Of a DNA stretch of 64,000 nt, positions 1 to 64,000 are shown piece after piece. The position numbers were made by a program, and so were the translations under genes. Below the pieces are notes generated by a model. The model was not told the origin of the DNA, did no database searches, and saw only the letters and a program-made list of their open reading frames with translations. This DNA comes from Adhaeribacter arboris (lineage in GTDB: Bacteria > Bacteroidota > Bacteroidia > Cytophagales > Hymenobacteraceae). The first letter of the stretch is position 1. Each line of letters begins with the position of its first letter. Location: positions 1-64,000 of the forward strand of contig NZ_PYFT01000001.1 in assembly GCF_003023845.1 (NCBI RefSeq), read 5' to 3'.

Positions 1-1425
1 ATGATCAAAGACTGTACGACAGTATGGAAGAACTGTCTGCAAGTAATTAAAGACAGCATAGGAGAGCAAAGCTACAAAACGTGGTTTGTGCCTATCGTGC
101 CTTTATTACTGAAAGATAATGTGCTGACCATACAAGTGCCGAGCCAGTTTTTTTACGAATGGCTGGAAGAACACTATGTAGGTTTGTTAAAAAAAGTTAT
201 TTATCAGGAACTAGGGAACGAGGGCCGGCTCGAGTATTCTATTATTGTGGACCGGGGCAACGATTTTAATAAGCCGCAAACGGTTAATATTCCTACCAAA
301 AAGATTCCAACGGCTATCACCAATTCGTATCAGCCCGAACAGCATTTCCTGAAAAACCCTTTTGATTCTAAAACCATTGACCGCAATTTTTTTAACTCGC
401 AGCTCAATGGCTCTTATAATTTCGAAAACTACATTGAAGGTGATTGTAACCGATTGGCCCGCTCGGCCGGGTACGCGGTAGCCACCAAACCGGGCACTAC
501 TTCCTTTAATCCTTTAATGGTATACGGCGGTGTGGGTTTAGGCAAAACCCATTTGGTCCACGCCATTGGCAATCATATTAAAAGTACCTGGCCCGAAAAA
601 TTTGTATTGTACGTTTCCTCGGAAAAATTCGTTAATCAGTTTATCGAATCATTAAAAACGAATACGGTGCAGGATTTTGCCAATTTTTACCTGCTCGTAG
701 ATATTTTAATAATTGACGACGTGCAATTTTTGAGCGGCAAAGAAAAAACGCAGGAAATGTTTTTTCATATTTTTAACCACCTGCACCAATCCGGCAAACA
801 AATCGTTATGACTTCGGATTGCGCGCCGCCCAAATTAAAAGGTTTAGAAGAGCGCTTACTTTCGCGCTTTAAATGGGGATTAACCGCAGATTTGCAAAGC
901 CCGGATTTTGAAACCCGGATGGCCATTATCCAAAAGAAAATGCAGGCCGATGGGATTGATATTCCGAATAACGTGATCGAGTACTTGGCTTATTCCGTGG
1001 ATACCAACGTGCGGGAACTGGAAGGCGTACTTATTTCCTTAATTGCCCAGTCCTCCCTTAATCGTAAAGAAATAGACTTAGAACTGGCCAAAAATGCTTT
1101 AAAACACATTATCGAAGACGTTGAAACTGAAGTAAACCTGGATTTTATTCAGAAAACGGTGGCAGAGTATTTTGATGTGACCTTGGATTCGCTGAAAGCT
1201 AAAACCCGGAAAAAAGAAATTGTAACTGCCCGCCAAGTAGCTATGTATTTCGCGAAAGAATTTACGAGCCATTCGCTAAAATCCATTGGTTACCACTTTG
1301 GCGGCCGCGACCACAGTACCGTTATTCACTCGGTGCAAACGGTTTCGGATTTAATTGATACCGATAAAAAATTTAAAGCTTCTATTCAGGAATTACAAAA
1401 GAAATTTAAAGTAAAAACCGGCTAA
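1..1425 (+). CDS. dnaA: Chromosomal replication initiator protein DnaA
   Basis: This is the initiator ATPase that binds DnaA boxes, melts oriC and loads the replicative helicase in the cytoplasm. All four DnaA domains are visible: an N-terminal interaction domain (about 1-85), a variable linker (about 86-130), the AAA+ core with Walker A GGVGLGKT at 176-183 and Walker B ILIIDD at 235-240, and the C-terminal DNA-binding domain with the signature GGRDHSTVIH near 434-443. The length of 474 aa is normal for the family. The ATG is the first base of the window, which suggests the chromosome was numbered from dnaA, so its promoter and probably oriC lie outside. The stop sits in a small CCGGC/GCCGG hairpin just before the Rrf2 gene, 20 bp downstream on the same strand. 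Identification is very secure. Confidence 0.98.
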   Translation: MIKDCTTVWKNCLQVIKDSIGEQSYKTWFVPIVPLLLKDNVLTIQVPSQFFYEWLEEHYVGLLKKVIYQELGNEGRLEYSIIVDRGNDFNKPQTVNIPTKKIPTAITNSYQPEQHFLKNPFDSKTIDRNFFNSQLNGSYNFENYIEGDCNRLARSAGYAVATKPGTTSFNPLMVYGGVGLGKTHLVHAIGNHIKSTWPEKFVLYVSSEKFVNQFIESLKTNTVQDFANFYLLVDILIIDDVQFLSGKEKTQEMFFHIFNHLHQSGKQIVMTSDCAPPKLKGLEERLLSRFKWGLTADLQSPDFETRMAIIQKKMQADGIDIPNNVIEYLAYSVDTNVRELEGVLISLIAQSSLNRKEIDLELAKNALKHIIEDVETEVNLDFIQKTVAEYFDVTLDSLKAKTRKKEIVTARQVAMYFAKEFTSHSLKSIGYHFGGRDHSTVIHSVQTVSDLIDTDKKFKASIQELQKKFKVKTG

Positions 1426-1445
1426 TTGCCGGCTATAACAATAAT

Positions 1446-1874
1446 ATGCTTTCTAAAAAAGCGAAGTACGCCCTAAAAGCCCTATTATACCTCACTAAAA
1501 ACGCCGACAAAGGCCTTATATTAATTTCGGATATTTCCGAACGGGAACGTATTCCCCGGAAATTCCTGGAAGCCATTCTGGTTGATTTAAAAACTCAAGG
1601 CTTGTTGCAAAGTACCCGCGGTAAAAACGGGGGCTACGCTTTGGTAAAAGATCCCACTCAAATCTCCGTAGGTAATGTTATTCGCATGATTGACGGGCCC
1701 TTAGCGCCTATTCCGTGCGTGAGTCATTTGTATTACCGCAAATGCGACGAGTGCGTGGACGAAGTAACCTGCGAAATCCGGATTGTAATGAAAAAGGTGC
1801 GCGATGCCACCGCCAATATTCTGGATACTACCTACTTAACCGACCTCGAAAAAATAAATTCTTTGCTGGCTTAA
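1446..1874 (+). CDS. Rrf2 family transcriptional regulator
   Basis: This is a small winged-helix DNA-binding regulator of 142 aa, a normal length for Rrf2. The N-terminal helix-turn-helix starts in the family manner (MLSKKAKYALKALLYL), and the wing contains RGKNGGY near 58-64. Four cysteines follow at 91, 100, 103 and 109. Rrf2 proteins of the IscR/NsrR type use three cysteines to bind an Fe-S cluster; other members sense cysteine metabolites or have none. The spacing here (C-x8-C-x2-C-x5-C) is compatible with a redox or metal site but does not prove one. The gene is 20 bp after dnaA and 275 bp before a TonB receptor. An inverted repeat in that gap is a plausible operator. A peroxiredoxin and a TauE-type exporter nearby fit a redox or sulfur theme, but that is inference. 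Confidence 0.93.
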   Translation: MLSKKAKYALKALLYLTKNADKGLILISDISERERIPRKFLEAILVDLKTQGLLQSTRGKNGGYALVKDPTQISVGNVIRMIDGPLAPIPCVSHLYYRKCDECVDEVTCEIRIVMKKVRDATANILDTTYLTDLEKINSLLA

Positions 1875-1911
1875 AAAAAATATTTGCCACTATCAAAACT
1901 TCTTTCTTTAT

Positions 1912-1934
1912 TTGTCTATAATTTCTGTAGACAA
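1912..1934. promoter_or_regulatory. Inverted-repeat candidate operator for the Rrf2 regulator
   Basis: TTGTCTA (1912-1918) and TAGACAA (1928-1934) form perfect 7-bp arms around a 9-nt AT-rich spacer. The site is 38 bp past the Rrf2 stop and about 215 bp before the TonB receptor start. A dyad of about 23 bp with AT-rich centre is the size expected for a dimeric Rrf2 protein. Binding is inferred. No second copy was found upstream of the peroxiredoxin or TauE genes. Confidence 0.45.
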
Positions 1935-2149
1935 TATGTGTTTGCTTTTGTAGAACTCCGGCTAAAAAGTAGAAAAATATAACCGGCAAGCGGGAAACAA
2001 TGGTGTAAATGCACTTTAAAAGTTCGGGTTGCGGCGAAAATACTTAAAAATTTACCTGAACTAATAAAAAATAATTAAATCTGCAACTACTAAATCTAGA
2101 AAACCAGTAACTAAAAACAAGAAAACAATTAGCTATCCTTTTAATAAAA

Positions 2150-5014
2150 ATGAAGAAATTACTTTTACTCACTTATTCTTTGCTCCTCACGTGTCTGACT
2201 GTTTATGGTCAGGAAAATAACATTATTGAAATTTCCGGTCAGGTTACAGATCAGGAAGCAAAAGGCCCTTTACCAGGAGTAAGTGTGTACGTAAAAGGCA
2301 CCGTTACGGGCACCGTAACAAACAACTCCGGTGATTTCTCCTTACGAACCAGGTTGCGTTTTCCGTTTACCTTAGTTTTCTCTTCGGTTGGTTTTCAGCA
2401 GCAAGAGTATGAAGTAAAGGGTGTTGGCTCCAAACTAAATGTAGCCATGGTTACGCAAACCGTACTCGGGAAAGAAGTGGTAATTACGGCTTCGCGCGTA
2501 GAGGAAAGCATTCTTAAATCGCCGGTCGCCATTGAGAAATTAGATATTCGGGCCATTAAAGATACGCCGGCTCCCAGCTTTTATGATGCCCTGGAAAATG
2601 TGAAAGGCGTGCAAATGACTACTTCCAGCCTTACCTTTAAAGTGCCAAATACCCGCGGTTTTAATATTCCGAATAATTTCCGGTTTATGCAATTGGTGGA
2701 TGGGGTAGACATGCAGGCCGCAACCCTGGGGGTGCCCCTAGGTAATGCCATTGGACCAACGGAATTAGATATTGCCAGCGTAGAAATTACCCCTGGTGCG
2801 GCCTCGGCCTTGTACGGCATGAATGCCATAAATGGTATGGCTAACCTGATTACCAAAAGTCCTTTTTTACACCAAGGTTTAAGTGTTTACCAAAAAACGG
2901 GCGTGAACCACGTAGATGGCATTGATCATGACCCGAGTGTGTTAACCGAAACGGCTATTCGCTACGCCAAAGCTTTTAATAATAAGTGGGCCTTTAAAAT
3001 TAACGGGAGCTACATGCGGGGTACCGATTGGCGTTCCAATACGGCGACCGACCAAAATCCCAATAATTTGAATACCGCCAATCCAAGCTTTCCGGAATTA
3101 GCCGGCGCTAATAATCCGGCTTACGATGCCTGGAATAAATACGGCGACGAAAATAACAATGCAGTAACCTTAAGCGGCATTCAATACCAAGGTAAAAACC
3201 AAACTTTTCTGGTAAGAAGAACCGGTTACTGGGAGCGCGATATTGTTAGTCCGATTGTAGATAATTTAAAATTTGATGCGGCCCTTCATTACCGCTTAAA
3301 CGACAATGCGGAACTTTCTTACGGCTACCGGATTGGCAAAATGGACGGAGTTTTCCAGCGCGGTAATAAAATTCAGTTAGACAATGTGCGGGTTCAAAAT
3401 CACCGCTTGGAGTTAAAAGGCACTAATTACTTCGTGCGGGCCTACGCCTCCATTGAAAATACCGGCGATTCGTATAACGTAAAACCAATGGTGGATAACC
3501 TGGATATTACCGGCGGCGGTACGAACCAGGTTTGGGGCGGTAAATATAAAACGGCTTTGCAAGGAGAATTAAATAAAGGAACGGATCTGGCCACTGCCAT
3601 GCAAATTGCCCGGCAAGCCGCCGACCAGGGCCGAGCGGAGCCGGGAACACCAGCCTTCGAGAATTTAAAAAATACTATCAGAGGTATTAATAATTGGGAT
3701 CACGGAGCGGTTATTCCGGGAGCGCCAGCAACTGGTGGGGCTTGGTTAAAGCAAATGAGCCGCCTTTATCACACCGAAGGACAATACGACTTTGGCGATA
3801 AAATTAAATTCGTGAATGTACTGGTTGGGGTAGATGCCCGCGTGTATGAAATTATTCCGGATGGCAACAACTTCGTGGATTTCTCGCGACCCATTGACGA
3901 AAGAACGCTTCCGGGTGGTAACAATGTGTACTACAAAAAAATCGGGGGCTTCGGTCAGGTTACAAAAACTTTATTCGATAATAAATTGAAACTATTCGGC
4001 TCATTGCGCCTGGATTACAACCCGGAATTCGATCCTAAGTTAAACCCTCGGGTAGCAGCGGTATATACGCTTTCGGAGCAGCATAACTTCCGGGCTTCGT
4101 TCCAGAATGGATTCCGGTTTCCTTCGTTGTTTGAGGCCTTATCTTACGTAAATAATGGAAATGTGCGTCGAGTAGGAGGATTATCGTACATTAACGAAGG
4201 TTTAGGTTACCTGGATAATTCGTATACCTTGGCCTCGGTAAACACTTTTAATGCGGCTGTAAATAAAGATGTTACTGCCGGACTAGCCATTAACGATGCC
4301 GCCTTAAAAAACCGGGCCTTACTGGAAGCGACAAATTTATCCGCTACTCGTCCGGAACGCATTAATTCTTTTGAAGTGGGTTATAAGAGCGTTTTGCTGG
4401 AAAATAAATTAATAGTAGATATAGACGCGTACACCAACGAATACAGCGGCTTTTTGGGCCAGGTAGAGGTTGCAGTACCCGCTTCGGATAAAGTAGGTAC
4501 GGATGCATCGGTAACGGATATGTTAGCCGTTAACCGCAGCAAACAAACCCGTTACCGGGTATATACCAACGCTAAAAATAAGTATAACAACTACGGTTCT
4601 TCGTTGGGGATTACTTATAATTTTTACCAGAAATTTACCCTGGCTGGTAATGTAAACTACAATAATATCAAAACCAACGAAGAAAAAGATGTTTTTGTAA
4701 CCGGTTTTAATACGCCCAAATTTATTACTAACTTATCCATCGGGAACCGGGAGGTAGTGAAGAATGTAGGTTTTAATATTGTTTGGAAATGGCAGGATTC
4801 TTTCTTGTGGGAAAGTCCTTTAGCTAACGGGGTTGTACCAGCATACCATACTTTCGACGCGCAGGTTACTTATCGGGTGCCAAAAATCAATACTACTATT
4901 AAAGCCGGCGGCGCCAACGTCTTTAACCAACGCTATATTCAGTACGCGGCCGGACCAACTATTGGCGGTTTATATTACGTAGCTTTAACTATTGACGGAT
5001 TATTGAATAAATAA
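2150..5014 (+). CDS. TonB-dependent outer-membrane receptor with carboxypeptidase-like N-domain
   Basis: This 954-aa outer-membrane active transporter has a signal peptide of about 20 residues ending VYG|QEN. A carboxypeptidase-regulatory-like beta-sandwich follows (about 26-105, with the GxVxDxxxxxPLPGVSVYVKGT pattern). Then come the plug (about 115-240, including VVITASRVEESI and DALENVKGVQ) and a large beta-barrel to the C terminus. The plug lacks the SusC signature and no SusD partner follows, so it is not a Sus-type glycan receptor. The substrate cannot be read from sequence. The long A/T-rich leader of 275 bp contains the dyad that may be the Rrf2 operator, so the receptor is probably under that regulator. 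A sulfur- or metal-containing ligand would fit the neighbourhood, but this is only a guess. Confidence 0.92.
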   Translation: MKKLLLLTYSLLLTCLTVYGQENNIIEISGQVTDQEAKGPLPGVSVYVKGTVTGTVTNNSGDFSLRTRLRFPFTLVFSSVGFQQQEYEVKGVGSKLNVAMVTQTVLGKEVVITASRVEESILKSPVAIEKLDIRAIKDTPAPSFYDALENVKGVQMTTSSLTFKVPNTRGFNIPNNFRFMQLVDGVDMQAATLGVPLGNAIGPTELDIASVEITPGAASALYGMNAINGMANLITKSPFLHQGLSVYQKTGVNHVDGIDHDPSVLTETAIRYAKAFNNKWAFKINGSYMRGTDWRSNTATDQNPNNLNTANPSFPELAGANNPAYDAWNKYGDENNNAVTLSGIQYQGKNQTFLVRRTGYWERDIVSPIVDNLKFDAALHYRLNDNAELSYGYRIGKMDGVFQRGNKIQLDNVRVQNHRLELKGTNYFVRAYASIENTGDSYNVKPMVDNLDITGGGTNQVWGGKYKTALQGELNKGTDLATAMQIARQAADQGRAEPGTPAFENLKNTIRGINNWDHGAVIPGAPATGGAWLKQMSRLYHTEGQYDFGDKIKFVNVLVGVDARVYEIIPDGNNFVDFSRPIDERTLPGGNNVYYKKIGGFGQVTKTLFDNKLKLFGSLRLDYNPEFDPKLNPRVAAVYTLSEQHNFRASFQNGFRFPSLFEALSYVNNGNVRRVGGLSYINEGLGYLDNSYTLASVNTFNAAVNKDVTAGLAINDAALKNRALLEATNLSATRPERINSFEVGYKSVLLENKLIVDIDAYTNEYSGFLGQVEVAVPASDKVGTDASVTDMLAVNRSKQTRYRVYTNAKNKYNNYGSSLGITYNFYQKFTLAGNVNYNNIKTNEEKDVFVTGFNTPKFITNLSIGNREVVKNVGFNIVWKWQDSFLWESPLANGVVPAYHTFDAQVTYRVPKINTTIKAGGANVFNQRYIQYAAGPTIGGLYYVALTIDGLLNK

Positions 5015-5224
5015 TTATGTTTACCAATCAAGTTTTCCTATAACAAAAAGAAGGCTTAGTGGTTATATAAACCGTAAAACACGATGAACAAAATGAAAAC
5101 GCTTTCAAAGATTTATGGCCTCTGTTGTATGCGGGGTTGTTGTAGCTAGCGGCCGGACCGAAGTAGAATGGCGGTGCTGGCAAATTCAGTTAAGAATCAA
5201 TGTTCTACTTTAAAAATTTATCGC

Positions 5225-5800
5225 ATGAAAGCTGTTACTTCTGTCTATACGAATTCTTTTGCTACTTCCTTTCACTCATTAGTTAAAAACGAAAACAACG
5301 TATTAGTTGCCCCAAATTCTTTACCGGTAGTACCGCTGGTTAATCGTAAACCAAAGATTACCATTCTTCATAAGAGCCTTGTACTCGAACTGCAGAAATT
5401 AATTAAATCGTTTCAGGCCCAAGTGCGAAATTCAGTGGCACTTTTAAAATGGTTGCACGCGAAAACCGGAAATAAAGCTTTAGCGGTTAATTCTACCGGT
5501 CAGGATTTATTAACCTGGCAAAGTTCATTTGGCGAAAGTTTAACGTTCCAATTTTCTACTAGTTCCGAAGCTTTTACTTTATTCTCGGATACTCTTTTAC
5601 GCAAAAGTTATTTTCTGCACCATCACGCGCAGGTAGATCCGGAAAAACAATTGATAAAAGTGCGGGTGGCCGTAAACCGGTTGCCCGAGCTAGAACAAGA
5701 GTTAAGTATTGTTTTTGAAAACATCAAACCCATCAATTACCTCGAAACGCAGTTACTGCAAAAACAACAATTGCATTTGGAGAAGCGGCAGGCCGGCTAA
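5225..5800 (+). CDS. Hypothetical protein, 191 aa
   Basis: I do not recognise this family. The reading frame is open from 5168, but the ATG at 5225 has the A/T-rich leader typical of this genome and gives a more ordinary N terminus (MKAVTSVY), so I prefer it. The protein has no signal peptide or membrane segment. It is mixed alpha/beta, with a leucine- and lysine-rich stretch in the first half and an acidic-to-Gln-rich C terminus (LLQKQQLHLEKRQAG). It lies 210 bp downstream of the TonB receptor. In between, from 5084, sits a short Met-Lys-led hydrophobic reading that looks like the leftover signal peptide of a lost lipoprotein. No function is proposed. Confidence 0.55.
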   Translation: MKAVTSVYTNSFATSFHSLVKNENNVLVAPNSLPVVPLVNRKPKITILHKSLVLELQKLIKSFQAQVRNSVALLKWLHAKTGNKALAVNSTGQDLLTWQSSFGESLTFQFSTSSEAFTLFSDTLLRKSYFLHHHAQVDPEKQLIKVRVAVNRLPELEQELSIVFENIKPINYLETQLLQKQQLHLEKRQAG

Positions 5801-5947
5801 ATAAGAAATTAATTAAGTCCTTCTGTTTATTTAACCCAGGCTTTTCCAGGCGAAGCGAAGAGTGATTTTTTAGCGAATATTTTAAATTAAACTACTAAAA
5901 TTTATAACTTTCCATAAAAATCTTTATTAATCTAAAATAAAAAAACT

Positions 5948-6583
5948 ATGGCGTTACGATTAGGGGACATTGCCCCCGATTTTACAGCAGAAACGTCGGA
6001 AGGCGTTATTCACTTCCACGAATGGATTGGTGATGGTTGGGCCGTTTTGTTTTCGCATCCGCGTGATTATACTCCTGTTTGCACCACTGAACTAGGTGCG
6101 GTAGCTCGCATTAAAAACGAGTTTGATAAGCGTAATACTAAGGTAATTGCAATTAGTGTTGATCCGATTGATTCGCACGCGGGGTGGATTAAAGATATCA
6201 ACGAAACGCAAGATACTACGGTCAATTTCCCGTTAATTGCGGATCCTAATAAGGAAGTAGCCAATTTGTATGACATGATTCACCCGAATGCCAGCGATAC
6301 GGCTACGGTTCGTTCCGTTTTCGTTATTGGGCCGGATAAAAAAATAAAACTAACGTTAACCTATCCGGCATCTACCGGCCGTAATTTTGCCGAAATTTTA
6401 CGGGTAATTGATTCGCTGCAGCTTACTGCTAATTACAGTGTATCTACCCCCGCTAATTGGGAAAACGGTCAGGACTGCATAATTGTACCAGCAATTGCTA
6501 CCGAAGACATACCCGCCAAATTTCCGAAAGGTCATAAAATAATTAAACCTTATCTGCGTACTACGCCGCAGCCAAACTTGTAA
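5948..6583 (+). CDS. Peroxiredoxin, 1-Cys (Prx6) type
   Basis: This thiol peroxidase reduces hydrogen peroxide and organic peroxides in the cytoplasm. Its 211 aa is the usual Prx6-subfamily length. The catalytic PxxxTxxC motif is P38-x3-T42-x2-C45 (PRDYTPVCTTE), and the conserved Arg is in TVRSVFVI. The long C-terminal extension (SLQLTANYSVSTPANWENGQD...) is diagnostic of the Prx6 group rather than AhpC. A second cysteine occurs in GQDCII, as in many bacterial members. The gene stands alone with an A-rich leader just before the ATG and an imperfect hairpin just after the stop. Nothing looks damaged. Confidence 0.95.
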   Translation: MALRLGDIAPDFTAETSEGVIHFHEWIGDGWAVLFSHPRDYTPVCTTELGAVARIKNEFDKRNTKVIAISVDPIDSHAGWIKDINETQDTTVNFPLIADPNKEVANLYDMIHPNASDTATVRSVFVIGPDKKIKLTLTYPASTGRNFAEILRVIDSLQLTANYSVSTPANWENGQDCIIVPAIATEDIPAKFPKGHKIIKPYLRTTPQPNL

Positions 6584-6593
6584 TTTTTAACTT

Positions 6594-6646
6594 ACGGTAG
6601 ATAAAGTAGCGGTTCATTAAGTGACTCGCCGCTGCTTTATTGCCGT
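6594..6646 (+). terminator. Imperfect hairpin after the peroxiredoxin gene
   Basis: The arms 6594-6612 and 6629-6646 pair over about 18 positions with two G:U pairs and one bulge, 10 bp beyond the stop codon. There is no long T-run, so this may be an RNA 3'-end stabiliser rather than a classical intrinsic terminator. Confidence 0.5.
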
Positions 6647-7222
6647 ATGTGTCTAATCTTTAGTTATAGATTATTCCCGTTTTACCGTTGAAATTACCTA
6701 ATCCCGCCGTTGAGGAACATTAAGAAAATAAATTAACGTTTGTATCACCTACCTACTAGGAAAGTGTTCTGGAAAGCATCTAATATGGTAAAAAATTATA
6801 GCCGGGTATTTATAAAGCGATAGAACTTATTAGTAAAACGCGATCATCCCGCCTGAAAATTAGCCTGCCCTCTACCGGCACTAATAACTGCCTCTCCTAT
6901 AAAACCTTAGATGCTATTTTATAAAATTTATTTAGAATTTAGTTAAAACCGTGAAAGGCTCCCGGATTATTGTTCAAACAAATTCTGAATATATAGGTAA
7001 CCTTTTGAGATTAAAAAACATACAAGAATTAAAAAATTAAGTTTCAGGTAGGTTTCATTCATTTATTCGTACCACATCCACTAATATTTAGCGGTTAAAT
7101 GAATCGAATAAGTAGTTTTGCATTAGCCTAATTAACCTATACGCCTCGATTGAAAGTTTTCTGGCTTTAAATTTCCGGTATCTACCATTGATGAAATTAG
7201 TTAAGTTGTAATTAGTAAAATT
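6647..7222. other. Intergenic region with no supported gene
   Basis: This is 576 bp of AT-rich sequence before the TauE gene. Short out-of-frame fragments look faintly protein-like (about 6785-6925), but no frame stays open and I could not assign a family. The last 150 bp presumably carry the TauE promoter. No repeat of the families seen elsewhere in the window is present. Confidence 0.5.
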
Positions 7223-8185
7223 ATGCTACCATCCCATTCGGCTAACGAAAGTAAACCAGAAGTAAATTCAGCTACTATACCGGTTGATTTAGAGGTTGCC
7301 AGCAAACCTGGAAAACTAAAGCGTAAATTAATGAGCGGGGCAGTCCTATTATTTCTGCTGGCGGCCATTTTAATCCTAATTGGCCAAATACCTATCCGGA
7401 ATTCCGGTACTGCCTACGATTGGCTCGCCCAAAACCTTACATCCGAATTCTTTTTATACATGCTAGGTGGCTTTATTGCTCAAATGGTAGATGGGGCGCT
7501 AGGCATGGCTTACGGTTTAACTTCCACTACTTTCCTGCTTACAGTGGGTATTTCTCCGGCGGCAGCCAGCGCCAGTGTGCATGCCTCCGAAGTTTTTACC
7601 AGCGGCGCCTCTGGTTTAATGCACTTAAGGTTGAAAAATGTGAACCGCAAGTTATTCGTCTCGCTGTTGATTCCAGGAGTAATTGGGGCCGCCATGGGGG
7701 CTTATATTTTATCGGAGCTGGAAAATTACAATTATATTATTAAACCGTTAGTGGCCGGGTATACTTTGGTATTAGGAGCCTTAATTATTGTAAAAGCTTT
7801 TAAGCCCAACCGTTCCAAATTAAAAGAAAAATTAATTGCACCTCTGGCCGTATTCGGCGGATTTATGGATTCAGTTGGGGGCGGGGGCTGGGGACCAATT
7901 GTTTCCTCGACGTTAATTGCCGGCGGACATCCGCCGCGGTTTACCATTGGTTCCGTTAACTTAGCCGAGTTTTTTATTGCCCTTTCCAGTTCGCTCACTT
8001 TTTTCACCATGATTGGGATTCATCATTGGCAGATTATCGCCGGCTTAGTATTAGGAGGGGTAATAGCTGCTCCTATTGCCGCGAATCTTTCTAAAAATTT
8101 GCCGGTGAAAAGTTTAATGATTTTAGTAGGAATACTGGTGATTCTGGTAAGCAGCCGCATATTGTATTTGGCCTTAGCGGGCTAG
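7223..8185 (+). CDS. TauE/SafE family anion (sulfite/organosulfonate) exporter
   Basis: This integral inner-membrane protein of 320 aa belongs to the TauE/SafE (DUF81) family, whose members move sulfite, sulfoacetate or related anions. After a polar N terminus of about 38 residues come about eight hydrophobic segments arranged as two internal repeats. The glycine-rich family motifs are DGALGMAYG in the first half and GGGGWGPIVSSTL in the second. The length is slightly above the usual 250-300 aa because of the N-terminal extension. It is transcribed alone and faces a large minus-strand operon, with two hairpins in the 278-bp gap. Together with the Rrf2 regulator and peroxiredoxin it hints at a sulfur or redox neighbourhood. 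The substrate is not determinable here. Confidence 0.9.
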   Translation: MLPSHSANESKPEVNSATIPVDLEVASKPGKLKRKLMSGAVLLFLLAAILILIGQIPIRNSGTAYDWLAQNLTSEFFLYMLGGFIAQMVDGALGMAYGLTSTTFLLTVGISPAAASASVHASEVFTSGASGLMHLRLKNVNRKLFVSLLIPGVIGAAMGAYILSELENYNYIIKPLVAGYTLVLGALIIVKAFKPNRSKLKEKLIAPLAVFGGFMDSVGGGGWGPIVSSTLIAGGHPPRFTIGSVNLAEFFIALSSSLTFFTMIGIHHWQIIAGLVLGGVIAAPIAANLSKNLPVKSLMILVGILVILVSSRILYLALAG

Positions 8186-8253
8186 GTTTTATTCTTCTGC
8201 ATAAGGAGTATTATTGCCAATCGCTTCATGTAGCTATCATAACACAGGATACT

Positions 8254-8337
8254 AAACCCGGCGGGTTTTGAAAACCCGCCGGGTTAGAGCAATTTTTTAA
8301 ATCAACCTGATGGAAGGTAACTCATACTATTGGGTAT
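8254..8337 (+). repeat. 84-bp hairpin-plus-tail dispersed repeat, copy 1
   Basis: A 15-bp perfect hairpin (8255-8269 with 8271-8285, core CCCGGCGGG) is followed by a conserved 52-bp tail ending ACTATTGGGTAT. The whole 84 bp matches the reverse complement of 56537-56620 at 80 of 84 positions. It lies between the convergent TauE gene and PKD operon, where the hairpin can end transcription from either side. Conservation of the unpaired tail means it is more than a generic terminator. Confidence 0.85.
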
Positions 8338-8409
8338 TACTAGTCGGGATTAAATTGCGTTTAAGTAGTTGAATATGTACTACATTTTCAATTTGCTCTA
8401 AAATAATGC

Positions 8410-8442
8410 AAACCCGGTAGGTTTTTAAAACCTACCGGGTTT
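8410..8442. terminator. Bidirectional hairpin terminator
   Basis: Perfect 16-nt arms at 8410-8425 and 8427-8442 (core CCCGGTAGG/CCTACCGGG with T and A runs) lie 21 bp beyond the stop of the minus-strand PKD gene. It is related in sequence to the hairpin of the 84-bp repeat but lacks the tail. Confidence 0.75.
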
Positions 8443-8463
8443 AATCCCTGGTACTAATCACAA

Positions 8464-11400
8464 TTACTGCTTCAAAATTTTAAGGTTGGTCGTAAACTTT
8501 TCTCCTTTTAATTCGCAAATGTACATACCCGCCGGGAACTGCTTTAAATCGTAGGGTACGGTATGTGTACCGGCTCCAAACTTTTTGTCTTTCATAACCG
8601 TCGTTCGCCGGCCCAGGACATCGTACAATATCAGACTTATGTGCTCCGCAGTTGGTAGCGTAAATTCGAGTAAAACTTTACTATCGGTGGGGTTGGGATA
8701 ACTCTTGAAGGTAAAGCCATCCGGTAGATTGCCCGGCAGACCCGTAACTCTTTTTACCACGGTAGTAGCGGCTTCGGCGGTGGTTTTAGGTTGCTCGATG
8801 TTGCCGGCGTAATCTTTCGCGATGCTGTAGAAGGCGTAAGAAGAATCTATTTTACCGGCAAATTTACCTGCGGCGGCGGTTACATCGTATTGCCACAACC
8901 GGAAGGGGCCATTATTGACGGCGTAATACACATCGTAACTCCGCACCCCGGCGCCCGCATCGGTGCCGCTCCAGTTAACGGTAAAAGTAGTATCCTGCGT
9001 CTCCGGCGGCAAAGCCGTGATGTTACTGGCCGGGTTTTGCTTGTCAATGGTGTTCAGGAACTCGTTGGTAACGATAGGCGCGTTAGTATCGAAATAAATG
9101 GTAGCCTTATTTTTAATCTCCGTGCCGTGCGCTAATTCCTTTTTCGGTAAAACTGAATACGAAATAAAGCCTTCTCCTTCTGGGGATGTTTTGTTAGGTG
9201 GTAGGAAACCATCCAACGGGTCATCAATCAATTCTCGGGTTACCGGGTCGAGCGAAAGAAAACGCCATTTTAAAATACCCGTTGCGGTATCTAACTTGGC
9301 ATCTACTCTTACTAGTAAATCTGGTTTGCCAGGTCGTTGCAACAAAGTGCTGGTAGAATAAGCTTGTAATCCGGCCGGAATGGATTTAACAGTTGTATCT
9401 CCAAATCCGAAAGATTGCAGTTGAAAGGTGGATAAGTCGAACTTGGAAATATCTAAGGTGTCCAGAACAACTACTTCTTGGGCAGGTGCGGTAGCTGTAT
9501 CTTTGTTCTCGAAGTATATCTTGTAGCTAAATGGCGTTTGCCCTTTTACAAAATTTTCTAAAGTATTCCCTGAAGGACCAACTTTTTCATTAGGATCGAA
9601 AGAGGCTCTACTTGTAAGATTAATAATATAATAAGCAACTTCCTCACCACATCCCGTAGCTAAACCATAACCCGCTATAAGTGCTCCCACTCCAGTTATT
9701 GCCATAGCTACGGGAGCGCCAAGTTCAACCTCAGCGCAAACAAGAAGTGTTGCTCCAAGCCCCAAAACAGAACCATATAACCCTGTTGTAGAGAAATAAA
9801 AATCTGTTGCAGATACAAAGTTGAGCTGAATACTTTGCATACTCATATAGAACCCATAAAGGTTTGATAATACATCCAATACAGCAACGCCAACAGCCAC
9901 AGGACAAGCTACAGCAGCTACTTCAACAGCTACTCCAGCAGCAACTAAACCAACTCCGATTCCGGCTACAAGACAAGGATTAATCTTAGACTTTTCGCCG
10001 GTTGTCCTTCCTGTAGTTAGAACAGAATCAGCCAAGTTTTCTATGAGGGGGGTATTAGCCCAAGCAGATAAAGGAAAACTTGATTCATCAGCCGCTGTCA
10101 ATAGTATTTCAAATTCACCTTGACCATTAGCAGATATTAGTGGAATGATCAATGGTAAAAGTAGTGAATCCCTAATAGGTATATATAAAGAAATTGTATC
10201 TTCATTAAAATTAGGAAGCCCATTTATACCTGATATTTTCGCAGGTTTAGATTTTAATTCAACTTTTACATTCTTCGGGTACAGTAAAGTTATAGGGGTC
10301 ATAATTGCATCAACATTCCCAGTATTGCCGTACTTTACTGTGAAAGTTTCAGGTCGTCCCGCTCTGAACACATTTCTACCTACAATTTCTACCCATATTT
10401 TAGGAGGCCGTCCTTGTTCTACAGCAAAAGCATTATCAAGACGAACAACATCTGATTCGTTGGTGATAAGTAAATCATATTTGCCAATCTCTTGTTCTGA
10501 TAAATTAAATATTGCATTCAATTTTTTTCCATCTGGACTATTGATAATGTACCTTCCCTTTATCTCTGCGCCATCTTTTACTAGTTTTATAATTGTTTTA
10601 TTAGTAAAACCACCGCCTAAGATAGTAACAGTGACACTTCCCGTATTCCCGCCTACATTTGGATACATACTTTGCAAAGACAAAACATTTACTTTTTTAA
10701 CTAGTGTATCGCTATTGCAAAAGTTAGAAGCTATTAATTTAACCTCGTAATTGCCGCCTTCGCTATAAGTATGCACCGGATTAGAAACCGAATCAGCGGT
10801 ACCATCGCCAAAATCCCAGTAGTATTTGGTAGCATTACGCGAGCTATCTATGAAGCTTACCTGTGTGCCCAAGGGTATGAAATCGAAGTTGGCTTTAGTG
10901 GGTTCACCGTTGCAAACTTTGATTTTCTTGGTTATTACGCCGCTACGGGCGCCTTCGCTATTAACCGCCCAAATGTGCATAACGTATTCGCGGTTGCCTT
11001 CCAAATCGCTTAATTTGGCGGGGAAATTTAAATCTACCATAGGCGCTGGAGTAGGCGCTTGGTAGGTATAAGTAGCCGAAGTTTGGCCGTTACTGGTAAA
11101 ATAGTATTTGAGTGCGGTAATATTTACCGTGCCGCTGCTGGCGTTATTATAAAATACGTGCTGCTGCGTCTGCGACCAGTGGCCCAGGTTATCTTTCGTC
11201 CGCACCGCTAAGGTATGAAAGCCTTTGCTTGCCTCCGTTAAGGCTACCCCAAAACGAATATAGCCATCGGCATCGGGTGTAGCCGTTGCCGGCGTGGCTT
11301 TCCCAATCCCCGGATCGGTGTCCAGATAATATTCCGTAGCGGTGATAGCGGTAGCTTTATTGGCCACTACGTAAAAACTATGCGCTAGCGTGTGCGACCA

Positions 11401-11853
11401 ATGTTGCTGGTTATCTTTCGTCCGAACATATAAGGTGTGATATCCTTCCGTTACTGCGGCCAACGAAACCACAAACGGCACTGAACCATCGGGACCAGAG
11501 GCGGCGGTTACCGGCGTGGCTTTACCGTGTCCCGGATCGGTATCAATAAAATACTCGGAAGCGCCCACGGTAGCCGTGGTGCCGGTAACGACGTAAAAGC
11601 TATGCGCTTGCGTATGCGACCAATGTCCTTGCGCATCTCTGGCCCGCACGTAAAGTATGTGGCTGCCTTCCGCAACATCTGTCAGCGCTAAGTTAAAATC
11701 TTTAACTCCAAGGTCGTTGGGGTTTAAGGTTAAGCTTCTTGTAGCTTTGCCAATTCCCGGATCGGTATCCACGAAATATTCTACCCGCGCCACTTGGCAA
11801 AAGGCTGATGTTACTCCCCAGAGAGTAAACCAGATTACCGCTAAATACCGCAT
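8464..11853 (-). CDS. Large secreted PKD-domain protein with T9SS type A sorting signal
   Basis: This 1129-aa protein is predicted to be secreted and surface-attached. After a signal peptide (about 1-19, ending FCQ) come three copies of a roughly 70-residue module built on EYFxDTDPGxGKA...TKDNxxHWSHTxxHxFYV (about 24-235). A related degenerate segment, a PKD domain (about 318-395, YYWDFGDGT and HTYSEGGNYEV) and an IPT-like segment follow. Then come a hydrophobic Ala/Gly/Val-rich stretch (about 625-750), a conserved surface-protein block starting ASFDPNEKVGPSG, and a type A sorting domain (YPNPTDSKVLLEF to the C terminus) that marks T9SS cargo. It is the last gene of a three-gene operon, 4 bp after the beta-helix gene. 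DNA encoding the middle (about 9,560-10,720) is visibly AT-richer than both ends, suggesting an imported segment. Adhesin or matrix role is inferred. Confidence 0.85.
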   Translation of the reverse strand: MRYLAVIWFTLWGVTSAFCQVARVEYFVDTDPGIGKATRSLTLNPNDLGVKDFNLALTDVAEGSHILYVRARDAQGHWSHTQAHSFYVVTGTTATVGASEYFIDTDPGHGKATPVTAASGPDGSVPFVVSLAAVTEGYHTLYVRTKDNQQHWSHTLAHSFYVVANKATAITATEYYLDTDPGIGKATPATATPDADGYIRFGVALTEASKGFHTLAVRTKDNLGHWSQTQQHVFYNNASSGTVNITALKYYFTSNGQTSATYTYQAPTPAPMVDLNFPAKLSDLEGNREYVMHIWAVNSEGARSGVITKKIKVCNGEPTKANFDFIPLGTQVSFIDSSRNATKYYWDFGDGTADSVSNPVHTYSEGGNYEVKLIASNFCNSDTLVKKVNVLSLQSMYPNVGGNTGSVTVTILGGGFTNKTIIKLVKDGAEIKGRYIINSPDGKKLNAIFNLSEQEIGKYDLLITNESDVVRLDNAFAVEQGRPPKIWVEIVGRNVFRAGRPETFTVKYGNTGNVDAIMTPITLLYPKNVKVELKSKPAKISGINGLPNFNEDTISLYIPIRDSLLLPLIIPLISANGQGEFEILLTAADESSFPLSAWANTPLIENLADSVLTTGRTTGEKSKINPCLVAGIGVGLVAAGVAVEVAAVACPVAVGVAVLDVLSNLYGFYMSMQSIQLNFVSATDFYFSTTGLYGSVLGLGATLLVCAEVELGAPVAMAITGVGALIAGYGLATGCGEEVAYYIINLTSRASFDPNEKVGPSGNTLENFVKGQTPFSYKIYFENKDTATAPAQEVVVLDTLDISKFDLSTFQLQSFGFGDTTVKSIPAGLQAYSTSTLLQRPGKPDLLVRVDAKLDTATGILKWRFLSLDPVTRELIDDPLDGFLPPNKTSPEGEGFISYSVLPKKELAHGTEIKNKATIYFDTNAPIVTNEFLNTIDKQNPASNITALPPETQDTTFTVNWSGTDAGAGVRSYDVYYAVNNGPFRLWQYDVTAAAGKFAGKIDSSYAFYSIAKDYAGNIEQPKTTAEAATTVVKRVTGLPGNLPDGFTFKSYPNPTDSKVLLEFTLPTAEHISLILYDVLGRRTTVMKDKKFGAGTHTVPYDLKQFPAGMYICELKGEKFTTNLKILKQ

Positions 11854-11857
11854 GGCT

Positions 11858-12877
11858 TTATTGGTTAGCTTTGGCCTTGATTTTTACCGGTAAGCCGTTT
11901 TGCTTCGAGCCGAAGCTTTCGGCGGTTAATTCGTAAATAGACGGGATGGGCGGCAAACCCGATAATACGTAAGGCTGTCCGCCGCCAAATACACCGGGTT
12001 CGGAACCCGCTAAACCAGCAGTTTTATAAGGTGAATCGGCTTTAAGCTGGTATTTCCCGTCCGGGCTGTTACCGGCGGCACCCACAAAAAGCTGGGCTTC
12101 GTTGTAAGTCTGGTTACCGTTGGTAGCTGGCAACTGGTTGTTACTAACCAAATTATTCTGAACCGTACCGGAGTTAACCGTAACGGTCGCATTTTTACCA
12201 GCAATTATGTTGTTCCGGAAGGTAGAAGCGGTAAGATTTACATTACCTAAAAATATATTATTCTCTACCGCTGAAAACACCCTTTGGTAAGTGTTAGTAG
12301 AAGCAATATTAACACCACCACCGATAATATTATTTCTAAAAGTTATCCCAGTAAATGTATAGTTAGTTGAATTTATAGTAAATGCATTTCCTTCAAAATA
12401 GTTTTGTAAAATTTGTGCATTTACCACCTCATTATACATTTCTATAGGATAAGGTAGGTAACAGCGCATCACAATAACATTATTGGCACCAATATGTGGC
12501 GTGTAGTTAGTACTATTATAAGCGAAGGTCAATCCCATTAATATACTGCCACTGGCTTCCGATTGTATATCAATTCCTAAAACAACTGCCTGGGAGCCAT
12601 TCGCCTGGGTCTGTGGATTTTGAGCCAGCAAATAACCTGGTCCGATAAGTACTAATCTTTTAGTAAGATCTACACCGTCGTAAGTAGTAGCGGTACCTTC
12701 AATCATCAGCGTGTCGCCGGCAGCTACATCGGTAGCATCGTGCGCTTCTTGAATAGTTTTAAATATCTTCTGGGCTTTATCCGTAGTTAAGGTATTATTT
12801 ACCCGAAAAACGTTCGCGAGCAGAGAGTTGGTCAGTAACAAACCAGTAAGAAGAATGAAAGTAGATTTAATATTCAT
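11858..12877 (-). CDS. Secreted beta-helix-like hypothetical protein
   Basis: This is a 339-aa protein with a signal peptide (about 1-21, ending LLA). The body has right-handed beta-helix character: repeated short turns rich in Asn, such as FRNNIIGG, VENNIFLG, FRNNIIAG and VQNNLVSNN, about 20-25 residues apart between roughly 170 and 245. Such folds bind or cleave polysaccharides or serve as surface scaffolds, but no catalytic motif is recognisable. There is no T9SS sorting domain, and the C terminus ends in a basic LPVKIKAKANQ. It lies 26 bp after the CsgG-like gene and 4 bp before the PKD gene, so the three are co-transcribed. DNA at about 12,240-12,530 is AT-richer than its flanks. The exact function is unknown. 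Confidence 0.75.
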   Translation of the reverse strand: MNIKSTFILLTGLLLTNSLLANVFRVNNTLTTDKAQKIFKTIQEAHDATDVAAGDTLMIEGTATTYDGVDLTKRLVLIGPGYLLAQNPQTQANGSQAVVLGIDIQSEASGSILMGLTFAYNSTNYTPHIGANNVIVMRCYLPYPIEMYNEVVNAQILQNYFEGNAFTINSTNYTFTGITFRNNIIGGGVNIASTNTYQRVFSAVENNIFLGNVNLTASTFRNNIIAGKNATVTVNSGTVQNNLVSNNQLPATNGNQTYNEAQLFVGAAGNSPDGKYQLKADSPYKTAGLAGSEPGVFGGGQPYVLSGLPPIPSIYELTAESFGSKQNGLPVKIKAKANQ

Positions 12878-12903
12878 GGTAGTATTATTTTAACCGTTTA
12901 AAC

Positions 12904-13899
12904 TTATTTAGCAACCAAACCTTTACCCGCGGCTTTTTCTTTATCAATCAAATCGTACATCCCCTTATAAGACAGATTATCCGGGGTCAGGACGAGTGCG
13001 GATTTAAATTGCGCTTGCGCCTCGGTATATTTTTCGCTGGCGTAAAGGCCCAAGCCGTAGTTGAAAATTGCTTTTGGCCGGAGATTTTCTTTTAAAGAAG
13101 TATCGTCGGCGTAAGCTTTTAGGATTTCTAAACCTTTATCGTGCTCGCCTATCTTTAAGTAATTAATAGCAGTTCCTAATTTTTTGAAAGGATTTTTTAA
13201 AGTGATAACCGGTGTATCAAAGGTTAACTGCACCTTTTCTTCGTAGGGAATAACTATTTTCGTGATTTCAGTAGCCAATTCCGCAATTAAGTTTTTGGCA
13301 ATAGATTCCGGGTCAAACCCACTGGTAGGGGTACATGCCGGCTTGGATTCGTGTTTTGTTTTTGCCGAAACGGGTTTGGAAAACAGCATTTTACCCGTCT
13401 TTACATCCATAATTTTAAGCTGAATCGTGACGGCGCCAGTGGCTTCCCACCAATGTTCATAGTTACAGCCGTTCACTACTATGCTTTGCTTTTGCGACAT
13501 GGGTTTTTGCTCAATTGTTTCGGTTTGCAATCGGCCGATTATGAGTAAAGCCGAACTAAGTTTTTTGCTCAGGGCGGCCGCTGTACCTTCGTTAATAGTT
13601 TTTATTTCCGAATTCTTTTGCGACGATAAAATTTGCGCTAAGGCGTTCCGGTCTACTATTTCGTAAGTATTAGAGTTAAATAGTTTAGAAGTTAAATCAT
13701 CCGTCAGGTCCAGCGATTTTTCATTTTTCGCGCCGCTCGGGCCTACAATATCTCCGATCGCAATTTGTTTATAAGCTTTTATATCTAATTGGGCCGGACG
13801 TTTCTTCGTAATAATCAGCGTACTTTGCGCATTAACCGATAAGGAGTGAATGAAAAACAAACCAATAATAAGTAATAAAAAAGTAGATGCTGCTCTCAT
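12904..13899 (-). CDS. CsgG/HfaB-like periplasmic protein with C-terminal TPRs
   Basis: This 331-aa protein has a signal peptide (about 1-24, VNAQS) and no lipobox cysteine at the cleavage site. Residues about 40-225 resemble the CsgG/HfaB or GNA1162 fold: an IAIGDIVGPSG strand, LTDDLTSKLFNSNTYEIVDR, an ALLIIGRL strand and a later MDVKTGKMLFS hairpin. The C-terminal 90 residues form at least two TPR-like helix pairs (AIFNYGLGLYASEKYTEAQAQFKSAL). CsgG makes the outer-membrane curli secretion channel; this protein lacks the acylated N terminus needed for that, so it may be an assembly or sensing factor. It heads the operon with the beta-helix and T9SS PKD proteins. That context suggests a role in building a surface structure, which is inference. 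Confidence 0.75.
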   Translation of the reverse strand: MRAASTFLLLIIGLFFIHSLSVNAQSTLIITKKRPAQLDIKAYKQIAIGDIVGPSGAKNEKSLDLTDDLTSKLFNSNTYEIVDRNALAQILSSQKNSEIKTINEGTAAALSKKLSSALLIIGRLQTETIEQKPMSQKQSIVVNGCNYEHWWEATGAVTIQLKIMDVKTGKMLFSKPVSAKTKHESKPACTPTSGFDPESIAKNLIAELATEITKIVIPYEEKVQLTFDTPVITLKNPFKKLGTAINYLKIGEHDKGLEILKAYADDTSLKENLRPKAIFNYGLGLYASEKYTEAQAQFKSALVLTPDNLSYKGMYDLIDKEKAAGKGLVAK

Positions 13900-14556
13900 A
13901 AGGGTATTATTTAGGTTAGTGAATTTTTGCGGGAAAGTGTTATCAGAGAGTTAAATGTGAGTATTTAGCTATCATAGTAGTTTGATTGTAAGTCAGAAAA
14001 TAAAGCCGGAAAATGCTCTGTACCCATTTGGTAATAGGCACCCAATTTCAAAATTTGCATTAATTCGTATTAAGGTTGTCTTTCGACGTAATAATAGCAA
14101 CTGCAAAGGTGGAAGCTTTAAAACTCTTCTGTAACTATTGCGCGGATATTATCAGGAGGGACTGCGTTAGATGTAAGGAGGCTTGGTGTTTAAAAAAGTA
14201 TTAACAAATAGTTATATTTTTTATAAGTTTTGCCGTATGATCTTATAGCAATTTAGATGACTTAAATTACAATTCCAATAGTCAGTAAAGACTATTTTTC
14301 AATAACTTACATTTATTTTTAAAATATAAGGCGTTATAAATGCGCCAGGCTCTAACCTCCTATTTCTGCAAACTATTGATAAATACGAGATGGGAGAAAT
14401 GGGCGAACTGCTGAAATATCCCGGTAAAGCCTTATTCTACCTATAAGTTTTTAAACTCATTACACAGGATGGAAGAGCGCTTTTGACCCCGGTATTGCTT
14501 AAATCTGAGTATGTAGTAAAAGATGTTAAAAGTTAATTAAAATAAGGAGCTTCTAA
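13900..14556. other. Long AT-rich upstream region of the CsgG-like operon
   Basis: This 657 bp contains no gene I can support. It must hold the promoter of the minus-strand CsgG operon. Around 14,340-14,530 short frames are interrupted by stops and may be the residue of a lost gene, but no family was recognised. Confidence 0.45.
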
Positions 14557-14602
14557 GCAAAAAGAGAACCCACCGGTTTATACCGGTGGGTTCTCTTTTT
14601 GC
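14557..14602 (-). terminator. Perfect 21-bp hairpin terminator
   Basis: The arms 14557-14577 and 14582-14602 are perfectly complementary (21 bp, 4-nt loop TTAT), with T-runs on both strands, so it can terminate in either direction. It lies about 170 bp beyond the stop of the minus-strand isomerase gene, the only nearby gene it could serve. Confidence 0.85.
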
Positions 14603-14774
14603 TACTAGGTAGGGTAAATTTATGCTAGTTATCCCTTATTCTTTCAGCATTAAAAGCAAAAGTTCGGCAAAATTTACGGGAACGAACTTGTACTAGCATC
14701 TCCTACCGCATCTTGCACAATCAAGCATTACCCATATCAAAATAAAGTATTTCATTTAAATCAAACGGATTGCG

Positions 14775-15748
14775 TTAGGAGTAGATATTACTTTTCAACC
14801 ATTTTACGCTGGCGGCCGGGTCGTCGATGGTTTTGGCGCCATCTTGTTCAATAAAAGTATGCGTTACGCCCGATTGTTTGGAGTTTTCGTACACCCGTTT
14901 AAAATCAAATTTACCGGCTCCTACCGGGCATGGCCGGTTCGTGGCGGGATCAATATCTTTCACGTGCCAAAGCGGGAAACGCCCTGGGTATTGTTTAAAC
15001 ATTTCTACCGGGTCCATGCCGGCGAGGAAAGCCCAGGCTAAATCCAGTTCCATGTACACTTCTTTCTTGTTGGTATTAGTTAAAATATAATCGTAAGCGC
15101 TAATACCTTCCACTTTCGCGAATTCCGACTGGTGATTATGGTAGGCAAACTTCATTTTATTTTTTGAGCCGCTTCCCCGGCCTTCGCAAAAATTTCGGTT
15201 GTTCTTTTTATTTCATCCATCGTCGACTCCGCGGAGCTGGAACAAACTACCCAGGAGCAACCGCCTTCGGCTGCCTCATCCACAATTTGTTGCAGGTTCT
15301 CGGCTAAATTCGTCCGGGGGCCGCCGGGCATGGTTGGGCGGCCAGGAGTAGGCGGGGTAGCAATAGCTCCAACTGCTCCACTAGCGGCGGATGGCGGAGT
15401 AGTTCTGGTTCTGGGCAGGCCGCCGTAATGGTTCGCTATCCAAGTCATGCCTAAATCTTTTACCATAGCGCCAAATTCTTTCGGTTTATGCCCGTAATAC
15501 AACCCAGTAGCCGTGCCGGTAGCCGTTTCTAATTCCTTAATGCCGATAGCCGCTATTTGTTTTAAAACCGATTTAGTGTCTACATCCGGGCCATTCAGCA
15601 TAAAGTTTAAAGTGTAGGTTTGTATCCCAAAAGGCGGGTATTTGGCCGCCAGACTTGGCAAGAAGGAAGTTGCTTGGCTTACCTGCGGCAGCAAACCGGA
15701 TAGGGCCAAAGCACCGGAAGTTTTTAAAAAGGAACGTCTGTTAGGCAT
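14775..15748 (-). pseudogene. Sugar phosphate isomerase/epimerase (xylose isomerase-like TIM barrel), frameshifted
   Basis: This would be a secreted Tat-type TIM-barrel protein of the IolE/xylose-isomerase-like family. The first frame (15748-15152) starts with the twin-Arg-like leader MPNRRSFLKTSGALALSG and runs 198 codons to ...GEAAQKIK-stop. The second (15155-14775) continues at once with MKFAYHNHQSEF, the conserved barrel strand, and holds the metal-site pieces ELDLAWAF and WHVKDID. Adding one A to the six-A run at 15160-15165 restores a single frame of 324 aa (QKNKMKFAYHNH), the normal length. The break is therefore one missing homopolymer base, either real or a sequencing error. The insert PPSAASGAVGAIATPPTPGRP in the first half is an unusual Pro/Ala-rich loop. 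It is followed by a strong terminator. Confidence 0.88.
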
Positions 15749-15960
15749 GGTAATTTCTTTTAAATTCGGTTTATGGATAATTAGATTAATAACGAGTAGG
15801 TGAAAGCTAAACTTGGATTAAAGATTATTATGGAAAAGAAATATAAGACAATCTTTTTTATTTTGATACATTTCTTTCTGTTAAAACAACCGGCCTTTTC
15901 CTAAAAACTGAAATTCCCATTCAGTAAACCCCGATTTTAGTTCTAAAGCTTTTTATAGAG

Positions 15961-16883
15961 TTATAAATACTTTTTGTACAAATTAAAAAGTACCCGTTTA
16001 TCCGATTCGGTTAGCATGGTATCTATTTCGTTTTGAATGAAATGCAATTTAAACGCTTTAATAGCGGCTCCTAAATCGCCGGTATCGTAACCAATTATTC
16101 GTAAAGCTTCGGTGGCATTAAAACTAGCGGGTAAATTTCGGGCATTAATCAGGCTATCTACCGGCATTTGAGTGGTATCGGCCAATAATGGAAGTACATA
16201 ATTAGCAGCCGTATCGATCGGAAGTACGTTTTCCAGCGCCTCAGGATCATACCATAAACCAAAGCCTTGTTGCGCCAGCAATTGCCAGGGGAAAGTAGCG
16301 TTTGGGTCGTTTTTACGAGTGGGTGCAATATCGGCGTGACCAATGAAATTAGCCGTTGGAATGTTATAGGTTTTTTTCAGAACGGCCAGCAGCTTTAGCA
16401 AACTTGTTACCTGAGCTTCGGCAAACGGTTCAGAGCCGTTGTTGTCCAGTTCAATGCCAATAGAAGAAGAATTTATATCGGTATTATTGCCCCATTTTCC
16501 GGCTCCGGCGTGCCAGGCGCGCAAATAGTCGTTTAACATGTGGTAAACCTTACCGTTGCGGTCGATAACGTAATGGGCGCTTACTTGGGTACGGGTCTGG
16601 GTGAACGTTTGCAGGGTTTGAGCCGTAGAACTTTGGGCCGTATGGTGGATAATAACATAATTAGGCTTGCGAATATTAAAATTAGTTGCTCCTACCCAAA
16701 TGTCCCCATGGACAAACTATCGGCGCCAGGAGTAGTAACCGGAACTTGCCGCAAGTCGTGGGTAAAAGCTCTGACCTGTTTTTTATAGGATTTATTCGTC
16801 GCAGCATAAGGGTTGCGGGTGCAAGAGTATACGCAAAACCCAGTTAACAAAAGAATTGACAGGCGTAAGGTGATCGTTTGCAT
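15961..16883 (-). pseudogene. N-acetylmuramoyl-L-alanine amidase (lipoprotein), frameshifted
   Basis: This peptidoglycan amidase of the Amidase_2/PGRP family cuts between N-acetylmuramic acid and L-alanine. The first frame (16883-16692) gives a lipoprotein signal with lipobox cysteine (CVYSCTRNP) and stops after MGTFG. The second frame, open without an ATG from about 16694, continues as WVGATNFNIRKPNYVIIHH and on through AHYVIDRNG, YHMLND, AWHAG and FIGHADIAPTRKNDP. These supply the zinc histidines and active-site residues. Inserting one base in the TTTGGG tract (16695-16700, minus strand) restores a 307-aa protein of normal length. An annotation starting at 16539 would miss the catalytic N-terminal third. 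This is the same one-base homopolymer signature as the isomerase gene about 1.5 kb away. Confidence 0.88.
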
Positions 16884-17113
16884 CTAAAATGTAATTACTG
16901 CCTAAATGTAAGCATTGCATTTAAGTTGCCAAATCAGAATTGCAATATAACCAGTTGTAGGTTATTTAACCCAAAAGCAAAAGCCGCAATATAACTCCTT
17001 GAGGCTTTTGTTTTAATAAGTTATTAGTCAAAATCAGGTTAAGGTAGAAAACAGGTATATATTTCCTTAAGGATAAGCTATTTCAACTTAATACTACCAT
17101 TTTGTTAGCTATT

Positions 17114-18028
17114 TTAAATCAGTTTACGAATAAGAACTACAAATTTTTCAATGATAAAACCTAAAATTAGGCCGCCAATGGCACAAGCTATGGCCTTGGC
17201 TAACCAGGCCAGCGGAGGCACACTCGCTAACGCATGTTCCAGGCTTTCGACTAAATGATGCAAAAAAGGAATGCCGTGAGTAATAATTTCAAAGCCGACC
17301 CACAACATGGCAGCGGTACCTACATAGCCGAGAATTTTTAAAAAATGCGGCATAAATTTTACTATGCCACGCCCAATATTCCGGACATTTGAATGATGAT
17401 TTTCCTTAGCCAGATGTACTCCAAAATCATCGGCTTTTACAATTAACCCAACGAATCCATAGACGGCCGCCGTGATAAAAACGGCTACGGCAAATAGTAC
17501 TATTATTTGAGTTACCAAGGTTTTATCGGCCACCTGGCTGTACGCAATAGCGATGATTTCCGAAGAAAGAATGATATCCGTGCGAACCGCGCTGGTTATC
17601 CGTTCTTTTTCCAGCTCCTCCGGTGTAATTGCTTTCACTTGCTCGGCTTGTTCTTCGTGCGCTACCTCATGGTGGCTAAATAGGGAATGCACTTTTTCGT
17701 AGCCCTCAAAACATAAATAAGCTCCGCCCAGCATTAAAATAGGTTGAATGGCCCAAGGAGCAAAAAAACCGAGTAATAAGGCTGCCGGAGCTAAAAAAAC
17801 AACTTTGTTAATTAATGATTTTTTGGCAATCTGAAAAATAATGGCCAGTTCGCGGGCCGGGTCCAGTCCTACCACGTACTTGGGCGTTACTGCGGTATCA
17901 TCAATCACAATGCCGGACACTTTGCCCGTAGTTTTGGCCACCTGCGTGGGAACATCGTCCAGGCTGGCGGCGCTAACTTTTACCAGGGCACCAATATCAT
18001 CTAATAAAGCGAGTAGTCCGGAAGGCAT
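17114..18028 (-). CDS. DUF808 family inner-membrane protein (YedI-like)
   Basis: This 304-aa integral membrane protein of the DUF808/YedI family is usual in length. The N terminus MPSGLLALLDDIGALVKVSAASLDD is typical of the family, as is the stretch with VVGLDPARELAIIFQIAKKSL. At least five hydrophobic segments follow (about 95-125, 160-180, 182-200, 235-255, 275-300). A charged, His- and Glu-rich cytosolic loop lies between the second and third (HSLFSHHEVAHEEQ). No biochemical function is established for the family. It is monocistronic, and the 85 bp after its stop contain no obvious terminator. Confidence 0.9.
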   Translation of the reverse strand: MPSGLLALLDDIGALVKVSAASLDDVPTQVAKTTGKVSGIVIDDTAVTPKYVVGLDPARELAIIFQIAKKSLINKVVFLAPAALLLGFFAPWAIQPILMLGGAYLCFEGYEKVHSLFSHHEVAHEEQAEQVKAITPEELEKERITSAVRTDIILSSEIIAIAYSQVADKTLVTQIIVLFAVAVFITAAVYGFVGLIVKADDFGVHLAKENHHSNVRNIGRGIVKFMPHFLKILGYVGTAAMLWVGFEIITHGIPFLHHLVESLEHALASVPPLAWLAKAIACAIGGLILGFIIEKFVVLIRKLI

Positions 18029-18504
18029 TTTCTATTCTCTAGGTTGAAATTTAATTGTTTATTAATTTTTACCGACTACTTTTCTTTAAAATTAAGTAGT
18101 CCGGGCACTATGGCGACAATATAGGGAGCAGCCTTTTGATTAACAAATAAGCCCTGATTTGCAACATTTAGCCCAATAAGATTAACTTATAATTGTTGCC
18201 TTAGCCGATAAAATCTGTTTTCAGATGGTATTTCCCTCTAATTTCTGTTTAAGCCCTCTACTGCTATCTCCTCTTTTTTGTTTTCTTACTTCATAATATC
18301 TGCACAAATTTGATAGCTGCCGTCACAGGTAACCAATTAAATCTTTCAAAACTAATTCAGGATGATAAACTTACCAGCTCAAATAGAAACCGATAATGAT
18401 TCGAAAAACTATTGAGTTTGTTGCACTTTTATGGAATTTAATAATGAATGGCATAGGCTGACAATGGGATTGTTTACGATTAAAAAGCTTATTATTATGA
18501 ATAA
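18029..18504. other. Intergenic region with no supported gene
   Basis: This 476 bp lies upstream of the DUF808 gene and downstream of the Tyr-rich protein gene, both on the minus strand, so it holds the DUF808 promoter. It is AT-rich, with stops in every frame. None of the dispersed repeats seen elsewhere occurs here. Confidence 0.45.
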
Positions 18505-18533
18505 AAAACGCTCGGAAAATACCCGAGCGTTTT
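18505..18533 (-). terminator. Intrinsic terminator of the Tyr-rich protein gene
   Basis: Perfect 11-bp arms (AAAACGCTCGG at 18505-18515 and its complement at 18523-18533, 7-nt loop) are followed on the minus strand by a T-run. The hairpin starts 31 bp past the stop of the minus-strand gene. Confidence 0.85.
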
Positions 18534-18563
18534 ACCCTAAATTTAAAATAGAGGTGAAAAATA

Positions 18564-19388
18564 TCAGTCTACTTTGAGTACTTCGTACCAGATTTCGTTA
18601 AGGTGGAGTACTGGCTTATACTGCACGCCATCTACCAGATAATACGTTTCGCCGTCTATTACTATTTGTTCATAGCCATCCGGAATACTTTCGACCAAGG
18701 CACCCACCGGGGGTTTAACCACTTCGTAGTAGCCGTTCTGAAGCGTGTAATAAGTGCCGTAGTAATAGTAATAAGAGCGTTGGTGGCTAAAGAACCGCAG
18801 GTATCCCGTTGGGATTACCCGGGTACGAAGACCAATCGGGGCGGGTACTACCACGTAACGGCCGTTCAGGGGGCGGTAATAAACGCCATTATCGTAATGA
18901 AAATAAAGGCCGCCAAAAGCAATGGTAATAGCCCGGGCTGGCGCCATAGCTACGGTATAGCCTCTTCTGGGTAAGTTACGGTAACGCCAATCCGGACTTC
19001 TATCCCGGCCGGACACATAATAGGTTTTGGATGACCTCGGGATTACGGGAGTGCGGTAATTCCGGCTACTTCTATAAGCGAGTTCCCGGCTTCTAGGGCC
19101 TTGCGGTTGGTAACGCTCTTGTCGGCTCGGTTCCGGACGGGAGTAGGAATTAAAATAATCTCTGTTGCGGGTGGAGGTAGATGATCGGTGTACTTGTCCG
19201 CTTGGGCTATTAGTTTCCTGATTATTCGACCGGTTGTTTTCGTGGGTTTTTGTCCGATCCGGACGTTGCGCCATTCCAATTTCCGGAAAAGCTAGTCTGC
19301 CTAGTAAAGCCAGTGCTAAGAAAACGGTTAATTTTTTAAAACAAAGTAATTGTTTAAATTGTGAACCTGAAGGAGGTGCTTCTTTCAT
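18564..19388 (-). CDS. Tyr-rich secreted protein (DUF6515-like)
   Basis: This 274-aa protein has an N-terminal hydrophobic segment (about 16-38) that may be a signal anchor or signal peptide. A long Arg/Ser/Asn/Gln-rich low-complexity region follows (about 45-120). The Tyr-rich C-terminal domain is built from repeating hairpins: YYRPLNGRYVVVPAPIG, YYTLQNGYYEVVKPPVG and YYLVDGVQYKPVL. This repeat pattern (a short YYxxxNGxYxVVxxPxG unit) matches what I know as DUF6515 in Bacteroidota. The family has no established function. It ends in a good intrinsic terminator and is probably monocistronic. The start at 19388 is preceded by an A/T-rich leader; another Met (MAQRP, residue 40) would remove the hydrophobic segment and is less likely. 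Confidence 0.75.
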   Translation of the reverse strand: MKEAPPSGSQFKQLLCFKKLTVFLALALLGRLAFPEIGMAQRPDRTKTHENNRSNNQETNSPSGQVHRSSTSTRNRDYFNSYSRPEPSRQERYQPQGPRSRELAYRSSRNYRTPVIPRSSKTYYVSGRDRSPDWRYRNLPRRGYTVAMAPARAITIAFGGLYFHYDNGVYYRPLNGRYVVVPAPIGLRTRVIPTGYLRFFSHQRSYYYYYGTYYTLQNGYYEVVKPPVGALVESIPDGYEQIVIDGETYYLVDGVQYKPVLHLNEIWYEVLKVD

Positions 19389-19715
19389 GATGCATGTATT
19401 TATAATCCTTTAGATTATAAAACGGAACGAAGGTTTAAAAACGAAATCAGATATATTTTTAGCCGTTTTTTAGAGATTAAAGGAATAAGTTTTAATTAAA
19501 AATTGCTTCGCCCTAAGATTAAAAAAGTCGACTATCCATCACCCGGTAAGCAGCATTTATCGGCCAGGAAATAAACACGATTAATTGAATCTTCATTTCA
19601 TACTTATAATAGAACCATTTTTAAAGCGGAACTACTTATTTTATCCCGTCCTCTTTCTGATTCAAGAAGAGATTTAAAATTTTACTATCTTCCCCTTTTT
19701 ATTCAACTAATTGCT
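19389..19715. other. Divergent promoter region
   Basis: This 327 bp separates the divergent Tyr-rich protein gene (minus) and ThuA gene (plus). It is AT-rich and must hold both promoters. I saw no dyad or repeat worth naming. Confidence 0.45.
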
Positions 19716-20477
19716 ATGAACAAATTTAAATTTCTACTCTTATTCTTCTTTCTACAGGTTGGCCTCGCGTTTAGCAGCCAGGCGCAAAAGCAATTTAAAG
19801 TATTACTGGTAACGACCACCAAAGGCTGGCACCACGAATCGCTGCACGCGGGTGTGCTGGCCCTGCAGCAGATGGGCGTGCGCAATAATTTCGACGTGGT
19901 TTTATGGGAAGACCCGAATGGGTTCACGGATAAATACCTGGAGCAATTTAAAGCCGTCATCTTTTTAAATACTACCGGCGATATTTTCGACGAAACCCAG
20001 CAAAAAGTACTGGAACGCTTTATTCAAGGGGGCAAAGGTTTTGTGGGCATTCATAGCGCTTCGGATACCGAGTACGAGTGGCCCTGGTACACCAAGCTGG
20101 TCGGCCGCATGTTCCACATTCACCCTACCATTCAAACGGCCAAAACTAAAATCCTGGACGCTAAATTTCCGGGTTTACAAGGCTTTGCCGATGACCGGCT
20201 TTGGACCGAAGAATGGTACGAGTTTGGGCCGGAAAAAACTACCGGGCTCAATTACATTTTAAGCGTAGACGAAACTACCTATAACCCGAAAGTGGATTGG
20301 GGACGGGTAAAAGGAGAGGGCATGGGCAAAGTACATCCGGTAGCCTGGTACCACAATTACGATGGCGGTCGGGCTTTTTATACCGCTTTGGGTCATTTGC
20401 CCACAAATTTCAGTGAACCGGCTTTTTTAAATCATTTGTACGCCGGCATTTTTTGGGCCGCCACCGGGAAGAAGTAA
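19716..20477 (+). CDS. Secreted ThuA domain-containing protein
   Basis: This 253-aa protein has a signal peptide (about 1-23, SSQAQ) and a single ThuA domain, a class I glutamine-amidotransferase-like flavodoxin fold linked to sugar (trehalose and related) utilisation. Recognisable positions include LLVTTTKGWHHES near the N terminus, FIQGGKGFVGIHSASDTEYEW in the middle, and PVAWYHNYDGGRAFYTALGH near the end. The nucleophile cysteine of true amidotransferases is replaced in the GFVGIHSASD loop, as in the whole family. Its 250-aa length is normal. It is monocistronic and ends at an 18-bp perfect hairpin. A second, longer ThuA protein occurs in the carbohydrate region at 46.1 kb. Confidence 0.9.
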   Translation: MNKFKFLLLFFFLQVGLAFSSQAQKQFKVLLVTTTKGWHHESLHAGVLALQQMGVRNNFDVVLWEDPNGFTDKYLEQFKAVIFLNTTGDIFDETQQKVLERFIQGGKGFVGIHSASDTEYEWPWYTKLVGRMFHIHPTIQTAKTKILDAKFPGLQGFADDRLWTEEWYEFGPEKTTGLNYILSVDETTYNPKVDWGRVKGEGMGKVHPVAWYHNYDGGRAFYTALGHLPTNFSEPAFLNHLYAGIFWAATGKK

Positions 20478-20586
20478 AGCCGTTTTTCGGTCGCAATACG
20501 CGGTTGATTTACTTTAACAATTCTTGAGATTTAATATCGAGCTTTAAAAAAAGCAAAATGGAGGTTGAAAGTTGAAATTTTTTTAA

Positions 20587-20629
20587 ATAATAAGAAAGGT
20601 GTAGCATTTAACTACACCTTTCTTATTAT
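20587..20629. terminator. Perfect 18-bp hairpin between convergent genes
   Basis: The arms 20587-20604 and 20612-20629 are perfectly complementary (core AAGAAAGGTGTAG) around a 7-nt loop. T-rich flanks lie on both sides, so it can serve both ThuA (plus) and MscS (minus). Confidence 0.85.
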
Positions 20630-20739
20630 GCTTCTGCTTAACAAGGTTCAATCATTACAAATTTTCCGCCCAAAATACTTGAATTACAGTTACTTAAATA
20701 ATAAGAGCTATTAACTAGTTTTAATTAGGCGTATGGATT

Positions 20740-20790
20740 CGCTCGGCCAGAGGCCTTCCAGATAATCTTCCCGAGCGAGGACGCTCGCGA
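20740..20790 (-). repeat. Half copy of the nested GC-rich palindrome family
   Basis: On the minus strand the outer arm CGCGAGCGTCCTCGCTCGG (20771-20789) is followed by the inner arm GGCCTCTGGCCG (20744-20755). The same two blocks in the same order open the full palindrome at 47302-47438. The second half is missing here. The element lies between the hairpin terminator and the MscS stop. Confidence 0.7.
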
Positions 20791-20943
20791 AAGAAGTGTA
20801 TTTTAGAACGTAACAGACTTACCTGCGAAGAAAGACTTTTTACCTAATTGGCTTAAAATAATGGCATGCCGCTCGCACAGGTTAGTAAAAACAACTTCTT
20901 TTTCCAATTAAATGAATCACATTAAAACTCAGCCTACTATTTC

Positions 20944-22737
20944 TTATTTACTTTTCCCGTTTTCGGGTGGGTAGGGAATGGAATTCCGGAGGCTTTGAAT
21001 GCGATCATCGCTAAATTTAGGAAGCGGCAAGTCGTGGGCATTGCCCCATTCTTTTACTTTTTGTTCGGCAGCCTGCGTTTTTTCTTCTGATTTGCCGGTA
21101 TCCTTGCCCAAGTAAACGGTCTGGGACGGGAAAGCAAAACCGGAACCACTGGCCTCTACCACGTCCATCATCCGGAGCAACAAATCTTCTTGGATTTCTA
21201 AAAATTGGTTAAAATCGCTGGTGAGGACATACGAGAAAACTTCCAGGTTATACGAATATTCGCCGATGCCCACCAAGCGCACCCGCGCCGAGGCCGGGTC
21301 AATTTTGGGATGAGAATACAAAATGGTTTGAAGTTCCACGAGCAAATACCGGAGCTGATTCGGGCTGGTATCGCAGCGAACCCCGAAGGTCGGATGAAAC
21401 CAGATGCGATCGCGGTGGGCGTAATTTTCAATGCGTTGCGAAGAAAAATCGCCGTTGGGAATGGTAACCACAGTGCGGTCGTTGGTGCGGATGCGGGTGG
21501 AGCGCATGCCAATGGTTTCGACGGTGCCCACGGTATCGCCTACTTTACAAAAATCGCCTACCCGAATGGGCTGATCAGCAATAAGGGTAACGCTGCCCAC
21601 AAAATTTTCCACGGTTTTCTGAGCGCCCAGGGCCAAAGCCAAACCACCTACTCCCAAAGCCGCTAAACCCGTAGTAACATCAAAACCCAAGGTGCTCAAG
21701 ACTCCGATTACCCCCAGTACAATTACGGCAATTTTGGCTCCCCGCCGCAGGAACAGTACCGCCGATAGCCCCGCCTGGTGCTGGTGCCGGATCATGCGCC
21801 GTTCTAAAAACCGGCCAAATACATCAACCAGTCGCCACAACAATAACAGAAAAACGGCCAACCCAATAATTACGGTAAGCACGCTAAATTTTTGCCGCAC
21901 AATAATAGAAATGCCCGCCCGCTGACTTAACTGGAAGAACAACCACAGAGCCAGGTATAATTGCACGGGTAAGGTAAAGGCCTTAATTACGCCGGCAATT
22001 GGTTCTTCTTTCGCTCGGCGCCAGCTTACTTGTAAAATAAACTGTACGGCCCGTACCACGCTCCAAGCCAAGGCGTAACTCAGGAGCGCAATGAGCAGCA
22101 TCGCGAACCAATGCCCAATCGGGACCCCGCCCCATTTGTTTTTTACCACCACGGCGGGCATAATCTTATCGGCGAGCGGGGTGGGGGTTTGTTCCATTTC
22201 TTCGGGAATACGCTGAACGGTTTGCGCGGAAAACAGCCAAATAGGGCCCCCTGCTTTATCTTCGGTTTTTTCCAGGAACAAATCAAATGTTTCGCCGTTG
22301 GCCGTAGCCGAGCCCACGCGGTCCAGGTCCGGACCCAGGTTGTCGTCGGTGCGGCCGGTGTAGGCATCGCTGATTAAAGAGTACGGCACAATTTTGCCGC
22401 CGTGGTCAAGTAAACGTTGCAGGGTATGGGCCAGTTGCTCGCCTTGCTTGCGTTGTTTGCGGTCGAGGTGTAAGTAATAAGCAGCTTTGGAGTAATTTTC
22501 GTCGGCAATGGCCTGGATAAAGCCTTGTACCGTACCCCGGGGAGTACGCCGGCCCAGGGTATCAACGGGCCAGTCGGGTACGGCAACCGTATCGGTGCTT
22601 GCTTCTTTTTTCAGGGCGGTAAGCTGCGCCTGCCCCGACGTTGGTAAAAGCGCCAACAGGAAAAGCGACAGTATAAAAATTATTGCCAGGACAGGTATTG
22701 GTTTTAATTGGATGCTTGGTTTAAAAGATATAAACAT
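20944..22737 (-). CDS. MscS-family mechanosensitive channel
   Basis: This 597-aa inner-membrane protein protects against osmotic downshock. It has a signal peptide or first membrane segment (about 13-38) and a roughly 170-residue extracytoplasmic domain. Several membrane helices follow (about 215-350). The MscS pore helix and beta domain come next: ALGVGGLALALGAQKTVENF, then TLIADQPIRVGDFCKVGDTVG and TIPNGDFSSQRIENY. The C-terminal cytosolic vestibule ends with a charged tail. It is larger than E. coli MscS (286 aa) because of the N-terminal domain, as is common in Bacteroidota. It is monocistronic. A half-palindrome repeat and a hairpin lie beyond its stop. Confidence 0.93.
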   Translation of the reverse strand: MFISFKPSIQLKPIPVLAIIFILSLFLLALLPTSGQAQLTALKKEASTDTVAVPDWPVDTLGRRTPRGTVQGFIQAIADENYSKAAYYLHLDRKQRKQGEQLAHTLQRLLDHGGKIVPYSLISDAYTGRTDDNLGPDLDRVGSATANGETFDLFLEKTEDKAGGPIWLFSAQTVQRIPEEMEQTPTPLADKIMPAVVVKNKWGGVPIGHWFAMLLIALLSYALAWSVVRAVQFILQVSWRRAKEEPIAGVIKAFTLPVQLYLALWLFFQLSQRAGISIIVRQKFSVLTVIIGLAVFLLLLWRLVDVFGRFLERRMIRHQHQAGLSAVLFLRRGAKIAVIVLGVIGVLSTLGFDVTTGLAALGVGGLALALGAQKTVENFVGSVTLIADQPIRVGDFCKVGDTVGTVETIGMRSTRIRTNDRTVVTIPNGDFSSQRIENYAHRDRIWFHPTFGVRCDTSPNQLRYLLVELQTILYSHPKIDPASARVRLVGIGEYSYNLEVFSYVLTSDFNQFLEIQEDLLLRMMDVVEASGSGFAFPSQTVYLGKDTGKSEEKTQAAEQKVKEWGNAHDLPLPKFSDDRIQSLRNSIPYPPENGKSK

Positions 22738-23143
22738 TAGAATTTGTAGGATACATTACATTTAAAAACCCGGAAAAATACCGGCAACAAGAAGTAGTTA
22801 AATTCCGGCATTCTTCCCGTTTACGTAAGGTAGCAACGAGGTGTTAAAAAAATAGGCCATTCTAAGTTTGGCGGAAGGTAAAATCCTTGACCGATAAAAT
22901 GCTCGAATGATGATCGAGTAAACTGCTTTTTACCTAGCTCTCCATTATCTGCGGCTACCAAACTAGCGGCCCAAGGTTGCACTGCCTAAATTCTTTTATT
23001 CCCGAATTTCTAACTTCTTGCTTCTGTTTTTTTAAAGGTTTAAGGTTAGTTTATTTGCAAACAGAGATTTCGCGGGAGGAATAGTTGTTATGGAACGCTG
23101 GGCTTTATTTTGTTCTTTTGCGATAAAGAGGCAGTAAAAATTT
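22738..23143. other. Divergent promoter region
   Basis: This 406 bp lies between the MscS gene (minus) and the nuclease-like gene (plus). There is no gene, hairpin or repeat that I can support. Both promoters are expected here. Confidence 0.4.
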
Positions 23144-23683
23144 ATGAAACCGGAAAAGCAACCTGTGCCCACTCTTTGCCAAATGGAAACCGCCGTGGCT
23201 AATTTATGGGACGTTAGGCGGCACATTATTGTACCCAATATCAGTTGGGGCATGAAGCTGCACGAATGCGATTTATTCATCTTAACTAAAGCCAATTATG
23301 CCCTTGAAATAGAAATAAAGCGCACAAAAGCCGATTTAAAAAAAGATGCGGAAAAACAACACGCGCACCAATCCGAACGCATCAAAGAATTGTGGTTTGC
23401 TATTCCGGAAAGACTTAAAAATTGCCTCGAATTTATTCCGGCACACGCGGGAGTTATTCTGGTGAAGAAAAGAAGAATTAAAAGCTTACAGCCGGCATAT
23501 CGGGCGGTCCGCTACCGGCTGCCCGTACCGAACAAAGCGGCCAAAAAGTTATCGGAGCAAGAAGTTTCTAATGTAAAAAGGCTGGGCTGTATGCGGATTT
23601 GGTCTTTAAAGGCCACTATTATAAACCTGCAACAGGAATTACAAGAGTTAAAAGCCGAAAAAAACCGGCAGGAAGTTACGTAA
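23144..23683 (+). CDS. PD-(D/E)XK nuclease-like protein
   Basis: This 179-aa cytoplasmic protein has the core of the PD-(D/E)XK nuclease fold, similar in layout to MmcB-type proteins: E15 in an early helix, then ECD with D43, then LEIEIKRTKADL with E57-x-K59. A helical stretch follows (KKDAEKQHAHQSERIKELW) and then a strand with PAHAGVILVKK. The C terminus is a short coiled coil (LQQELQELKAEKNRQ). I infer a DNA-processing or repair role from the motif only. It lies 155 bp from a broken type ISP restriction-modification remnant, which may be coincidence or the edge of a defence island. It ends in a strong hairpin terminator with a T-run. Confidence 0.6.
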   Translation: MKPEKQPVPTLCQMETAVANLWDVRRHIIVPNISWGMKLHECDLFILTKANYALEIEIKRTKADLKKDAEKQHAHQSERIKELWFAIPERLKNCLEFIPAHAGVILVKKRRIKSLQPAYRAVRYRLPVPNKAAKKLSEQEVSNVKRLGCMRIWSLKATIINLQQELQELKAEKNRQEVT

Positions 23684-23704
23684 TTATTTACGCAAGGCAG
23701 GAGT

Positions 23705-23737
23705 AAACCGGGCGGGTTTTAAAAACCCGCCCGGTTT
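23705..23737 (+). terminator. Hairpin terminator with T-run
   Basis: The perfect arms 23705-23720 and 23722-23737 (core CCGGGCGGG) are followed by a T-rich tract. It lies 21 bp past the stop of the PD-(D/E)XK gene and resembles the A-type hairpins at 8.3-8.4 kb and 56.6 kb. Confidence 0.85.
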
Positions 23738-23837
23738 TTATTTTTCTGATCCATTTTTCAAAAGGTATTCCAAAATAAACGGTAGTAAGTTAATCCAAAC
23801 AGTAGGGAATAAAGTAATTGATAAAACAGGTTCTCCC

Positions 23838-25164
23838 TTATTCAAGCGGTATTTTATCAATTTCAGCCATAAGGCGGGCCGTTTCGGTGAGGGCGACGAT
23901 TATTTTTTGGTAATGCAGAATGTCGTCGAAGTCGAGTGGCCGGTCTTTGCGGTCTTTGAGCCATTTTTGGGCGGGTTGGTAGCCGCCAATGTAAAAGTTC
24001 CAGGCAATTTCGGGCACATCGGAAAAGTACTGGGTTTCGTTGAGGTACACGTGGCCGTTTTGGTATTTTACTTTGCCCACTACGTTGCTGCCATCTACGG
24101 GGTATTGGGTGAGGTAATTTTCGACCGCGGGGCTTTCGAGTAAGTGGATTTGCCGGAGTTCACCGCCCAGTTGCACCAGTTGCCAGAATAGCTCCGGGTT
24201 TTTGGGATAAGGCACGCGCGGAAAGTCAATTTTTAAAATTCTTTGTATTTCTCGCGGTAAGTGGGGCTGTGCAGCACGGCGTAAATATAATCCAGTAAAT
24301 CAATGGGGGCGAAGACCTCGACCTCCCCCGACCCCTCCGAAGGAGGGGAGCTATGGTGCAAAGCCTCTTCTCCGGAGGGGTTGGGGAAATCTTTATGATC
24401 AAGATGTGCTGTTATTTGTGAAGCCACTGCTGCCGGATTGTAGAATACTTCGGCGTTCGTGAAACGGATAACTTCGTAACCTAATTCATGTAATCGCTGC
24501 GTTCTTAAAGCATCGTATTCTTTTTGGTGCAAATGAATTTTTCCATCAATTTCGATCACTACTTTTTTCGTAAACAAACAAAGTCCATGATAAAATCATC
24601 AATAATATGTTGTCTTCTGATTTTATAGCCGGTTTTTTTATTACGTAAATACTCCCATATTACTTTTTCCGCTTCGGTAGGGTTGTCTTTTAAAGCATCC
24701 CGCATTTCTTTAATGAGCTTATAGGTTAACGGATTTGCGGTAATATATCCGGCCTCTCCCAGCCCCACCGAAGGAGGGGAGTTCGGGTTTTTCATTTCAT
24801 TGGTAATCTTGCCAAGCCTTCCCGAAAGCGATGCTTCTTCTAAAAGCCCCTCCTTTGGAGGGGTTGGGGAGGTCTTTTCGGGCGTAAAGGTTAAACTTAA
24901 ATTATCGGCAATTTGCTGGACGATGGTTGGGTTTAAGTTGGGCGTTCTAGCCGCGGTTTGCTCGATGCTTTGCTGGCCGTTATTTTCGGGGTACAGGTAG
25001 AGGGGTGCTGTATAGCCAAACGAAAAAGCTGTTCCTAAAAAGTGGCATTCAACTAGACTTTTTGAAATAACTAAAATATTCGAAATAAAAATATTGGTAA
25101 AATCACTAATTGTAGCACTTCTCTCAAATTTCAAAGCAGAATTTTGTTTTAGAAGATGGCGCAT
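23838..25164 (-). pseudogene. C-terminal remnant of a type ISP restriction-modification enzyme with inserted DUF559 domain
   Basis: Three overlapping or adjacent minus-strand frames (25164-24559, 24577-24233, 24215-23838) form one gene of 442 aa once two single-base gaps are restored: one A in the A-run at 24563-24568 and one T in the T-run at 24235-24238. The outer parts match the C-terminal specificity region of type ISP enzymes: PLYLYPE, NPTIVQQIADNLSLTFTPEK, then APIDLLDYIYAVLHSPTYRE, and the end motif WNFYIGGYQPAQKWLKDRK with FDDILHYQKIIVAL. The insertion between TFTPEK and APIDLL is a DUF559 endonuclease unit. The N-terminal helicase, nuclease and methylase domains are absent; an N-terminal stub lies at 26299-26454. 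Activity as a restriction enzyme is very unlikely. Confidence 0.85.
24320..24874 (-). mobile_element. DUF559 endonuclease unit flanked by composite palindromes
   Basis: This 555-bp unit starts (minus strand, 24874) with GACCTCCCCAACCCCTCC and ends (24320) with a near-perfect inverted copy. Each flank is itself a double palindrome: CCCCTCC-xxx-GGAGGGG near 24848-24864 and 24760-24779 on one side, and near 24367-24380 and 24332-24349 on the other. Between them lies a DUF559 (Vsr-like) endonuclease domain: NPTEAEKVIWEYLRN, IRRQHIIDDFIMDF, VVIEIDGKIHLHQKEYD and LGYEVIRFTNAEV. The palindromes are translated in frame as SPTPPKEGLLE, NSPPSVGLGEA and SSPPSEGSGEVEVF. The host enzyme reads through on both sides. 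The DUF559 frame carries one single-base homopolymer shift. Mobility is inferred from the inverted ends and clean domain insertion. Confidence 0.7.
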
Positions 25165-25219
25165 AACCTCAACTTCTCAATAGAAATGAAATCCTTTATA
25201 CTTACCAATATAAATCAAC

Positions 25220-26185
25220 CTACTTAATCCAGGCCTCTATTTTGTCTACCAGCATTCTCTCTAGGTCTTCTGGAGTATTATAAATAATATGCTGCAATTG
25301 CTTTATGTCGAAATGGGAATCACTAAAATCATCTTTATGGCAGGTGTAAATTACAGACTTACCTAATCCTAAGGCATATCCACTTTCAAAGTACACCCCA
25401 TTTCTATGAAGCGTAAAATCAGCAACACAAAACTTTGATTGTTTTATACCTGAAAGAATTGCATCTGGAATAGTTTTATCACTGTTTATGTGTTCTTCAT
25501 CAATAATAATCACTTTGTATCCTGTTTTTGAAATTGCATTCTTGATCGCTTTTCTATATGGTTTGGTTCTATTATCAAAAGCCATAAAGCAGGTTTTTGA
25601 ATTAATTTCTACTTTACTTAATTCTACAACCTGGTTTAATCCTTTATGTATTATTTGGAAATATCCAGAATAATCTGAATCATGTATTTGAGGTTGTGGC
25701 TTAAAGTTTATAAAATCGCTTTCCTCTAATCCTTTTAAATAAAACAAGAACTCACTCGGACTAGAAAAATAGTTTTTTAGAAAAATCCAAGGTTTATTGT
25801 AATCCAAAAATACTTGTTCACCATCTACCTTCTGTAATGAGAATAAAAACAGAAGAAGAGAATTCAACCGCTCAGCAGGTGTTTTAGGGTAATTTGTGCT
25901 TTCCAGATATTGATTCAGTAGTATTCTTTCGCTATTTGCAGGATCTTAATTTACCTCATTGTCAATATGATCTTCAGCAATAATAAAAGCTCTTTCCGGC
26001 CAAATACCATTGGCTATTAACCCTTTAACTATATGCATAGGAGCATCCTTTATTTTATATTGGCAATCATGGCAAATGAAAATTGTTATTTTCCTTTCTA
26101 AAATGTTCAAATCATATGAATAACAATCTCTATGGCTTGTTACCTCTATATCTTCACCCGTTAAAACACATATTTCTTTTTGCAT
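25220..26185 (-). pseudogene. Nucleoside 2-deoxyribosyltransferase-like protein, interrupted by an in-frame stop
   Basis: Two minus-strand frames (26185-25946 and 25867-25220) lie in the same reading frame, separated only by a TAA at 25946-25948. Downstream codons read on without further stops (DPANSERILLNQYLEST...). Read through, the protein is 321 aa. The N-terminal part has paired cysteines (ICVLTGEDIEV and ICHDCQYK) suggesting a metal-binding knuckle. The C-terminal domain (about 195-320) has the deoxyribosyltransferase/TIR-like fold pattern: CFMAFDNRT, YKVIIIDEEHIN, FCVADFTLHRNGVYFESGYALGLGKSVIYTCHKDD. Such domains occur in nucleotide-metabolising and defence proteins. It occupies the place where the middle of the type ISP gene should be and is AT-richer than its surroundings. 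The second part could be translated alone from TTG at 25867. Confidence 0.7.
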
Positions 26186-26298
26186 TGTAAGTTATAATGT
26201 TAAAAGTTAAAGTCCGGCAATTTAGTTAAGGTTTTAATAGGGCAAGTACGTCAAATAAGCTTTTTAATATAGTGTAAATTAAATGAAATAATTCGTCC

Positions 26299-26454
26299 GG
26301 GAGCGCCGCAGGCTTGTCTTTTGGCTTCGTTGGTGGCCCGGATGTCCGGCACCAAACTTTCGACGAGTTGCTGTAAATCGCCCCGGAAAGTGTGTTCGGT
26401 GGCGTTGCCTTGTTGGTAGCGTCGGGTAATTTGGGTAAGGTATTGTTCTACGGT
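26299..26454 (-). pseudogene. N-terminal stub of the type ISP restriction-modification enzyme
   Basis: The minus-strand reading TVEQYLTQITRRYQQGNATE...KRQACGAP is the conserved N terminus of type ISP enzymes. It ends abruptly after ACGAP, where the homologous sequence would continue into the nuclease domain, and the frame then runs into unrelated residues (GRIISFNLHYIKKLI). No ATG precedes TVEQYL at the usual position; AGG stands there instead. With the C-terminal remnant at 23838-25164 it brackets the deoxyribosyltransferase-like gene, so one large gene lost its centre. Confidence 0.75.
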
Positions 26455-26818
26455 CCTGAAAAGAATCGGTAAGCGTATTGTTTGGTAATCTATCGGATAA
26501 ATCAACTACATCCAAATAAAGCGCTGCGCAAAACTTAGCTGAACGCATCACACCGTTATAAATCCTCTCTTCGGAAGAACTACTTTTACCCCTCCGCCGG
26601 CGCCGGGGTAAACCGGAACAACGCCGGATGAAGAAAAATAAACCAAGTATCACCCTAAATTTTAAAAGGCCTTATCGCCCTTATTTAATTCTGTTTTAAG
26701 GCTTGGCAACCATTCGTCGATACAAAAATCCTATTCACCGATACCTTATTGCCATAGGAGAGGAGTTCCGGCAAATTTGCTTCAGCAATCAAAAGGAACC
26801 CCTTATTAGAATATCAAA

Positions 26819-27550
26819 ATGGAAAGAAAAAGCTTTTTAAAAAATTTGTTGCTGGGCACCATGGCTACGCCGGTTATTATTTCGGCTTGCGATAAAGACA
26901 AAGATACGGTAACACCTTCTACGGATACTTCCGGTACGGGAACTACTACCGGCACTAATTCTGGAACCTGTACCGTGGCGCCTTCCGAAACGGAAGGTCC
27001 TTTCCCGACCAAAAGTCCGGCCTCTTACGTGCGCAGCGATATTACCGATGGCCGCCCGGGTTATAAATTAACCGCTAAAATCACCATTGGCAATACCAAT
27101 AACGGTTGCGCCGGTTTAGCCAACGCCATTGTAGATATCTGGCATTGCGATGCGGAAGGCAATTACTCCGAGTACGGCGGCTCCGGTATGCAATCCACTA
27201 ATTTACAGTCGGTCCATTTTCTGCGCGGCCGGCAAGTAACGGATGCCAACGGACTGGTAACTTTTACCACTATTTTCCCGGGCTGGTACAACGGACGGGC
27301 GACGCACATTCACGTACATATTTACAATGCCGGCGGCACCTCGCTTAAGGTTACGCAAATTGCTTTTCCGGAAGGGAGCGGCACGGCCTTGGCGGCGGTG
27401 AACGGGTACAACAAAGGCCTGAGCGGCTATACCTATAACGCCAAAGATAATGTATTTAGCGACGACAGCGCCGGGGTACAAATTGCTACGGTTACCGGCA
27501 ACACTACCGATGGCTTTGCACTGGCTATTCAACTAAACGTTGCCGCCTAA
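26819..27550 (+). CDS. Intradiol ring-cleavage dioxygenase family lipoprotein
   Basis: This 243-aa protein belongs to the non-haem Fe(III) intradiol dioxygenase family (protocatechuate 3,4-dioxygenase-like), which opens catechol rings between the two hydroxyls. The N terminus ERKSFLKNLLLG...ISACDKDKD has a lipobox-like cysteine (C24), so it is probably a membrane-anchored extracytoplasmic lipoprotein. A Thr/Gly/Ser linker follows (about 29-50). Family signatures are ETEGPFPTKSP, VDIWHCDAEGNYSEY with the first Tyr ligand, and FPGWYNGRATHIHVHI with the second Tyr and two His ligands. The N-terminal substrate-cap domain of true catechol dioxygenases is absent. No aromatic degradation genes surround it, so the substrate is unknown. 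A small hairpin follows the stop. Confidence 0.9.
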   Translation: MERKSFLKNLLLGTMATPVIISACDKDKDTVTPSTDTSGTGTTTGTNSGTCTVAPSETEGPFPTKSPASYVRSDITDGRPGYKLTAKITIGNTNNGCAGLANAIVDIWHCDAEGNYSEYGGSGMQSTNLQSVHFLRGRQVTDANGLVTFTTIFPGWYNGRATHIHVHIYNAGGTSLKVTQIAFPEGSGTALAAVNGYNKGLSGYTYNAKDNVFSDDSAGVQIATVTGNTTDGFALAIQLNVAA

Positions 27551-27578
27551 ACTTTAGATTTTTAAAAAATACCAACCT

Positions 27579-27608
27579 AAGACGTTAGGGGTTAAGCTTT
27601 AACGTCTT
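27579..27608 (+). terminator. Weak hairpin after the dioxygenase gene
   Basis: AAGACGTTA (27579-27587) pairs with TAACGTCTT (27600-27608) around a 12-nt loop. The following sequence is only moderately T-rich, and the next gene starts 15 bp later, so it may be an attenuator or a leaky terminator. Confidence 0.5.
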
Positions 27609-27622
27609 CCTTACTTTCTATT

Positions 27623-28126
27623 ATGACCCAACGCATTATCAGTTTGTGTTACCGTAAAATTGTGGACTCCGGCGCTACTAAACCCTGGGATAAGTTAGTG
27701 TTCGAGGATAGCTACACCGAGTTTAAAATGCAGGCGCAATTCTATAACCAAGAAAAGAAATACTGCACTTTCGCCGAATTAGTGCAACAGGTGCCCGGTG
27801 CCGAAAAGTTGCATTTTCTGGTGAGCGCCGCTGTTACCGGGTATTTGCAGCAATTAAACGAAATTGTTCCGGATATTATTAATAATTTGGGCAAGCACTT
27901 CCTGAAATTTACCAAATTTCAGTTTGAAATTATAAACTCCGATTTACAGAATAAAAGCAAACACCAAATAGCTTTTAATTTCTATTCCGAACCTCTTATT
28001 TGGCACGAAACCATCGATAATTATCTTTTAGTATCCGATAAAAATTCGGGTTCTGATAAAGCATTCCCGCATTTATTTCGGATGCAACCTTATTTAAGTA
28101 TTTATTCCTTACAAACAGAAAACTAA
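27623..28126 (+). CDS. Hypothetical protein, 167 aa
   Basis: I do not recognise this family. It is a soluble protein without signal peptide or membrane segment. It has a mixed pattern: an N-terminal region with Trp and Tyr (YRKIVDSGATKPWDKLVF), a central helical stretch (AEKLHFLVSAAVTGYLQQLNEIVPDIINNLG) and a C-terminal strand-rich half (FNFYSEPLIWHETIDNYLLVSD). The ATG lies 72 bp after the dioxygenase stop. The stop is 4 bp before the bicupin gene, so those two are almost certainly co-transcribed. No conserved catalytic motif is visible. Confidence 0.65.
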   Translation: MTQRIISLCYRKIVDSGATKPWDKLVFEDSYTEFKMQAQFYNQEKKYCTFAELVQQVPGAEKLHFLVSAAVTGYLQQLNEIVPDIINNLGKHFLKFTKFQFEIINSDLQNKSKHQIAFNFYSEPLIWHETIDNYLLVSDKNSGSDKAFPHLFRMQPYLSIYSLQTEN

Positions 28127-28130
28127 ACCA

Positions 28131-28850
28131 ATGCAGCAAACACCCGGAAAAATCTTTTTGGCCGACCAGCGAGGAACTAGTGAAACCACCTTATTCAGCA
28201 GGTTTAGTACTTTCAACTACGGCGATTTTTATCAGAAACACAAGCAGCCCATGGGTAATTTATTTTTACTGAATGAAGAGACTCTGGCCGGTTCCCAATC
28301 CATAAAAGTAGAAATAGATCAAAATTCTCATTTAGTTATTTTTCCGCTAACGGGTGCCGTTCAAGTACAAACTGCTGAGCAAAATTTAGTATTGGCGGAT
28401 GTTGGAGAAGTTCCGGTAATTACCGTTCCCGCCAAAACGTTTATTTGTTTAAAGAACCCTTACGAAGCAGATAGTATTCATTTTTTACTTTTAGGAATAA
28501 AGGCCGCACAATCTGTAATTGCCCTTAACCACCCGTTTTTCCCCTTTAATTTTACAGATATAGAAAATCAGCTTGCTCCCATAATAGCAGGAAGTAAGGC
28601 GCCTTATGTTTCCTCGAAGCTTCCTTTTACTTTAAGCTTGGGCCGCTTGGCTGGTCGTCAGGAAACCACCTTTTATTTACAGGAAAAAAAGTCTATTTGC
28701 TTTATTTTTGTTTTAACCGGCGCTTTTGAAGCGCAAGGCCGTTTGCTGCACGAAAAAGATGGCTTGGCTTTATGGGATACCGATGAAGTAGAATTAGAAG
28801 CTTTAAGTAACAACGCTCTGGTACTGGTTCTGGAGTTAAAGCCCACGTAA
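28131..28850 (+). CDS. Pirin-like bicupin protein
   Basis: This 239-aa cytoplasmic protein has two cupin-like beta-barrel halves in the manner of pirin/YhaK proteins. The N terminus PGKIFLADQRGTSET and FSTFNYGDFYQ matches the start of such proteins, and QNSHLVIFPLTGAVQVQ is a typical cupin strand pair. The second half (FTLSLGRLAGRQETTFYL, FIFVLTGAFEAQGRLL, DGLALWDTDEVELEAL) is a second barrel like the quercetinase C-terminal domain. The cluster of His residues that binds metal in active pirins is not evident, so enzymatic activity is doubtful. It is likely co-transcribed with the preceding hypothetical gene. Confidence 0.7.
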   Translation: MQQTPGKIFLADQRGTSETTLFSRFSTFNYGDFYQKHKQPMGNLFLLNEETLAGSQSIKVEIDQNSHLVIFPLTGAVQVQTAEQNLVLADVGEVPVITVPAKTFICLKNPYEADSIHFLLLGIKAAQSVIALNHPFFPFNFTDIENQLAPIIAGSKAPYVSSKLPFTLSLGRLAGRQETTFYLQEKKSICFIFVLTGAFEAQGRLLHEKDGLALWDTDEVELEALSNNALVLVLELKPT

Positions 28851-28934
28851 TTATCCGGTATTGTTGGTCGGATATTTGCAATCGTAAACAGTAGAAAATT
28901 TATACTTCTGTCGATTTTTTATTTTTATTCTGTT

Positions 28935-29312
28935 ATGAAAAAAGTAATACTTTTAATAAGCGCCTGGCTGATCTGTTTTTACGGAGTAGCGCAAAATAGA
29001 TTATTTGAGAATGGAACCCTGGATAAGCCATTTGTTAGTGGCTTTAATACGCAGAATATAGTGCCGGAAGCAAGTTTGTATCCTAATCCTAGTACGGGTA
29101 AAGTATTTATATCTTTATCCGGTTTTAAAGGAAAGCGCATGCAGTTACGGGTGACGAATGTTATTGGCAATGTGGTCTTTCAGGAAACCTATTACGAAAC
29201 GGAGGACCAGACTATTAAAGCTTTGAACCTTAGTAACGTAAATAAAGGATTGTATTACGTAAAAATTGAAGCCGAAAAGTACAACGAGATCCGGAAAGTA
29301 TACCTGATTTAA
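28935..29312 (+). CDS. Small secreted protein with T9SS type A sorting domain
   Basis: This is a 125-aa protein with a signal peptide (about 1-19, FYGVAQ) and almost nothing before a T9SS type A sorting domain. The domain comprises SLYPNPSTGKVFISLSGF, LRVTNVIGNVVFQETYYE and LNKGLYYVKIEAEKYNEIRKVYLI-like strands up to the C terminus. The mature cargo is only about 25 residues, unusually short, so it may be a relic of a larger protein or a tiny surface peptide. The type IX system exports such proteins across the outer membrane and anchors them there. It is monocistronic, with a Bacteroidota-like A/T-rich leader, and converges on the LytTR gene. Confidence 0.8.
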   Translation: MKKVILLISAWLICFYGVAQNRLFENGTLDKPFVSGFNTQNIVPEASLYPNPSTGKVFISLSGFKGKRMQLRVTNVIGNVVFQETYYETEDQTIKALNLSNVNKGLYYVKIEAEKYNEIRKVYLI

Positions 29313-29411
29313 TCATTTCTGCTATAAAAGCTGTTTTGTTTTATTAACCTTCTGATGCAAGGAATATTTATTTTTTATAAATTTATTTAACCAAAAACGG
29401 CGGGTGAATAA

Positions 29412-30122
29412 TTATTTAGAACTTGCCTGAATCCAATCCTGAATAAAACTGGTATAGGAGTCGCTAATGGGTAATTCTTTACCGGAGGTTAATAGGGCTT
29501 TCCGGTTTTGAATGGCAACCACTTTGGCGATAGCCACAATAAAACTCCGGTGAATTCTTTTAAATTTATCCGCGGGTAATTTCTCTAAAACTTTTTTCAT
29601 TGATAGTAAAGTAAGTATAGGTTTAGAACCCGCTATATGAATTTTTATATAATCTTCCAGGCTCTCGATGTAGTCTATCTCCCGGAGATTAATCTTTACT
29701 AACCGGTATTCCGAGTTTACATACAAACTTTCCTCTAACTCGGGTTTTGATCGGTTCTTATATTCTAAAAAATCAACTGCTTTGTTTACCGCTTTGGCAA
29801 AAAACTCAAAAGCAATAGGTTTAAGTAAGTAATCAATGGCTTCCAGCTGAAAACCTTCGTAAGCAAAATTTTTATACGCCGTGGTAAATATCACCATAGG
29901 TTTTTTCTCCAGAGCCCGCACCAAATCAATCCCGGAAATATCCGGCATATTAATATCCACAAATAAAAGATCAATAGCGGTAATTCTTAAAAACTCCGAG
30001 GCCGCAATCGCATCGTCAAAAGTCTGTACTAAAGTTAAAGTTGGTGTTTTGCCTACGTACGCCTTAATAATATCTAAGGCCAAGGGCTCATCATCTACCG
30101 CCACACATCTTAACAACATCAT
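29412..30122 (-). CDS. LytTR-family response regulator
   Basis: This 236-aa response regulator has an N-terminal receiver (about 3-120) and a C-terminal LytTR DNA-binding domain (about 135-236). The acidic pocket D10/D11, the phosphoacceptor D56 in LLFVDINMP, the TTAYKNFA threonine region and the DYLLKPI lysine are all present. The LytTR part includes YVNSEYRLVKINLREIDYIESLEDYIKI and the FKRIHRSFIVAI strand. Length is typical of AlgR/LytT proteins. The cognate kinase is the next minus-strand gene upstream (30527-31654), but a 405-bp gap holding a dispersed repeat separates them, where such pairs are usually adjacent. Target genes are not evident. Confidence 0.95.
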   Translation of the reverse strand: MMLLRCVAVDDEPLALDIIKAYVGKTPTLTLVQTFDDAIAASEFLRITAIDLLFVDINMPDISGIDLVRALEKKPMVIFTTAYKNFAYEGFQLEAIDYLLKPIAFEFFAKAVNKAVDFLEYKNRSKPELEESLYVNSEYRLVKINLREIDYIESLEDYIKIHIAGSKPILTLLSMKKVLEKLPADKFKRIHRSFIVAIAKVVAIQNRKALLTSGKELPISDSYTSFIQDWIQASSK

Positions 30123-30268
30123 TTTCCTGAATTTCTAATTAACAATACTATTAAAAAACTATACCTTGTTTCAAACATTAAATGGAACTAAAATAGAAGT
30201 AAGACTGACGAATTTACTCCTTCTAATCTTATGCACTTAATTGGTAGAACCAATTAGCCAAGAATAAA

Positions 30269-30458
30269 CAGCACCAATTTGGCTGTGAAGGGCCTTTTAG
30301 CGTTCCGGTGCCGAGGCTAGGAGGCATGGCGCAGTGCCACGAGCCCAGGTTCGCTAAACCGTCTGAAAGAGCCATACGAGGCCCGCCGGCCACGAGGCAA
30401 ACAGGGTACTTCTCTACCGTATCAGCGCCAATAACTGGAGACTTTAAAAGGCTCCAGC
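30269..30458 (+). repeat. Dispersed ~200-bp structured repeat, copy 1
   Basis: This copy runs from CAGCACCAATTTGG to GGCTCCAG. It carries the family blocks GGGCCTTTTAGCGTTCC, GGTTCGCTAAACCGTC, GAGGCCCGCCGGCCACG and a 3' hairpin (CTGGAG...CTCCAG, 6-bp perfect). TTTAGCG and CGCTAAA form an inner stem, and GGGCCT and AGGCCC a middle stem. The outer stem is weaker than in copy 3. It sits between the LytS-like kinase and LytTR regulator genes. Confidence 0.8.
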
Positions 30459-30526
30459 AACAAACGGCTAAATTGTCATTCTTAATCATCTTGATTTAGT
30501 AAAACAAATTACTTAATCAGCCAATT

Positions 30527-31654
30527 TTAAGCAGGTAAAGTAAGCCACACAGAATAATAACCGTTCTCTGTTCTAATAGTTAAGGTATGGTTACCCGGGT
30601 ATAAATGCAGCAAGCGTTCTCGGGTATTGGAAAGCCCGATGCCGGTACGTTCCAGGTTAGTTTTTTGCGAAAAAATAGGATTCTGGCAATAAAAGCGAAT
30701 AGCGCGATCTTCTACCTGAACTTGAATGGTTATTTTTGATTCGCCGCGGTTGCTGATGCCAAACTTAAAAACATTTTCGATAAAGGGAATTAAAACCAGT
30801 GGCGCTATTCGTTTATTTTCCAGGTTACCTTCCACCGAAAAATTTAGTTGTACTTTTTTACTTAGCCGCAGTTGCTGCAAGGCAAGGTAATCTTGGATAC
30901 TAGCTATTTCTCTTTTTAGATCTACAAAATCGGCAGTGGCTTCATCGGTGATGTACCGCAAAAGATTGGATAATGTAAGAATAGCTTCCGCCGTTTTTTC
31001 ATTTTGCGTAACGGCCAAGGAGTAAATATTATTTAAAATATTAAACAAAAAATGCGGGTTTATCTGCGCTTTTAAAAACGATAATTCGGCTTTTACTTTA
31101 TCGGCTTCCGCCCGCAGGGCACGTTGCTGGGTCGTACGCCATTGCCGGCCAATTTCTACCGCCATGCTTAAGGCCAGGATCATTATGAATAAGAAGATAC
31201 TGGTAATATCCAGGCGCACATTAAGGTTTCGGGGCGGTAAATTTCTGCCGTTGCCAGGTGGGAAAGGGGGCGGTATTTGCCGTTCAAGAAAAGGAAAAGA
31301 ACTTCTGTCCGGCGGACCCGGTCTGCGGCTGATTTCAGTACCCCGGCTCACTCCGGAAATTAACCTGTCAAAAGGCCTAAGAAAATAAAAGCCTAATAAA
31401 AGAAGTAAGAGGATAGCGGTGTAAGTAAAATACTTTTTCTTAAAAAAAAGGCGGGGTAAAAGAACTAAGGTATGGAAGTAAAAAAGAAAAATGTAGCAGC
31501 CGTAAAAAAACCAATAAGGTGTTGTTTTAATAACCGACCAAAACTGCTCGGTTTCCGAACGTTGGTTCAGAAAAAAGACCGGCAAACTGAAGAACAGAAA
31601 CCAGCCTAAAATATGCGTAAAAATGGTAAATGCCCGGGATTGAAACATAAGCAA
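30527..31654 (-). CDS. LytS/YehU-type sensor histidine kinase
   Basis: This 375-aa inner-membrane sensor kinase has four or so hydrophobic helices (about 9-28, 47-68, 77-93, 150-166) and a Pro/Arg-rich periplasmic or cytosolic loop (about 104-145). The His_kinase domain has the phosphoacceptor H201 in LKAQINPHFLFNILNN, a coiled coil just before it, and the HATPase part with PLVLIPFIENVFKFGISN and GIGLSNTRERLLHLY. This is the LytS family, which phosphorylates LytTR regulators; the partner is surely the gene at 29412-30122. The order kinase then regulator is normal, but a repeat-bearing 404-bp spacer interrupts the expected operon. Confidence 0.94.
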   Translation of the reverse strand: MLMFQSRAFTIFTHILGWFLFFSLPVFFLNQRSETEQFWSVIKTTPYWFFYGCYIFLFYFHTLVLLPRLFFKKKYFTYTAILLLLLLGFYFLRPFDRLISGVSRGTEISRRPGPPDRSSFPFLERQIPPPFPPGNGRNLPPRNLNVRLDITSIFLFIMILALSMAVEIGRQWRTTQQRALRAEADKVKAELSFLKAQINPHFLFNILNNIYSLAVTQNEKTAEAILTLSNLLRYITDEATADFVDLKREIASIQDYLALQQLRLSKKVQLNFSVEGNLENKRIAPLVLIPFIENVFKFGISNRGESKITIQVQVEDRAIRFYCQNPIFSQKTNLERTGIGLSNTRERLLHLYPGNHTLTIRTENGYYSVWLTLPA

Positions 31655-32212
31655 AGAAGCAACTTAAAATTACCATCCGCCCCTAAGTATCGGTAAATAG
31701 TTGAATTGTATAGATGAATGCGGGGTAAATAAAAAATTATCTTTTATTCATTAACCAGATTAATCACCCGGTCATATTGTTATTTAATTAATGGAGAATA
31801 TTTCGAATGCTTTTTCGGTTAAAAATTAAGAATAATTAAAATATTTAATTAAATAAAATTTAAAAACGCAGGCAACGTTTGTGGGTAAACCTGGCGTATT
31901 ATTTAAATAATCGGTATACCTAATGCATATTCTCCACTTTAACTAAAAAAAGCGATTCAGATTTTAAAATTAGTTTAAGCCGAAATATTCCGGTTGACCA
32001 TGCGGGTAATCTAATATCTCATTATCCAAACATTATAGTTCCATTCAGCAATTATCCGCTTTGCTTTTATTTTATGTGTCTTTCACCAGTAATATTTCAA
32101 AGGTAATGTTCCCAAAATATTATCCGGGAATTTTCCTGTTGCGGCAGCATCAAGATATTCTAAATTATACCACTTAGTAAGAAGAACATTGCGTAGGATG
32201 AAGCTGTTGTTG
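31655..32212. other. AT-rich intergenic region, no supported gene
   Basis: This 558 bp lies between the kinase gene start (minus) and the IS630 remnant. It holds the kinase promoter. Stops occur in all frames, and no hairpin or family repeat was recognised. Confidence 0.45.
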
Positions 32213-32216
32213 GGGT

Positions 32217-32650
32217 ATGGGGAGAGTAAAAAAGCTAGAAATCCAGGAGAGTGCCACCGAGTTGCTAAAGTGGATGCGAGCCGAAAAACGCTCCTTGGGG
32301 CAAGCCTGGTGGCAGGCCTTGTACGCTCCCCAGGTCAACACGCTCTTCTTCGAAGCCTTCTTGCAAGAGTTTGCGGTGGATAAGATTATCTTTTTAGATA
32401 AAGCGGGCTAGCACCGGGCCAAGCAGTAGCCGGGGCCGGAGAAGATCCGGTTGGTGTACCTGCCTTCTGCTAATCCGGAGCTTAAACCCGCTAGAAAGGT
32501 TCTGGCGCGATAGGAAAGATGGCTTTTCACAACTTTAAAGAGGAACCCGAACTCGAAGAGTAGCTGACTAATACCATAAACGCCTACGCTAAAGAACAAG
32601 TTGCGTCTCTTACCGCCTATAAGTACATTATTAATGCTGTCAAATATACT
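32217..32650 (+). pseudogene. Internally deleted, decayed IS630-family transposase
   Basis: The N-terminal reading VKKLEIQESATELLKWM and SLGQAWWQALYA matches the helix-turn-helix start of IS630 transposases. It then jumps straight to the last part of the DDE domain: PQVNTLFFEAFLQEF, KIIFLDKAG-stop-HRAK with a catalytic Asp, and LVYLPSANPELKP where the last acidic residue is expected. The final helix is ASLTAYKYIINAVKY, shifted in frame. About 100 central codons are missing and there are several stops. No clear terminal inverted repeats were found. It cannot be active. Confidence 0.75.
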
Positions 32651-32745
32651 AAAGCTACTAGGGAAATACCTTACTACTATTCGGTATAAGTTTAAAGTAT
32701 TACTTGTATTAAAGTTCTTGATTATAAAAGTTCAACAACCAACAA

Positions 32746-35700
32746 CTACTTATTAATTATTACTTTAAAGTGCTGGGTTTTGGTGGAGGTTTGTAGTTGC
32801 AGCAAATACATGCCCGAAGCAAAATTCCTTGCTTGCCATTCCAGCGAATAGGCTTGGTTAGCCTGCGCTTTCCCCTGGTAAAGAGTAGTAAGTTCCTTTC
32901 CTTGGTTATCGTATACTTTTAAGGTAACGGTCTCCGTGGTAGGCAAGGTAAAATGAATGTTTGCTCTATCGGCGAAAGGGTTGGGAGCCACTTTTAAACG
33001 GATCGGACTGATTAAATCAGGATTTTCCAGGAAAGGTTTAACTTCTCTGGCTGCTACCTGCGGTGTTTCGGCGGCATAAGGAGCTACTTTTACTAACCAA
33101 AAATCGGTACCCCCCTGGCTGGGCTGAGACCTATCGCCGCTTACTCCCGAAGCCGATTTACCACCCAGAATAAGGTTGCCATCCGGAGCTTGAATAATGG
33201 CTCTTAATTCTTCCGTTGCCTGGCCGCCGTACCTTTTATCCCATTGGTAATTACCTTCTTTATCGGTTTTTACCAACCAATAATCGCTTTCTCCCTGGCT
33301 ATTTTCCGATTTATTACCGCTTTTACCCGAGAACGAATATCCGGCCAGTACGTACCCGCCATCTTTGGTTTGGATGCTACCGCGAAGTTCATCTTCTTGA
33401 TCTCCGCCGAACCGCTTATCCCAAATTAAAGCGCCATTGTTCGATACTTTGAGCAGCCAGTAATCTTTACCTCCCTGGCTATCCTGGCTTTTGTCGCCAT
33501 CAGCCGGGGAATTGCTTTGACCGGCAAGAAAAATATAGCTGGTGGTGCGTCCGAGGGAATAAAGCTCATCCTGACCGCTGCCGCCAAATCTTTTATCCCA
33601 TTGCTTGTTACCGTCTTTATCAATGCGAACGAGCCAGAAATCGTTGCCGCCCCGGCTTAACTCGGTTTTATCGCCGCTGCGGCCCGAGGCAGAACTGCCC
33701 GCCAGTAGGAAACCGCCTTCGGAGGTGGGTACAATGCCCATTAAATCATCGTTTAAGGTACCGCCGTAACGCTGATCCCAAATTTTAGCGCCGGTACTGG
33801 TAATTTTTATTACCCAAAAATCGGTGCCGCCCTGGCTAGCCTGGCTTTTATCGCCATTGGCGGGGGAGTTGCTGTAACCGGCCAGCAGGTATTCGCCGGT
33901 GGGGAGTAGCAGCACTTTCTTCAGCTCGTCGTAACCACTGCCCCCGAAACGTTTATCCCATTGCTTATTTCCCTGAGCATCTATTTTTACAATCCAATAA
34001 TCGCGGTCGCCGCGGTTGTCTTGGGTTTTATCCCCACCAAGGCCGGAGAGGGAAGAGCCGCCTAAGAGATAGCCGCCATCGAGAGTTTGTAAAATCCGGT
34101 TCAGGTACTCATGGTCCGGTCCGCCGTAGCGTTTGTCCCATAACTTTTTACCATTGGCATCGGTCTTCACCAGCCAGTAATCATTTTTACCTTGAGTAGC
34201 TTGCGTTTTGTCGCCGCTAATACCGGATGGGGAATGTCCGCCGGTTATATACCCGCCATCGGTAGTTTGAATAAGCGTTAAAAGCCCGTCGTTGCCCGCA
34301 CCGCCGAAGCGCATATTCCACTGAGTAGCATTTTGGGCTTCCGCAATGGTAATGGTATAATCTTCCGTTTCTCCGTATTCTGCCTCGGAACAAGCCTCTT
34401 CTTCGGCGAAGGAACTGTTATACTTGGTCCGGACCCGCAAGCGGTGGTAACCTTCGGAAGCATTAGCCGGAATAGTAATCATTCCGGAGAAGGTACCGGT
34501 ACCAGCTTCTTTCAGGTTATACACCAGTTCTCCGTTGTCGTCAAAATCGCCGTCGTTATCAAAATCAATCCAGATACCAAAACCTTGCGGATGATCAGGG
34601 CCGGACTGCAGTTGGATAGGGTAACTTTGGCCGGTGTTAACGGTAGTAGTTAGTTTACCAATTGGGTTGAAATTAACGTAGCCATTGTTATTGCCTTCGC
34701 AGCCAGCAGTTTGGTTGCTTAACGTATTAAAGGTAAAATTAGCGATGTAAAGGTCCACATCCTGGCAAGTATAGGTTACTGAAGGCACACAATAAGGTTT
34801 ATTCGGATTTCCTGGGTCCTCCATTTTTACTACCCAATAATCATAACCTCCCCGGGAAGCTTCGGTTTTATTACCCGATTTTCCCGATAAAGACCAACCT
34901 CCCATAATATACCCGCCATCGCGGGTATTCTGGATAGCGTTTAAAAGATCGTATTCGGCGCCCCCCAGCGTTTTATCCCAAACCTTACTGCCATCGTCTT
35001 TAATTCGGAGTACCCAAAAATCCAGGTCTCCCGCACCTGCCGTAGTTTTATCGCCCCCAATGCCGTACATGGCCGAGCCGCCCAAAATATACCCGCCGTC
35101 GCTCAGTTGCTGGAGAGCCGAAAAGAAATCGTCTCCTTTTCCGCCGTAACTTTTGTCCCAACTTTTAGAACCATCGGCTTTTAACTTTATCACCCAATAA
35201 TCAGAACCACCCCGGGAAGCCTGGGTTTTATCGCCTCCTTTTTCCGATTCGGACTGACCGCCCAGAATATACCCCCCCTCCAGCGTTTGCTGCACAAATT
35301 GCAAATTTTCAAAATCCGACCCCCCGTACGTTTTATCCCAGATTAGTGTGCCGCCTTCGTCTATTTTAATTACCCAGTAATCCGTATCACCCCGGGAGGC
35401 TTCGGATTTATTGCCCCGGTTATCCGAATTAGAATAGCCACCCAACACGTAACCGCCCTCCTGCGTTTGCTCTAAAATCGTTAATTTATCATCGGCATTG
35501 CCGCCCATGGTTTTATCCCATTCCGGAGAGCCACTTGCATCTAGTTTTACAATCCAATAGTCATAATTTCCCCGGCTGATTTCCGATTTTTCGCCTTCGA
35601 TGTTGGAATTGGAGTACCCACCTACCATATACCCGCCATCTTGGGTTTGCACCAGATACTGGCCATAATCATCGCCTTTGCCGCCTAAGGTTTTATCCCA

Positions 35701-36189
35701 GGCCTTGGTACCGTTGGCATTTAATTTTACTACCCAATAATCGGCGCCGCCTCTGGACTCTTCCGATTTTTCGTTATTGTTTTCCGAGTACGAAAAGCCG
35801 CTCAAAATATAGCCGCCATCGCGGGTTAGTTGGAGTGAGGTTAATAAGTCATCGCCGTTACCACCGAAGGTTTTATCCCAGGCTTTCGAACCATCGGCTT
35901 TTAACTTTACTACCCAATAATCAAAATTACCCCGCGAATCTTCCGATTTATCTTGGCCTTTTTCGGAATTGGACCAGCCGCCTAAAATATACCCGCCGTC
36001 GCTCGTTTGCCGAAGAAAAGGCATGTGGTCGTCACCGTTGCCGCCCAAGGTTTTGTCCCATTCTTTTTCCTGAGCTTGCAGTGTGGCAGTGGTATGGATA
36101 AAGATGAACAAAAACAATAAAATTCTGAACCAAATAAGACACAAGCAAGAAAGTTTATTTTCATTCCGGTAAGTCACGGTAGCTTTCAT
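32746..36189 (-). CDS. T9SS-exported protein with fourteen ~60-residue repeats and a central GEVED domain
   Basis: This 1147-aa protein is predicted to be secreted. A signal peptide lies at about 20-39 (TTATLQAQ). Seven repeats of about 59-60 residues follow, each built on WDKTxGGxxDD...QTxDGGYILGGxSxS...GDKSxxSRGGxDYWVVKLxAxG. A GEVED domain (about 470-620, with GIWIDFDNDGDFDDNGE) comes next, then seven more repeats with QWDKRFGG starts, and a C-terminal type A sorting domain (VAPNPFADRANIHFTL to the end). The repeats resemble beta-propeller blades of secreted Bacteroidota proteins, so two seven-bladed propellers are possible. Start choice: ATG 36189 adds a polar N terminus before the signal; an internal Met is not available closer. 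Its role on the cell surface is unknown. Confidence 0.85.
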   Translation of the reverse strand: MKATVTYRNENKLSCLCLIWFRILLFLFIFIHTTATLQAQEKEWDKTLGGNGDDHMPFLRQTSDGGYILGGWSNSEKGQDKSEDSRGNFDYWVVKLKADGSKAWDKTFGGNGDDLLTSLQLTRDGGYILSGFSYSENNNEKSEESRGGADYWVVKLNANGTKAWDKTLGGKGDDYGQYLVQTQDGGYMVGGYSNSNIEGEKSEISRGNYDYWIVKLDASGSPEWDKTMGGNADDKLTILEQTQEGGYVLGGYSNSDNRGNKSEASRGDTDYWVIKIDEGGTLIWDKTYGGSDFENLQFVQQTLEGGYILGGQSESEKGGDKTQASRGGSDYWVIKLKADGSKSWDKSYGGKGDDFFSALQQLSDGGYILGGSAMYGIGGDKTTAGAGDLDFWVLRIKDDGSKVWDKTLGGAEYDLLNAIQNTRDGGYIMGGWSLSGKSGNKTEASRGGYDYWVVKMEDPGNPNKPYCVPSVTYTCQDVDLYIANFTFNTLSNQTAGCEGNNNGYVNFNPIGKLTTTVNTGQSYPIQLQSGPDHPQGFGIWIDFDNDGDFDDNGELVYNLKEAGTGTFSGMITIPANASEGYHRLRVRTKYNSSFAEEEACSEAEYGETEDYTITIAEAQNATQWNMRFGGAGNDGLLTLIQTTDGGYITGGHSPSGISGDKTQATQGKNDYWLVKTDANGKKLWDKRYGGPDHEYLNRILQTLDGGYLLGGSSLSGLGGDKTQDNRGDRDYWIVKIDAQGNKQWDKRFGGSGYDELKKVLLLPTGEYLLAGYSNSPANGDKSQASQGGTDFWVIKITSTGAKIWDQRYGGTLNDDLMGIVPTSEGGFLLAGSSASGRSGDKTELSRGGNDFWLVRIDKDGNKQWDKRFGGSGQDELYSLGRTTSYIFLAGQSNSPADGDKSQDSQGGKDYWLLKVSNNGALIWDKRFGGDQEDELRGSIQTKDGGYVLAGYSFSGKSGNKSENSQGESDYWLVKTDKEGNYQWDKRYGGQATEELRAIIQAPDGNLILGGKSASGVSGDRSQPSQGGTDFWLVKVAPYAAETPQVAAREVKPFLENPDLISPIRLKVAPNPFADRANIHFTLPTTETVTLKVYDNQGKELTTLYQGKAQANQAYSLEWQARNFASGMYLLQLQTSTKTQHFKVIINK

Positions 36190-36673
36190 AAATAATTGAA
36201 AATAAATATAATGAATGTTAGAATTTAGGGGCGCACGTACTAATTGTATCGGGATTTATAAATTATGGTTTTAGATAAAATAGAAATAAATGAAGTTTGT
36301 AGGTAAAATTTTAAAAGCGTGCCTTTCTCTTAAAGTACCATGCAATTCTTTAATTTTTAAGGCATATATTTTTTTCGACGAACAAGCTATTCTATTCTTC
36401 TTGGCACAAAACCGATTTATTTTACCTCGCTCAAGGTGCCTTAAGATACCATTTTCATTTAAATTTTACTTAATCGAAATGAATACCAGTCGCTAATTTT
36501 TAATTATTTCCCTAAAGTCAGGATTTAGCTGGAAAGAGGGTGCCAGGTGAATGAAAAAGGTAAAAGTTTTACTTGATTATCGGAAGGCTAAAATTTAAAC
36601 CGGTCATTACTTAGGTGTAAGGCAATAAATTTTTAATGCCCAAGAATCTTTGCTTGTTTGCGGAAATTAATTC
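36190..36673. other. Intergenic region, no supported gene
   Basis: This 484 bp is AT-rich and contains the promoter of the 14-repeat protein at its left end. A 68-codon plus-strand frame at 36290 has no family likeness and no plausible leader, so I do not call it. No hairpin or known repeat was seen. Confidence 0.45.
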
Positions 36674-37162
36674 TTAGTCTTCCTCATTCGAAGGAAATTC
36701 TAAAGTATCTAAAGCTTGTAAGGTTTCTTTTACAATCTGGCCCATTTCGCGACGGGAGTCGGCTTCCAGGGTGCGGGCAAACAAATCCAGAATTAACTCG
36801 CCTTCCACGTTGGTATACAAATTCTGGAAAAGCTTATCGAAAGCTTTATTTTCTTTTTGAATAATACCATCAATTTGAGCGATACTGGTAGCTTTAGCCG
36901 CTTTTTTTAGTACGGTTAAAACATTAGTACTTACTTCCTCGCCGCCCAAATCAGTAAATATTTGCATTAAAGCAATAGCCACTCCTAAACGAATTTTTTC
37001 AAAAGTAAAATGTAATTCATTGCCTGCCGGACCGCCTTGGCGGGAATGGCTTTCCGCGCGGTCGAAACTTCTAAATACGGTAGCTACTGGCTGGTCAAAA
37101 ATAGTAGGTTGAGCGGTGTGCAACGCGCGTTGCAGTAATAATTCAAATTCAGAGCCTGACAT
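36674..37162 (-). CDS. Hypothetical protein, 162 aa
   Basis: I do not recognise this family. The frame is open from 37213, but the first 17 residues would be an unlikely hydrophobic leader. ATG 37162 (MSGSEFELLLQRALHTAQ) gives a coherent soluble alpha-helical protein. It is rich in Ala, Leu, Glu and Lys, with long amphipathic helices (LGVAIALMQIFTDLGG, LTVLKKAAKATSIAQIDGIIQKENKAF, LILDLFARTLEADSRREMG) and an acidic tail (FPSNEED). No Cys or catalytic motif is visible. It is monocistronic, and nothing in the surroundings suggests a role. Confidence 0.6.
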   Translation of the reverse strand: MSGSEFELLLQRALHTAQPTIFDQPVATVFRSFDRAESHSRQGGPAGNELHFTFEKIRLGVAIALMQIFTDLGGEEVSTNVLTVLKKAAKATSIAQIDGIIQKENKAFDKLFQNLYTNVEGELILDLFARTLEADSRREMGQIVKETLQALDTLEFPSNEED

Positions 37163-37789
37163 AGTAAAGGGAAAGTGTAGAAAAGAAATAAAAGTAATAA
37201 ATAAGAAACACAATCTAAATACTAGAATTATTTAGCTACAAAGCTTTAAACTTCCTCCAAGTACGAAGTGCCCTATTAAAGTGTCAATTTGGAAAGAATA
37301 CGGGTTCAGATTAATTGGTTAGGCTGGGCAATTTCCTGATTTATTTACATTAACCCGTAGGAGATAATAATCGGTGGTTATTAGTAAAGCCAGGTACTTG
37401 TTGGCCGCTCGCCGGAAAGTTACTCCTCTCGCTTAAGCAATCTGATTTTACTGCATCCGCCATAAAGCACAGTAAAAATGAGGAGTTGCCGCTCATTATC
37501 CTTCCCACATTTAAAAATAATATATAAAATTTTTAGAGCAATTTCTTGCATTCTTTGAACACCATTAAGCCACCATGCCCGGGTATAAGTTAGTGGTGGA
37601 GGCTTTTTATTGAAATTTTTTAAAATAATAAGGAAAGACACCGGACAGAGCAGGATAGTAAGAGCTTTTAAGGCCTGTAAATTCAAAATTATCTAAATCT
37701 AAAAAGCACGCCTTAATCACCCACAAAAATGAATGAATAACATGGTATAAACTCAAATTCTCCCACTTGTTCCACCCTTAAACGCTTAC
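37163..37789. other. Upstream region of the susCD genes
   Basis: This 627 bp precedes the SusC gene and holds its promoter. An 88-codon minus-strand frame at 37420-37686 has no recognisable domain and an odd composition, so I do not call it. No ECF sigma/anti-sigma pair or hybrid two-component gene, the usual Sus-locus regulators, is present next to susC. Confidence 0.45.
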
Positions 37790-40700
37790 ATGATGCAATA
37801 CAAAATACTTAGAAAGTTGAAATTTATTTTTATTCTTCCCCTCTTTTTTCTTTCGCTTACCAATTTGTTTGGGCAAGCGCTTACTGTTACCGGCAAAGTA
37901 GCAGATGAAAAAGGAGAAGGCTTACCTGGTGTTACCATCCTGGTAAAAGGAACTACTACCGGTACCACTACCGATGCAACGGGAGGTTTTTCCCTGAATG
38001 TGCCTAACGGTACCGGTACAATAATCGCTTCTTTCGTGGGTTATTTAGCCCAGGAAGTTCCTATTAACAACCGTTCTTCCTTTAACATAACTCTCGCGGC
38101 CGATACCAAGGCGCTGGACGAAGTGGTAGTAATCGGGTATGGTACGCAAAAAAAATCGGATGTAACGGGAGCAGTGGCCTCGGTAAAAGCGGAGGCTCTG
38201 GAAGAACGTCCTTCGGCCAATCTTACCCAGGCGCTGGCGGGCCGGGTAACGGGCGCGAACGTATCGGTAAACTCCGGCCGACCCGGCGGAGCCGCCAATA
38301 TCCGGATTAGGGGAAACACTTCCGTGAGTGTTACGAACAACCCACTTTATGTGGTGGATGGCGTTATTCTGAACGTTACCAATTTAGGGAATGGTACCTC
38401 GCCGATTGATTACATGAACCCCAATGATATTGCTTCGATTGAAGTATTAAAAGATGCGTCGGCCACGGCTATCTATGGTGCCCGGGGTGCTAACGGGGTT
38501 ATTCTGGTAACTACCAAGCGGGGCAGCAAAGACGGGGGAAGAGTAAATTACGACACGTACTTTAGCGTTGGTACCCTGACCCGTAAAATTGATTTATTAA
38601 ATTCCCAAGAATTTTTACAGGTCGAAGATGTAGCCTACCAGAACGCCCAAAAGTATGACCCCGAAGGTTGGGCAGCCGGCAAATACGTAGACCCGAAAAC
38701 GAAAAGAACCAACCCTTTGCTTTTCGATGCGAATGGCAATCCGTTGTACGATACCGACTGGCAAAAAGAAGCTTCGCAAAAAGCTTTTACGCAAAACCAC
38801 CAATTATCTTTTACCGGCGGCAGCGATAAATCCAGCTTTGGGGCTTACCTGGGTTACCGCGACGAAGATGGTTTAATGCGAGGATCGTGGCTGAAGCGAT
38901 ACTCTGGTCGTTTTGTGTTCGATAGTCAGATTAAAGATTGGCTCAAAGTAGGCGGCTCGTTGGGTTATAATGATCAGCAGGAAAAACAACTGGATTTGCA
39001 AGGCGAAGGCGGTATAACTTTCATGCGCCAGGTACTGGAAGCATTGCCCATTATTCCGATAAAATATGCCGATGGCACCTGGGCCGGCAATGCCGATTAT
39101 CCGGGTATGGAAGGGGGCGACCATCCTTTACAAGTAGGAGCAGAACGGAGATATATCTTAAAAACTCAAAACACACTGGGTAATTTATATACTAGTATTC
39201 AGATAACCAAAGACCTGGAGCTAAGAACCGTACTGGGTACCAACATTATCAACCAAGCCATTAATTACTACGGTGGCCGGGAACTGAATTATATTTCGAA
39301 AGACCAGGGTGGGGTAGCGTACGTGCAAAACCAGCGGCATAATTCCTGGCAGTTCGAAAACTACCTCACTTACAATAAAAAAATATCGGCTAATCATTCC
39401 CTAACCGGTTTACTGGGTTTGTCGTGGCAGCACGTAGATGTTTTTACGGCCCGGGCGCAGTCGCAGAATTTTCAGGATGATTATTTCGGATACAATAACT
39501 TAGGCGCCGGAGCTACCGCCGTGCCGCCCACTTCCGGTACTACTGCTTATGGCCTGAACTCTTATTTTGGGAGAGTAAATTATAGCTTAAAAGAAAAGTA
39601 TTTAGTAACGCTAACGGGTCGGGCCGATGGTTCTTCTAAATTTGGTTCGGAGAACCGGTATGCCTTTTTCCCATCCGCCGCTTTAGCTTGGCGAGTATCC
39701 GAAGAAAGTTTCTTAAAAGGCACTCCGGCTTTGTCAGATTTAAAATTACGCACCAGTTATGGCGTTACGGGTAACTCCGAAATAAATGCCTACCAGGCCG
39801 AAGCCGGCATGGGCAACTACGAAGTAATTTTTAATGGCACCCGCACCATTGGGGTAGGGGTAAGCCGGTTAGGTAATCAGAATTTAAAATGGGAAAAAAC
39901 GCAACAGATTGATGCCGGCTTGGAATTGGGCTTGTTCAGCAACCGGATAGCCCTGGAAGTGGATGTTTACCGCAAGAAAACTACTAATATGCTGTTAAGT
40001 GCTCCCGTACCTTCCAGCAGCGGGTACACTACCGTTACCCGCAATGTGGGCAGTATGGAAAACCGGGGCATTGAATTTGGACTGAATACGGTAAATATTT
40101 CGGCCGGTGATTTTTCCTGGAATACCAACTTTAATATTTCCATCAACAAAAATAAAGTTTTAGCCTTAACGGGGGGCGACGATATTTTTTCCGGCCGCGG
40201 TATTATCCGGGAAGGAGAACCAGTAGGTTCGTTCTTCGGGTATGTGCGCCAAGGCACCTGGAGCACCGCCGAAGCCGACCAAGCCGCCAAATATTTACGG
40301 TTACCCGGCGACGTAAAATACCAGGATGTGAACAACGACGGCCAAATCAACGACCGCGACCGGGTGATAATTGGTAAAGGTATTCCCGATGGATTTGGCG
40401 CCCTGATTAACACGTTTAAGTATAAAAACTTCGACTTAACGCTTGATTTACAGTTTATGTATGGCAACGATGTCTCCTTGGCCAGTCAGCACTCCGCCGA
40501 AGACCGCCAGGGAATTGCCAACAGTTTTGCCACCGTATTAAATGCCTGGACTCCCGAAAATCAGAACACCGATATTGCCCAGTGGCGCCCAATCCCCGCT
40601 GGTTACGACACCTTTGATGATAGCCACCGGGTACAAGATGCCGATTTTATTAGAGGCAGAAACTTACTGTTCGGGTATAATTTTAATGCCGGAGTAACCG

Positions 40701-40882
40701 AAAAATTACGCATTAGCCGCTTACAGGTGTATGCCTCCCTGCAGAATTTCTTTTTAATTACCAAGTACGAAGGGTACGATCCGGAAGTCGCTACCTCGGG
40801 CGGTACTTTCGACCAGGGCTTAGCCTTATACGATTATCCCAAGCCCCGGGTGTTTATGGTAGGTCTAAATCTTGGTTTTTAA
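37790..40882 (+). CDS. SusC/RagA-family TonB-linked outer-membrane transporter
   Basis: This 1030-aa glycan or peptide importer of the outer membrane works with the SusD lipoprotein encoded 24 bp downstream. It has a signal peptide (about 1-30, NLFGQA), a carboxypeptidase-like domain (about 33-112: VTGKVADEKGEGLPGVTILV, GTTTDATGGFSL), a TonB-box region VVIGYGTQKKSDVTGAV, the SusC plug signature (SGRPGGAANIRIRGN, NNPLYVVDG, ATAIYGARGANGVILV) and a large barrel ending in RVFMVGLNLGF. No STN domain precedes the beta-sandwich, so it is not a FecA-type signalling receptor. Two Met codons start the frame (MMQYK); either may be used. Downstream glycan-related genes suggest a plant- or algal-type sugar polymer as ligand. 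Confidence 0.96.
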   Translation: MMQYKILRKLKFIFILPLFFLSLTNLFGQALTVTGKVADEKGEGLPGVTILVKGTTTGTTTDATGGFSLNVPNGTGTIIASFVGYLAQEVPINNRSSFNITLAADTKALDEVVVIGYGTQKKSDVTGAVASVKAEALEERPSANLTQALAGRVTGANVSVNSGRPGGAANIRIRGNTSVSVTNNPLYVVDGVILNVTNLGNGTSPIDYMNPNDIASIEVLKDASATAIYGARGANGVILVTTKRGSKDGGRVNYDTYFSVGTLTRKIDLLNSQEFLQVEDVAYQNAQKYDPEGWAAGKYVDPKTKRTNPLLFDANGNPLYDTDWQKEASQKAFTQNHQLSFTGGSDKSSFGAYLGYRDEDGLMRGSWLKRYSGRFVFDSQIKDWLKVGGSLGYNDQQEKQLDLQGEGGITFMRQVLEALPIIPIKYADGTWAGNADYPGMEGGDHPLQVGAERRYILKTQNTLGNLYTSIQITKDLELRTVLGTNIINQAINYYGGRELNYISKDQGGVAYVQNQRHNSWQFENYLTYNKKISANHSLTGLLGLSWQHVDVFTARAQSQNFQDDYFGYNNLGAGATAVPPTSGTTAYGLNSYFGRVNYSLKEKYLVTLTGRADGSSKFGSENRYAFFPSAALAWRVSEESFLKGTPALSDLKLRTSYGVTGNSEINAYQAEAGMGNYEVIFNGTRTIGVGVSRLGNQNLKWEKTQQIDAGLELGLFSNRIALEVDVYRKKTTNMLLSAPVPSSSGYTTVTRNVGSMENRGIEFGLNTVNISAGDFSWNTNFNISINKNKVLALTGGDDIFSGRGIIREGEPVGSFFGYVRQGTWSTAEADQAAKYLRLPGDVKYQDVNNDGQINDRDRVIIGKGIPDGFGALINTFKYKNFDLTLDLQFMYGNDVSLASQHSAEDRQGIANSFATVLNAWTPENQNTDIAQWRPIPAGYDTFDDSHRVQDADFIRGRNLLFGYNFNAGVTEKLRISRLQVYASLQNFFLITKYEGYDPEVATSGGTFDQGLALYDYPKPRVFMVGLNLGF

Positions 40883-40906
40883 TTTTTCAGTCTAAAAACA
40901 TTTATT

Positions 40907-42418
40907 ATGAGAATCACAATAAAAAAATATATTAGTCATTTGGTTTTAGGGATAGGATTACTGCTTTTTAGTACGAGTTGTAATGATTTTCTGGAGGAAA
41001 CGGACAAGTCTAATTTCACCCAGAATACTTATTTTACGCAACCGAAACACGCCGAAAGTATCGTGAACTCCATTTATGCCGATTTACGGTCAACTACCGG
41101 CGGCGGGTTTAACGGGGCTCCCTGGATGATGCTGGAATTTGCTACCGGACTCGCCAATACGGATTTAGGCCAAGCCCAGAACAGTATTAATATCCGGAAC
41201 CTGGCTAATAATTCCGACAATTCGTACGGGGGTACTTACTGGACCAGCAGTTACCGGGGGATTGCCAATGCCAACCTGGCTATTCAAAATATACCCGGCA
41301 TAACCATGGACGAAAACCAGAAAGCGCGTTTACTAGGCGAGGCCAGATTTTTACGGGCGTATTACTATTTTAACCTGGTCCGGATTTTTGGGCAAGTTCC
41401 TTTGATAACGGAGCCGGTAGATTTAAATTCCGAGGCTTTATACCCCCCCAAAGCTACCGAAGAAGAAATTTACAACTTAATTGTATCTGATCTGGTGGCG
41501 GCCGAAGCTGCCGGGCTACCTATCACGGATAAAACCGGAAAAGTAACAACTGGGGCTATTAAATCTTTACTATCCAGCGTGTATTTAACTATGGCCGGGT
41601 ATCCATTACAGAAAGGTGCCGAATATTTTAAAAAAGCGGCCGATAAAGCCCAGGAAGTTATCTCGTCCGGAGCGTACGATTTGTTTGCTTCTTACAACGA
41701 TTTGCACAACGAAGCTACCGAAAATACCGGGGAGCATATTTTTATGGTGCAGTTTGCGCCTTTTATTATGGCTTCGGGCTGGCAAACTTCCATTATTCCG
41801 TATAACAAAGGTATTTCGGCTTACTCCGACGAAACCGGCGCCATTTACGCCAACACCGATTTTGTGCAGACGTACGAACCCGGCGACAAACGGACCAAGG
41901 AAAAAGAATTTTACTTTACCGAATACTCTTTGAGCAGCGACCGCAACACCAATGTTAACCTGGGTGGTTACTTTATCTACAAACATTTTGACCCGAAAGC
42001 CCAACTGGAAACTACCAGTAGCGGTTTAAACTGGATGTTGATGCGTTACGCCGAGGTTTTGTTAATTTATGCCGAAGCTGCCAATGAAGTATCCGGCGGG
42101 CCAACAGCGGAAGCGTACGAAGCCATTAATAAAATAAGAAGAAGAGCCGAACTGCCGGAACTAGCCGGGTTAAGCCAGCCACAGTTCCGGGAAGCTACCT
42201 GGCGGGAAAAGTGGCACGAACTGAGTTACGAAAATAAAACCTGGTTCGATATGGTCCGCTTGCGCAAAGCCTTTAATGTAAAAACCAAAAATTTCGACGA
42301 CTACATAGGGCACCAGTTCTCCTACGGACCGGTATTAAAGGAAAGAGAGCTTTTATTCCCGGTACCAACCGCCGAAATACGGAACAATAAAAATCTGGCT
42401 CAAAACTTAGGTTATTGA
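40907..42418 (+). CDS. RagB/SusD-family nutrient-binding outer-membrane lipoprotein
   Basis: This 503-aa surface lipoprotein caps the SusC barrel and binds the ligand. The lipoprotein signal ends with lipobox cysteine C25 (LLFSTSCNDFLEE). TPR-like helices of the SusD fold follow: ARFLRAYYYFNLVRIFGQVPLI, an AKSLLSSVYLTMAGYP-like segment, NWMLMRYAEVLLIYAEAANE and a C-terminal REATWREKWHELSYENKTWFDMVR plus KERELLFPVPTAEI. Length is typical. The gene is 24 bp after susC and ends 35 bp before a 13-bp hairpin terminator, so susCD form a two-gene unit, with the PVC-type gene starting about 250 bp later. Confidence 0.96.
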   Translation: MRITIKKYISHLVLGIGLLLFSTSCNDFLEETDKSNFTQNTYFTQPKHAESIVNSIYADLRSTTGGGFNGAPWMMLEFATGLANTDLGQAQNSINIRNLANNSDNSYGGTYWTSSYRGIANANLAIQNIPGITMDENQKARLLGEARFLRAYYYFNLVRIFGQVPLITEPVDLNSEALYPPKATEEEIYNLIVSDLVAAEAAGLPITDKTGKVTTGAIKSLLSSVYLTMAGYPLQKGAEYFKKAADKAQEVISSGAYDLFASYNDLHNEATENTGEHIFMVQFAPFIMASGWQTSIIPYNKGISAYSDETGAIYANTDFVQTYEPGDKRTKEKEFYFTEYSLSSDRNTNVNLGGYFIYKHFDPKAQLETTSSGLNWMLMRYAEVLLIYAEAANEVSGGPTAEAYEAINKIRRRAELPELAGLSQPQFREATWREKWHELSYENKTWFDMVRLRKAFNVKTKNFDDYIGHQFSYGPVLKERELLFPVPTAEIRNNKNLAQNLGY

Positions 42419-42452
42419 AATAATAGCTTTAAAAAAGATTGCATTACAGGTT

Positions 42453-42492
42453 AATCCGGTAAGAAGTTGTACCAACTTTTTCTTACCGGATT
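42453..42492 (+). terminator. Terminator after susD
   Basis: Perfect 13-bp arms (42453-42465, AATCCGGTAAGAA, and 42480-42492) with a 14-nt loop lie 35 bp past the susD stop. The T-run is short. Confidence 0.75.
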
Positions 42493-42668
42493 TATCAATA
42501 ATTACTGACAGCAGTTATTACTCTTATTAATTTTCCTAATTTAAAGGATAGAAAAAAAAGAAACAGGATAGTGCCGGGTAGATTATTTGCCTCCGTTTAC
42601 CAGAATTAAAGATGGTTTGCGGTAAAATTCAGAAAAGAATGTATATTTTTAGATAAACAAGACAGTAA

Positions 42669-45600
42669 ATGAAAATTATTAAAAAAGGAAGTTTTCAAGT
42701 AATGCTTACCAGTTTGGGGCTGGTAGTAATAGCGCTCTTAACGCTGCAGTTTACCCAATCAAACTCCATCCCCTTAAAAATTAGCAAAGGTTCGCATATT
42801 ATCTTAGTGGGCAATAATCTGGGTTCCCGGATGATGAACTACGGGCATTTTGAAACGGAGTTGCAACTACGCTACCCGGACCAACAGCTTTATATCCGCA
42901 ACATGTGCGATGGGGGCAACACGCCCGGTTTCCGGCCGCATTCCGGACGGGTTTCGCCCTGGGCCTTTCCGGGCGCCGAAAAATTCCAGACCGAACTGGC
43001 GCATAACTCCGATAGCCAGGGCCACTACGAAACGCCCGATGAATGGATTACCCGGCATAAAGCCGATATCATTATTGCTTTTTTTGGTTACAACGAGTCG
43101 TTTGAAGGCAAGAAAGGTCTCGAAAATTACAAAGCCGAGTTGGATGCCTTTGTAAAACACACCTTAAAGCAAAAATACAACGGCAAAACAACTCCTCAAC
43201 TCGCGCTGGTTTCGCCCATTGCTTTCGAAGATCTTTCCGCAAAATACGACCTGCCCAACGGCAAACAGGAAAACGCAAACCTGGCTTTGTACACCGAGGC
43301 CATGAAAGAAGTAGCCGCCAAAAACAAAGTACTTTTCGTGAATGCGTTTACGCCCACCAAAAGCTGGTACGATACTACCGATGAATTTCTCACCATCGAC
43401 GGTTCGCAACTAAGCGACAAAGGATACGCCCGCTTTGATAAATTATTAGCCGACCAGGTTTTCGGTAAAGTGGCCGTAAAAAATGAGAAAAACCGGGCCA
43501 TGGTGCACGCGGCCGTTCAGGAAAAAAACTGGATGTGGCACAATGACCTTAAAATTCCGAACGGCGTGCACGTGTACGGCCGCCGCTACGATCCTTTTGG
43601 GCCGGATAATTATCCGGCGGAGTTAAAAAAGATTCGCCAGATGACGGATATTCGCGATCAGGCCATTTGGCAAGCGGCCAAAGGCCAGAAAATGGACGTA
43701 GCCGCCGCCGATAAAAATACGGCTGAATTGCCCCCGGTAACTACTAACTATAATCCGGAGAAAAACGGCAGCATGGAATACATGTACGGCCAAAATGCTT
43801 TAAATAAACTAAAGGTAGCGCCCGGTTATAAAATTGAAATGTTCGCCTCGGAACAAGAATTTGCCGATTTAGCCAAACCTTGCCAGATGACTTTCGACAA
43901 CAAAGGCCGCCTTTGGGTCGCTACTATGCCCAGCTATCCGCATTATAAACCCGGCGATACCAAGCCCAATGATAAAATTATTATTCTGGAAGATACAAAT
44001 AACGATGGTAAAGCCGATAAGCAGACCGTTTTTGCCGATGGCCTGCATTTACCGGTTGGTTTTGAGCTGGCGCCAGAAGGGGTTTATGTTTCGCAGGGCA
44101 CTAATTTCATGCTTTTTAAAGATACCAACGGCGACGATAAAGCCGATACCCGGGAAATTCTGTTAAGCGGTTTCGATGACCACGATACCCACCACGCGCA
44201 CCACGCCTACACTTTAGACCCCTCCGGCGCTATTTACATGGGCGAGGGAGTTTTCTTACATACCAATGTCGAAACTTCCTATGGTCCGGTCCGGGCTACT
44301 AACGGGGGTTTTTACCGCTACAATCCGCAGCGCCGCCAACTGGAACGCACGGCTCAACTTTCTATTCCTAACCCTTGGGGTATTGCTTTTGATGAGTGGG
44401 GTCAAAATTTTTTCGCGGAAACCTCCAGTCCGGATGTGCGCTGGATGATGCCGGGCACGGTTAAGCCCCGTTACGGCGTGGCCACGCACAAATCGGTACA
44501 GTTAATTGAAGACAAGCACCGGGTACGACCTACTTCGGGCCTGGAGTTTATCTCGAGCCGGCATTTTCCGGACGAAGTGCAAGGCGACTTAATTATTAAC
44601 AATACCATTGGTTTTTTAGGCACGAAGCAACACATTTTAAAAGACGATGGAACCGGCTATATCAGTAAACACCGGCAAGATCTTTTAATCTCTGAAGACC
44701 GCAACTTCCGGCCCGTAGACATGGAAATTGCCCCGGATGGTTCTTTGTACGTAGCCGATTGGCATAACATTTTAATCGGGCACATGCAGCACAACGCCCG
44801 CGACCCGCTGCGCGACCACGTGCACGGCCGTATTTACCGCATTACTTATCCGGGTCGGCCATTGGTGCAGCCGGCCAAAGTAGCGGGCGCCAGCATCGAC
44901 GAACTCCTGGAAAATTTAAAATTACCGGAATACCGGACCCGTTACCGGACCCGTCGGGAATTGCGAGGCCGACCAGTAGAAGAAGTACTCGCTCACCTGA
45001 AAACCTGGACAGCTAAACTGGATAAGAATGATCCGAAATACGAACACCACTTACTCGAAGGCTTGTGGGTAAGCTGGGGCATGAATAAAGTAGACCAGGA
45101 TTTATTGCGGCAATTGTTGCAAGCCAAAGATTATCATGCCCGGGCCGCGGCTGTTCGGGTGGTGCGTTATACTGGCCACCAGGTACCCGACCAGGCCGAT
45201 TTATTGATGCAAGCCGCCCGCGATGAACATGGCCGGGTACGGCTGGAAGCCATAGTAGCCGCTTCCTGGCTCGATAAAGAAAAAGGATTACCGATTTTAG
45301 CCGAAGCAGCCAAGAAACCGCTGGATGAATGGATGATACACGCCCATGAAACGGCGGTAGCTCACCTCAATGGCCGGGAAGTGGTACAGGAAAAAGAAGA
45401 AATGGTTAAAACCGATCTGAAAGGTGCCGAACGGGATTTATTGATTAAAGGCAAAGAAATCTATGCCCGCGAGGGGTTCTGTGCTACCTGCCACCAACCC
45501 GATGGCAAAGGATTGGCTTCTTCTGGTTTTCCGCCGCTTACGGGCACCAACTGGGTATTGGGTAATGAGGAACGCATGATTAAAATTGTTTTAAAGGGAT

Positions 45601-45851
45601 TGCAGGGCCCTATTGAAGTACAAGGGAAAAAATTCCCCGGCCAGGTTCCCATGACGCCTTTTGGCGGCATGTTGAAAGACGACGAAGTAGCTGCCGTAAT
45701 TACTTATGTGCGTAATTCTTTTGGCAACAAAGCGCCAGCTGTAACACCCGATAAAGTAAAAATGGTACGGGCTTCCATTAAAGATAAAACCGGATTTTAT
45801 TCCCCGGATGAACTTCTCAAGCAACATCCGCTCGAGAATGGGGTGCAGTAG
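42669..45851 (+). CDS. PVC-type haem-binding CxxCH protein with N-terminal SGNH-like and dehydrogenase-like domains
   Basis: This 1060-aa periplasmic protein has an N-terminal membrane anchor or signal (about 8-30). An SGNH-hydrolase-like domain (about 40-270) follows, but the usual GDS motif reads VGNNL (48-50) and the C-terminal DxxH region reads DGSQL, so the Ser and His are missing and this part is probably non-catalytic. A glucose/sorbosone-dehydrogenase-like beta-propeller (about 375-740: FDNKGRLWVATMPSYP, DTNNDGKAD, GIAFDEWGQNFFAETSS, GSLYVADWHN) comes next, then helical repeats. A cytochrome c ends the protein, with C938-ATC-H942 and MTPFGG as a possible distal Met. The fusion suggests oxidation of a sugar with electrons passed to haem. 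It lies upstream of a ThuA gene on the same strand. Confidence 0.9.
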   Translation: MKIIKKGSFQVMLTSLGLVVIALLTLQFTQSNSIPLKISKGSHIILVGNNLGSRMMNYGHFETELQLRYPDQQLYIRNMCDGGNTPGFRPHSGRVSPWAFPGAEKFQTELAHNSDSQGHYETPDEWITRHKADIIIAFFGYNESFEGKKGLENYKAELDAFVKHTLKQKYNGKTTPQLALVSPIAFEDLSAKYDLPNGKQENANLALYTEAMKEVAAKNKVLFVNAFTPTKSWYDTTDEFLTIDGSQLSDKGYARFDKLLADQVFGKVAVKNEKNRAMVHAAVQEKNWMWHNDLKIPNGVHVYGRRYDPFGPDNYPAELKKIRQMTDIRDQAIWQAAKGQKMDVAAADKNTAELPPVTTNYNPEKNGSMEYMYGQNALNKLKVAPGYKIEMFASEQEFADLAKPCQMTFDNKGRLWVATMPSYPHYKPGDTKPNDKIIILEDTNNDGKADKQTVFADGLHLPVGFELAPEGVYVSQGTNFMLFKDTNGDDKADTREILLSGFDDHDTHHAHHAYTLDPSGAIYMGEGVFLHTNVETSYGPVRATNGGFYRYNPQRRQLERTAQLSIPNPWGIAFDEWGQNFFAETSSPDVRWMMPGTVKPRYGVATHKSVQLIEDKHRVRPTSGLEFISSRHFPDEVQGDLIINNTIGFLGTKQHILKDDGTGYISKHRQDLLISEDRNFRPVDMEIAPDGSLYVADWHNILIGHMQHNARDPLRDHVHGRIYRITYPGRPLVQPAKVAGASIDELLENLKLPEYRTRYRTRRELRGRPVEEVLAHLKTWTAKLDKNDPKYEHHLLEGLWVSWGMNKVDQDLLRQLLQAKDYHARAAAVRVVRYTGHQVPDQADLLMQAARDEHGRVRLEAIVAASWLDKEKGLPILAEAAKKPLDEWMIHAHETAVAHLNGREVVQEKEEMVKTDLKGAERDLLIKGKEIYAREGFCATCHQPDGKGLASSGFPPLTGTNWVLGNEERMIKIVLKGLQGPIEVQGKKFPGQVPMTPFGGMLKDDEVAAVITYVRNSFGNKAPAVTPDKVKMVRASIKDKTGFYSPDELLKQHPLENGVQ

Positions 45852-46099
45852 TTATTTTTAGTTGTTGGTTATTAGTTGTTCGTTGTTCGACAAATATTCT
45901 GGTTCAATATTTATTATAAACTATCCTAAAAACTAGAGCACAACAAAATAGATTTTAAAATTCGATTAATTAAAAAAGTAAATTAAAATAGTATTAGGCC
46001 CTAATTTCTAATTCATAATTTTCAATTTCTAATTTTACGAAGCACTAGTTTCGTCGAAGTACTTAGCACAAAATATATTTAGCCACTTACTAGCGGTTT

Positions 46100-46987
46100 A
46101 TGAAAAATTTAAAAAGTTTTAAATACTTATTTTTAATTCTTGGTTTATTGTTTCAGGGTACGTTTTACGCTTGTGCCCAAACTAAAAGCAATACTAAAAA
46201 GCCTTTAATTGTCTTTGTAACCGGCGACCACGAGTATAGCGGCGAACTAACCATGCCGGCCATTGCCGCTGAGCTGGAAAAAAATTACGGGTTCCGGACC
46301 AAAGTTCTAAAAGCATTCCCCGATCAAAATTCCGAAGAAAACATTCCGGGCTTAGAAGCTTTACAAGACGCCGATGTAGCCGTATTTTTTTTACGCTGGC
46401 GCCGGTTGCCCGCTGATCAGCTCCGGCACATTGAGGATTATTTAAAAACCGGCAAACCGGTAATTGGCTTCCGGACGACTACCCATGCCTTTAACTACCC
46501 GGCCGGGCACGAGCTCGAAAAATGGAATGCATTTGGCGAAATGGCTTTTAACGCGCCGCCTGGTTGGGGCGGGGCAGCCAAGCATACCCATTATGGCCAC
46601 GAATCCAGTACCGATGTCAGCATTATTTCTAAAGAAGCTAAAAACCCTATTTTAACCGGGGTACAAGCTAATTTTCATGCTCGTTCCTGGTTGTACCGGG
46701 TATTGCCCGATTACCCCAAAAAAGGCTCTACTTGGCTGTTAATGGGGCACGCCGTCAACCCGGATAAAGAAGCCATTGATAATCCGGTAGCCTGGACCGG
46801 CACCAACTCCTTCGGAGGTAAATTTTTTATGACCACCTTAGGCCACCCCGAAGATTTCGATTTAGAACCAGTTCAGCGATTGGTAATTAACGGCATCCAC
46901 TGGGCGGCCGGAAAACCGGTGCCTAAAAAATGGGCGGGTAAAATAGAAATAAATGCGCCTTATCATGGTATACAAGCTAGTAAGTAA
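46100..46987 (+). CDS. ThuA domain-containing secreted protein
   Basis: This 295-aa protein has a signal sequence with a possible lipobox cysteine (FYACAQ, C25) and one ThuA domain. The domain is the glutamine-amidotransferase-like fold found in sugar-utilisation loci. Recognisable stretches include PLIVFVTGDHEYSGELTMP, ADVAVFFLRWRRLP, KTGKPVIGFRTTTHAF and GKFFMTTLGHPEDF. It differs from the 253-aa ThuA protein at 19.7 kb and seems a separate subfamily linked to PVC-type proteins. It starts 248 bp after the PVC-type cytochrome gene across an AT-rich gap with GTTGTT-type low-complexity sequence, and ends at a hairpin terminator. A role in oxidising or modifying the same sugar is likely from context. 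Confidence 0.88.
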   Translation: MKNLKSFKYLFLILGLLFQGTFYACAQTKSNTKKPLIVFVTGDHEYSGELTMPAIAAELEKNYGFRTKVLKAFPDQNSEENIPGLEALQDADVAVFFLRWRRLPADQLRHIEDYLKTGKPVIGFRTTTHAFNYPAGHELEKWNAFGEMAFNAPPGWGGAAKHTHYGHESSTDVSIISKEAKNPILTGVQANFHARSWLYRVLPDYPKKGSTWLLMGHAVNPDKEAIDNPVAWTGTNSFGGKFFMTTLGHPEDFDLEPVQRLVINGIHWAAGKPVPKKWAGKIEINAPYHGIQASK

Positions 46988-47009
46988 ATACTTTAGAGCA
47001 ACAAACACG

Positions 47010-47043
47010 AACAAAGGACAGGCTATAAGGTCTGTCCTTTGTT
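47010..47043 (+). terminator. Intrinsic terminator after the ThuA gene
   Basis: The perfect 12-bp arms 47010-47021 (AACAAAGGACAG) and 47032-47043, with a 10-nt loop and GTTTT run, lie 23 bp past the stop codon. Confidence 0.85.
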
Positions 47044-47081
47044 TTAAATGTATACAAGACATAATATGAACTGTATTTCTT

Positions 47082-47151
47082 TGGAGCCGGTTTCCGTCTC
47101 CATGCTACTGTGCTGATGCGTTTTGAAAAGTAACCAGTTTGCCTCGTTGCC
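47082..47151 (-). repeat. Partial inverted copy of the ~200-bp structured repeat
   Basis: Read on the minus strand, this is the 3' third of the repeat family: CGAGGCAAACTGGTTAC, GCATCAGCAC and the terminal hairpin GGAGACGGAAACCGGCTCC. The 5' two thirds are missing. It points opposite to copy 2, about 410 bp away. Confidence 0.75.
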
Positions 47152-47301
47152 CCGACTGCTGTCTGTTCTACTAACTACCGTTTTCCGGACTTCCTCCTTA
47201 TATTTAATCCTCTTTGCATGTTCTAAGTCGACCTCCGTAGATAAAGAGCTTTTTCGTTTTATTGATAAATGCGAGTATAACTGTGAATTTATATAAAATA
47301 A

Positions 47302-47438
47302 CGCGAGCGTCCTCGCTCGTGTTGCTCATCTTCCGGCCTCTGGCCGGCAGGAATTTGGCTTCCTTGGTTTTAGAAATGTATTATGGTTTGCCCGGCCGGA
47401 GGCCTACCCAATAGTAGACACGAGCGTAGACATTCGCG
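47302..47438. repeat. Nested GC-rich palindrome, full copy
   Basis: The outer arms 47302-47321 (CGCGAGCGTCCTCGCTCGTG) and 47419-47438 pair imperfectly (at least 14 of 19). The inner arms 47333-47347 and 47391-47404 (CCGGCCTCTGGCCGG with CCGGCCGGAGGCC) pair at 12 of 13. The loop is about 43 bp. The left half is also present at 20740-20790. Confidence 0.75.
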
Positions 47439-47559
47439 CCAACAATAATTTTTTAAAACTTAACGGTCCGACCTCCAAAGAGGAAAGTCAAAGGTTGTTA
47501 GCCCGAATTTGGCCAAGAAACGAATAAAATAATCAGGTTAAACTCTATCTGTGGCAAGG

Positions 47560-47763
47560 CAGTAGCAATTAACAACTGACACCAGTTTGGCGGTGGAGGG
47601 CCTTCTAAGGTTCTGGTGCCGAGGAATGAGGCATTGTGAGGAACGTACAAAAGAAACTTAGACCAGCCCGGAAAATCCAAACGAGGCCCGCCGGCTACGA
47701 GGCAAACTTGTAATTGGAAGTTGCATCAGCACCCGTAAATGTAGACGGAAACTGTCTCCACGG
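47560..47763 (+). repeat. Dispersed ~200-bp structured repeat, copy 2
   Basis: This copy starts with GCAGTAGCAATTAACAACTG and ends at the hairpin AGACGGAAACTGTCT. Shared blocks are ACACCAGTTTGGCGGTGG, GGGCCTTCTAAGG, GAGGCCCGCCGGCTACG and GCATCAGCACC. The central TTTAGCG/CGCTAAA stem is degenerate here, while the GGGCC/GGCCC stem is kept. It lies between the two convergent carbohydrate operons. Confidence 0.8.
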
Positions 47764-47832
47764 ACAAGCCGGCAATTGCAGTAATTAAACAAATTCTTAA
47801 GGACAATTAAGTATGAATTTGGTATTTACTTT

Positions 47833-48168
47833 TTATAATTGAAATATCTTATCCATTAACGTCCATTTTTCACCTTCTTTTGCCCCAGGTACCGGTTTTT
47901 GGAACTGCCCTACAAATTTTTCCCAGTCTTGCACCAACTCATTAGCAGCATCTAGGGCGGCTTTGCGTTCGAAGCTGAAACTAGCATCAGTATCCATAAT
48001 CATAAACAGGCGGGTTCCGAGGCGATAAATTTCCATATTGGTAATACCGGCATCCCGGATGCTTTGCTTTATGCCGGGTCGGTCGTTGCCAGGTTTGTGC
48101 CAATGTTCGTACTCGGCAATCATGGCCGGGTCATCGTGCAGGTCCAGGGCTAAGCAGTATCTTTTCAA
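47833..48168 (-). CDS. rhaM: L-rhamnose mutarotase
   Basis: This 111-aa enzyme interconverts the alpha and beta anomers of L-rhamnose (and related 6-deoxy sugars) in the cytoplasm. It is a small dimeric alpha-beta barrel of normal length. Conserved features are the YCLALDLHDDPAMIAEYEHWHKP start with His residues, DAGITNMEIYRLGTRLFMIMD, and the final WEKFVGQFQKPVPGAKEGEKW. Related proteins include L-fucose mutarotase, but the HDDP and NMEIYR motifs favour the RhaM side. It follows the GH95 gene by 45 bp on the minus strand and is the last gene of that unit, just before the repeat-filled convergent gap. Confidence 0.88.
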   Translation of the reverse strand: MKRYCLALDLHDDPAMIAEYEHWHKPGNDRPGIKQSIRDAGITNMEIYRLGTRLFMIMDTDASFSFERKAALDAANELVQDWEKFVGQFQKPVPGAKEGEKWTLMDKIFQL

Positions 48169-48213
48169 TTTTATTCGTTGTTTAGGTCTATTTAAGATAA
48201 AATCAAAACTATT

Positions 48214-50637
48214 TTAACTTCCCAGGTAACCGTTTAACTTTTTAGATTGTCCGGGTTTTAAATGTAAATCAATTACTTTATCACCGTACCGTACTTTAGT
48301 AGCTGTGCCGTTGATGCTGCGAATGGTGGTATTTATCAGTTTATTATCTTTCCATTCCATATCTACCTCAAAACCACCGCGGGCCCGTAGACCGGTTACT
48401 TTGCCGTCTTTCCAAACATCCGGAATAGCGGGTAGTAGATGAATAAAGCCGGCGTGGCTCTGCAGCATCATTTCACCCATGCCCGAAATACCCCCGAAAT
48501 TACCATCTATCTGAAAAGGAGGGTGAGCACAAAATAAATTAGAATACGAGCCGCCGCCTTTGGCATAATCAGTACCTTCTACCCCAGTCAGACGCAGCAA
48601 ATTGCGGATGACTTTATAGGCGTGATTGCCATCGTGGAGGCGGGCCCAGAAGTTTATTTTCCAGGCAATGCTCCAGCCGGTGCCTTCGTCGCCGCGCAGT
48701 TCCAGGGTTTTGCGGGCGGCTTCGGCTAATTTAGGGGTAGTAACCGGCGAAATCTGCCGACCGGGGTGTAAGCCAAATAAATGCGATACGTGGCGGTGAC
48801 GCGGGTCTTCGTCTTCCCAATCTTTGTACCATTCCTGTAAATTGCCTTTTTTACCAATCTGCAATGGAAATAATTTTGCCCGCTTATCTGTTAACAACTT
48901 TCTAAATTCGGCATCGGTACCGAGTTTTTCCGAAGCTTCGATTACGTTGGTAAATAAATCCCAGATTATTTCCATGTCCATGGTAGTAGCCACCGAGATA
49001 CTGCCTTTCTGGCCGCTATCGTCGATAAAGATATTTTCCGGCGAAGAGGCGGGGGCCGTTACTAAATGGCCGTTTTTATCCGCCACGAGCCAATCCAGGC
49101 AAAATAGGGCGGCTTCTTTCATGAGCGGGTAAGCCGTATTTTTTAAATAATTTTGGTCGTTGGTGTAGCTGTAGTGTTCCCATAAATGCTGGCTCAGCCA
49201 AGGGCTGCCCAAAGCCCAGTTCGCCCACGACGGACTGCCTTTGCCTAAATCGCCCACGGGGTTAGAAGTAGCCCAGATATCGGAATTATGATGCAAAGCC
49301 CAGCCTTTCGCATTGTAAAAGTTTTTGGCGGTTTGCTTACCCGTAACGGCAGTATTTTTTATAAAATCTACTAAGGGCGTATGCAGCTCAGAAAGGTTTA
49401 CCATTTCGGCGGGCCAGTAATTCATTTGCACGTTAATGTTGGTAGTAAAGTTACTGCTCCAGGGGGCCCGCAATATAGGGTTCCAGATACCCTGCAAGTT
49501 AGCCGGAATGCCGCCCGGCCGCGAACTGGAAATAAGTAAATACCGACCGTATTGGAAATACAATGCTTCCAGGCCCGGGTCGTTGCCGCCATCGGTGTAG
49601 CGCATCAGCCGTTTCAGGGTAGGCGAATTTACCGGTGGGTTGTGGTTGAGCGATAAACTTACCCGGTTGAAATAATTCTGATAATCTTTCAGGTGGGCTT
49701 TTCGGATGGTTTCAAAATCTTTCGTGTAAGCTTTGTTTAAGTAGGCCTGGGCTAAGGCCGATTCGTCTTTTCCGTCTTTGTCGGGACATTTATCGAAACC
49801 GTTAAAGCTGGTAGCGGCTGAAATATACAAAACTACTTCGGTGGCGTTGCTTACGTGGATACCGGTGGCATCAGTAGTAACTTTACCGTCTTGGTTTTTC
49901 GCTTTTATCCTTAATTCGTAGCGCATACCCCGGCAGTTATCGGCTTCGTTGTAAATAACCGGCTCGGGGTTATAGTTTACGTAATTGGGGTCTACGTGGC
50001 TCGGTGCCTTGCCTTTCATGACTACCTCATTCGGGCCGCTAGCTGCGTTCTGAAAGCGGATTAAGCTTTTGGTAGTAGCATCAAAATTTAGCTGTCCTTT
50101 TTTATCGGAGCGCAGGCGGATAAGAATAACCTGGTCGGGGGCAGAAGCTAAAACTTCGCGGGTATATTGGGTACCGTTTATTTTAAAGCGGGTTAATGCT
50201 GTAGCGTTCGAGATATCTAAATCGCGGTAATAATCGGTGGGTTCAGTGGTAAAATTGTGCTTAATAATTAAATCGCCTAAAGGCAGGTACGACTCGGTGT
50301 ACAAACCCTGCATTTTTTTGCACAGTTCTTCGGCTGTTTTATAATCTTCTTTAAAAAGTGCTTCTCTAATTTGCGGCAGGTATTTGGGCGCTTCCGGGTT
50401 GGGGTTTAAATTAGCCGGGCCTCCCGACCAAAGAGTTTCTTCGTTTAGATGAATGAGTTCTTCGGCCGCCCGGCCGTATACCATGGCGCCTAAGCGGCCA
50501 TTACCCACCGGCAAGGCATCGGTCCAGATTTTGGCGGGTTGCTGGTACCATAATTTTAAATCTTGCTGGGCAAACCCATTAGTTACAGCCAGTAAAACTC
50601 CTAAGAAAAAGAGAATGCACGTTTTAATTAGGTTCAT
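48214..50637 (-). CDS. Glycoside hydrolase family 95 (alpha-L-fucosidase)
   Basis: This 807-aa secreted or periplasmic hydrolase has a signal peptide (about 1-23, NGFAQQ). GH95 enzymes release alpha-1,2-L-fucose (or L-galactose) by inversion. Typical stretches are [27 protein letters not shown] at the start of the beta domain, [32 protein letters not shown] holding the two catalytic Asn, a Glu in TAPASSPEN, and [17 protein letters not shown] with the conserved Asp. Length is normal. The neighbours are L-rhamnose mutarotase downstream and a zinc dehydrogenase upstream, so the cleaved sugar may be fucose, galactose or rhamnose related. The start at ATG 50637 is well supported by the signal peptide. 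Confidence 0.95.
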
Positions 50638-50697
50638 CCGTTAAATTTTATTTATATAGTCAAAATTTTAGTTTAGCCAGTTTTGGTTTTGGGTAGT

Positions 50698-51714
50698 TTA
50701 CTCCATTTGGATGACCGCTTTCACCACGCCAGTAGCCGGGTCGAGCCAGCTTTCGAACGCGTCTTTCACCTGGTTAAATAATACGCGGTGGGTAATGTAG
50801 GAAGTGGGGGCTACTAAGCCGCTTTTCACGGCGGCCACCACCGCTTCAAAATCTTGACGGGTAGCATTGCGGCTGCTCATTAATGTGGCTTCGCGTTTAT
50901 GAAACTCCGGGTGGCTGAAACTGATATCGCCTTTTTGCAGGCCAATCAGCACGTATCGGCCACCATGGGCTAAGTACTGAAAAGCATTGTTTATGGCTTT
51001 CTGATTGCCGGTAGCATCTATTACCACGGTGGGCATATCGCCGTTGGTTATCTGGGCGAGTTGTTCGGTTACGTTGGGGGTTAAAGCATTTACCGTATAA
51101 GGTATTTGCAGCTTCTCGCGGCAAAATTGCAGGCGTTCTTCGTTTATATCCAGGGCAATTACTTTTCCGCCGGCCAGGCGGGCAAACTCCATGGTGCCTA
51201 AACCAATCGGGCCGGCGCCAATAACCAATACAAATTCGTCGGGTTGTATGACCGCCCGTCTTACCCCGTGAGCGCCTATCGCTAAAGGTTCTATTAAAGT
51301 TAGTTCATCAAAACTTAAGCCTTCGCCGTGAATGAGCGAGGAAGAAGGCACCGATAAATACTCGACCATGCCGCCGTGCGCGTGTACGCCGCACACTTTT
51401 ATGGAGGTGCAACAATTGGGTTTGCCGTTTCGGCAGGCAATACAGGTGCCGCAATTAAAATACGGAATAAAAGTAACTGCTTCTCCGGCTTCGAAGCCTT
51501 CTGCTTCATCTGCTTCCACCAGTTCCCCGGCCAGTTCGTGCCCTAAAATCCGGGGATACTCAAAATAAGGTTGGGTTCCCTCGAAAGCGTGCAAATCGGT
51601 GCCACAGATGCCAATGCGTTTAATTTTTATTATAGCATTTCCGGGAGTTAATACGGGTATTTCTCCTTGGTTATACTCCAACAGACCGGGAGAAATACAG
51701 ACGAGTGTTTTCAT
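50698..51714 (-). CDS. Zinc-dependent sugar/polyol dehydrogenase (MDR family)
   Basis: This 338-aa cytoplasmic NAD(P)-linked dehydrogenase belongs to the medium-chain zinc family. The catalytic zinc residues are in GICGTDLHAFEG and in GHELAGELVE. The structural zinc loop has CGTCIACRNGKPNCC. The Rossmann motif GAGPIGLG lies near the centre, and DINEERLQFCREKL gives an acidic residue favouring NAD. It resembles L-galactonate or L-fuconate/L-threonine-type dehydrogenases, fitting oxidation of the sugar acid from a fucose-type sugar. It lies 61 bp before the GH95 gene and 57 bp after the SGNH gene on the same strand, so co-transcription is likely. Exact substrate is not decided. Confidence 0.88.
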   Translation of the reverse strand: MKTLVCISPGLLEYNQGEIPVLTPGNAIIKIKRIGICGTDLHAFEGTQPYFEYPRILGHELAGELVEADEAEGFEAGEAVTFIPYFNCGTCIACRNGKPNCCTSIKVCGVHAHGGMVEYLSVPSSSLIHGEGLSFDELTLIEPLAIGAHGVRRAVIQPDEFVLVIGAGPIGLGTMEFARLAGGKVIALDINEERLQFCREKLQIPYTVNALTPNVTEQLAQITNGDMPTVVIDATGNQKAINNAFQYLAHGGRYVLIGLQKGDISFSHPEFHKREATLMSSRNATRQDFEAVVAAVKSGLVAPTSYITHRVLFNQVKDAFESWLDPATGVVKAVIQME

Positions 51715-51770
51715 TGCTAGATGGCGGTAAAAAATTAAGATAATGGATGGTTAAAGTTATCTATTCTGAC

Positions 51771-52550
51771 TTAAGCTTTAATTAATTTTAAATTTTTGCT
51801 TACCTGCTTTAGCCATTCGCGCGCCATTAACTCGTGACCGGCTGGCATGGGGTGAATGCCATCCCAAATCCAATAATCGGCCGGAGCTTTTGCCAAAGCT
51901 TTATTGAATGCATCCTGAAATCCAACTAAAATAGCCTGGTATTCGGTACTTAGTTTTTTTACAATTTCCCGCCTTTTTTGTACTTCGCGGCTGTATTCGG
52001 CCCATTTTTCCTTTACTTTCCCCACGGGCAGAATAAATGGCTCGCCAAGTACTAGTTGCACGTTAGGTAGCTCTTGTTTGGTTTGCTGCAATAAAGCCTG
52101 GTAGCTTTTCTCGTATTGTTCGGCCGAAAAATCCTGATTGCCGCTTAGAAAGGTGGAAACATCGTTAATGCCGATGAGAATGCTTAAAACATCCGGCTTT
52201 ATATCCAGCGTATCGGTTTGCCAGCGAGCAGCTAAATCAGTAACCTTATTACCGCTGATACCCCGGTTAAAAAAGCGAAATTTTTTGGCCGGATACTCGT
52301 ACCATAATTTACTGGCAATAATATAGGCATAACCATGACCCATAACGTGGTTCCAATCATTATTGCGGGTACGGTTACCATCCGTAATGGAATCGCCCTG
52401 AAACAAAAAAGTAAAACCATCGCCTTCTTTAACTGGATTATTTTCCCACAAAGGCATTGCCTGCACGAAGCCAGGAGTACCCGCTACCAGAGCGCTCAGG
52501 GTACTTATTTGTTTTAAGAAATGACGCCGGTTAGTTTGGTTTTCTTTCAT
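51771..52550 (-). CDS. Secreted SGNH/GDSL hydrolase
   Basis: This 259-aa esterase-like protein has a Tat-like leader (MKENQTNRRHFLKQISTLSA), and I choose ATG 52550 because it places this leader at the N terminus; the frame is open to 52598. All four SGNH blocks are present: FLFQGDSITDGNRT with the nucleophile Ser, GISGNKV with the Gly, IGINDVS with the Asn, and WDGIHPMPAGH with Asp and His. Such enzymes often remove acetyl or feruloyl groups from polysaccharides, fitting this glycan-degradation cluster. It is first in the minus-strand unit with the dehydrogenase, GH95 and mutarotase genes. An IS1 element lies about 80 bp from its start, and could influence its promoter. Confidence 0.9.
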   Translation of the reverse strand: MKENQTNRRHFLKQISTLSALVAGTPGFVQAMPLWENNPVKEGDGFTFLFQGDSITDGNRTRNNDWNHVMGHGYAYIIASKLWYEYPAKKFRFFNRGISGNKVTDLAARWQTDTLDIKPDVLSILIGINDVSTFLSGNQDFSAEQYEKSYQALLQQTKQELPNVQLVLGEPFILPVGKVKEKWAEYSREVQKRREIVKKLSTEYQAILVGFQDAFNKALAKAPADYWIWDGIHPMPAGHELMAREWLKQVSKNLKLIKA

Positions 52551-52684
52551 GTATGATTTAAAAAAAATGCAAGGCTTTAAGCAAGAGTTAAAAGCCATTA
52601 AGGTTTATTTCTAAAGTATTTAATAAAGTGACCCATTTCTTTCGGACACTACAAGAACGCTTGATTTAATGTCTTCCCATTTTT

Positions 52685-53470
52685 AGTTGTGGACTACAAA
52701 GTATGATGTTTGGCTTTATGTCTATTGCGATAGTCAAACATCAGGTTTAGACTTGCTAAATGGTTTTCCTTCTTTTTGGAGAAGCAGGTTGTTTTTCTGA
52801 CGAACCGTCTGTTTCTGGCTCTGATGCAAGTATTCACGCCTTCTATGTTTTTAGTGTAAGCTTTTCCTATCGTGTGCTTTGTCGGGGGGATTACCTGAGC
52901 AAACGCTTTCCAATGATCAGTACAATATTGTTCTATTTCCACTCCTTTTAGCTTTTTGAGTAGCTGGCGTACTGTTTTAGCGCTTCGGCCGCCACAACTA
53001 TAAGCCAGTACTTCATCTGTTTGGGGACAGTAAGCATACAACAACCAGTATTTTCCTTTCTTGCGCTTTCCGACAAAGCTCCAGACTTCATCGATCTGTA
53101 CGGATCTATAATGCTTTTGGGTTGGTTGAATCTTAAGGGCATTCCCCTGTCGGCACAAGTTGCTTAGCACACACTTTCTACTCACTTCCAGCAACTTTTC
53201 AATGTCACGAACACCATTATTTCTTTCCAGAAGACGCCGTATCAACCGCTTGGTAGTCGGATCCGCTCCTCTATAGCGATATATTGGCTGAAATTGCTTC
53301 TGGCAATTACGACATAGAAGGTTCTGAGAACCATTCTTTTTCTTGCCATTTTTTACTACCTTGCTGCTCTGGCAGTGGGGACAGTTTATTTTGATCTGAA
53401 CTTCGAACATTCCATCATCTTAAACACTTCACTGCCTCTTTTTATCCCATCATACTTTCTTTACCACTAC
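52685..53470 (-). mobile_element. IS1-family insertion sequence with 9-bp target duplication
   Basis: This is a complete element of about 786 bp. The ends are imperfect inverted repeats of 23 bp: left GTTGTGGACTACAAAGTATG and right (reversed) GTAGTGGTAAAGAAAGTATG, matching at 18 of 23 over the full arm. The 9-bp direct repeat CCCATTTTT flanks it (52676-52684 and 53471-53479), which is the usual IS1 duplication size. Intact ends and an identical duplication indicate a fairly recent insertion. Confidence 0.88.
52694..53410 (-). CDS. IS1-family transposase
   Basis: This 238-aa DDE-type transposase mobilises the surrounding IS1-family element. The N terminus is a zinc ribbon (CPHCQSSKVVKNGKK...CRNCQKQF) followed by a helix-turn-helix region (VRDIEKLLEVSRKCV). 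The catalytic core has IDEVWSFVG with the first Asp, CTDHWKAFAQV with the second Asp, and HLASLNLMFDYRNRH towards the end. E. coli IS1 makes its transposase by frameshifting between two frames, but here a single uninterrupted frame encodes the whole protein. Start ATG 53410 lies about 60 bp inside the right inverted repeat. It appears intact and potentially active. Confidence 0.93.
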   Translation of the reverse strand: MFEVQIKINCPHCQSSKVVKNGKKKNGSQNLLCRNCQKQFQPIYRYRGADPTTKRLIRRLLERNNGVRDIEKLLEVSRKCVLSNLCRQGNALKIQPTQKHYRSVQIDEVWSFVGKRKKGKYWLLYAYCPQTDEVLAYSCGGRSAKTVRQLLKKLKGVEIEQYCTDHWKAFAQVIPPTKHTIGKAYTKNIEGVNTCIRARNRRFVRKTTCFSKKKENHLASLNLMFDYRNRHKAKHHTL

Positions 53471-53530
53471 CCCATTTTTTAACTTTCCACTTAACATTAT
53501 TTCTATTGACGAGAATAAATTTACTGCAAT

Positions 53531-53552
53531 GGCGCGGATTTCAGTCCGTGCC
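53531..53552. repeat. Short GC-rich hairpin
   Basis: GGCGCGGA (53531-53538) pairs with TCCGTGCC (53545-53552) with one G:U pair around TTTCAG. Hairpins of this type recur in Cytophagales intergenic DNA to my knowledge; only one is seen here. It is isolated from any gene by more than 400 bp on the right. Confidence 0.5.
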
Positions 53553-53635
53553 TTTCCAAATAAAACAAGAAAAAGATTTCGTTGGTAGAAATAACCTAGG
53601 TAAGTCATAGCGGTAAATCTGGCCATAATTGATTA

Positions 53636-53840
53636 AGCAGTAGTTATTAGCAACTGACACCAGTTTGGTTCTAGAGGACCTTTTAGCGTTCCGGTGCTGC
53701 AAGCAGCATGGCGCAACGGAGTGAGCCAAGGTTCGCTAAACCGTCCGAGAGAGCCAAACGAGGCCCGCCGGCCAGGAGGCAAACTGGTTACCGTTCCACC
53801 GCAATAGCACCTTAGAATGGAGACGGGAACCGGCTCCACT
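53636..53840 (+). repeat. Dispersed ~200-bp structured repeat, copy 3 (best preserved)
   Basis: All pairing arms are easiest to see here. Outer ACCAGTTTG (53659-53667) pairs with CAAACTGGT (53780-53788). Inner TTTAGCG (53682-53688) pairs with CGCTAAA (53734-53740). A separate 3' hairpin TGGAG...CTCCA ends the unit. It begins GCAGTAGTTATTAGCAACTG, like copy 2. The rest of the 508-bp gap between IS1 and the M14 peptidase gene holds no gene. Confidence 0.8.
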
Positions 53841-53979
53841 AAATAATAGCAACGTATTTTAAAATCAGCTAAAAAATTATTTACCTTCTTTTAACCCATA
53901 GAATAACTATTCCAAATAAAATAAAAAATTTTTGCACCTTACATTAATTGCCGAACTTAGCCCAAAATCCTGATTTTTT

Positions 53980-56529
53980 ATGAGGCTAGGCGTACCCCGG
54001 TTTTTATTTTTTTCATTCTTGGTTTTAACAGGTTCCGTGTCGCTGCAGGCACAAAATATTCAAACGCCGGCGCAATTTTTAGGCTATAATTTAGGAGAAC
54101 GGTTTACGCCGCATGCCCAAATTGTACGCTACGTGGAGTATCTGGCGAGTCAGGCACCGAAACGCATGCAGGTGCAAACCTACGGTCACACCTACGAAGG
54201 CCGACCACTTCTACTCGCTACTTTATCATCAGAAGAAAACTTTAATCGCCGGGAAGTTATTCGGACGGATAATTTAAAACGCATTGGTTTACTGCCGGGA
54301 CAAGCTACCGGTAAGCAGCCGGTAATTGTGTGGTTAAGCTACAACGTACACGGCAACGAGGCCGTGTCGTCGGAGGCGGTGATGCAGGTATTATACAACC
54401 TGGTAACAAGCTCCACCCCGGAAATTACCAAGTGGCTGCAGAATACCTTAGTGCTGGTAGACCCCTGCGTGAACCCCGACGGGCGCGATCGTTACGCCAT
54501 GTGGTACAACCAGGTAGCCAACCAGTTACCCAACGTTTCGCCGCTGGCCCGCGAACACCAGGAACCCTGGCCCGGCGGCCGGACTAATCATTATTTATTC
54601 GATTTAAACCGCGACTGGGCTTGGCAAACGCAGCAGGAAACCCAGCAACGCATTGTCATGTACAACCAATGGATGCCGCAGGTACACGCCGATTTTCACG
54701 AGATGGGCGTAGAAGCGCCTTACTATTTTTCGCCGGCCGCTAAACCTTTTCACGAAGCCATCACTCCCTGGCAGCGGCAATTTCAGCAGATTATCGGGGA
54801 AAACAACCGCAAGTATTTCGATAAAAACAACTGGCTGTACTTTACCCGCGAAACCTACGATTTATTTTACCCCAGCTACGGCGATACCTGGCCCACCTTT
54901 AACGGCGCCATTGCCATGACCTACGAACAAGGCGGCGGCGGCCGGGGTGGTCGGGCGATAGTTAAAGCTGACGGCGATACCCTGACTTTAGCCCAACGCA
55001 TTGCGCACCATTACGCCGCGAGTCTGGCCACCATCGAAGCGGCTTCCGACCACCAGGAACAAGTACTACAGGAATATCAGAAGTATTACCAACAAGCCCG
55101 TACCAACCCAACTGGCGCATACAAAACCTACGTTCTAAAAGCCGGGAACCAGCCCGGGAAAGTACGGCAATTAACCACTTACCTCGATCGGCAACAAATT
55201 AAATACGGGTACGCCAGCCAAAATAGTTCGGGTTTTGGCTTTAATTATACCACCGGCAAATCCGAAGCGGTAAAAATTGAATTAAATGATTTAGTGGTTA
55301 GTATGTATCAGCCCAAATCTACTTTATTAAAAGTTTTATTTGACCCAAACACCAAATTAGAAGATTCTTTAACCTACGATATTACTTCCTGGGCCATTCC
55401 GTACGCCTACGGTTTGCCCGCTTATGGTTTAAAAAGCCGGGTAACGAATACATCCGAAAACCCTATTCCCGCGGGGGTAAAAGCTTCTTCGGCAACAGTA
55501 ACAACCGGAGCGCCTTACGCTTATTTGGCTCGTTATAACAGCCTGACCGATTTAAAGTTTCTAGCCGCTTTGCTGAATAAAAACGTAAAAGTACGCTTCT
55601 CCGAAAAAGCTTTTGAAGCCGGCGGACAACAATACGCGCCGGGCACTTTAATAATCACCCGTACGGGTAACGAACGCTTAAATACTAAGTTTGATGCTTT
55701 AATTAAAGCCCATGCCGATTCGTTTGGGGTACAACTAACGCCATCGCCCACCGGTTTTGTGAGCAGCGGCGTAGATTTTGGCTCCACGAGTGTGCGTTCC
55801 GTCCGGAGAGCGAAGATTGGTCTTTTGGCCGGTGAGGGAATTTCGTCCACGGCTTTCGGGGAGGTTTGGCATTTTTTTGAGCAGCAGATTCATTATCCGG
55901 TTACCGTTATTTCCACCGAAACTTTTAACCGCGTTCCCTGGCAGCAACTCGATGTATTAATATTACCCGATGGCCGCTACAACGATATATTCGATGAAAA
56001 AGGCTTAACGCAGCTAAAAGACTGGGTGCGCGCCGGCGGCAAAGTAATTGCCCTGGAAGGCGCCGCCGCGCACTTGGCCGGGAAACGCGATTTTACCTTA
56101 ACCAAAAGAAAAATTTCGGATAGTATCGATTTAAAAAAAGACCCTTACCGCGCTTTAAAACGGTACGGCGACGCCGAGCGGACTGCCCTTTCGGAATTGG
56201 TACAAGGGGGTATTTACCGGCTTACCCTGGATAATTCGCATCCGCTGGCTTTTGGGTACGGACCTACTTATTTTGCTTTAATTCAGGAAGTAAACGATTA
56301 TCCTTTTATGCAGCAGGGCTGGAATGTGGGCGTTTTAAAGAAAGATATTTACGCCACTGGTTTTGCCGGGAGCAAAGTTAAAAAGCGCCTGCAAGACTCG
56401 CTTGTATTCGGTACCCAGGAAATGGGTCGCGGCCAAATTGTTTACTTAGCTAATAATCCTTTGTTCCGGGCTTTCTGGCACAGCGGCAAACTCATGTTCG
56501 GTAATGCCATTTTTATGGTAGGGCAGTAG
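53980..56529 (+). CDS. M14-family zinc metallopeptidase (large secreted form)
   Basis: This 849-aa secreted peptidase has a signal peptide (about 1-24, VSLQAQ). The M14 carboxypeptidase domain (about 35-330) has the zinc motif HGNE (NVHGNEAVSSEA) followed by substrate-site residues in DPCVNPDGRDRY. A histidine-rich segment in VHADFHEMGVEAPY probably supplies the third zinc ligand, and AMTYEQGGGGRGG lies near the expected catalytic glutamate. The remainder contains a class I amidotransferase-like segment (about 605-720: KIGLLAGEGISS, DVLILPDGRYN, GKVIALEGAAAHL), as in other large Bacteroidota M14 proteins. Function is degradation of peptides outside the cell; specificity is unknown. It stands alone; the 84-bp repeat begins 8 bp past the stop and its hairpin probably ends transcription. 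Confidence 0.92.
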   Translation: MRLGVPRFLFFSFLVLTGSVSLQAQNIQTPAQFLGYNLGERFTPHAQIVRYVEYLASQAPKRMQVQTYGHTYEGRPLLLATLSSEENFNRREVIRTDNLKRIGLLPGQATGKQPVIVWLSYNVHGNEAVSSEAVMQVLYNLVTSSTPEITKWLQNTLVLVDPCVNPDGRDRYAMWYNQVANQLPNVSPLAREHQEPWPGGRTNHYLFDLNRDWAWQTQQETQQRIVMYNQWMPQVHADFHEMGVEAPYYFSPAAKPFHEAITPWQRQFQQIIGENNRKYFDKNNWLYFTRETYDLFYPSYGDTWPTFNGAIAMTYEQGGGGRGGRAIVKADGDTLTLAQRIAHHYAASLATIEAASDHQEQVLQEYQKYYQQARTNPTGAYKTYVLKAGNQPGKVRQLTTYLDRQQIKYGYASQNSSGFGFNYTTGKSEAVKIELNDLVVSMYQPKSTLLKVLFDPNTKLEDSLTYDITSWAIPYAYGLPAYGLKSRVTNTSENPIPAGVKASSATVTTGAPYAYLARYNSLTDLKFLAALLNKNVKVRFSEKAFEAGGQQYAPGTLIITRTGNERLNTKFDALIKAHADSFGVQLTPSPTGFVSSGVDFGSTSVRSVRRAKIGLLAGEGISSTAFGEVWHFFEQQIHYPVTVISTETFNRVPWQQLDVLILPDGRYNDIFDEKGLTQLKDWVRAGGKVIALEGAAAHLAGKRDFTLTKRKISDSIDLKKDPYRALKRYGDAERTALSELVQGGIYRLTLDNSHPLAFGYGPTYFALIQEVNDYPFMQQGWNVGVLKKDIYATGFAGSKVKKRLQDSLVFGTQEMGRGQIVYLANNPLFRAFWHSGKLMFGNAIFMVGQ

Positions 56530-56536
56530 ATAGTTA

Positions 56537-56620
56537 ATACCCAATAGTATGAGTTGCCATCCATCAGGTTGATTTAAAAAATTGCTTAAACCCGGCGGGT
56601 TTTCAAAACCCGCCGGGTTT
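56537..56620 (-). repeat. 84-bp hairpin-plus-tail dispersed repeat, copy 2
   Basis: On the minus strand this reads like 8254-8337 with four substitutions, two in the tail (GGATGGC against GGAAGGT) and two after the hairpin. The hairpin itself (15-bp arms) is identical. On the plus strand the tail comes first, so the hairpin lies about 60 bp past the M14 stop. Confidence 0.85.
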
Positions 56621-57194
56621 CATTTCCTTCGGTATGGCAGCTACTTGAAGCAATTGGGTATAATCTATGATTGATTCCGTTTAGTTTTCTTACTAAAACT
56701 TTGATTTAAGTTACTAGCTATAAGTTGATCCGGGAAAGTACAATTTTTATATAAATTATAAATTCTTTAAGGTATGGGTCGTTGATTTCTTCTTACTCCG
56801 TAATGTGCAATAGGGTTTCTGCATCTATTAACTAAAAAGGCTTTATAAAGTGGTGTTAGAAATGTATTTTTGCCCCTTAATAAGTGGATAGTTCCATTTT
56901 GTTCTGTTTCATGGAAAATTTATTCGGGAGAATATACAAGGATTAAATATAGGTAATTTTATATTTTATAACCATCCGGAAAGAAAAGAGTATACGTATT
57001 TAACTAATTCATTTTAAGTTTTAAGCATTAAAAATATAGAATACGGCAAAATCTTTAAACTGTACTTTCAAAATAAATGGATTGTTCCGGTAAAATAATT
57101 CCGGAAGCGGCCCAACAAAATAGAGCTAAACGCAAGAGAATAATTGCCGGAATTTAAAAGTCGGAAGCTATTTAAGTAAGAATATTAAAGATAA
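56621..57194. other. AT-rich region upstream of the polysaccharide cluster
   Basis: This 574 bp between the 84-bp repeat and the permease stub contains no supported gene. It should contain the promoter of the polysaccharide cluster. AT content rises towards the right. Confidence 0.5.
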
Positions 57195-57410
57195 GTGGAG
57201 ACAACTCAAGTATTAAAAACTACCAATCCGGTACGCAATTCCTACCCAGCCGAAGAGCAGGAATGGACCGAAATTATAGAGCCGCGTTCCCGCTTGCTGA
57301 ATTTAGGTTTAATGTACATGCATCTTTCGGTTGTTATTTTCAACCTAGTACGTTTTCTTTTTCAATTTAGCCTCTTCTTTAATGATATAAGGTTTTATCA
57401 AAGTTTTTAG
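57195..57410 (+). pseudogene. 5' stub of a polysaccharide ABC permease
   Basis: A 71-codon frame starts at GTG 57195. Its first 39 residues, ending EWTEIIEPRSRLLNLGL, match the usual start of Bacteroidota Wzm-type permeases (xWTEVIEPxxxLxxLxL, which normally goes on to a VWRYRDL-type helix). From about 57312 the reading changes to an unrelated hydrophobic tail (MYMHLSVVIFNLVRF) and stops. The intact permease, with a different N terminus, starts 3 bp later. This looks like a recombination junction where an older permease gene was replaced. It might also still be translated as a leader peptide. Confidence 0.65.
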
Positions 57411-57412
57411 AC

Positions 57413-58270
57413 ATGAGTAAGTTTACTAAAGATGATATTATTTATACCTCTGACAGTGAAGTAAAGCGGTTTTCGCATCTAATTAAAAATATGGTGATTG
57501 ATCTAATTTCGGCCAAACAACTTGCTTATACTTTAATGACCAGAGATATAAAGGCGCAATATCGCCAGTCAGCACTCGGGATTATTTGGGCCTTTATTCC
57601 AGCTATTGCGACTGCTCTAACGTTTACGTTGGCTAGTCAGTCACGACTAATAAATTTAGGCACAACTAATATTCCTTATCCTGCTTACATTATTTTTAGT
57701 ACTGCTTTATGGCAAACTTTTACGGAGGCTGTACTTGGTCCTATAAATGGAGTAACTGCAGCAAAAGATATTCTCTCTAAAATTAAGTTTCCTCGAGAGG
57801 CTTTAATTTTAGCAAAACTGGGGGAAGTTATTTTCAATTTTGGAATTAAACTGATCTTAATAATTGGAGTATTTATTTGGTATGGTTTACCCGTAAACGT
57901 TTTAACAATTCTGGCACCTTTTGCTGTTTTAAATCTTATATTGTTTGGTTTTGGAATAGGAATGCTGTTAGCTCCCTTAAATGTACTTTACTCAGACATT
58001 AGTAAAGGCATAACTATTTTACTGGGTTTTGGACTTTTTCTTACCCCAGTAGTTTTTCCTATGCCTGAAGGTAATGGTGTTTTTGCACAAATAGTACGCA
58101 TGAATCCTATTACTTATTTACTATTAGGTATACGTGAACTAACACTTAACGGAAATCTAGTGAACAGTTTTGTATATACAGGAATTACAGTATTTAATAT
58201 TTTTTTGCTTTTGCTTTCCTGGCTTTTTTACCGTTTGTCTATGCCTTTTATTGTAGAAAGGGCTTCTTAA
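57413..58270 (+). CDS. Polysaccharide ABC transporter permease (Wzm-like)
   Basis: This 285-aa inner-membrane permease of the ABC-2 family exports lipid-linked surface polysaccharide. The N-terminal cytosolic helix (about 1-35) is followed by a conserved ABC-2 region with RDIKAQYRQSALGIIWAFIPA. Six or so membrane segments follow, the last near 255-275. The motifs ALWQTFTEAVLGPINGV and FLTPVVFPMP-MNPITYLLLGIRELTL are typical of Wzm/TagG. The partner ATPase starts 3 bp after the stop, so expression is coupled. Base composition is clearly more AT-rich than in the genes before 56.5 kb, a sign of horizontal transfer of the cluster. Confidence 0.93.
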   Translation: MSKFTKDDIIYTSDSEVKRFSHLIKNMVIDLISAKQLAYTLMTRDIKAQYRQSALGIIWAFIPAIATALTFTLASQSRLINLGTTNIPYPAYIIFSTALWQTFTEAVLGPINGVTAAKDILSKIKFPREALILAKLGEVIFNFGIKLILIIGVFIWYGLPVNVLTILAPFAVLNLILFGFGIGMLLAPLNVLYSDISKGITILLGFGLFLTPVVFPMPEGNGVFAQIVRMNPITYLLLGIRELTLNGNLVNSFVYTGITVFNIFLLLLSWLFYRLSMPFIVERAS

Positions 58271-58273
58271 TCA

Positions 58274-59587
58274 ATGATCAAAGATATTATTACAACTACT
58301 TCTGCTGAAAGACTACCTAATCTTGAACAGGACAATATTATTTTATCGGTTGAAGCAGTTTCAAAAAAGTTTTGCCGAGATTTGAAACGTTCTCTTTATT
58401 ACGGGCTTAAAGATATTGTAAAAGAAATTACTGGGGTAAATAGGGCAGCCTATTTAAGGAAAGAAGAATTTTGGGCCCTTAATGATATTAATTTCTCCCT
58501 GAAGAAAAAAGAAGCGGTTGCTCTTATTGGCGCTAATGGCGCTGGTAAAACCACTCTGCTTAAAATTATTAGTGGACTCATTAAACCTGATAAAGGACGG
58601 GTAACTATAAAAGGACGGCTTGCCCCTTTAATTGGACTCGGGGCGGGTTTTAATAATATCTTAACCGGAAGAGAAAATGTTTATGTAAATATGGCTATTC
58701 TGGGCTTAACACAAGAGCAAATAACTGAAAGATTTGAAGAGGTGGTTGCATTTTCAGAAATAGGCGATGCTATTGATGCTCCCGTTAAAACATACAGTTC
58801 CGGTATGGCGGCACGTTTAGGGTTTGCGTGTGCCATTCATACTGACCCAGACATTTTATTAATTGACGAGGTACTGGCAGTAGGAGATATAAAATTCAGA
58901 TTAAAATGTTATAAACGCTTAGCACAACTTCGGGAGAAAGGGACTTCGTTTATTTTGGTTTCGCATAGTACGCAATCTATACTTTCCACTTGTAACACGG
59001 GAGTCTTTTTAAAAAAGGGGATGGTGATAACAAGTGGTAACGTTGCAGAGGTAATAAATCAATATGAAGATGAGCTTCTTTCGAGTCCGATTGAACGAGT
59101 ACCAGGTAGATTGAAACAACCCGTAAAGTCAAAACAGGACAGTTTTGGACTAGATATAGAAGAAGTCTACTTCGAAAATGAGCAAGGTGAATTACTGGAA
59201 GAATTAATAAGTGGTACGTTTACGAATCTTTGTATTATTTGTAAAGCTTGGCAAAATATTGAAAGTTTTTCTGTACGAATCATTATCCGAGAACTTGCGC
59301 AGGAAAATAATTACACGCTGGTAATCAACTCAGAAGACGACGGAAAAATATTTAAAATGAAAGAGGGGAAAGCTATTATTAAAATCAGTCTTCCGGCAGT
59401 TGGTTTACGAAGAGGGCAATACTATGCTAAAATTAGTTTGACTTCCAGTTTAATTTACTTTTTTGATGTGGTGGAGTCATTTCCTTTCACCGTTCGATCT
59501 GTGAGTAAGGATATGATAGAATCTTCTTTTTTCCAAGTAAGAGAATGGCATAAAGTAAATTTAGAAAATCAATATTCTCATGAATAA
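58274..59587 (+). CDS. Polysaccharide ABC transporter ATP-binding protein (Wzt-like)
   Basis: This 437-aa ATPase drives Wzm. The nucleotide-binding domain (about 20-270) has Walker A GANGAGKTT at 86-94, the signature YSSGMAARL, Walker B DILLIDEVLAVGD and the switch His in LVSHSTQ. An N-terminal extension with FWALNDINFSLKKKE is standard. The C-terminal part (about 290-437) is a beta-sandwich of the Wzt carbohydrate-binding type (SFSVRIIIRELAQE, GLRRGQYYAKISL), which recognises the finished glycan. This implies a capped or modified O-antigen-type polymer, and the methyltransferases downstream may add the cap. It overlaps the next gene by 8 bp. Confidence 0.95.
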   Translation: MIKDIITTTSAERLPNLEQDNIILSVEAVSKKFCRDLKRSLYYGLKDIVKEITGVNRAAYLRKEEFWALNDINFSLKKKEAVALIGANGAGKTTLLKIISGLIKPDKGRVTIKGRLAPLIGLGAGFNNILTGRENVYVNMAILGLTQEQITERFEEVVAFSEIGDAIDAPVKTYSSGMAARLGFACAIHTDPDILLIDEVLAVGDIKFRLKCYKRLAQLREKGTSFILVSHSTQSILSTCNTGVFLKKGMVITSGNVAEVINQYEDELLSSPIERVPGRLKQPVKSKQDSFGLDIEEVYFENEQGELLEELISGTFTNLCIICKAWQNIESFSVRIIIRELAQENNYTLVINSEDDGKIFKMKEGKAIIKISLPAVGLRRGQYYAKISLTSSLIYFFDVVESFPFTVRSVSKDMIESSFFQVREWHKVNLENQYSHE

Positions 59588-60623
59588 ACACATCATCTCA
59601 CCTAGATTTCGGAGAGAAGGCTTTACCTTTTACTCGGATTCCATCTTACAAATGGAGCATATTACGAGTGTAAAGCAAAAGTTGGAAAATGGGGTTTATC
59701 ATCTTAAGGCAAATACTTGTATTTGTGGTGAATCTAAAGGGGTAGTAATTGCAGAAGTAGAGCGTTACGGCTTACCTTTAAACTCTGAACTATGCCTTAA
59801 TTGTGGAACTGTGCGAATTAACCCTTATCCTGATGAGGAAAGTATAACTGACTTTTATGCACACGAGTATCAGTATATGTATAATCGCTCCTCGGATAAT
59901 GCTGTTTATTTTGAACGTCAGAAGCAATATGGCGTTAAATTTTTATCTCTTGCAGAACCCTTTTTGCAACAAAAAAATTGGGTTTTGGAAGTTGGGTGCG
60001 GTGCAGGTGGGGCTTTGGTTCCCTTTCTTAATTTTGGTTGTAAAGTAGCAGGCTGTGATTATGATGCCCGTTTATTGGAGTATGGAAAAAAAAACGGAAT
60101 TTCTGATCTTTATTTTGGTTCTTTAAATAACTTGAATAAGCATTTGCCTTTAATAAAGGCTGAGCTTATTTTTATGAACCATGTATTTGAACATGTGGAA
60201 AACCCTCTCGAACTTCTTAAAAGTTGTAAGCAAAAACTAAGTTCTTCCGGAAAGATTATTATATCTGTGCCTGATCTAACAAGAGTGGACCAGTTTGACT
60301 TTTTTAAGGGTAATTTGCTCCCTATGTTTCATATTGCCCATAAATATAACTTTACAGTTGAGGGACTTACTATATTAGCGGGTAAAGCTGGGTTAAAACT
60401 TAAGATTTTACAGCCTGATTCTAATATTGTAACCCATACTTCCATTATGCCCGAAATATGGGTTGAATTTAAACCAGCTAACGAAGTGAAGTTTGATTTA
60501 CAACCAAATATTGGTAATAAGGTCATCAATAAACTTCAGCAACTAGAGAAAATTTATCAGAAAAGGAGCGTTAAAAGAAATTTTAGATCAATTATTCAAA
60601 GAATGATATATCGCAATCGCTAA
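59580..60623 (+). CDS. Class I SAM-dependent methyltransferase with N-terminal zinc ribbon
   Basis: This 347-aa cytoplasmic methyltransferase has an N-terminal zinc-binding region with CICG and CLNCG, matching a family common in polysaccharide and sugar-modification clusters. The Rossmann domain (about 135-260) has the SAM motif VLEVGCGAGGALVPF and the acidic strand CDYDARLLEYGK. The later DFFKGNLLPMFHIAHKYNFTVE and PEIWVEF segments are typical of this sub-family. It overlaps the Wzt gene by 8 bp, so translation is probably coupled. It may methylate the terminal sugar that stops chain growth and is recognised by Wzt, but this is inference. Confidence 0.85.
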   Translation: MNKHIISPRFRREGFTFYSDSILQMEHITSVKQKLENGVYHLKANTCICGESKGVVIAEVERYGLPLNSELCLNCGTVRINPYPDEESITDFYAHEYQYMYNRSSDNAVYFERQKQYGVKFLSLAEPFLQQKNWVLEVGCGAGGALVPFLNFGCKVAGCDYDARLLEYGKKNGISDLYFGSLNNLNKHLPLIKAELIFMNHVFEHVENPLELLKSCKQKLSSSGKIIISVPDLTRVDQFDFFKGNLLPMFHIAHKYNFTVEGLTILAGKAGLKLKILQPDSNIVTHTSIMPEIWVEFKPANEVKFDLQPNIGNKVINKLQQLEKIYQKRSVKRNFRSIIQRMIYRNR

Positions 60624-60725
60624 AAAAAGTTTTAACGTTATTCCTTTATAAGTAGAATTTAAAGGAATAATGAAATCCTAATGTTTCTTCTTAATTGCTC
60701 CCATACATAAAAATTCTATTATTTA

Positions 60726-61574
60726 ATGAAGAAGTTTTTCCAAAAGCTATTCTCAGCAGAAAGAAATCCAGTTATGCAAGTAGCTGATCATTCAATAAAA
60801 CCTCAATTACCTTTAAAAGGATTTGTGGAAGGTAAAACTATAATACCATTGCTGGATCATTTAACAGATGAAGAATTATCTGAACTAAATAGCTTATTGA
60901 ATTGGAATAGTTTTATTGTTGATTCTCAAGGAAGAAGATTCGGAAACATTGCTTGGTCTGGAAAGCGTGAAACACCACAGCACATTCCTGATCCCCGTCA
61001 TGCGTTGCTTTCGAAAAGAATAGATCTCAGTACCAAACATATTCTGGAGATAGGATGCTTTGAAGGTATCCATACTGTTAGCCTTTGTCAACTGGCTGCT
61101 AAAGTTACCGCTATTGATTCCAGAGTGGAGAATGTTGTTAAAACTATTGTACGTACTGCCTTCTTTAATTATCACCCGACTGTTTTTAAGTGTAATGTTG
61201 AGGCTTGGGAAAATCAATTCTCCTTGCTGAAAGCCGATGTGTGCCATCATATAGGGGTACTTTACCACTTAAAGAATCCAGTAAAGCATTTGCTAGATTT
61301 AGGAAAGCTAATAAATAAAGCTATTTTGCTAGACACCCATATTGCGCATTCGGAAGAAGCTTTAGAGCAGGATGAAGTAGATGGAAAGAAATACTTATAC
61401 AAAAAATACATGGAGGGTAAAGATGTTTTCTCTGGTATGTATGAACATGCTAAATGGTTGCCGCTAGATACTATTCTGGAAGTTCTTAAAGATCAAGGAT
61501 TTGTGCACAGTGAAATTTTGGAAAAGCGAAATGAGCGAAATGGACCTAGAGTATTAGTGTACCTAACTAAGTAA
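60726..61574 (+). CDS. SAM-dependent methyltransferase (CmoB/DUF1698-like)
   Basis: This 282-aa class I methyltransferase has SAM motif I ILEIGCFEGIHTVSL (about 105-119), motif II AIDSRVENVVK and a post-motif region CHHIGVLYHLKNPVKHLLDLG that is close to CmoB/DUF1698 proteins. The N-terminal part (about 1-70) contains LTDEELSELNSLLNWNSFIVD and QGRRFGNIAWSGKRE, seen in methyltransferases of surface-polysaccharide clusters. It is 102 bp after the first methyltransferase with no hairpin between, and 13 bp before kpsF, so probably in the same transcript. The acceptor sugar is unknown. Confidence 0.82.
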   Translation: MKKFFQKLFSAERNPVMQVADHSIKPQLPLKGFVEGKTIIPLLDHLTDEELSELNSLLNWNSFIVDSQGRRFGNIAWSGKRETPQHIPDPRHALLSKRIDLSTKHILEIGCFEGIHTVSLCQLAAKVTAIDSRVENVVKTIVRTAFFNYHPTVFKCNVEAWENQFSLLKADVCHHIGVLYHLKNPVKHLLDLGKLINKAILLDTHIAHSEEALEQDEVDGKKYLYKKYMEGKDVFSGMYEHAKWLPLDTILEVLKDQGFVHSEILEKRNERNGPRVLVYLTK

Positions 61575-61587
61575 TAAATCCATAATT

Positions 61588-62601
61588 ATGGTTCAAACCA
61601 ATTTTAAGGAAGATACAACAAGCGCAACTACCGGGTATATCGAATCTTTTCAGACTATGCTATTGCTAGAGGCAAAAGCAATTGAACGATGTGCCGGCCT
61701 GCTTAGTGGTAAGAAGATCGATAAAGCCATAGAATTAATACTTACCTCCAAAGGCAAGGTTGTTGTTATCGGTGTTGGAAAATCTGGAATTATAGCTAAC
61801 AAAATAGCTGCCACGTTTACAAGCACGGGTACAACTGCAATCTATATGCATGCTTCTGATGCTATGCACGGAGATTTAGGCATTATTGGCTCCAAAGATG
61901 TATTAATAATGCTAAGCAATAGCGGAGAAACTTCTGAAATTCTTGCCCTTTTGCCTCACATTAAACAGAGAAATGTTCCCATTATTGCCATAGTGGGTAA
62001 TGTACGGTCTACTTTGGCTAATCATGCCGATGTGGCTTTTGATGCTTCCATTACAAGAGAGGCTTGTCCCTTGAATTTGGCACCTACCTGTAGTACTACC
62101 GTAGCTCTAGCGATTGGAGATGCTTTAGCTATGACTCTCATGGAAGTAAAAGGTATAACTTCCGAAAATTTTGCCATAAATCATCCCGCCGGAGGTTTAG
62201 GTAAAAGATTATCTTTAAAAGTAAAGGATTTGATGCGTACAGATACCAGAAATTTTGTTGTCGCACCAGAGACTAGTTGGAATGATATTCTAAGTAAAAT
62301 TAACGAGGGCAAAATAGGTGCGGTTAACATCGTGGATGGTAATAGCGCATTGCTAGGGATTATAACGGATGGAGATATAAGAAGAATAGTGCAAAATAAA
62401 ACTACTGTTGAAATTGCTTCACTTACTGCTATCTCCGTAATGACTAAAAATCCGGTAGTGGTCAAGCCGGAAATGTTGGCTTATGATGCTTTACAATTAA
62501 TGGAAAAAAGACCTTCCCAAATATCGGTTTTGCCCGTAATTAATGAAAATAATTATTGTATGGGATTAATTCGGTTACACGATATTGTTGGGAAAATATA
62601 A
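61588..62601 (+). CDS. kpsF: KpsF/GutQ-type D-arabinose-5-phosphate isomerase
   Basis: This 337-aa enzyme converts D-ribulose 5-phosphate to D-arabinose 5-phosphate, the first step towards Kdo. The N-terminal SIS domain (about 40-190) has VVVIGVGKSGIIANKIA, MHGDLGII, MLSNSGETSEI and the conserved REACPLNLAPTCSTT block. Two CBS domains fill the C-terminal part (about 215-335: MRTDTRNFVV, ITDGDIRRIV, MEKRPSQISVLPV). Length and domain order are normal. In capsule clusters KpsF supplies Kdo for glycolipid anchors, so this gene suggests a Kdo-containing polymer or linker. It is 13 bp after the methyltransferase gene. Confidence 0.93.
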   Translation: MVQTNFKEDTTSATTGYIESFQTMLLLEAKAIERCAGLLSGKKIDKAIELILTSKGKVVVIGVGKSGIIANKIAATFTSTGTTAIYMHASDAMHGDLGIIGSKDVLIMLSNSGETSEILALLPHIKQRNVPIIAIVGNVRSTLANHADVAFDASITREACPLNLAPTCSTTVALAIGDALAMTLMEVKGITSENFAINHPAGGLGKRLSLKVKDLMRTDTRNFVVAPETSWNDILSKINEGKIGAVNIVDGNSALLGIITDGDIRRIVQNKTTVEIASLTAISVMTKNPVVVKPEMLAYDALQLMEKRPSQISVLPVINENNYCMGLIRLHDIVGKI

Positions 62602-62637
62602 TTTTTTACCAATTGAGGTAAATGTAAATATTCATCT

Positions 62638-64000
62638 ATGCAGAATTTTTTTGAGTGGTTTGCGGAGAATAAAGAACATTATCACAAACCATGGCTTATC
62701 TTAGGGAAGGGTCCTTCTTATGCTTACATAAATCAATATAACTTAAAAGACTTTTTCACTGTTTCCTTAAACCATGTTATAAAAAAGATAAAAGTAACTG
62801 TGGCGCATGCCATTGATTTTGATGTGGTGGAAAGTTGCGCTCAGGAAATTGATGCTAATGCCCAATATTTAGTACTTCCTTGGCATCCTCATTTTGCTCA
62901 TCGTCCTACTGATAAATGTCTTGTTGATATTGTAAAAGAAAACGAGTTTGTTCGCAAACTGGATAAAGAGGGTAGATTACTTTGGTATTATAAATCTACA
63001 AGATCAATCGAGGTTAATGATGTTCCCTATAGTCCTAAACCAAACTTTAAAAACTACCCGGAAGTACCAGTTCTATATTTCAGTGCGGAAGCAGTAGTTA
63101 ATTTATTAGGTTTAGCGGGTGCCAAAAAAATTCGCTCATTAGGGGTTGATGGTGGCACTTCGTATAGCAAAGATTTTAAGGACTTAGCCGAAAAAACCTT
63201 ATTGGCAAATGGTCAATCAAGTTTTGACCTTCAATTTAAATCCATATCAAAAACAATCATGAAATTAGATATAGACTATGCCCCACTTAATATAGAAAGT
63301 CCCATCAGAATCTTCGTTGGTAGTGCCGAACCACAGTTAATACCAGTAAAGGTGCTTGAGTATTCAATAAGAAAACATACTACCATGAGTGTTGAGGTTT
63401 TTCCTTTGTATCAGGCAAATATTCCTATTCCCTTACCGAAAGATCCAAAAAATAAGCCAAGAACCCCCTTTTCTTTTCAACGGTTTTTAATTCCTACACT
63501 AAAAGGTTTTAAAGGAAGGGCTATTTATCTTGATTCGGATATGCAAGTGTTTAGTAATATTGTTGACTTATGGAGTAAACCATTTGAAGGAGGAGATGTA
63601 CTTTCGGCTTATGATATATCTGGATCGACCAGAAAACCCCAATTTGCTGTTATGCTCATGAATTGTGAAAAATTAAACTGGAATATACAATCTATAATTG
63701 CTAAACTGGATAGTGGAGAATTAAACTATGAACAACTGATGTATGAGTTCAAAATAGCTAAAAATATTAAACCCGTTATTGAAGGTGAATGGAATTCGTT
63801 AGAGCATTACGAAGAAGGTAAAACTCATTTACTACATTATACAGATATGACTCGCCAACCATGGATAACCAAAACAAATCCTCTGGGGCATTTATGGGTA
63901 AAAGAGTTGGTTGAATCCATTGACAATAAATTTATTTCATTAGACGAAGTAAAAGATCATATCAAAAAGGGGTACTTACGTCCTTCCCTTTTGTACCAGA
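62638..64000 (+). CDS. Glycosyltransferase with N-terminal extra domain (partial, runs off the window)
   Basis: The frame is open from ATG 62638 to the last base, at least 454 codons. Residues about 1-200 form an alpha/beta domain with LILGKGPSYAYINQYNL, AIDFDVVESC, LPWHPHFAH and IRSLGVDGGTSYSKDF. It resembles the dinucleotide-fold domain of DUF115-like proteins of surface-glycan clusters. From about 225 a GT-A domain begins: SPIRIFVGSAEPQLIPVKVL, TPFSFQRFLIPTL, GRAIYLDSDMQVF with the DxD metal motif at 299-301, and LMNCEKLNW. This suggests a GT8-like retaining transferase. It starts 36 bp after kpsF, in the same transcript. The fusion of the two domains is notable. Product identity beyond glycosyltransferase is uncertain because the C terminus is missing. 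Confidence 0.85.
   Translation, partial: MQNFFEWFAENKEHYHKPWLILGKGPSYAYINQYNLKDFFTVSLNHVIKKIKVTVAHAIDFDVVESCAQEIDANAQYLVLPWHPHFAHRPTDKCLVDIVKENEFVRKLDKEGRLLWYYKSTRSIEVNDVPYSPKPNFKNYPEVPVLYFSAEAVVNLLGLAGAKKIRSLGVDGGTSYSKDFKDLAEKTLLANGQSSFDLQFKSISKTIMKLDIDYAPLNIESPIRIFVGSAEPQLIPVKVLEYSIRKHTTMSVEVFPLYQANIPIPLPKDPKNKPRTPFSFQRFLIPTLKGFKGRAIYLDSDMQVFSNIVDLWSKPFEGGDVLSAYDISGSTRKPQFAVMLMNCEKLNWNIQSIIAKLDSGELNYEQLMYEFKIAKNIKPVIEGEWNSLEHYEEGKTHLLHYTDMTRQPWITKTNPLGHLWVKELVESIDNKFISLDEVKDHIKKGYLRPSLLYQ

Follow-up and report, generated by a model that had tools for sequence, protein, structure and literature searches.

Among described bacterial repeats, those closest to the units reported here are the REPs and REPINs that accompany RAYT (TnpA_REP) genes in the REPtron. 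As set out in two accounts (PMC6006769, PMC3733652), these comprise tailed hairpins, inverted pairs and dispersed copies and, further, a repeat-flanked enzyme gene, a match between enzyme and repeat, and in-frame intragenic copies, features that are found in DUF559 units as well. REPs with RAYTs, including in-frame REPs within genes, have been described in Bacteroidetes (PMC6006769). Earlier work has also recorded REPs that lie in frame with no nuclease, and the CGTC REPs, given as a CGTC, TGTC or CCTC tag with an 8-9 bp stem in which AT pairs come first, are said to have no dedicated transposase (PMC3733652). Rickettsia palindromic elements (RPE) and intragenic GTAG/CGTC REPs likewise lie in frame in unrelated conserved proteins (PMC3733652, PMC10969869) and differ from DUF559 units in having no nuclease gene.

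Two further systems are comparable from the side of the enzyme. Inteins resemble DUF559 inserts in that an endonuclease is translated within essential enzymes, and the EDxHD homing endonuclease I-Bth0305I, which belongs to a mobile intron according to its PDB label, matches DUF559 in profile and fold. One DUF559 gene has been assigned to the EDxHD homing family (PMC9403480) and a Caulobacter DUF559 protein has been tied to DNA damage (PMC12907096). Each of the two components has thus been described on its own, palindromes read in frame as RPE and intragenic REPs, and homing enzymes as the EDxHD family. What is new here is their combination, with enzyme and repeat matched to each other and with Y1 genes that have other repeats; neither this combination nor any link between DUF559 and hairpins was found in searches of an open-licence library of PMC papers.

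The unit was found in a stretch of 64,000 nucleotides from Adhaeribacter arboris, hereafter the window. It occupies about 555 bases of the minus strand (24320..24874) between the peptides TFTPEK and FAPIDLL of a type ISP remnant (Table 1). An inverted pair of palindromes was present at precisely the ends given in the original prediction, and the double palindrome that had been described for each flank was recovered too, with degraded inner copies. On folding, the outer R1 and R4 hairpins kept 7-bp stems that are lost in the inner R2 and R3. R1 and R2 together have the shape of a mini-unit, and R3 and R4 that of a second one. When the 450-base flanks of the unit were compared in inverted sense, the match scored 20.0, whereas none of 200 dinucleotide shuffles exceeded 13.5; one of 202 other places in the window scored above it (24.5), an unrelated inverted repeat near 47082. 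No further occurrence of the window's exact hairpin was found in its own genome, which holds a second good DUF559 copy (L001) of another clade with inward tails and a weak DUF559 match (L004, E 3.7e-4).

Table 1. Features of the DUF559 unit and of the type ISP remnant around it (window positions)
Feature	Position	Strand	Remarks
Outer palindrome R1 (5' end of unit)	24847..24874	-	GACCTCCCCAACCCCTCCAAAGGAGGGG; C-rich outward tail and 7-bp GC hairpin
Inner palindrome R2	24753..24781	-	Degraded; inverse to R1
DUF559 (PF04480), putative nuclease domain	24401..24708	-	Pfam; domain shared by two frames
Inner palindrome R3	24364..24391	-	Degraded
Outer palindrome R4 (3' end of unit)	24320..24350	-	CTCCCCTCCTTCGGAGGGGTCGGGGGAGGTC; hairpin and outward tail
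Type ISP host remnant, N side of Type_ISP_C (profile 106-191)	24875..25164	-	Same frame as first half of DUF559
Type ISP host remnant past the unit, Type_ISP_C profile 182-212 and 221-341	23838..24319	-	Own frame change

The repeat near 47082 consists of two 38-nt arms (47082-47119 and 47723-47760) that are 76% complementary and 603 nt apart; it lies between the ORFs 46100-46987 and 47833-48168, in a stretch with no long ORF, and has no C-rich hairpin.

Pfam placed DUF559 (PF04480) between the palindromes and Type_ISP_C (PF18135) on either side, the N-side match of 23.3 bits being slightly below the cut-off of 25.9. Since its Type_ISP_C match starts no earlier than profile position 106, the host is a 5'-truncated remnant. 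The whole unit had been predicted to be read in frame by its host gene; for the window copy this is not borne out, the truncated host and DUF559 being spread over three minus-strand ORFs in three different frames, namely 25164-24559 (host and first half of DUF559), 24577-24233 (second half of DUF559 and host) and 24215-23838 (host end). The frame changes fall at homopolymer runs, near 24563-24568 inside DUF559 and near 24235-24238 in the host past the unit, so that they may stem from faulty assembly; given the truncation of the host, true decay is equally likely. Immediately upstream of the host remnant lies another minus-strand ORF (25220-25867), which has weak matches, both below cut-off, to nucleoside deoxyribosyltransferase and to CAP12/Pycsar TIR domains. 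Together with the type ISP remnant, this ORF may once have belonged to a defence cluster.

The host had also been thought to resume at a domain boundary, which it does not; the unit lies inside Type_ISP_C, at a variable linker. Orthologs were searched for in 200 family genomes, of which 17 gave a match, and 13 loci of 11 genomes were read. The linker measures 7, 8 or 22 residues in these loci and all of them are without DUF559 (0/13), hence the domain in the window is an insertion and not an ancestral part of type ISP enzymes. Similarly, the insert at the MetH mid site is absent from 13 of 16 MetH genes in the 16 genomes of one genus. The exact edges proposed for comparison with uninterrupted orthologs could not be drawn at base level because the flanks were too diverged, and by eye neither a clean target duplication nor a base-exact empty site was found at MetH, type ISP, or the 3' ends of rimO and metH. 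For each of the last two, 50 genomes were searched and 30 loci read; in one rimO row (L178) a contig end cuts the locus and the script's reading of the row is wrong.

Palindromes were then sought at other DUF559 genes, as the original prediction had proposed. The relatives' set consisted of 81 loci, namely L001 and 80 of the best 150 DUF559 matches listed among 197 relatives; 40 of the fetched loci had long open frames and 40 were others. An inverted flank pair was called where the left flank scored at least 15 against the reverse complement of the right flank. Such pairs were found at 74 of the 81 loci, as compared with 1 of 80 for stretches further out, and seven loci were without a scoring pair. 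In direct sense the same flanks reached a score of at least 15 in 36/81, which the self-complementarity of each hairpin leads one to expect, and the distant control was used instead. A further 80 named loci, retrieved with one peptide pattern and overlapping the relatives' set, came from Bacteroidota, Chloroflexota, Armatimonadota, SAR324, Acidobacteriota and Pseudomonadota; 77 of them were scored for pairs and 70 for hairpins. An inverted pair was present at 62/77 (control 0/55) and missing at 15/77, including the methylase inserts L253 and L258 of Armatimonadota.

The second measure was a hairpin with a stem of at least 7 bp and a C-rich 5' arm, lying no more than 500 bases from DUF559. It was found at 72/80 loci of relatives, 66/70 named loci and 11/11 plasmid-collection loci, against 4/80, 2/63 and 1/11 in the respective distant controls; hairpins of the opposite sense, with a G-rich 5' arm, numbered 1/80, 4/70 and 0/11. 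DUF559 flanks from Alpha-, Beta- and Gammaproteobacteria, Deinococcus and a cyanobacterium had C-rich hairpins at 11 of 11 loci read. No palindromes were found at the inserts L253 and L258, nor on the readable side of L259. In L253 and L258, DUF559 lies within the frame of an MmeI/Eco57I-like methylase and is followed by a His/Pro/Gln-rich repetitive stretch.

Host genes were read in 40 loci with open frames of more than 280 residues; 15 of the 40 proteins were scanned against family libraries and the other hosts were assigned by alignment. Further sequence stood on both sides of DUF559 in one frame at 21 loci, the hosts being MetH (five at a mid site, one at an N site), LeuRS (six, at two sites), IleRS (two), a RecB-like helicase (six, with matches below NCBIfam cut-offs) and a PD-(D/E)XK-domain protein (one). 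End fusions accounted for 16, before RecQ (four), after MetH (two) or after PurQ (ten), where the names IleRS and PurQ are our reading of the Pfam domains tRNA-synt_1 with DUF5915 and GATase_5. Two loci had no recognised host, and in a MetH insert from the window's genus (L041) the frame was lost directly behind the unit. An inverted flank pair scoring at least 15 accompanied 17 of the 21 internal inserts. Among the named loci, further hosts were MutS, HemD, a GAF-domain protein, methylmalonyl-CoA mutase, AAA helicases and a DBI_PRT phosphoribosyltransferase.

The suggestion that the palindromes double as translated peptide linkers is supported by these relatives, in whose in-frame inserts their translation yields linkers rich in Pro, Gly and Ser (for example PHPPAPSP...RGS and GSPLS.GEGGRGGE). 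The LeuRS with the insert is the sole LeuRS above the family cut-off in 6/6 genomes, so the enzyme presumably works with its insert. At the MetH and LeuRS sites, other genomes hold palindromic inserts without DUF559 (by eye). The scanned fusions contained no splicing domain at E <= 0.001 (9, 10 and 6 proteins with Pfam, 7 with NCBIfam), a difference from inteins, and the DUF559 insert would be expected to stay in the protein. Of the two likenesses first proposed, that to REP/RAYT, with a Vsr-type nuclease travelling with palindromes, is supported, whereas that to inteins fails as far as splicing is meant. Neither of the two outcomes named beforehand as refuting the prediction was obtained, since DUF559 genes elsewhere do have such palindromes and the type ISP orthologs read are free of the domain.

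A tree of 118 DUF559 domains was built from 108 columns, with long-frame loci oversampled and many forks unresolved. It placed the window domain in a supported set of 24 rows (100/84) together with LeuRS, IleRS and MetH inserts. Of these rows, 22 lie in host genes (LeuRS 8, MetH 7, IleRS 3, and one each in MutS, methylmalonyl-CoA mutase, a GAF-domain protein and the window's ISP gene) and the remaining two, L080 and L233, have their own short frames; the window copy and L041 are the two of the 22 that are out of frame as assembled. Type ISP enzymes with DUF559 also occur in Chloroflexota, L259 having it at the same linker as the window, and form a separate supported set (99/91). The starred branches of the tree force at least two changes of the ISP label, so that the type ISP family seems to have been entered by DUF559 at least twice.

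The palindromes are dispersed through genomes that carry DUF559. The stem CCCCTC-N(2-16)-GAGGGG had a median of 59 in 107 genomes of the family with DUF559 versus 9 in 13 without (p 2.9e-6), and of 7.5 in 30 versus 1 in 47 in the rest of the order (p 4e-8), both comparisons (120 and 77 genomes) ignoring phylogeny. A loop-specific hairpin was confined to 20/118 genomes. In one genome (G026) it marks four mini-units with hairpins 108-117 bases apart, as well as one DUF559 unit with hairpins 454 apart in the same orientation as in the mini-units; the interiors of the mini-units look unrelated by eye and one of them is without one tail. In one genus, 13/30 loci read at the 3' end of metH had a palindrome of either of two types, or both, directly behind the stop codon (by eye). 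The interiors of 6 of 11 metH mini-units could be cut out, making 15 pairs, and two of the 15 matched when inverted (scores of 70 and 51.5 versus shuffled maxima of 13.5 and 11), suggesting that units had entered one site separately. At the same site in another locus (L296 of genome G018), a type-A mini-unit adjoins what is left of a type-C one, as though one had been inserted into the other.

Distances between domains and distances between palindromes were correlated over the 69 loci with a flank score of at least 18 (r 0.71, Mantel p 0.001, phylogeny being ignored). When domains were permuted within genomes, none of 999 trials reached the observed r (maximum 0.676). A single locus per site (33 sites, 50 draws) gave an r of 0.52-0.61 (about 0.58) with p <=0.005, again ignoring phylogeny. 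Judged by these distances, palindrome type goes with nuclease clade. At the rimO 3' end, two DUF559 clades occur among congeners, each with its own palindrome type.

A profile of 25 DUF559 domains matched 3hrl (E 5.7e-34) and 3r3p, a 'mobile intron protein' (E 4.9e-6). The AlphaFold model (pLDDT 84), compared with known structures by Foldseek, matched 3hrl and also 3r3p (E 3.4e-4, TM 0.66/0.71), the title of which names the catalytic domain of homing endonuclease I-Bth0305I; the match to Vsr was weaker (E 0.09). Five invariant acidic/His positions were intact in 69/69 domains, 31 of them in-frame or fused and 38 stand-alone. The best reading of these profile and model matches is that DUF559 is a nuclease of Vsr/EDxHD type, which would cleave DNA. 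DUF559 units differ from I-Bth0305I in having palindrome-marked ends and, in the scanned proteins, no self-splicing part.

Considering the anatomy of the units, their association with palindromes, type matching, dispersal, insertion, open frames and recurrence at shared sites, as they can be read from sequence, we give a probability of roughly 0.6 to the reading that the unit in the window is a decayed member of a presumably mobile REP-like system, in which a Vsr/EDxHD-type nuclease is matched to its hairpins. Several observations weigh against it, namely the loci without a scoring pair and the inserts without palindromes, the failure to find a target duplication or a base-exact empty site, the lack of the window's exact hairpin elsewhere in its genome, the other clade and inward tails of L001, the dissimilar interiors of the G026 mini-units, and the larger palindrome number that goes with strong Y1 hits. 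The wider proposal, on which we would lay even odds, is of a second, RAYT-independent REP system in several phyla, driven by a nuclease of this type co-adapted with its own hairpins; some lineages would be unspliced, translated parasites of essential enzymes, with palindromes serving both as DNA ends and as protein linkers. The putative nuclease gene is bracketed by two palindromes; each consists of a short GC hairpin and a C-rich tail, in most cases directed outward. DUF559 may recognise its own palindromes, by hairpin or tail, and cut or nick at the palindrome end or at the target, after which host repair or recombination would copy the unit or a mini-unit. Many copies, and mini-units free of the nuclease, lie in intergenic stretches or immediately after stop codons, and in several lineages the unit is in frame within genes, at variable linkers; inserts would survive at such places because they are tolerated there. 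Within genes the palindromes are read as linkers rich in Pro, Gly and Ser, and the nuclease adds a domain to a host enzyme that presumably remains active. The window copy would have entered the linker of a type ISP gene, unit and host losing the frame later.

If true, a small unassigned nuclease family matched to its own hairpins becomes a candidate mobiliser for one class of repeats. The in-frame lineages would mean that a selfish nuclease can reside, with no splicing involved, in enzymes that the cell cannot do without, and would account for the Pro/Gly-rich insertions and the DUF559 domains of MetH, LeuRS, IleRS, PurQ and RecB-like proteins.

DUF559 might instead be a strict homing endonuclease that spreads by gene conversion into the few sites where it cuts uninterrupted alleles, with the palindromes as a secondary feature. 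Its similarity to I-Bth0305I and its recurrent sites in MetH, LeuRS, PurQ and RecB-like genes speak for this, and a single change on the tree suffices for the RecB and helicase groups. Elsewhere, however, several changes are needed (four for LeuRS site 1, with 4 rows, three for PurQ and three for MetH mid, of which the starred branches force fewer), the hosts are unrelated, palindromes are dispersed and mini-units lack the nuclease, so we hold it to be quite unlikely. It is very improbable that DUF559 is simply a useful extra nuclease domain retained by host enzymes, some of them acting on DNA. Hosts such as RecB-like proteins, RecQ, MutS, type ISP enzymes and helicases do handle DNA and the five conserved positions are intact, but MetH, LeuRS, IleRS, PurQ, HemD and methylmalonyl-CoA mutase are not DNA-handling, presence is patchy even within the single genus read for MetH, and the same sites are held by palindromic inserts without the domain. 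Chance proximity of frequent GC-rich hairpins, in genomes with up to 266 copies of the stem, is scarcely conceivable; it is contradicted by the distant controls, the dinucleotide shuffles and reversed-pattern controls made per genome, and opposite-sense hairpins are rare.

The palindromes could also be REPs moved by a RAYT (Y1) or by an unknown enzyme, with DUF559 as cargo or bystander, a view for which the REPs, RAYTs and in-frame REPs reported from Bacteroidetes speak (PMC6006769) and with which the occurrence of mini-units without DUF559 agrees. Y1_Tnp matches were taken from 197 genomes and 50 loci of relatives were read. Inverted flank pairs were present at 27/50, but their sequence was other than that of the DUF559 repeats; the CCCCTC-GAGGGG stem occurred within the fetched 1.5 kb of Y1 at only 1/50 loci and in none of the 27 flank pairs. 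Two REP-like systems thus seem to exist side by side in these genomes. Palindromes had a median of 41 in the 19 genomes with DUF559 and no Y1 match, against 9 in the 11 with Y1 and no DUF559. Within DUF559-bearing genomes, the presence of any Y1 match made no clear difference to palindrome number (p 0.22), and strong Y1 hits went with more palindromes (median 99 in 27 genomes versus 52 in 80, p 0.016), a point in favour of a RAYT. With palindrome number following DUF559 more than Y1, and palindrome type tracking the DUF559 clade, a RAYT as mover is unlikely. Since the Y1 enzyme that defines RAYT systems was looked for and is not the enzyme here, DUF559 units are placed beside REP/RAYT by their way of working and not by membership. 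They differ from it in that the enzyme is of the PD-(D/E)XK/Vsr type and not a Y1 HuH transposase, that the nuclease gene itself rides in frame, and that, by reading, the hairpin foot has no GTAG-type tag and the tails are C-rich, for example CCTCACCCCC and GACCTCCCC.

We do not claim DUF559 as the missing partner of the CGTC repeats. At 11/11 DUF559 loci read, the C-rich stems are without the form in which the CGTC repeats have been described. Among the Y1_Tnp loci, those of Hymenobacter and relatives (L356-L371) have different inverted repeats of their own, for example AGCCCCAGCGGGGCGACATATCGGTAG.
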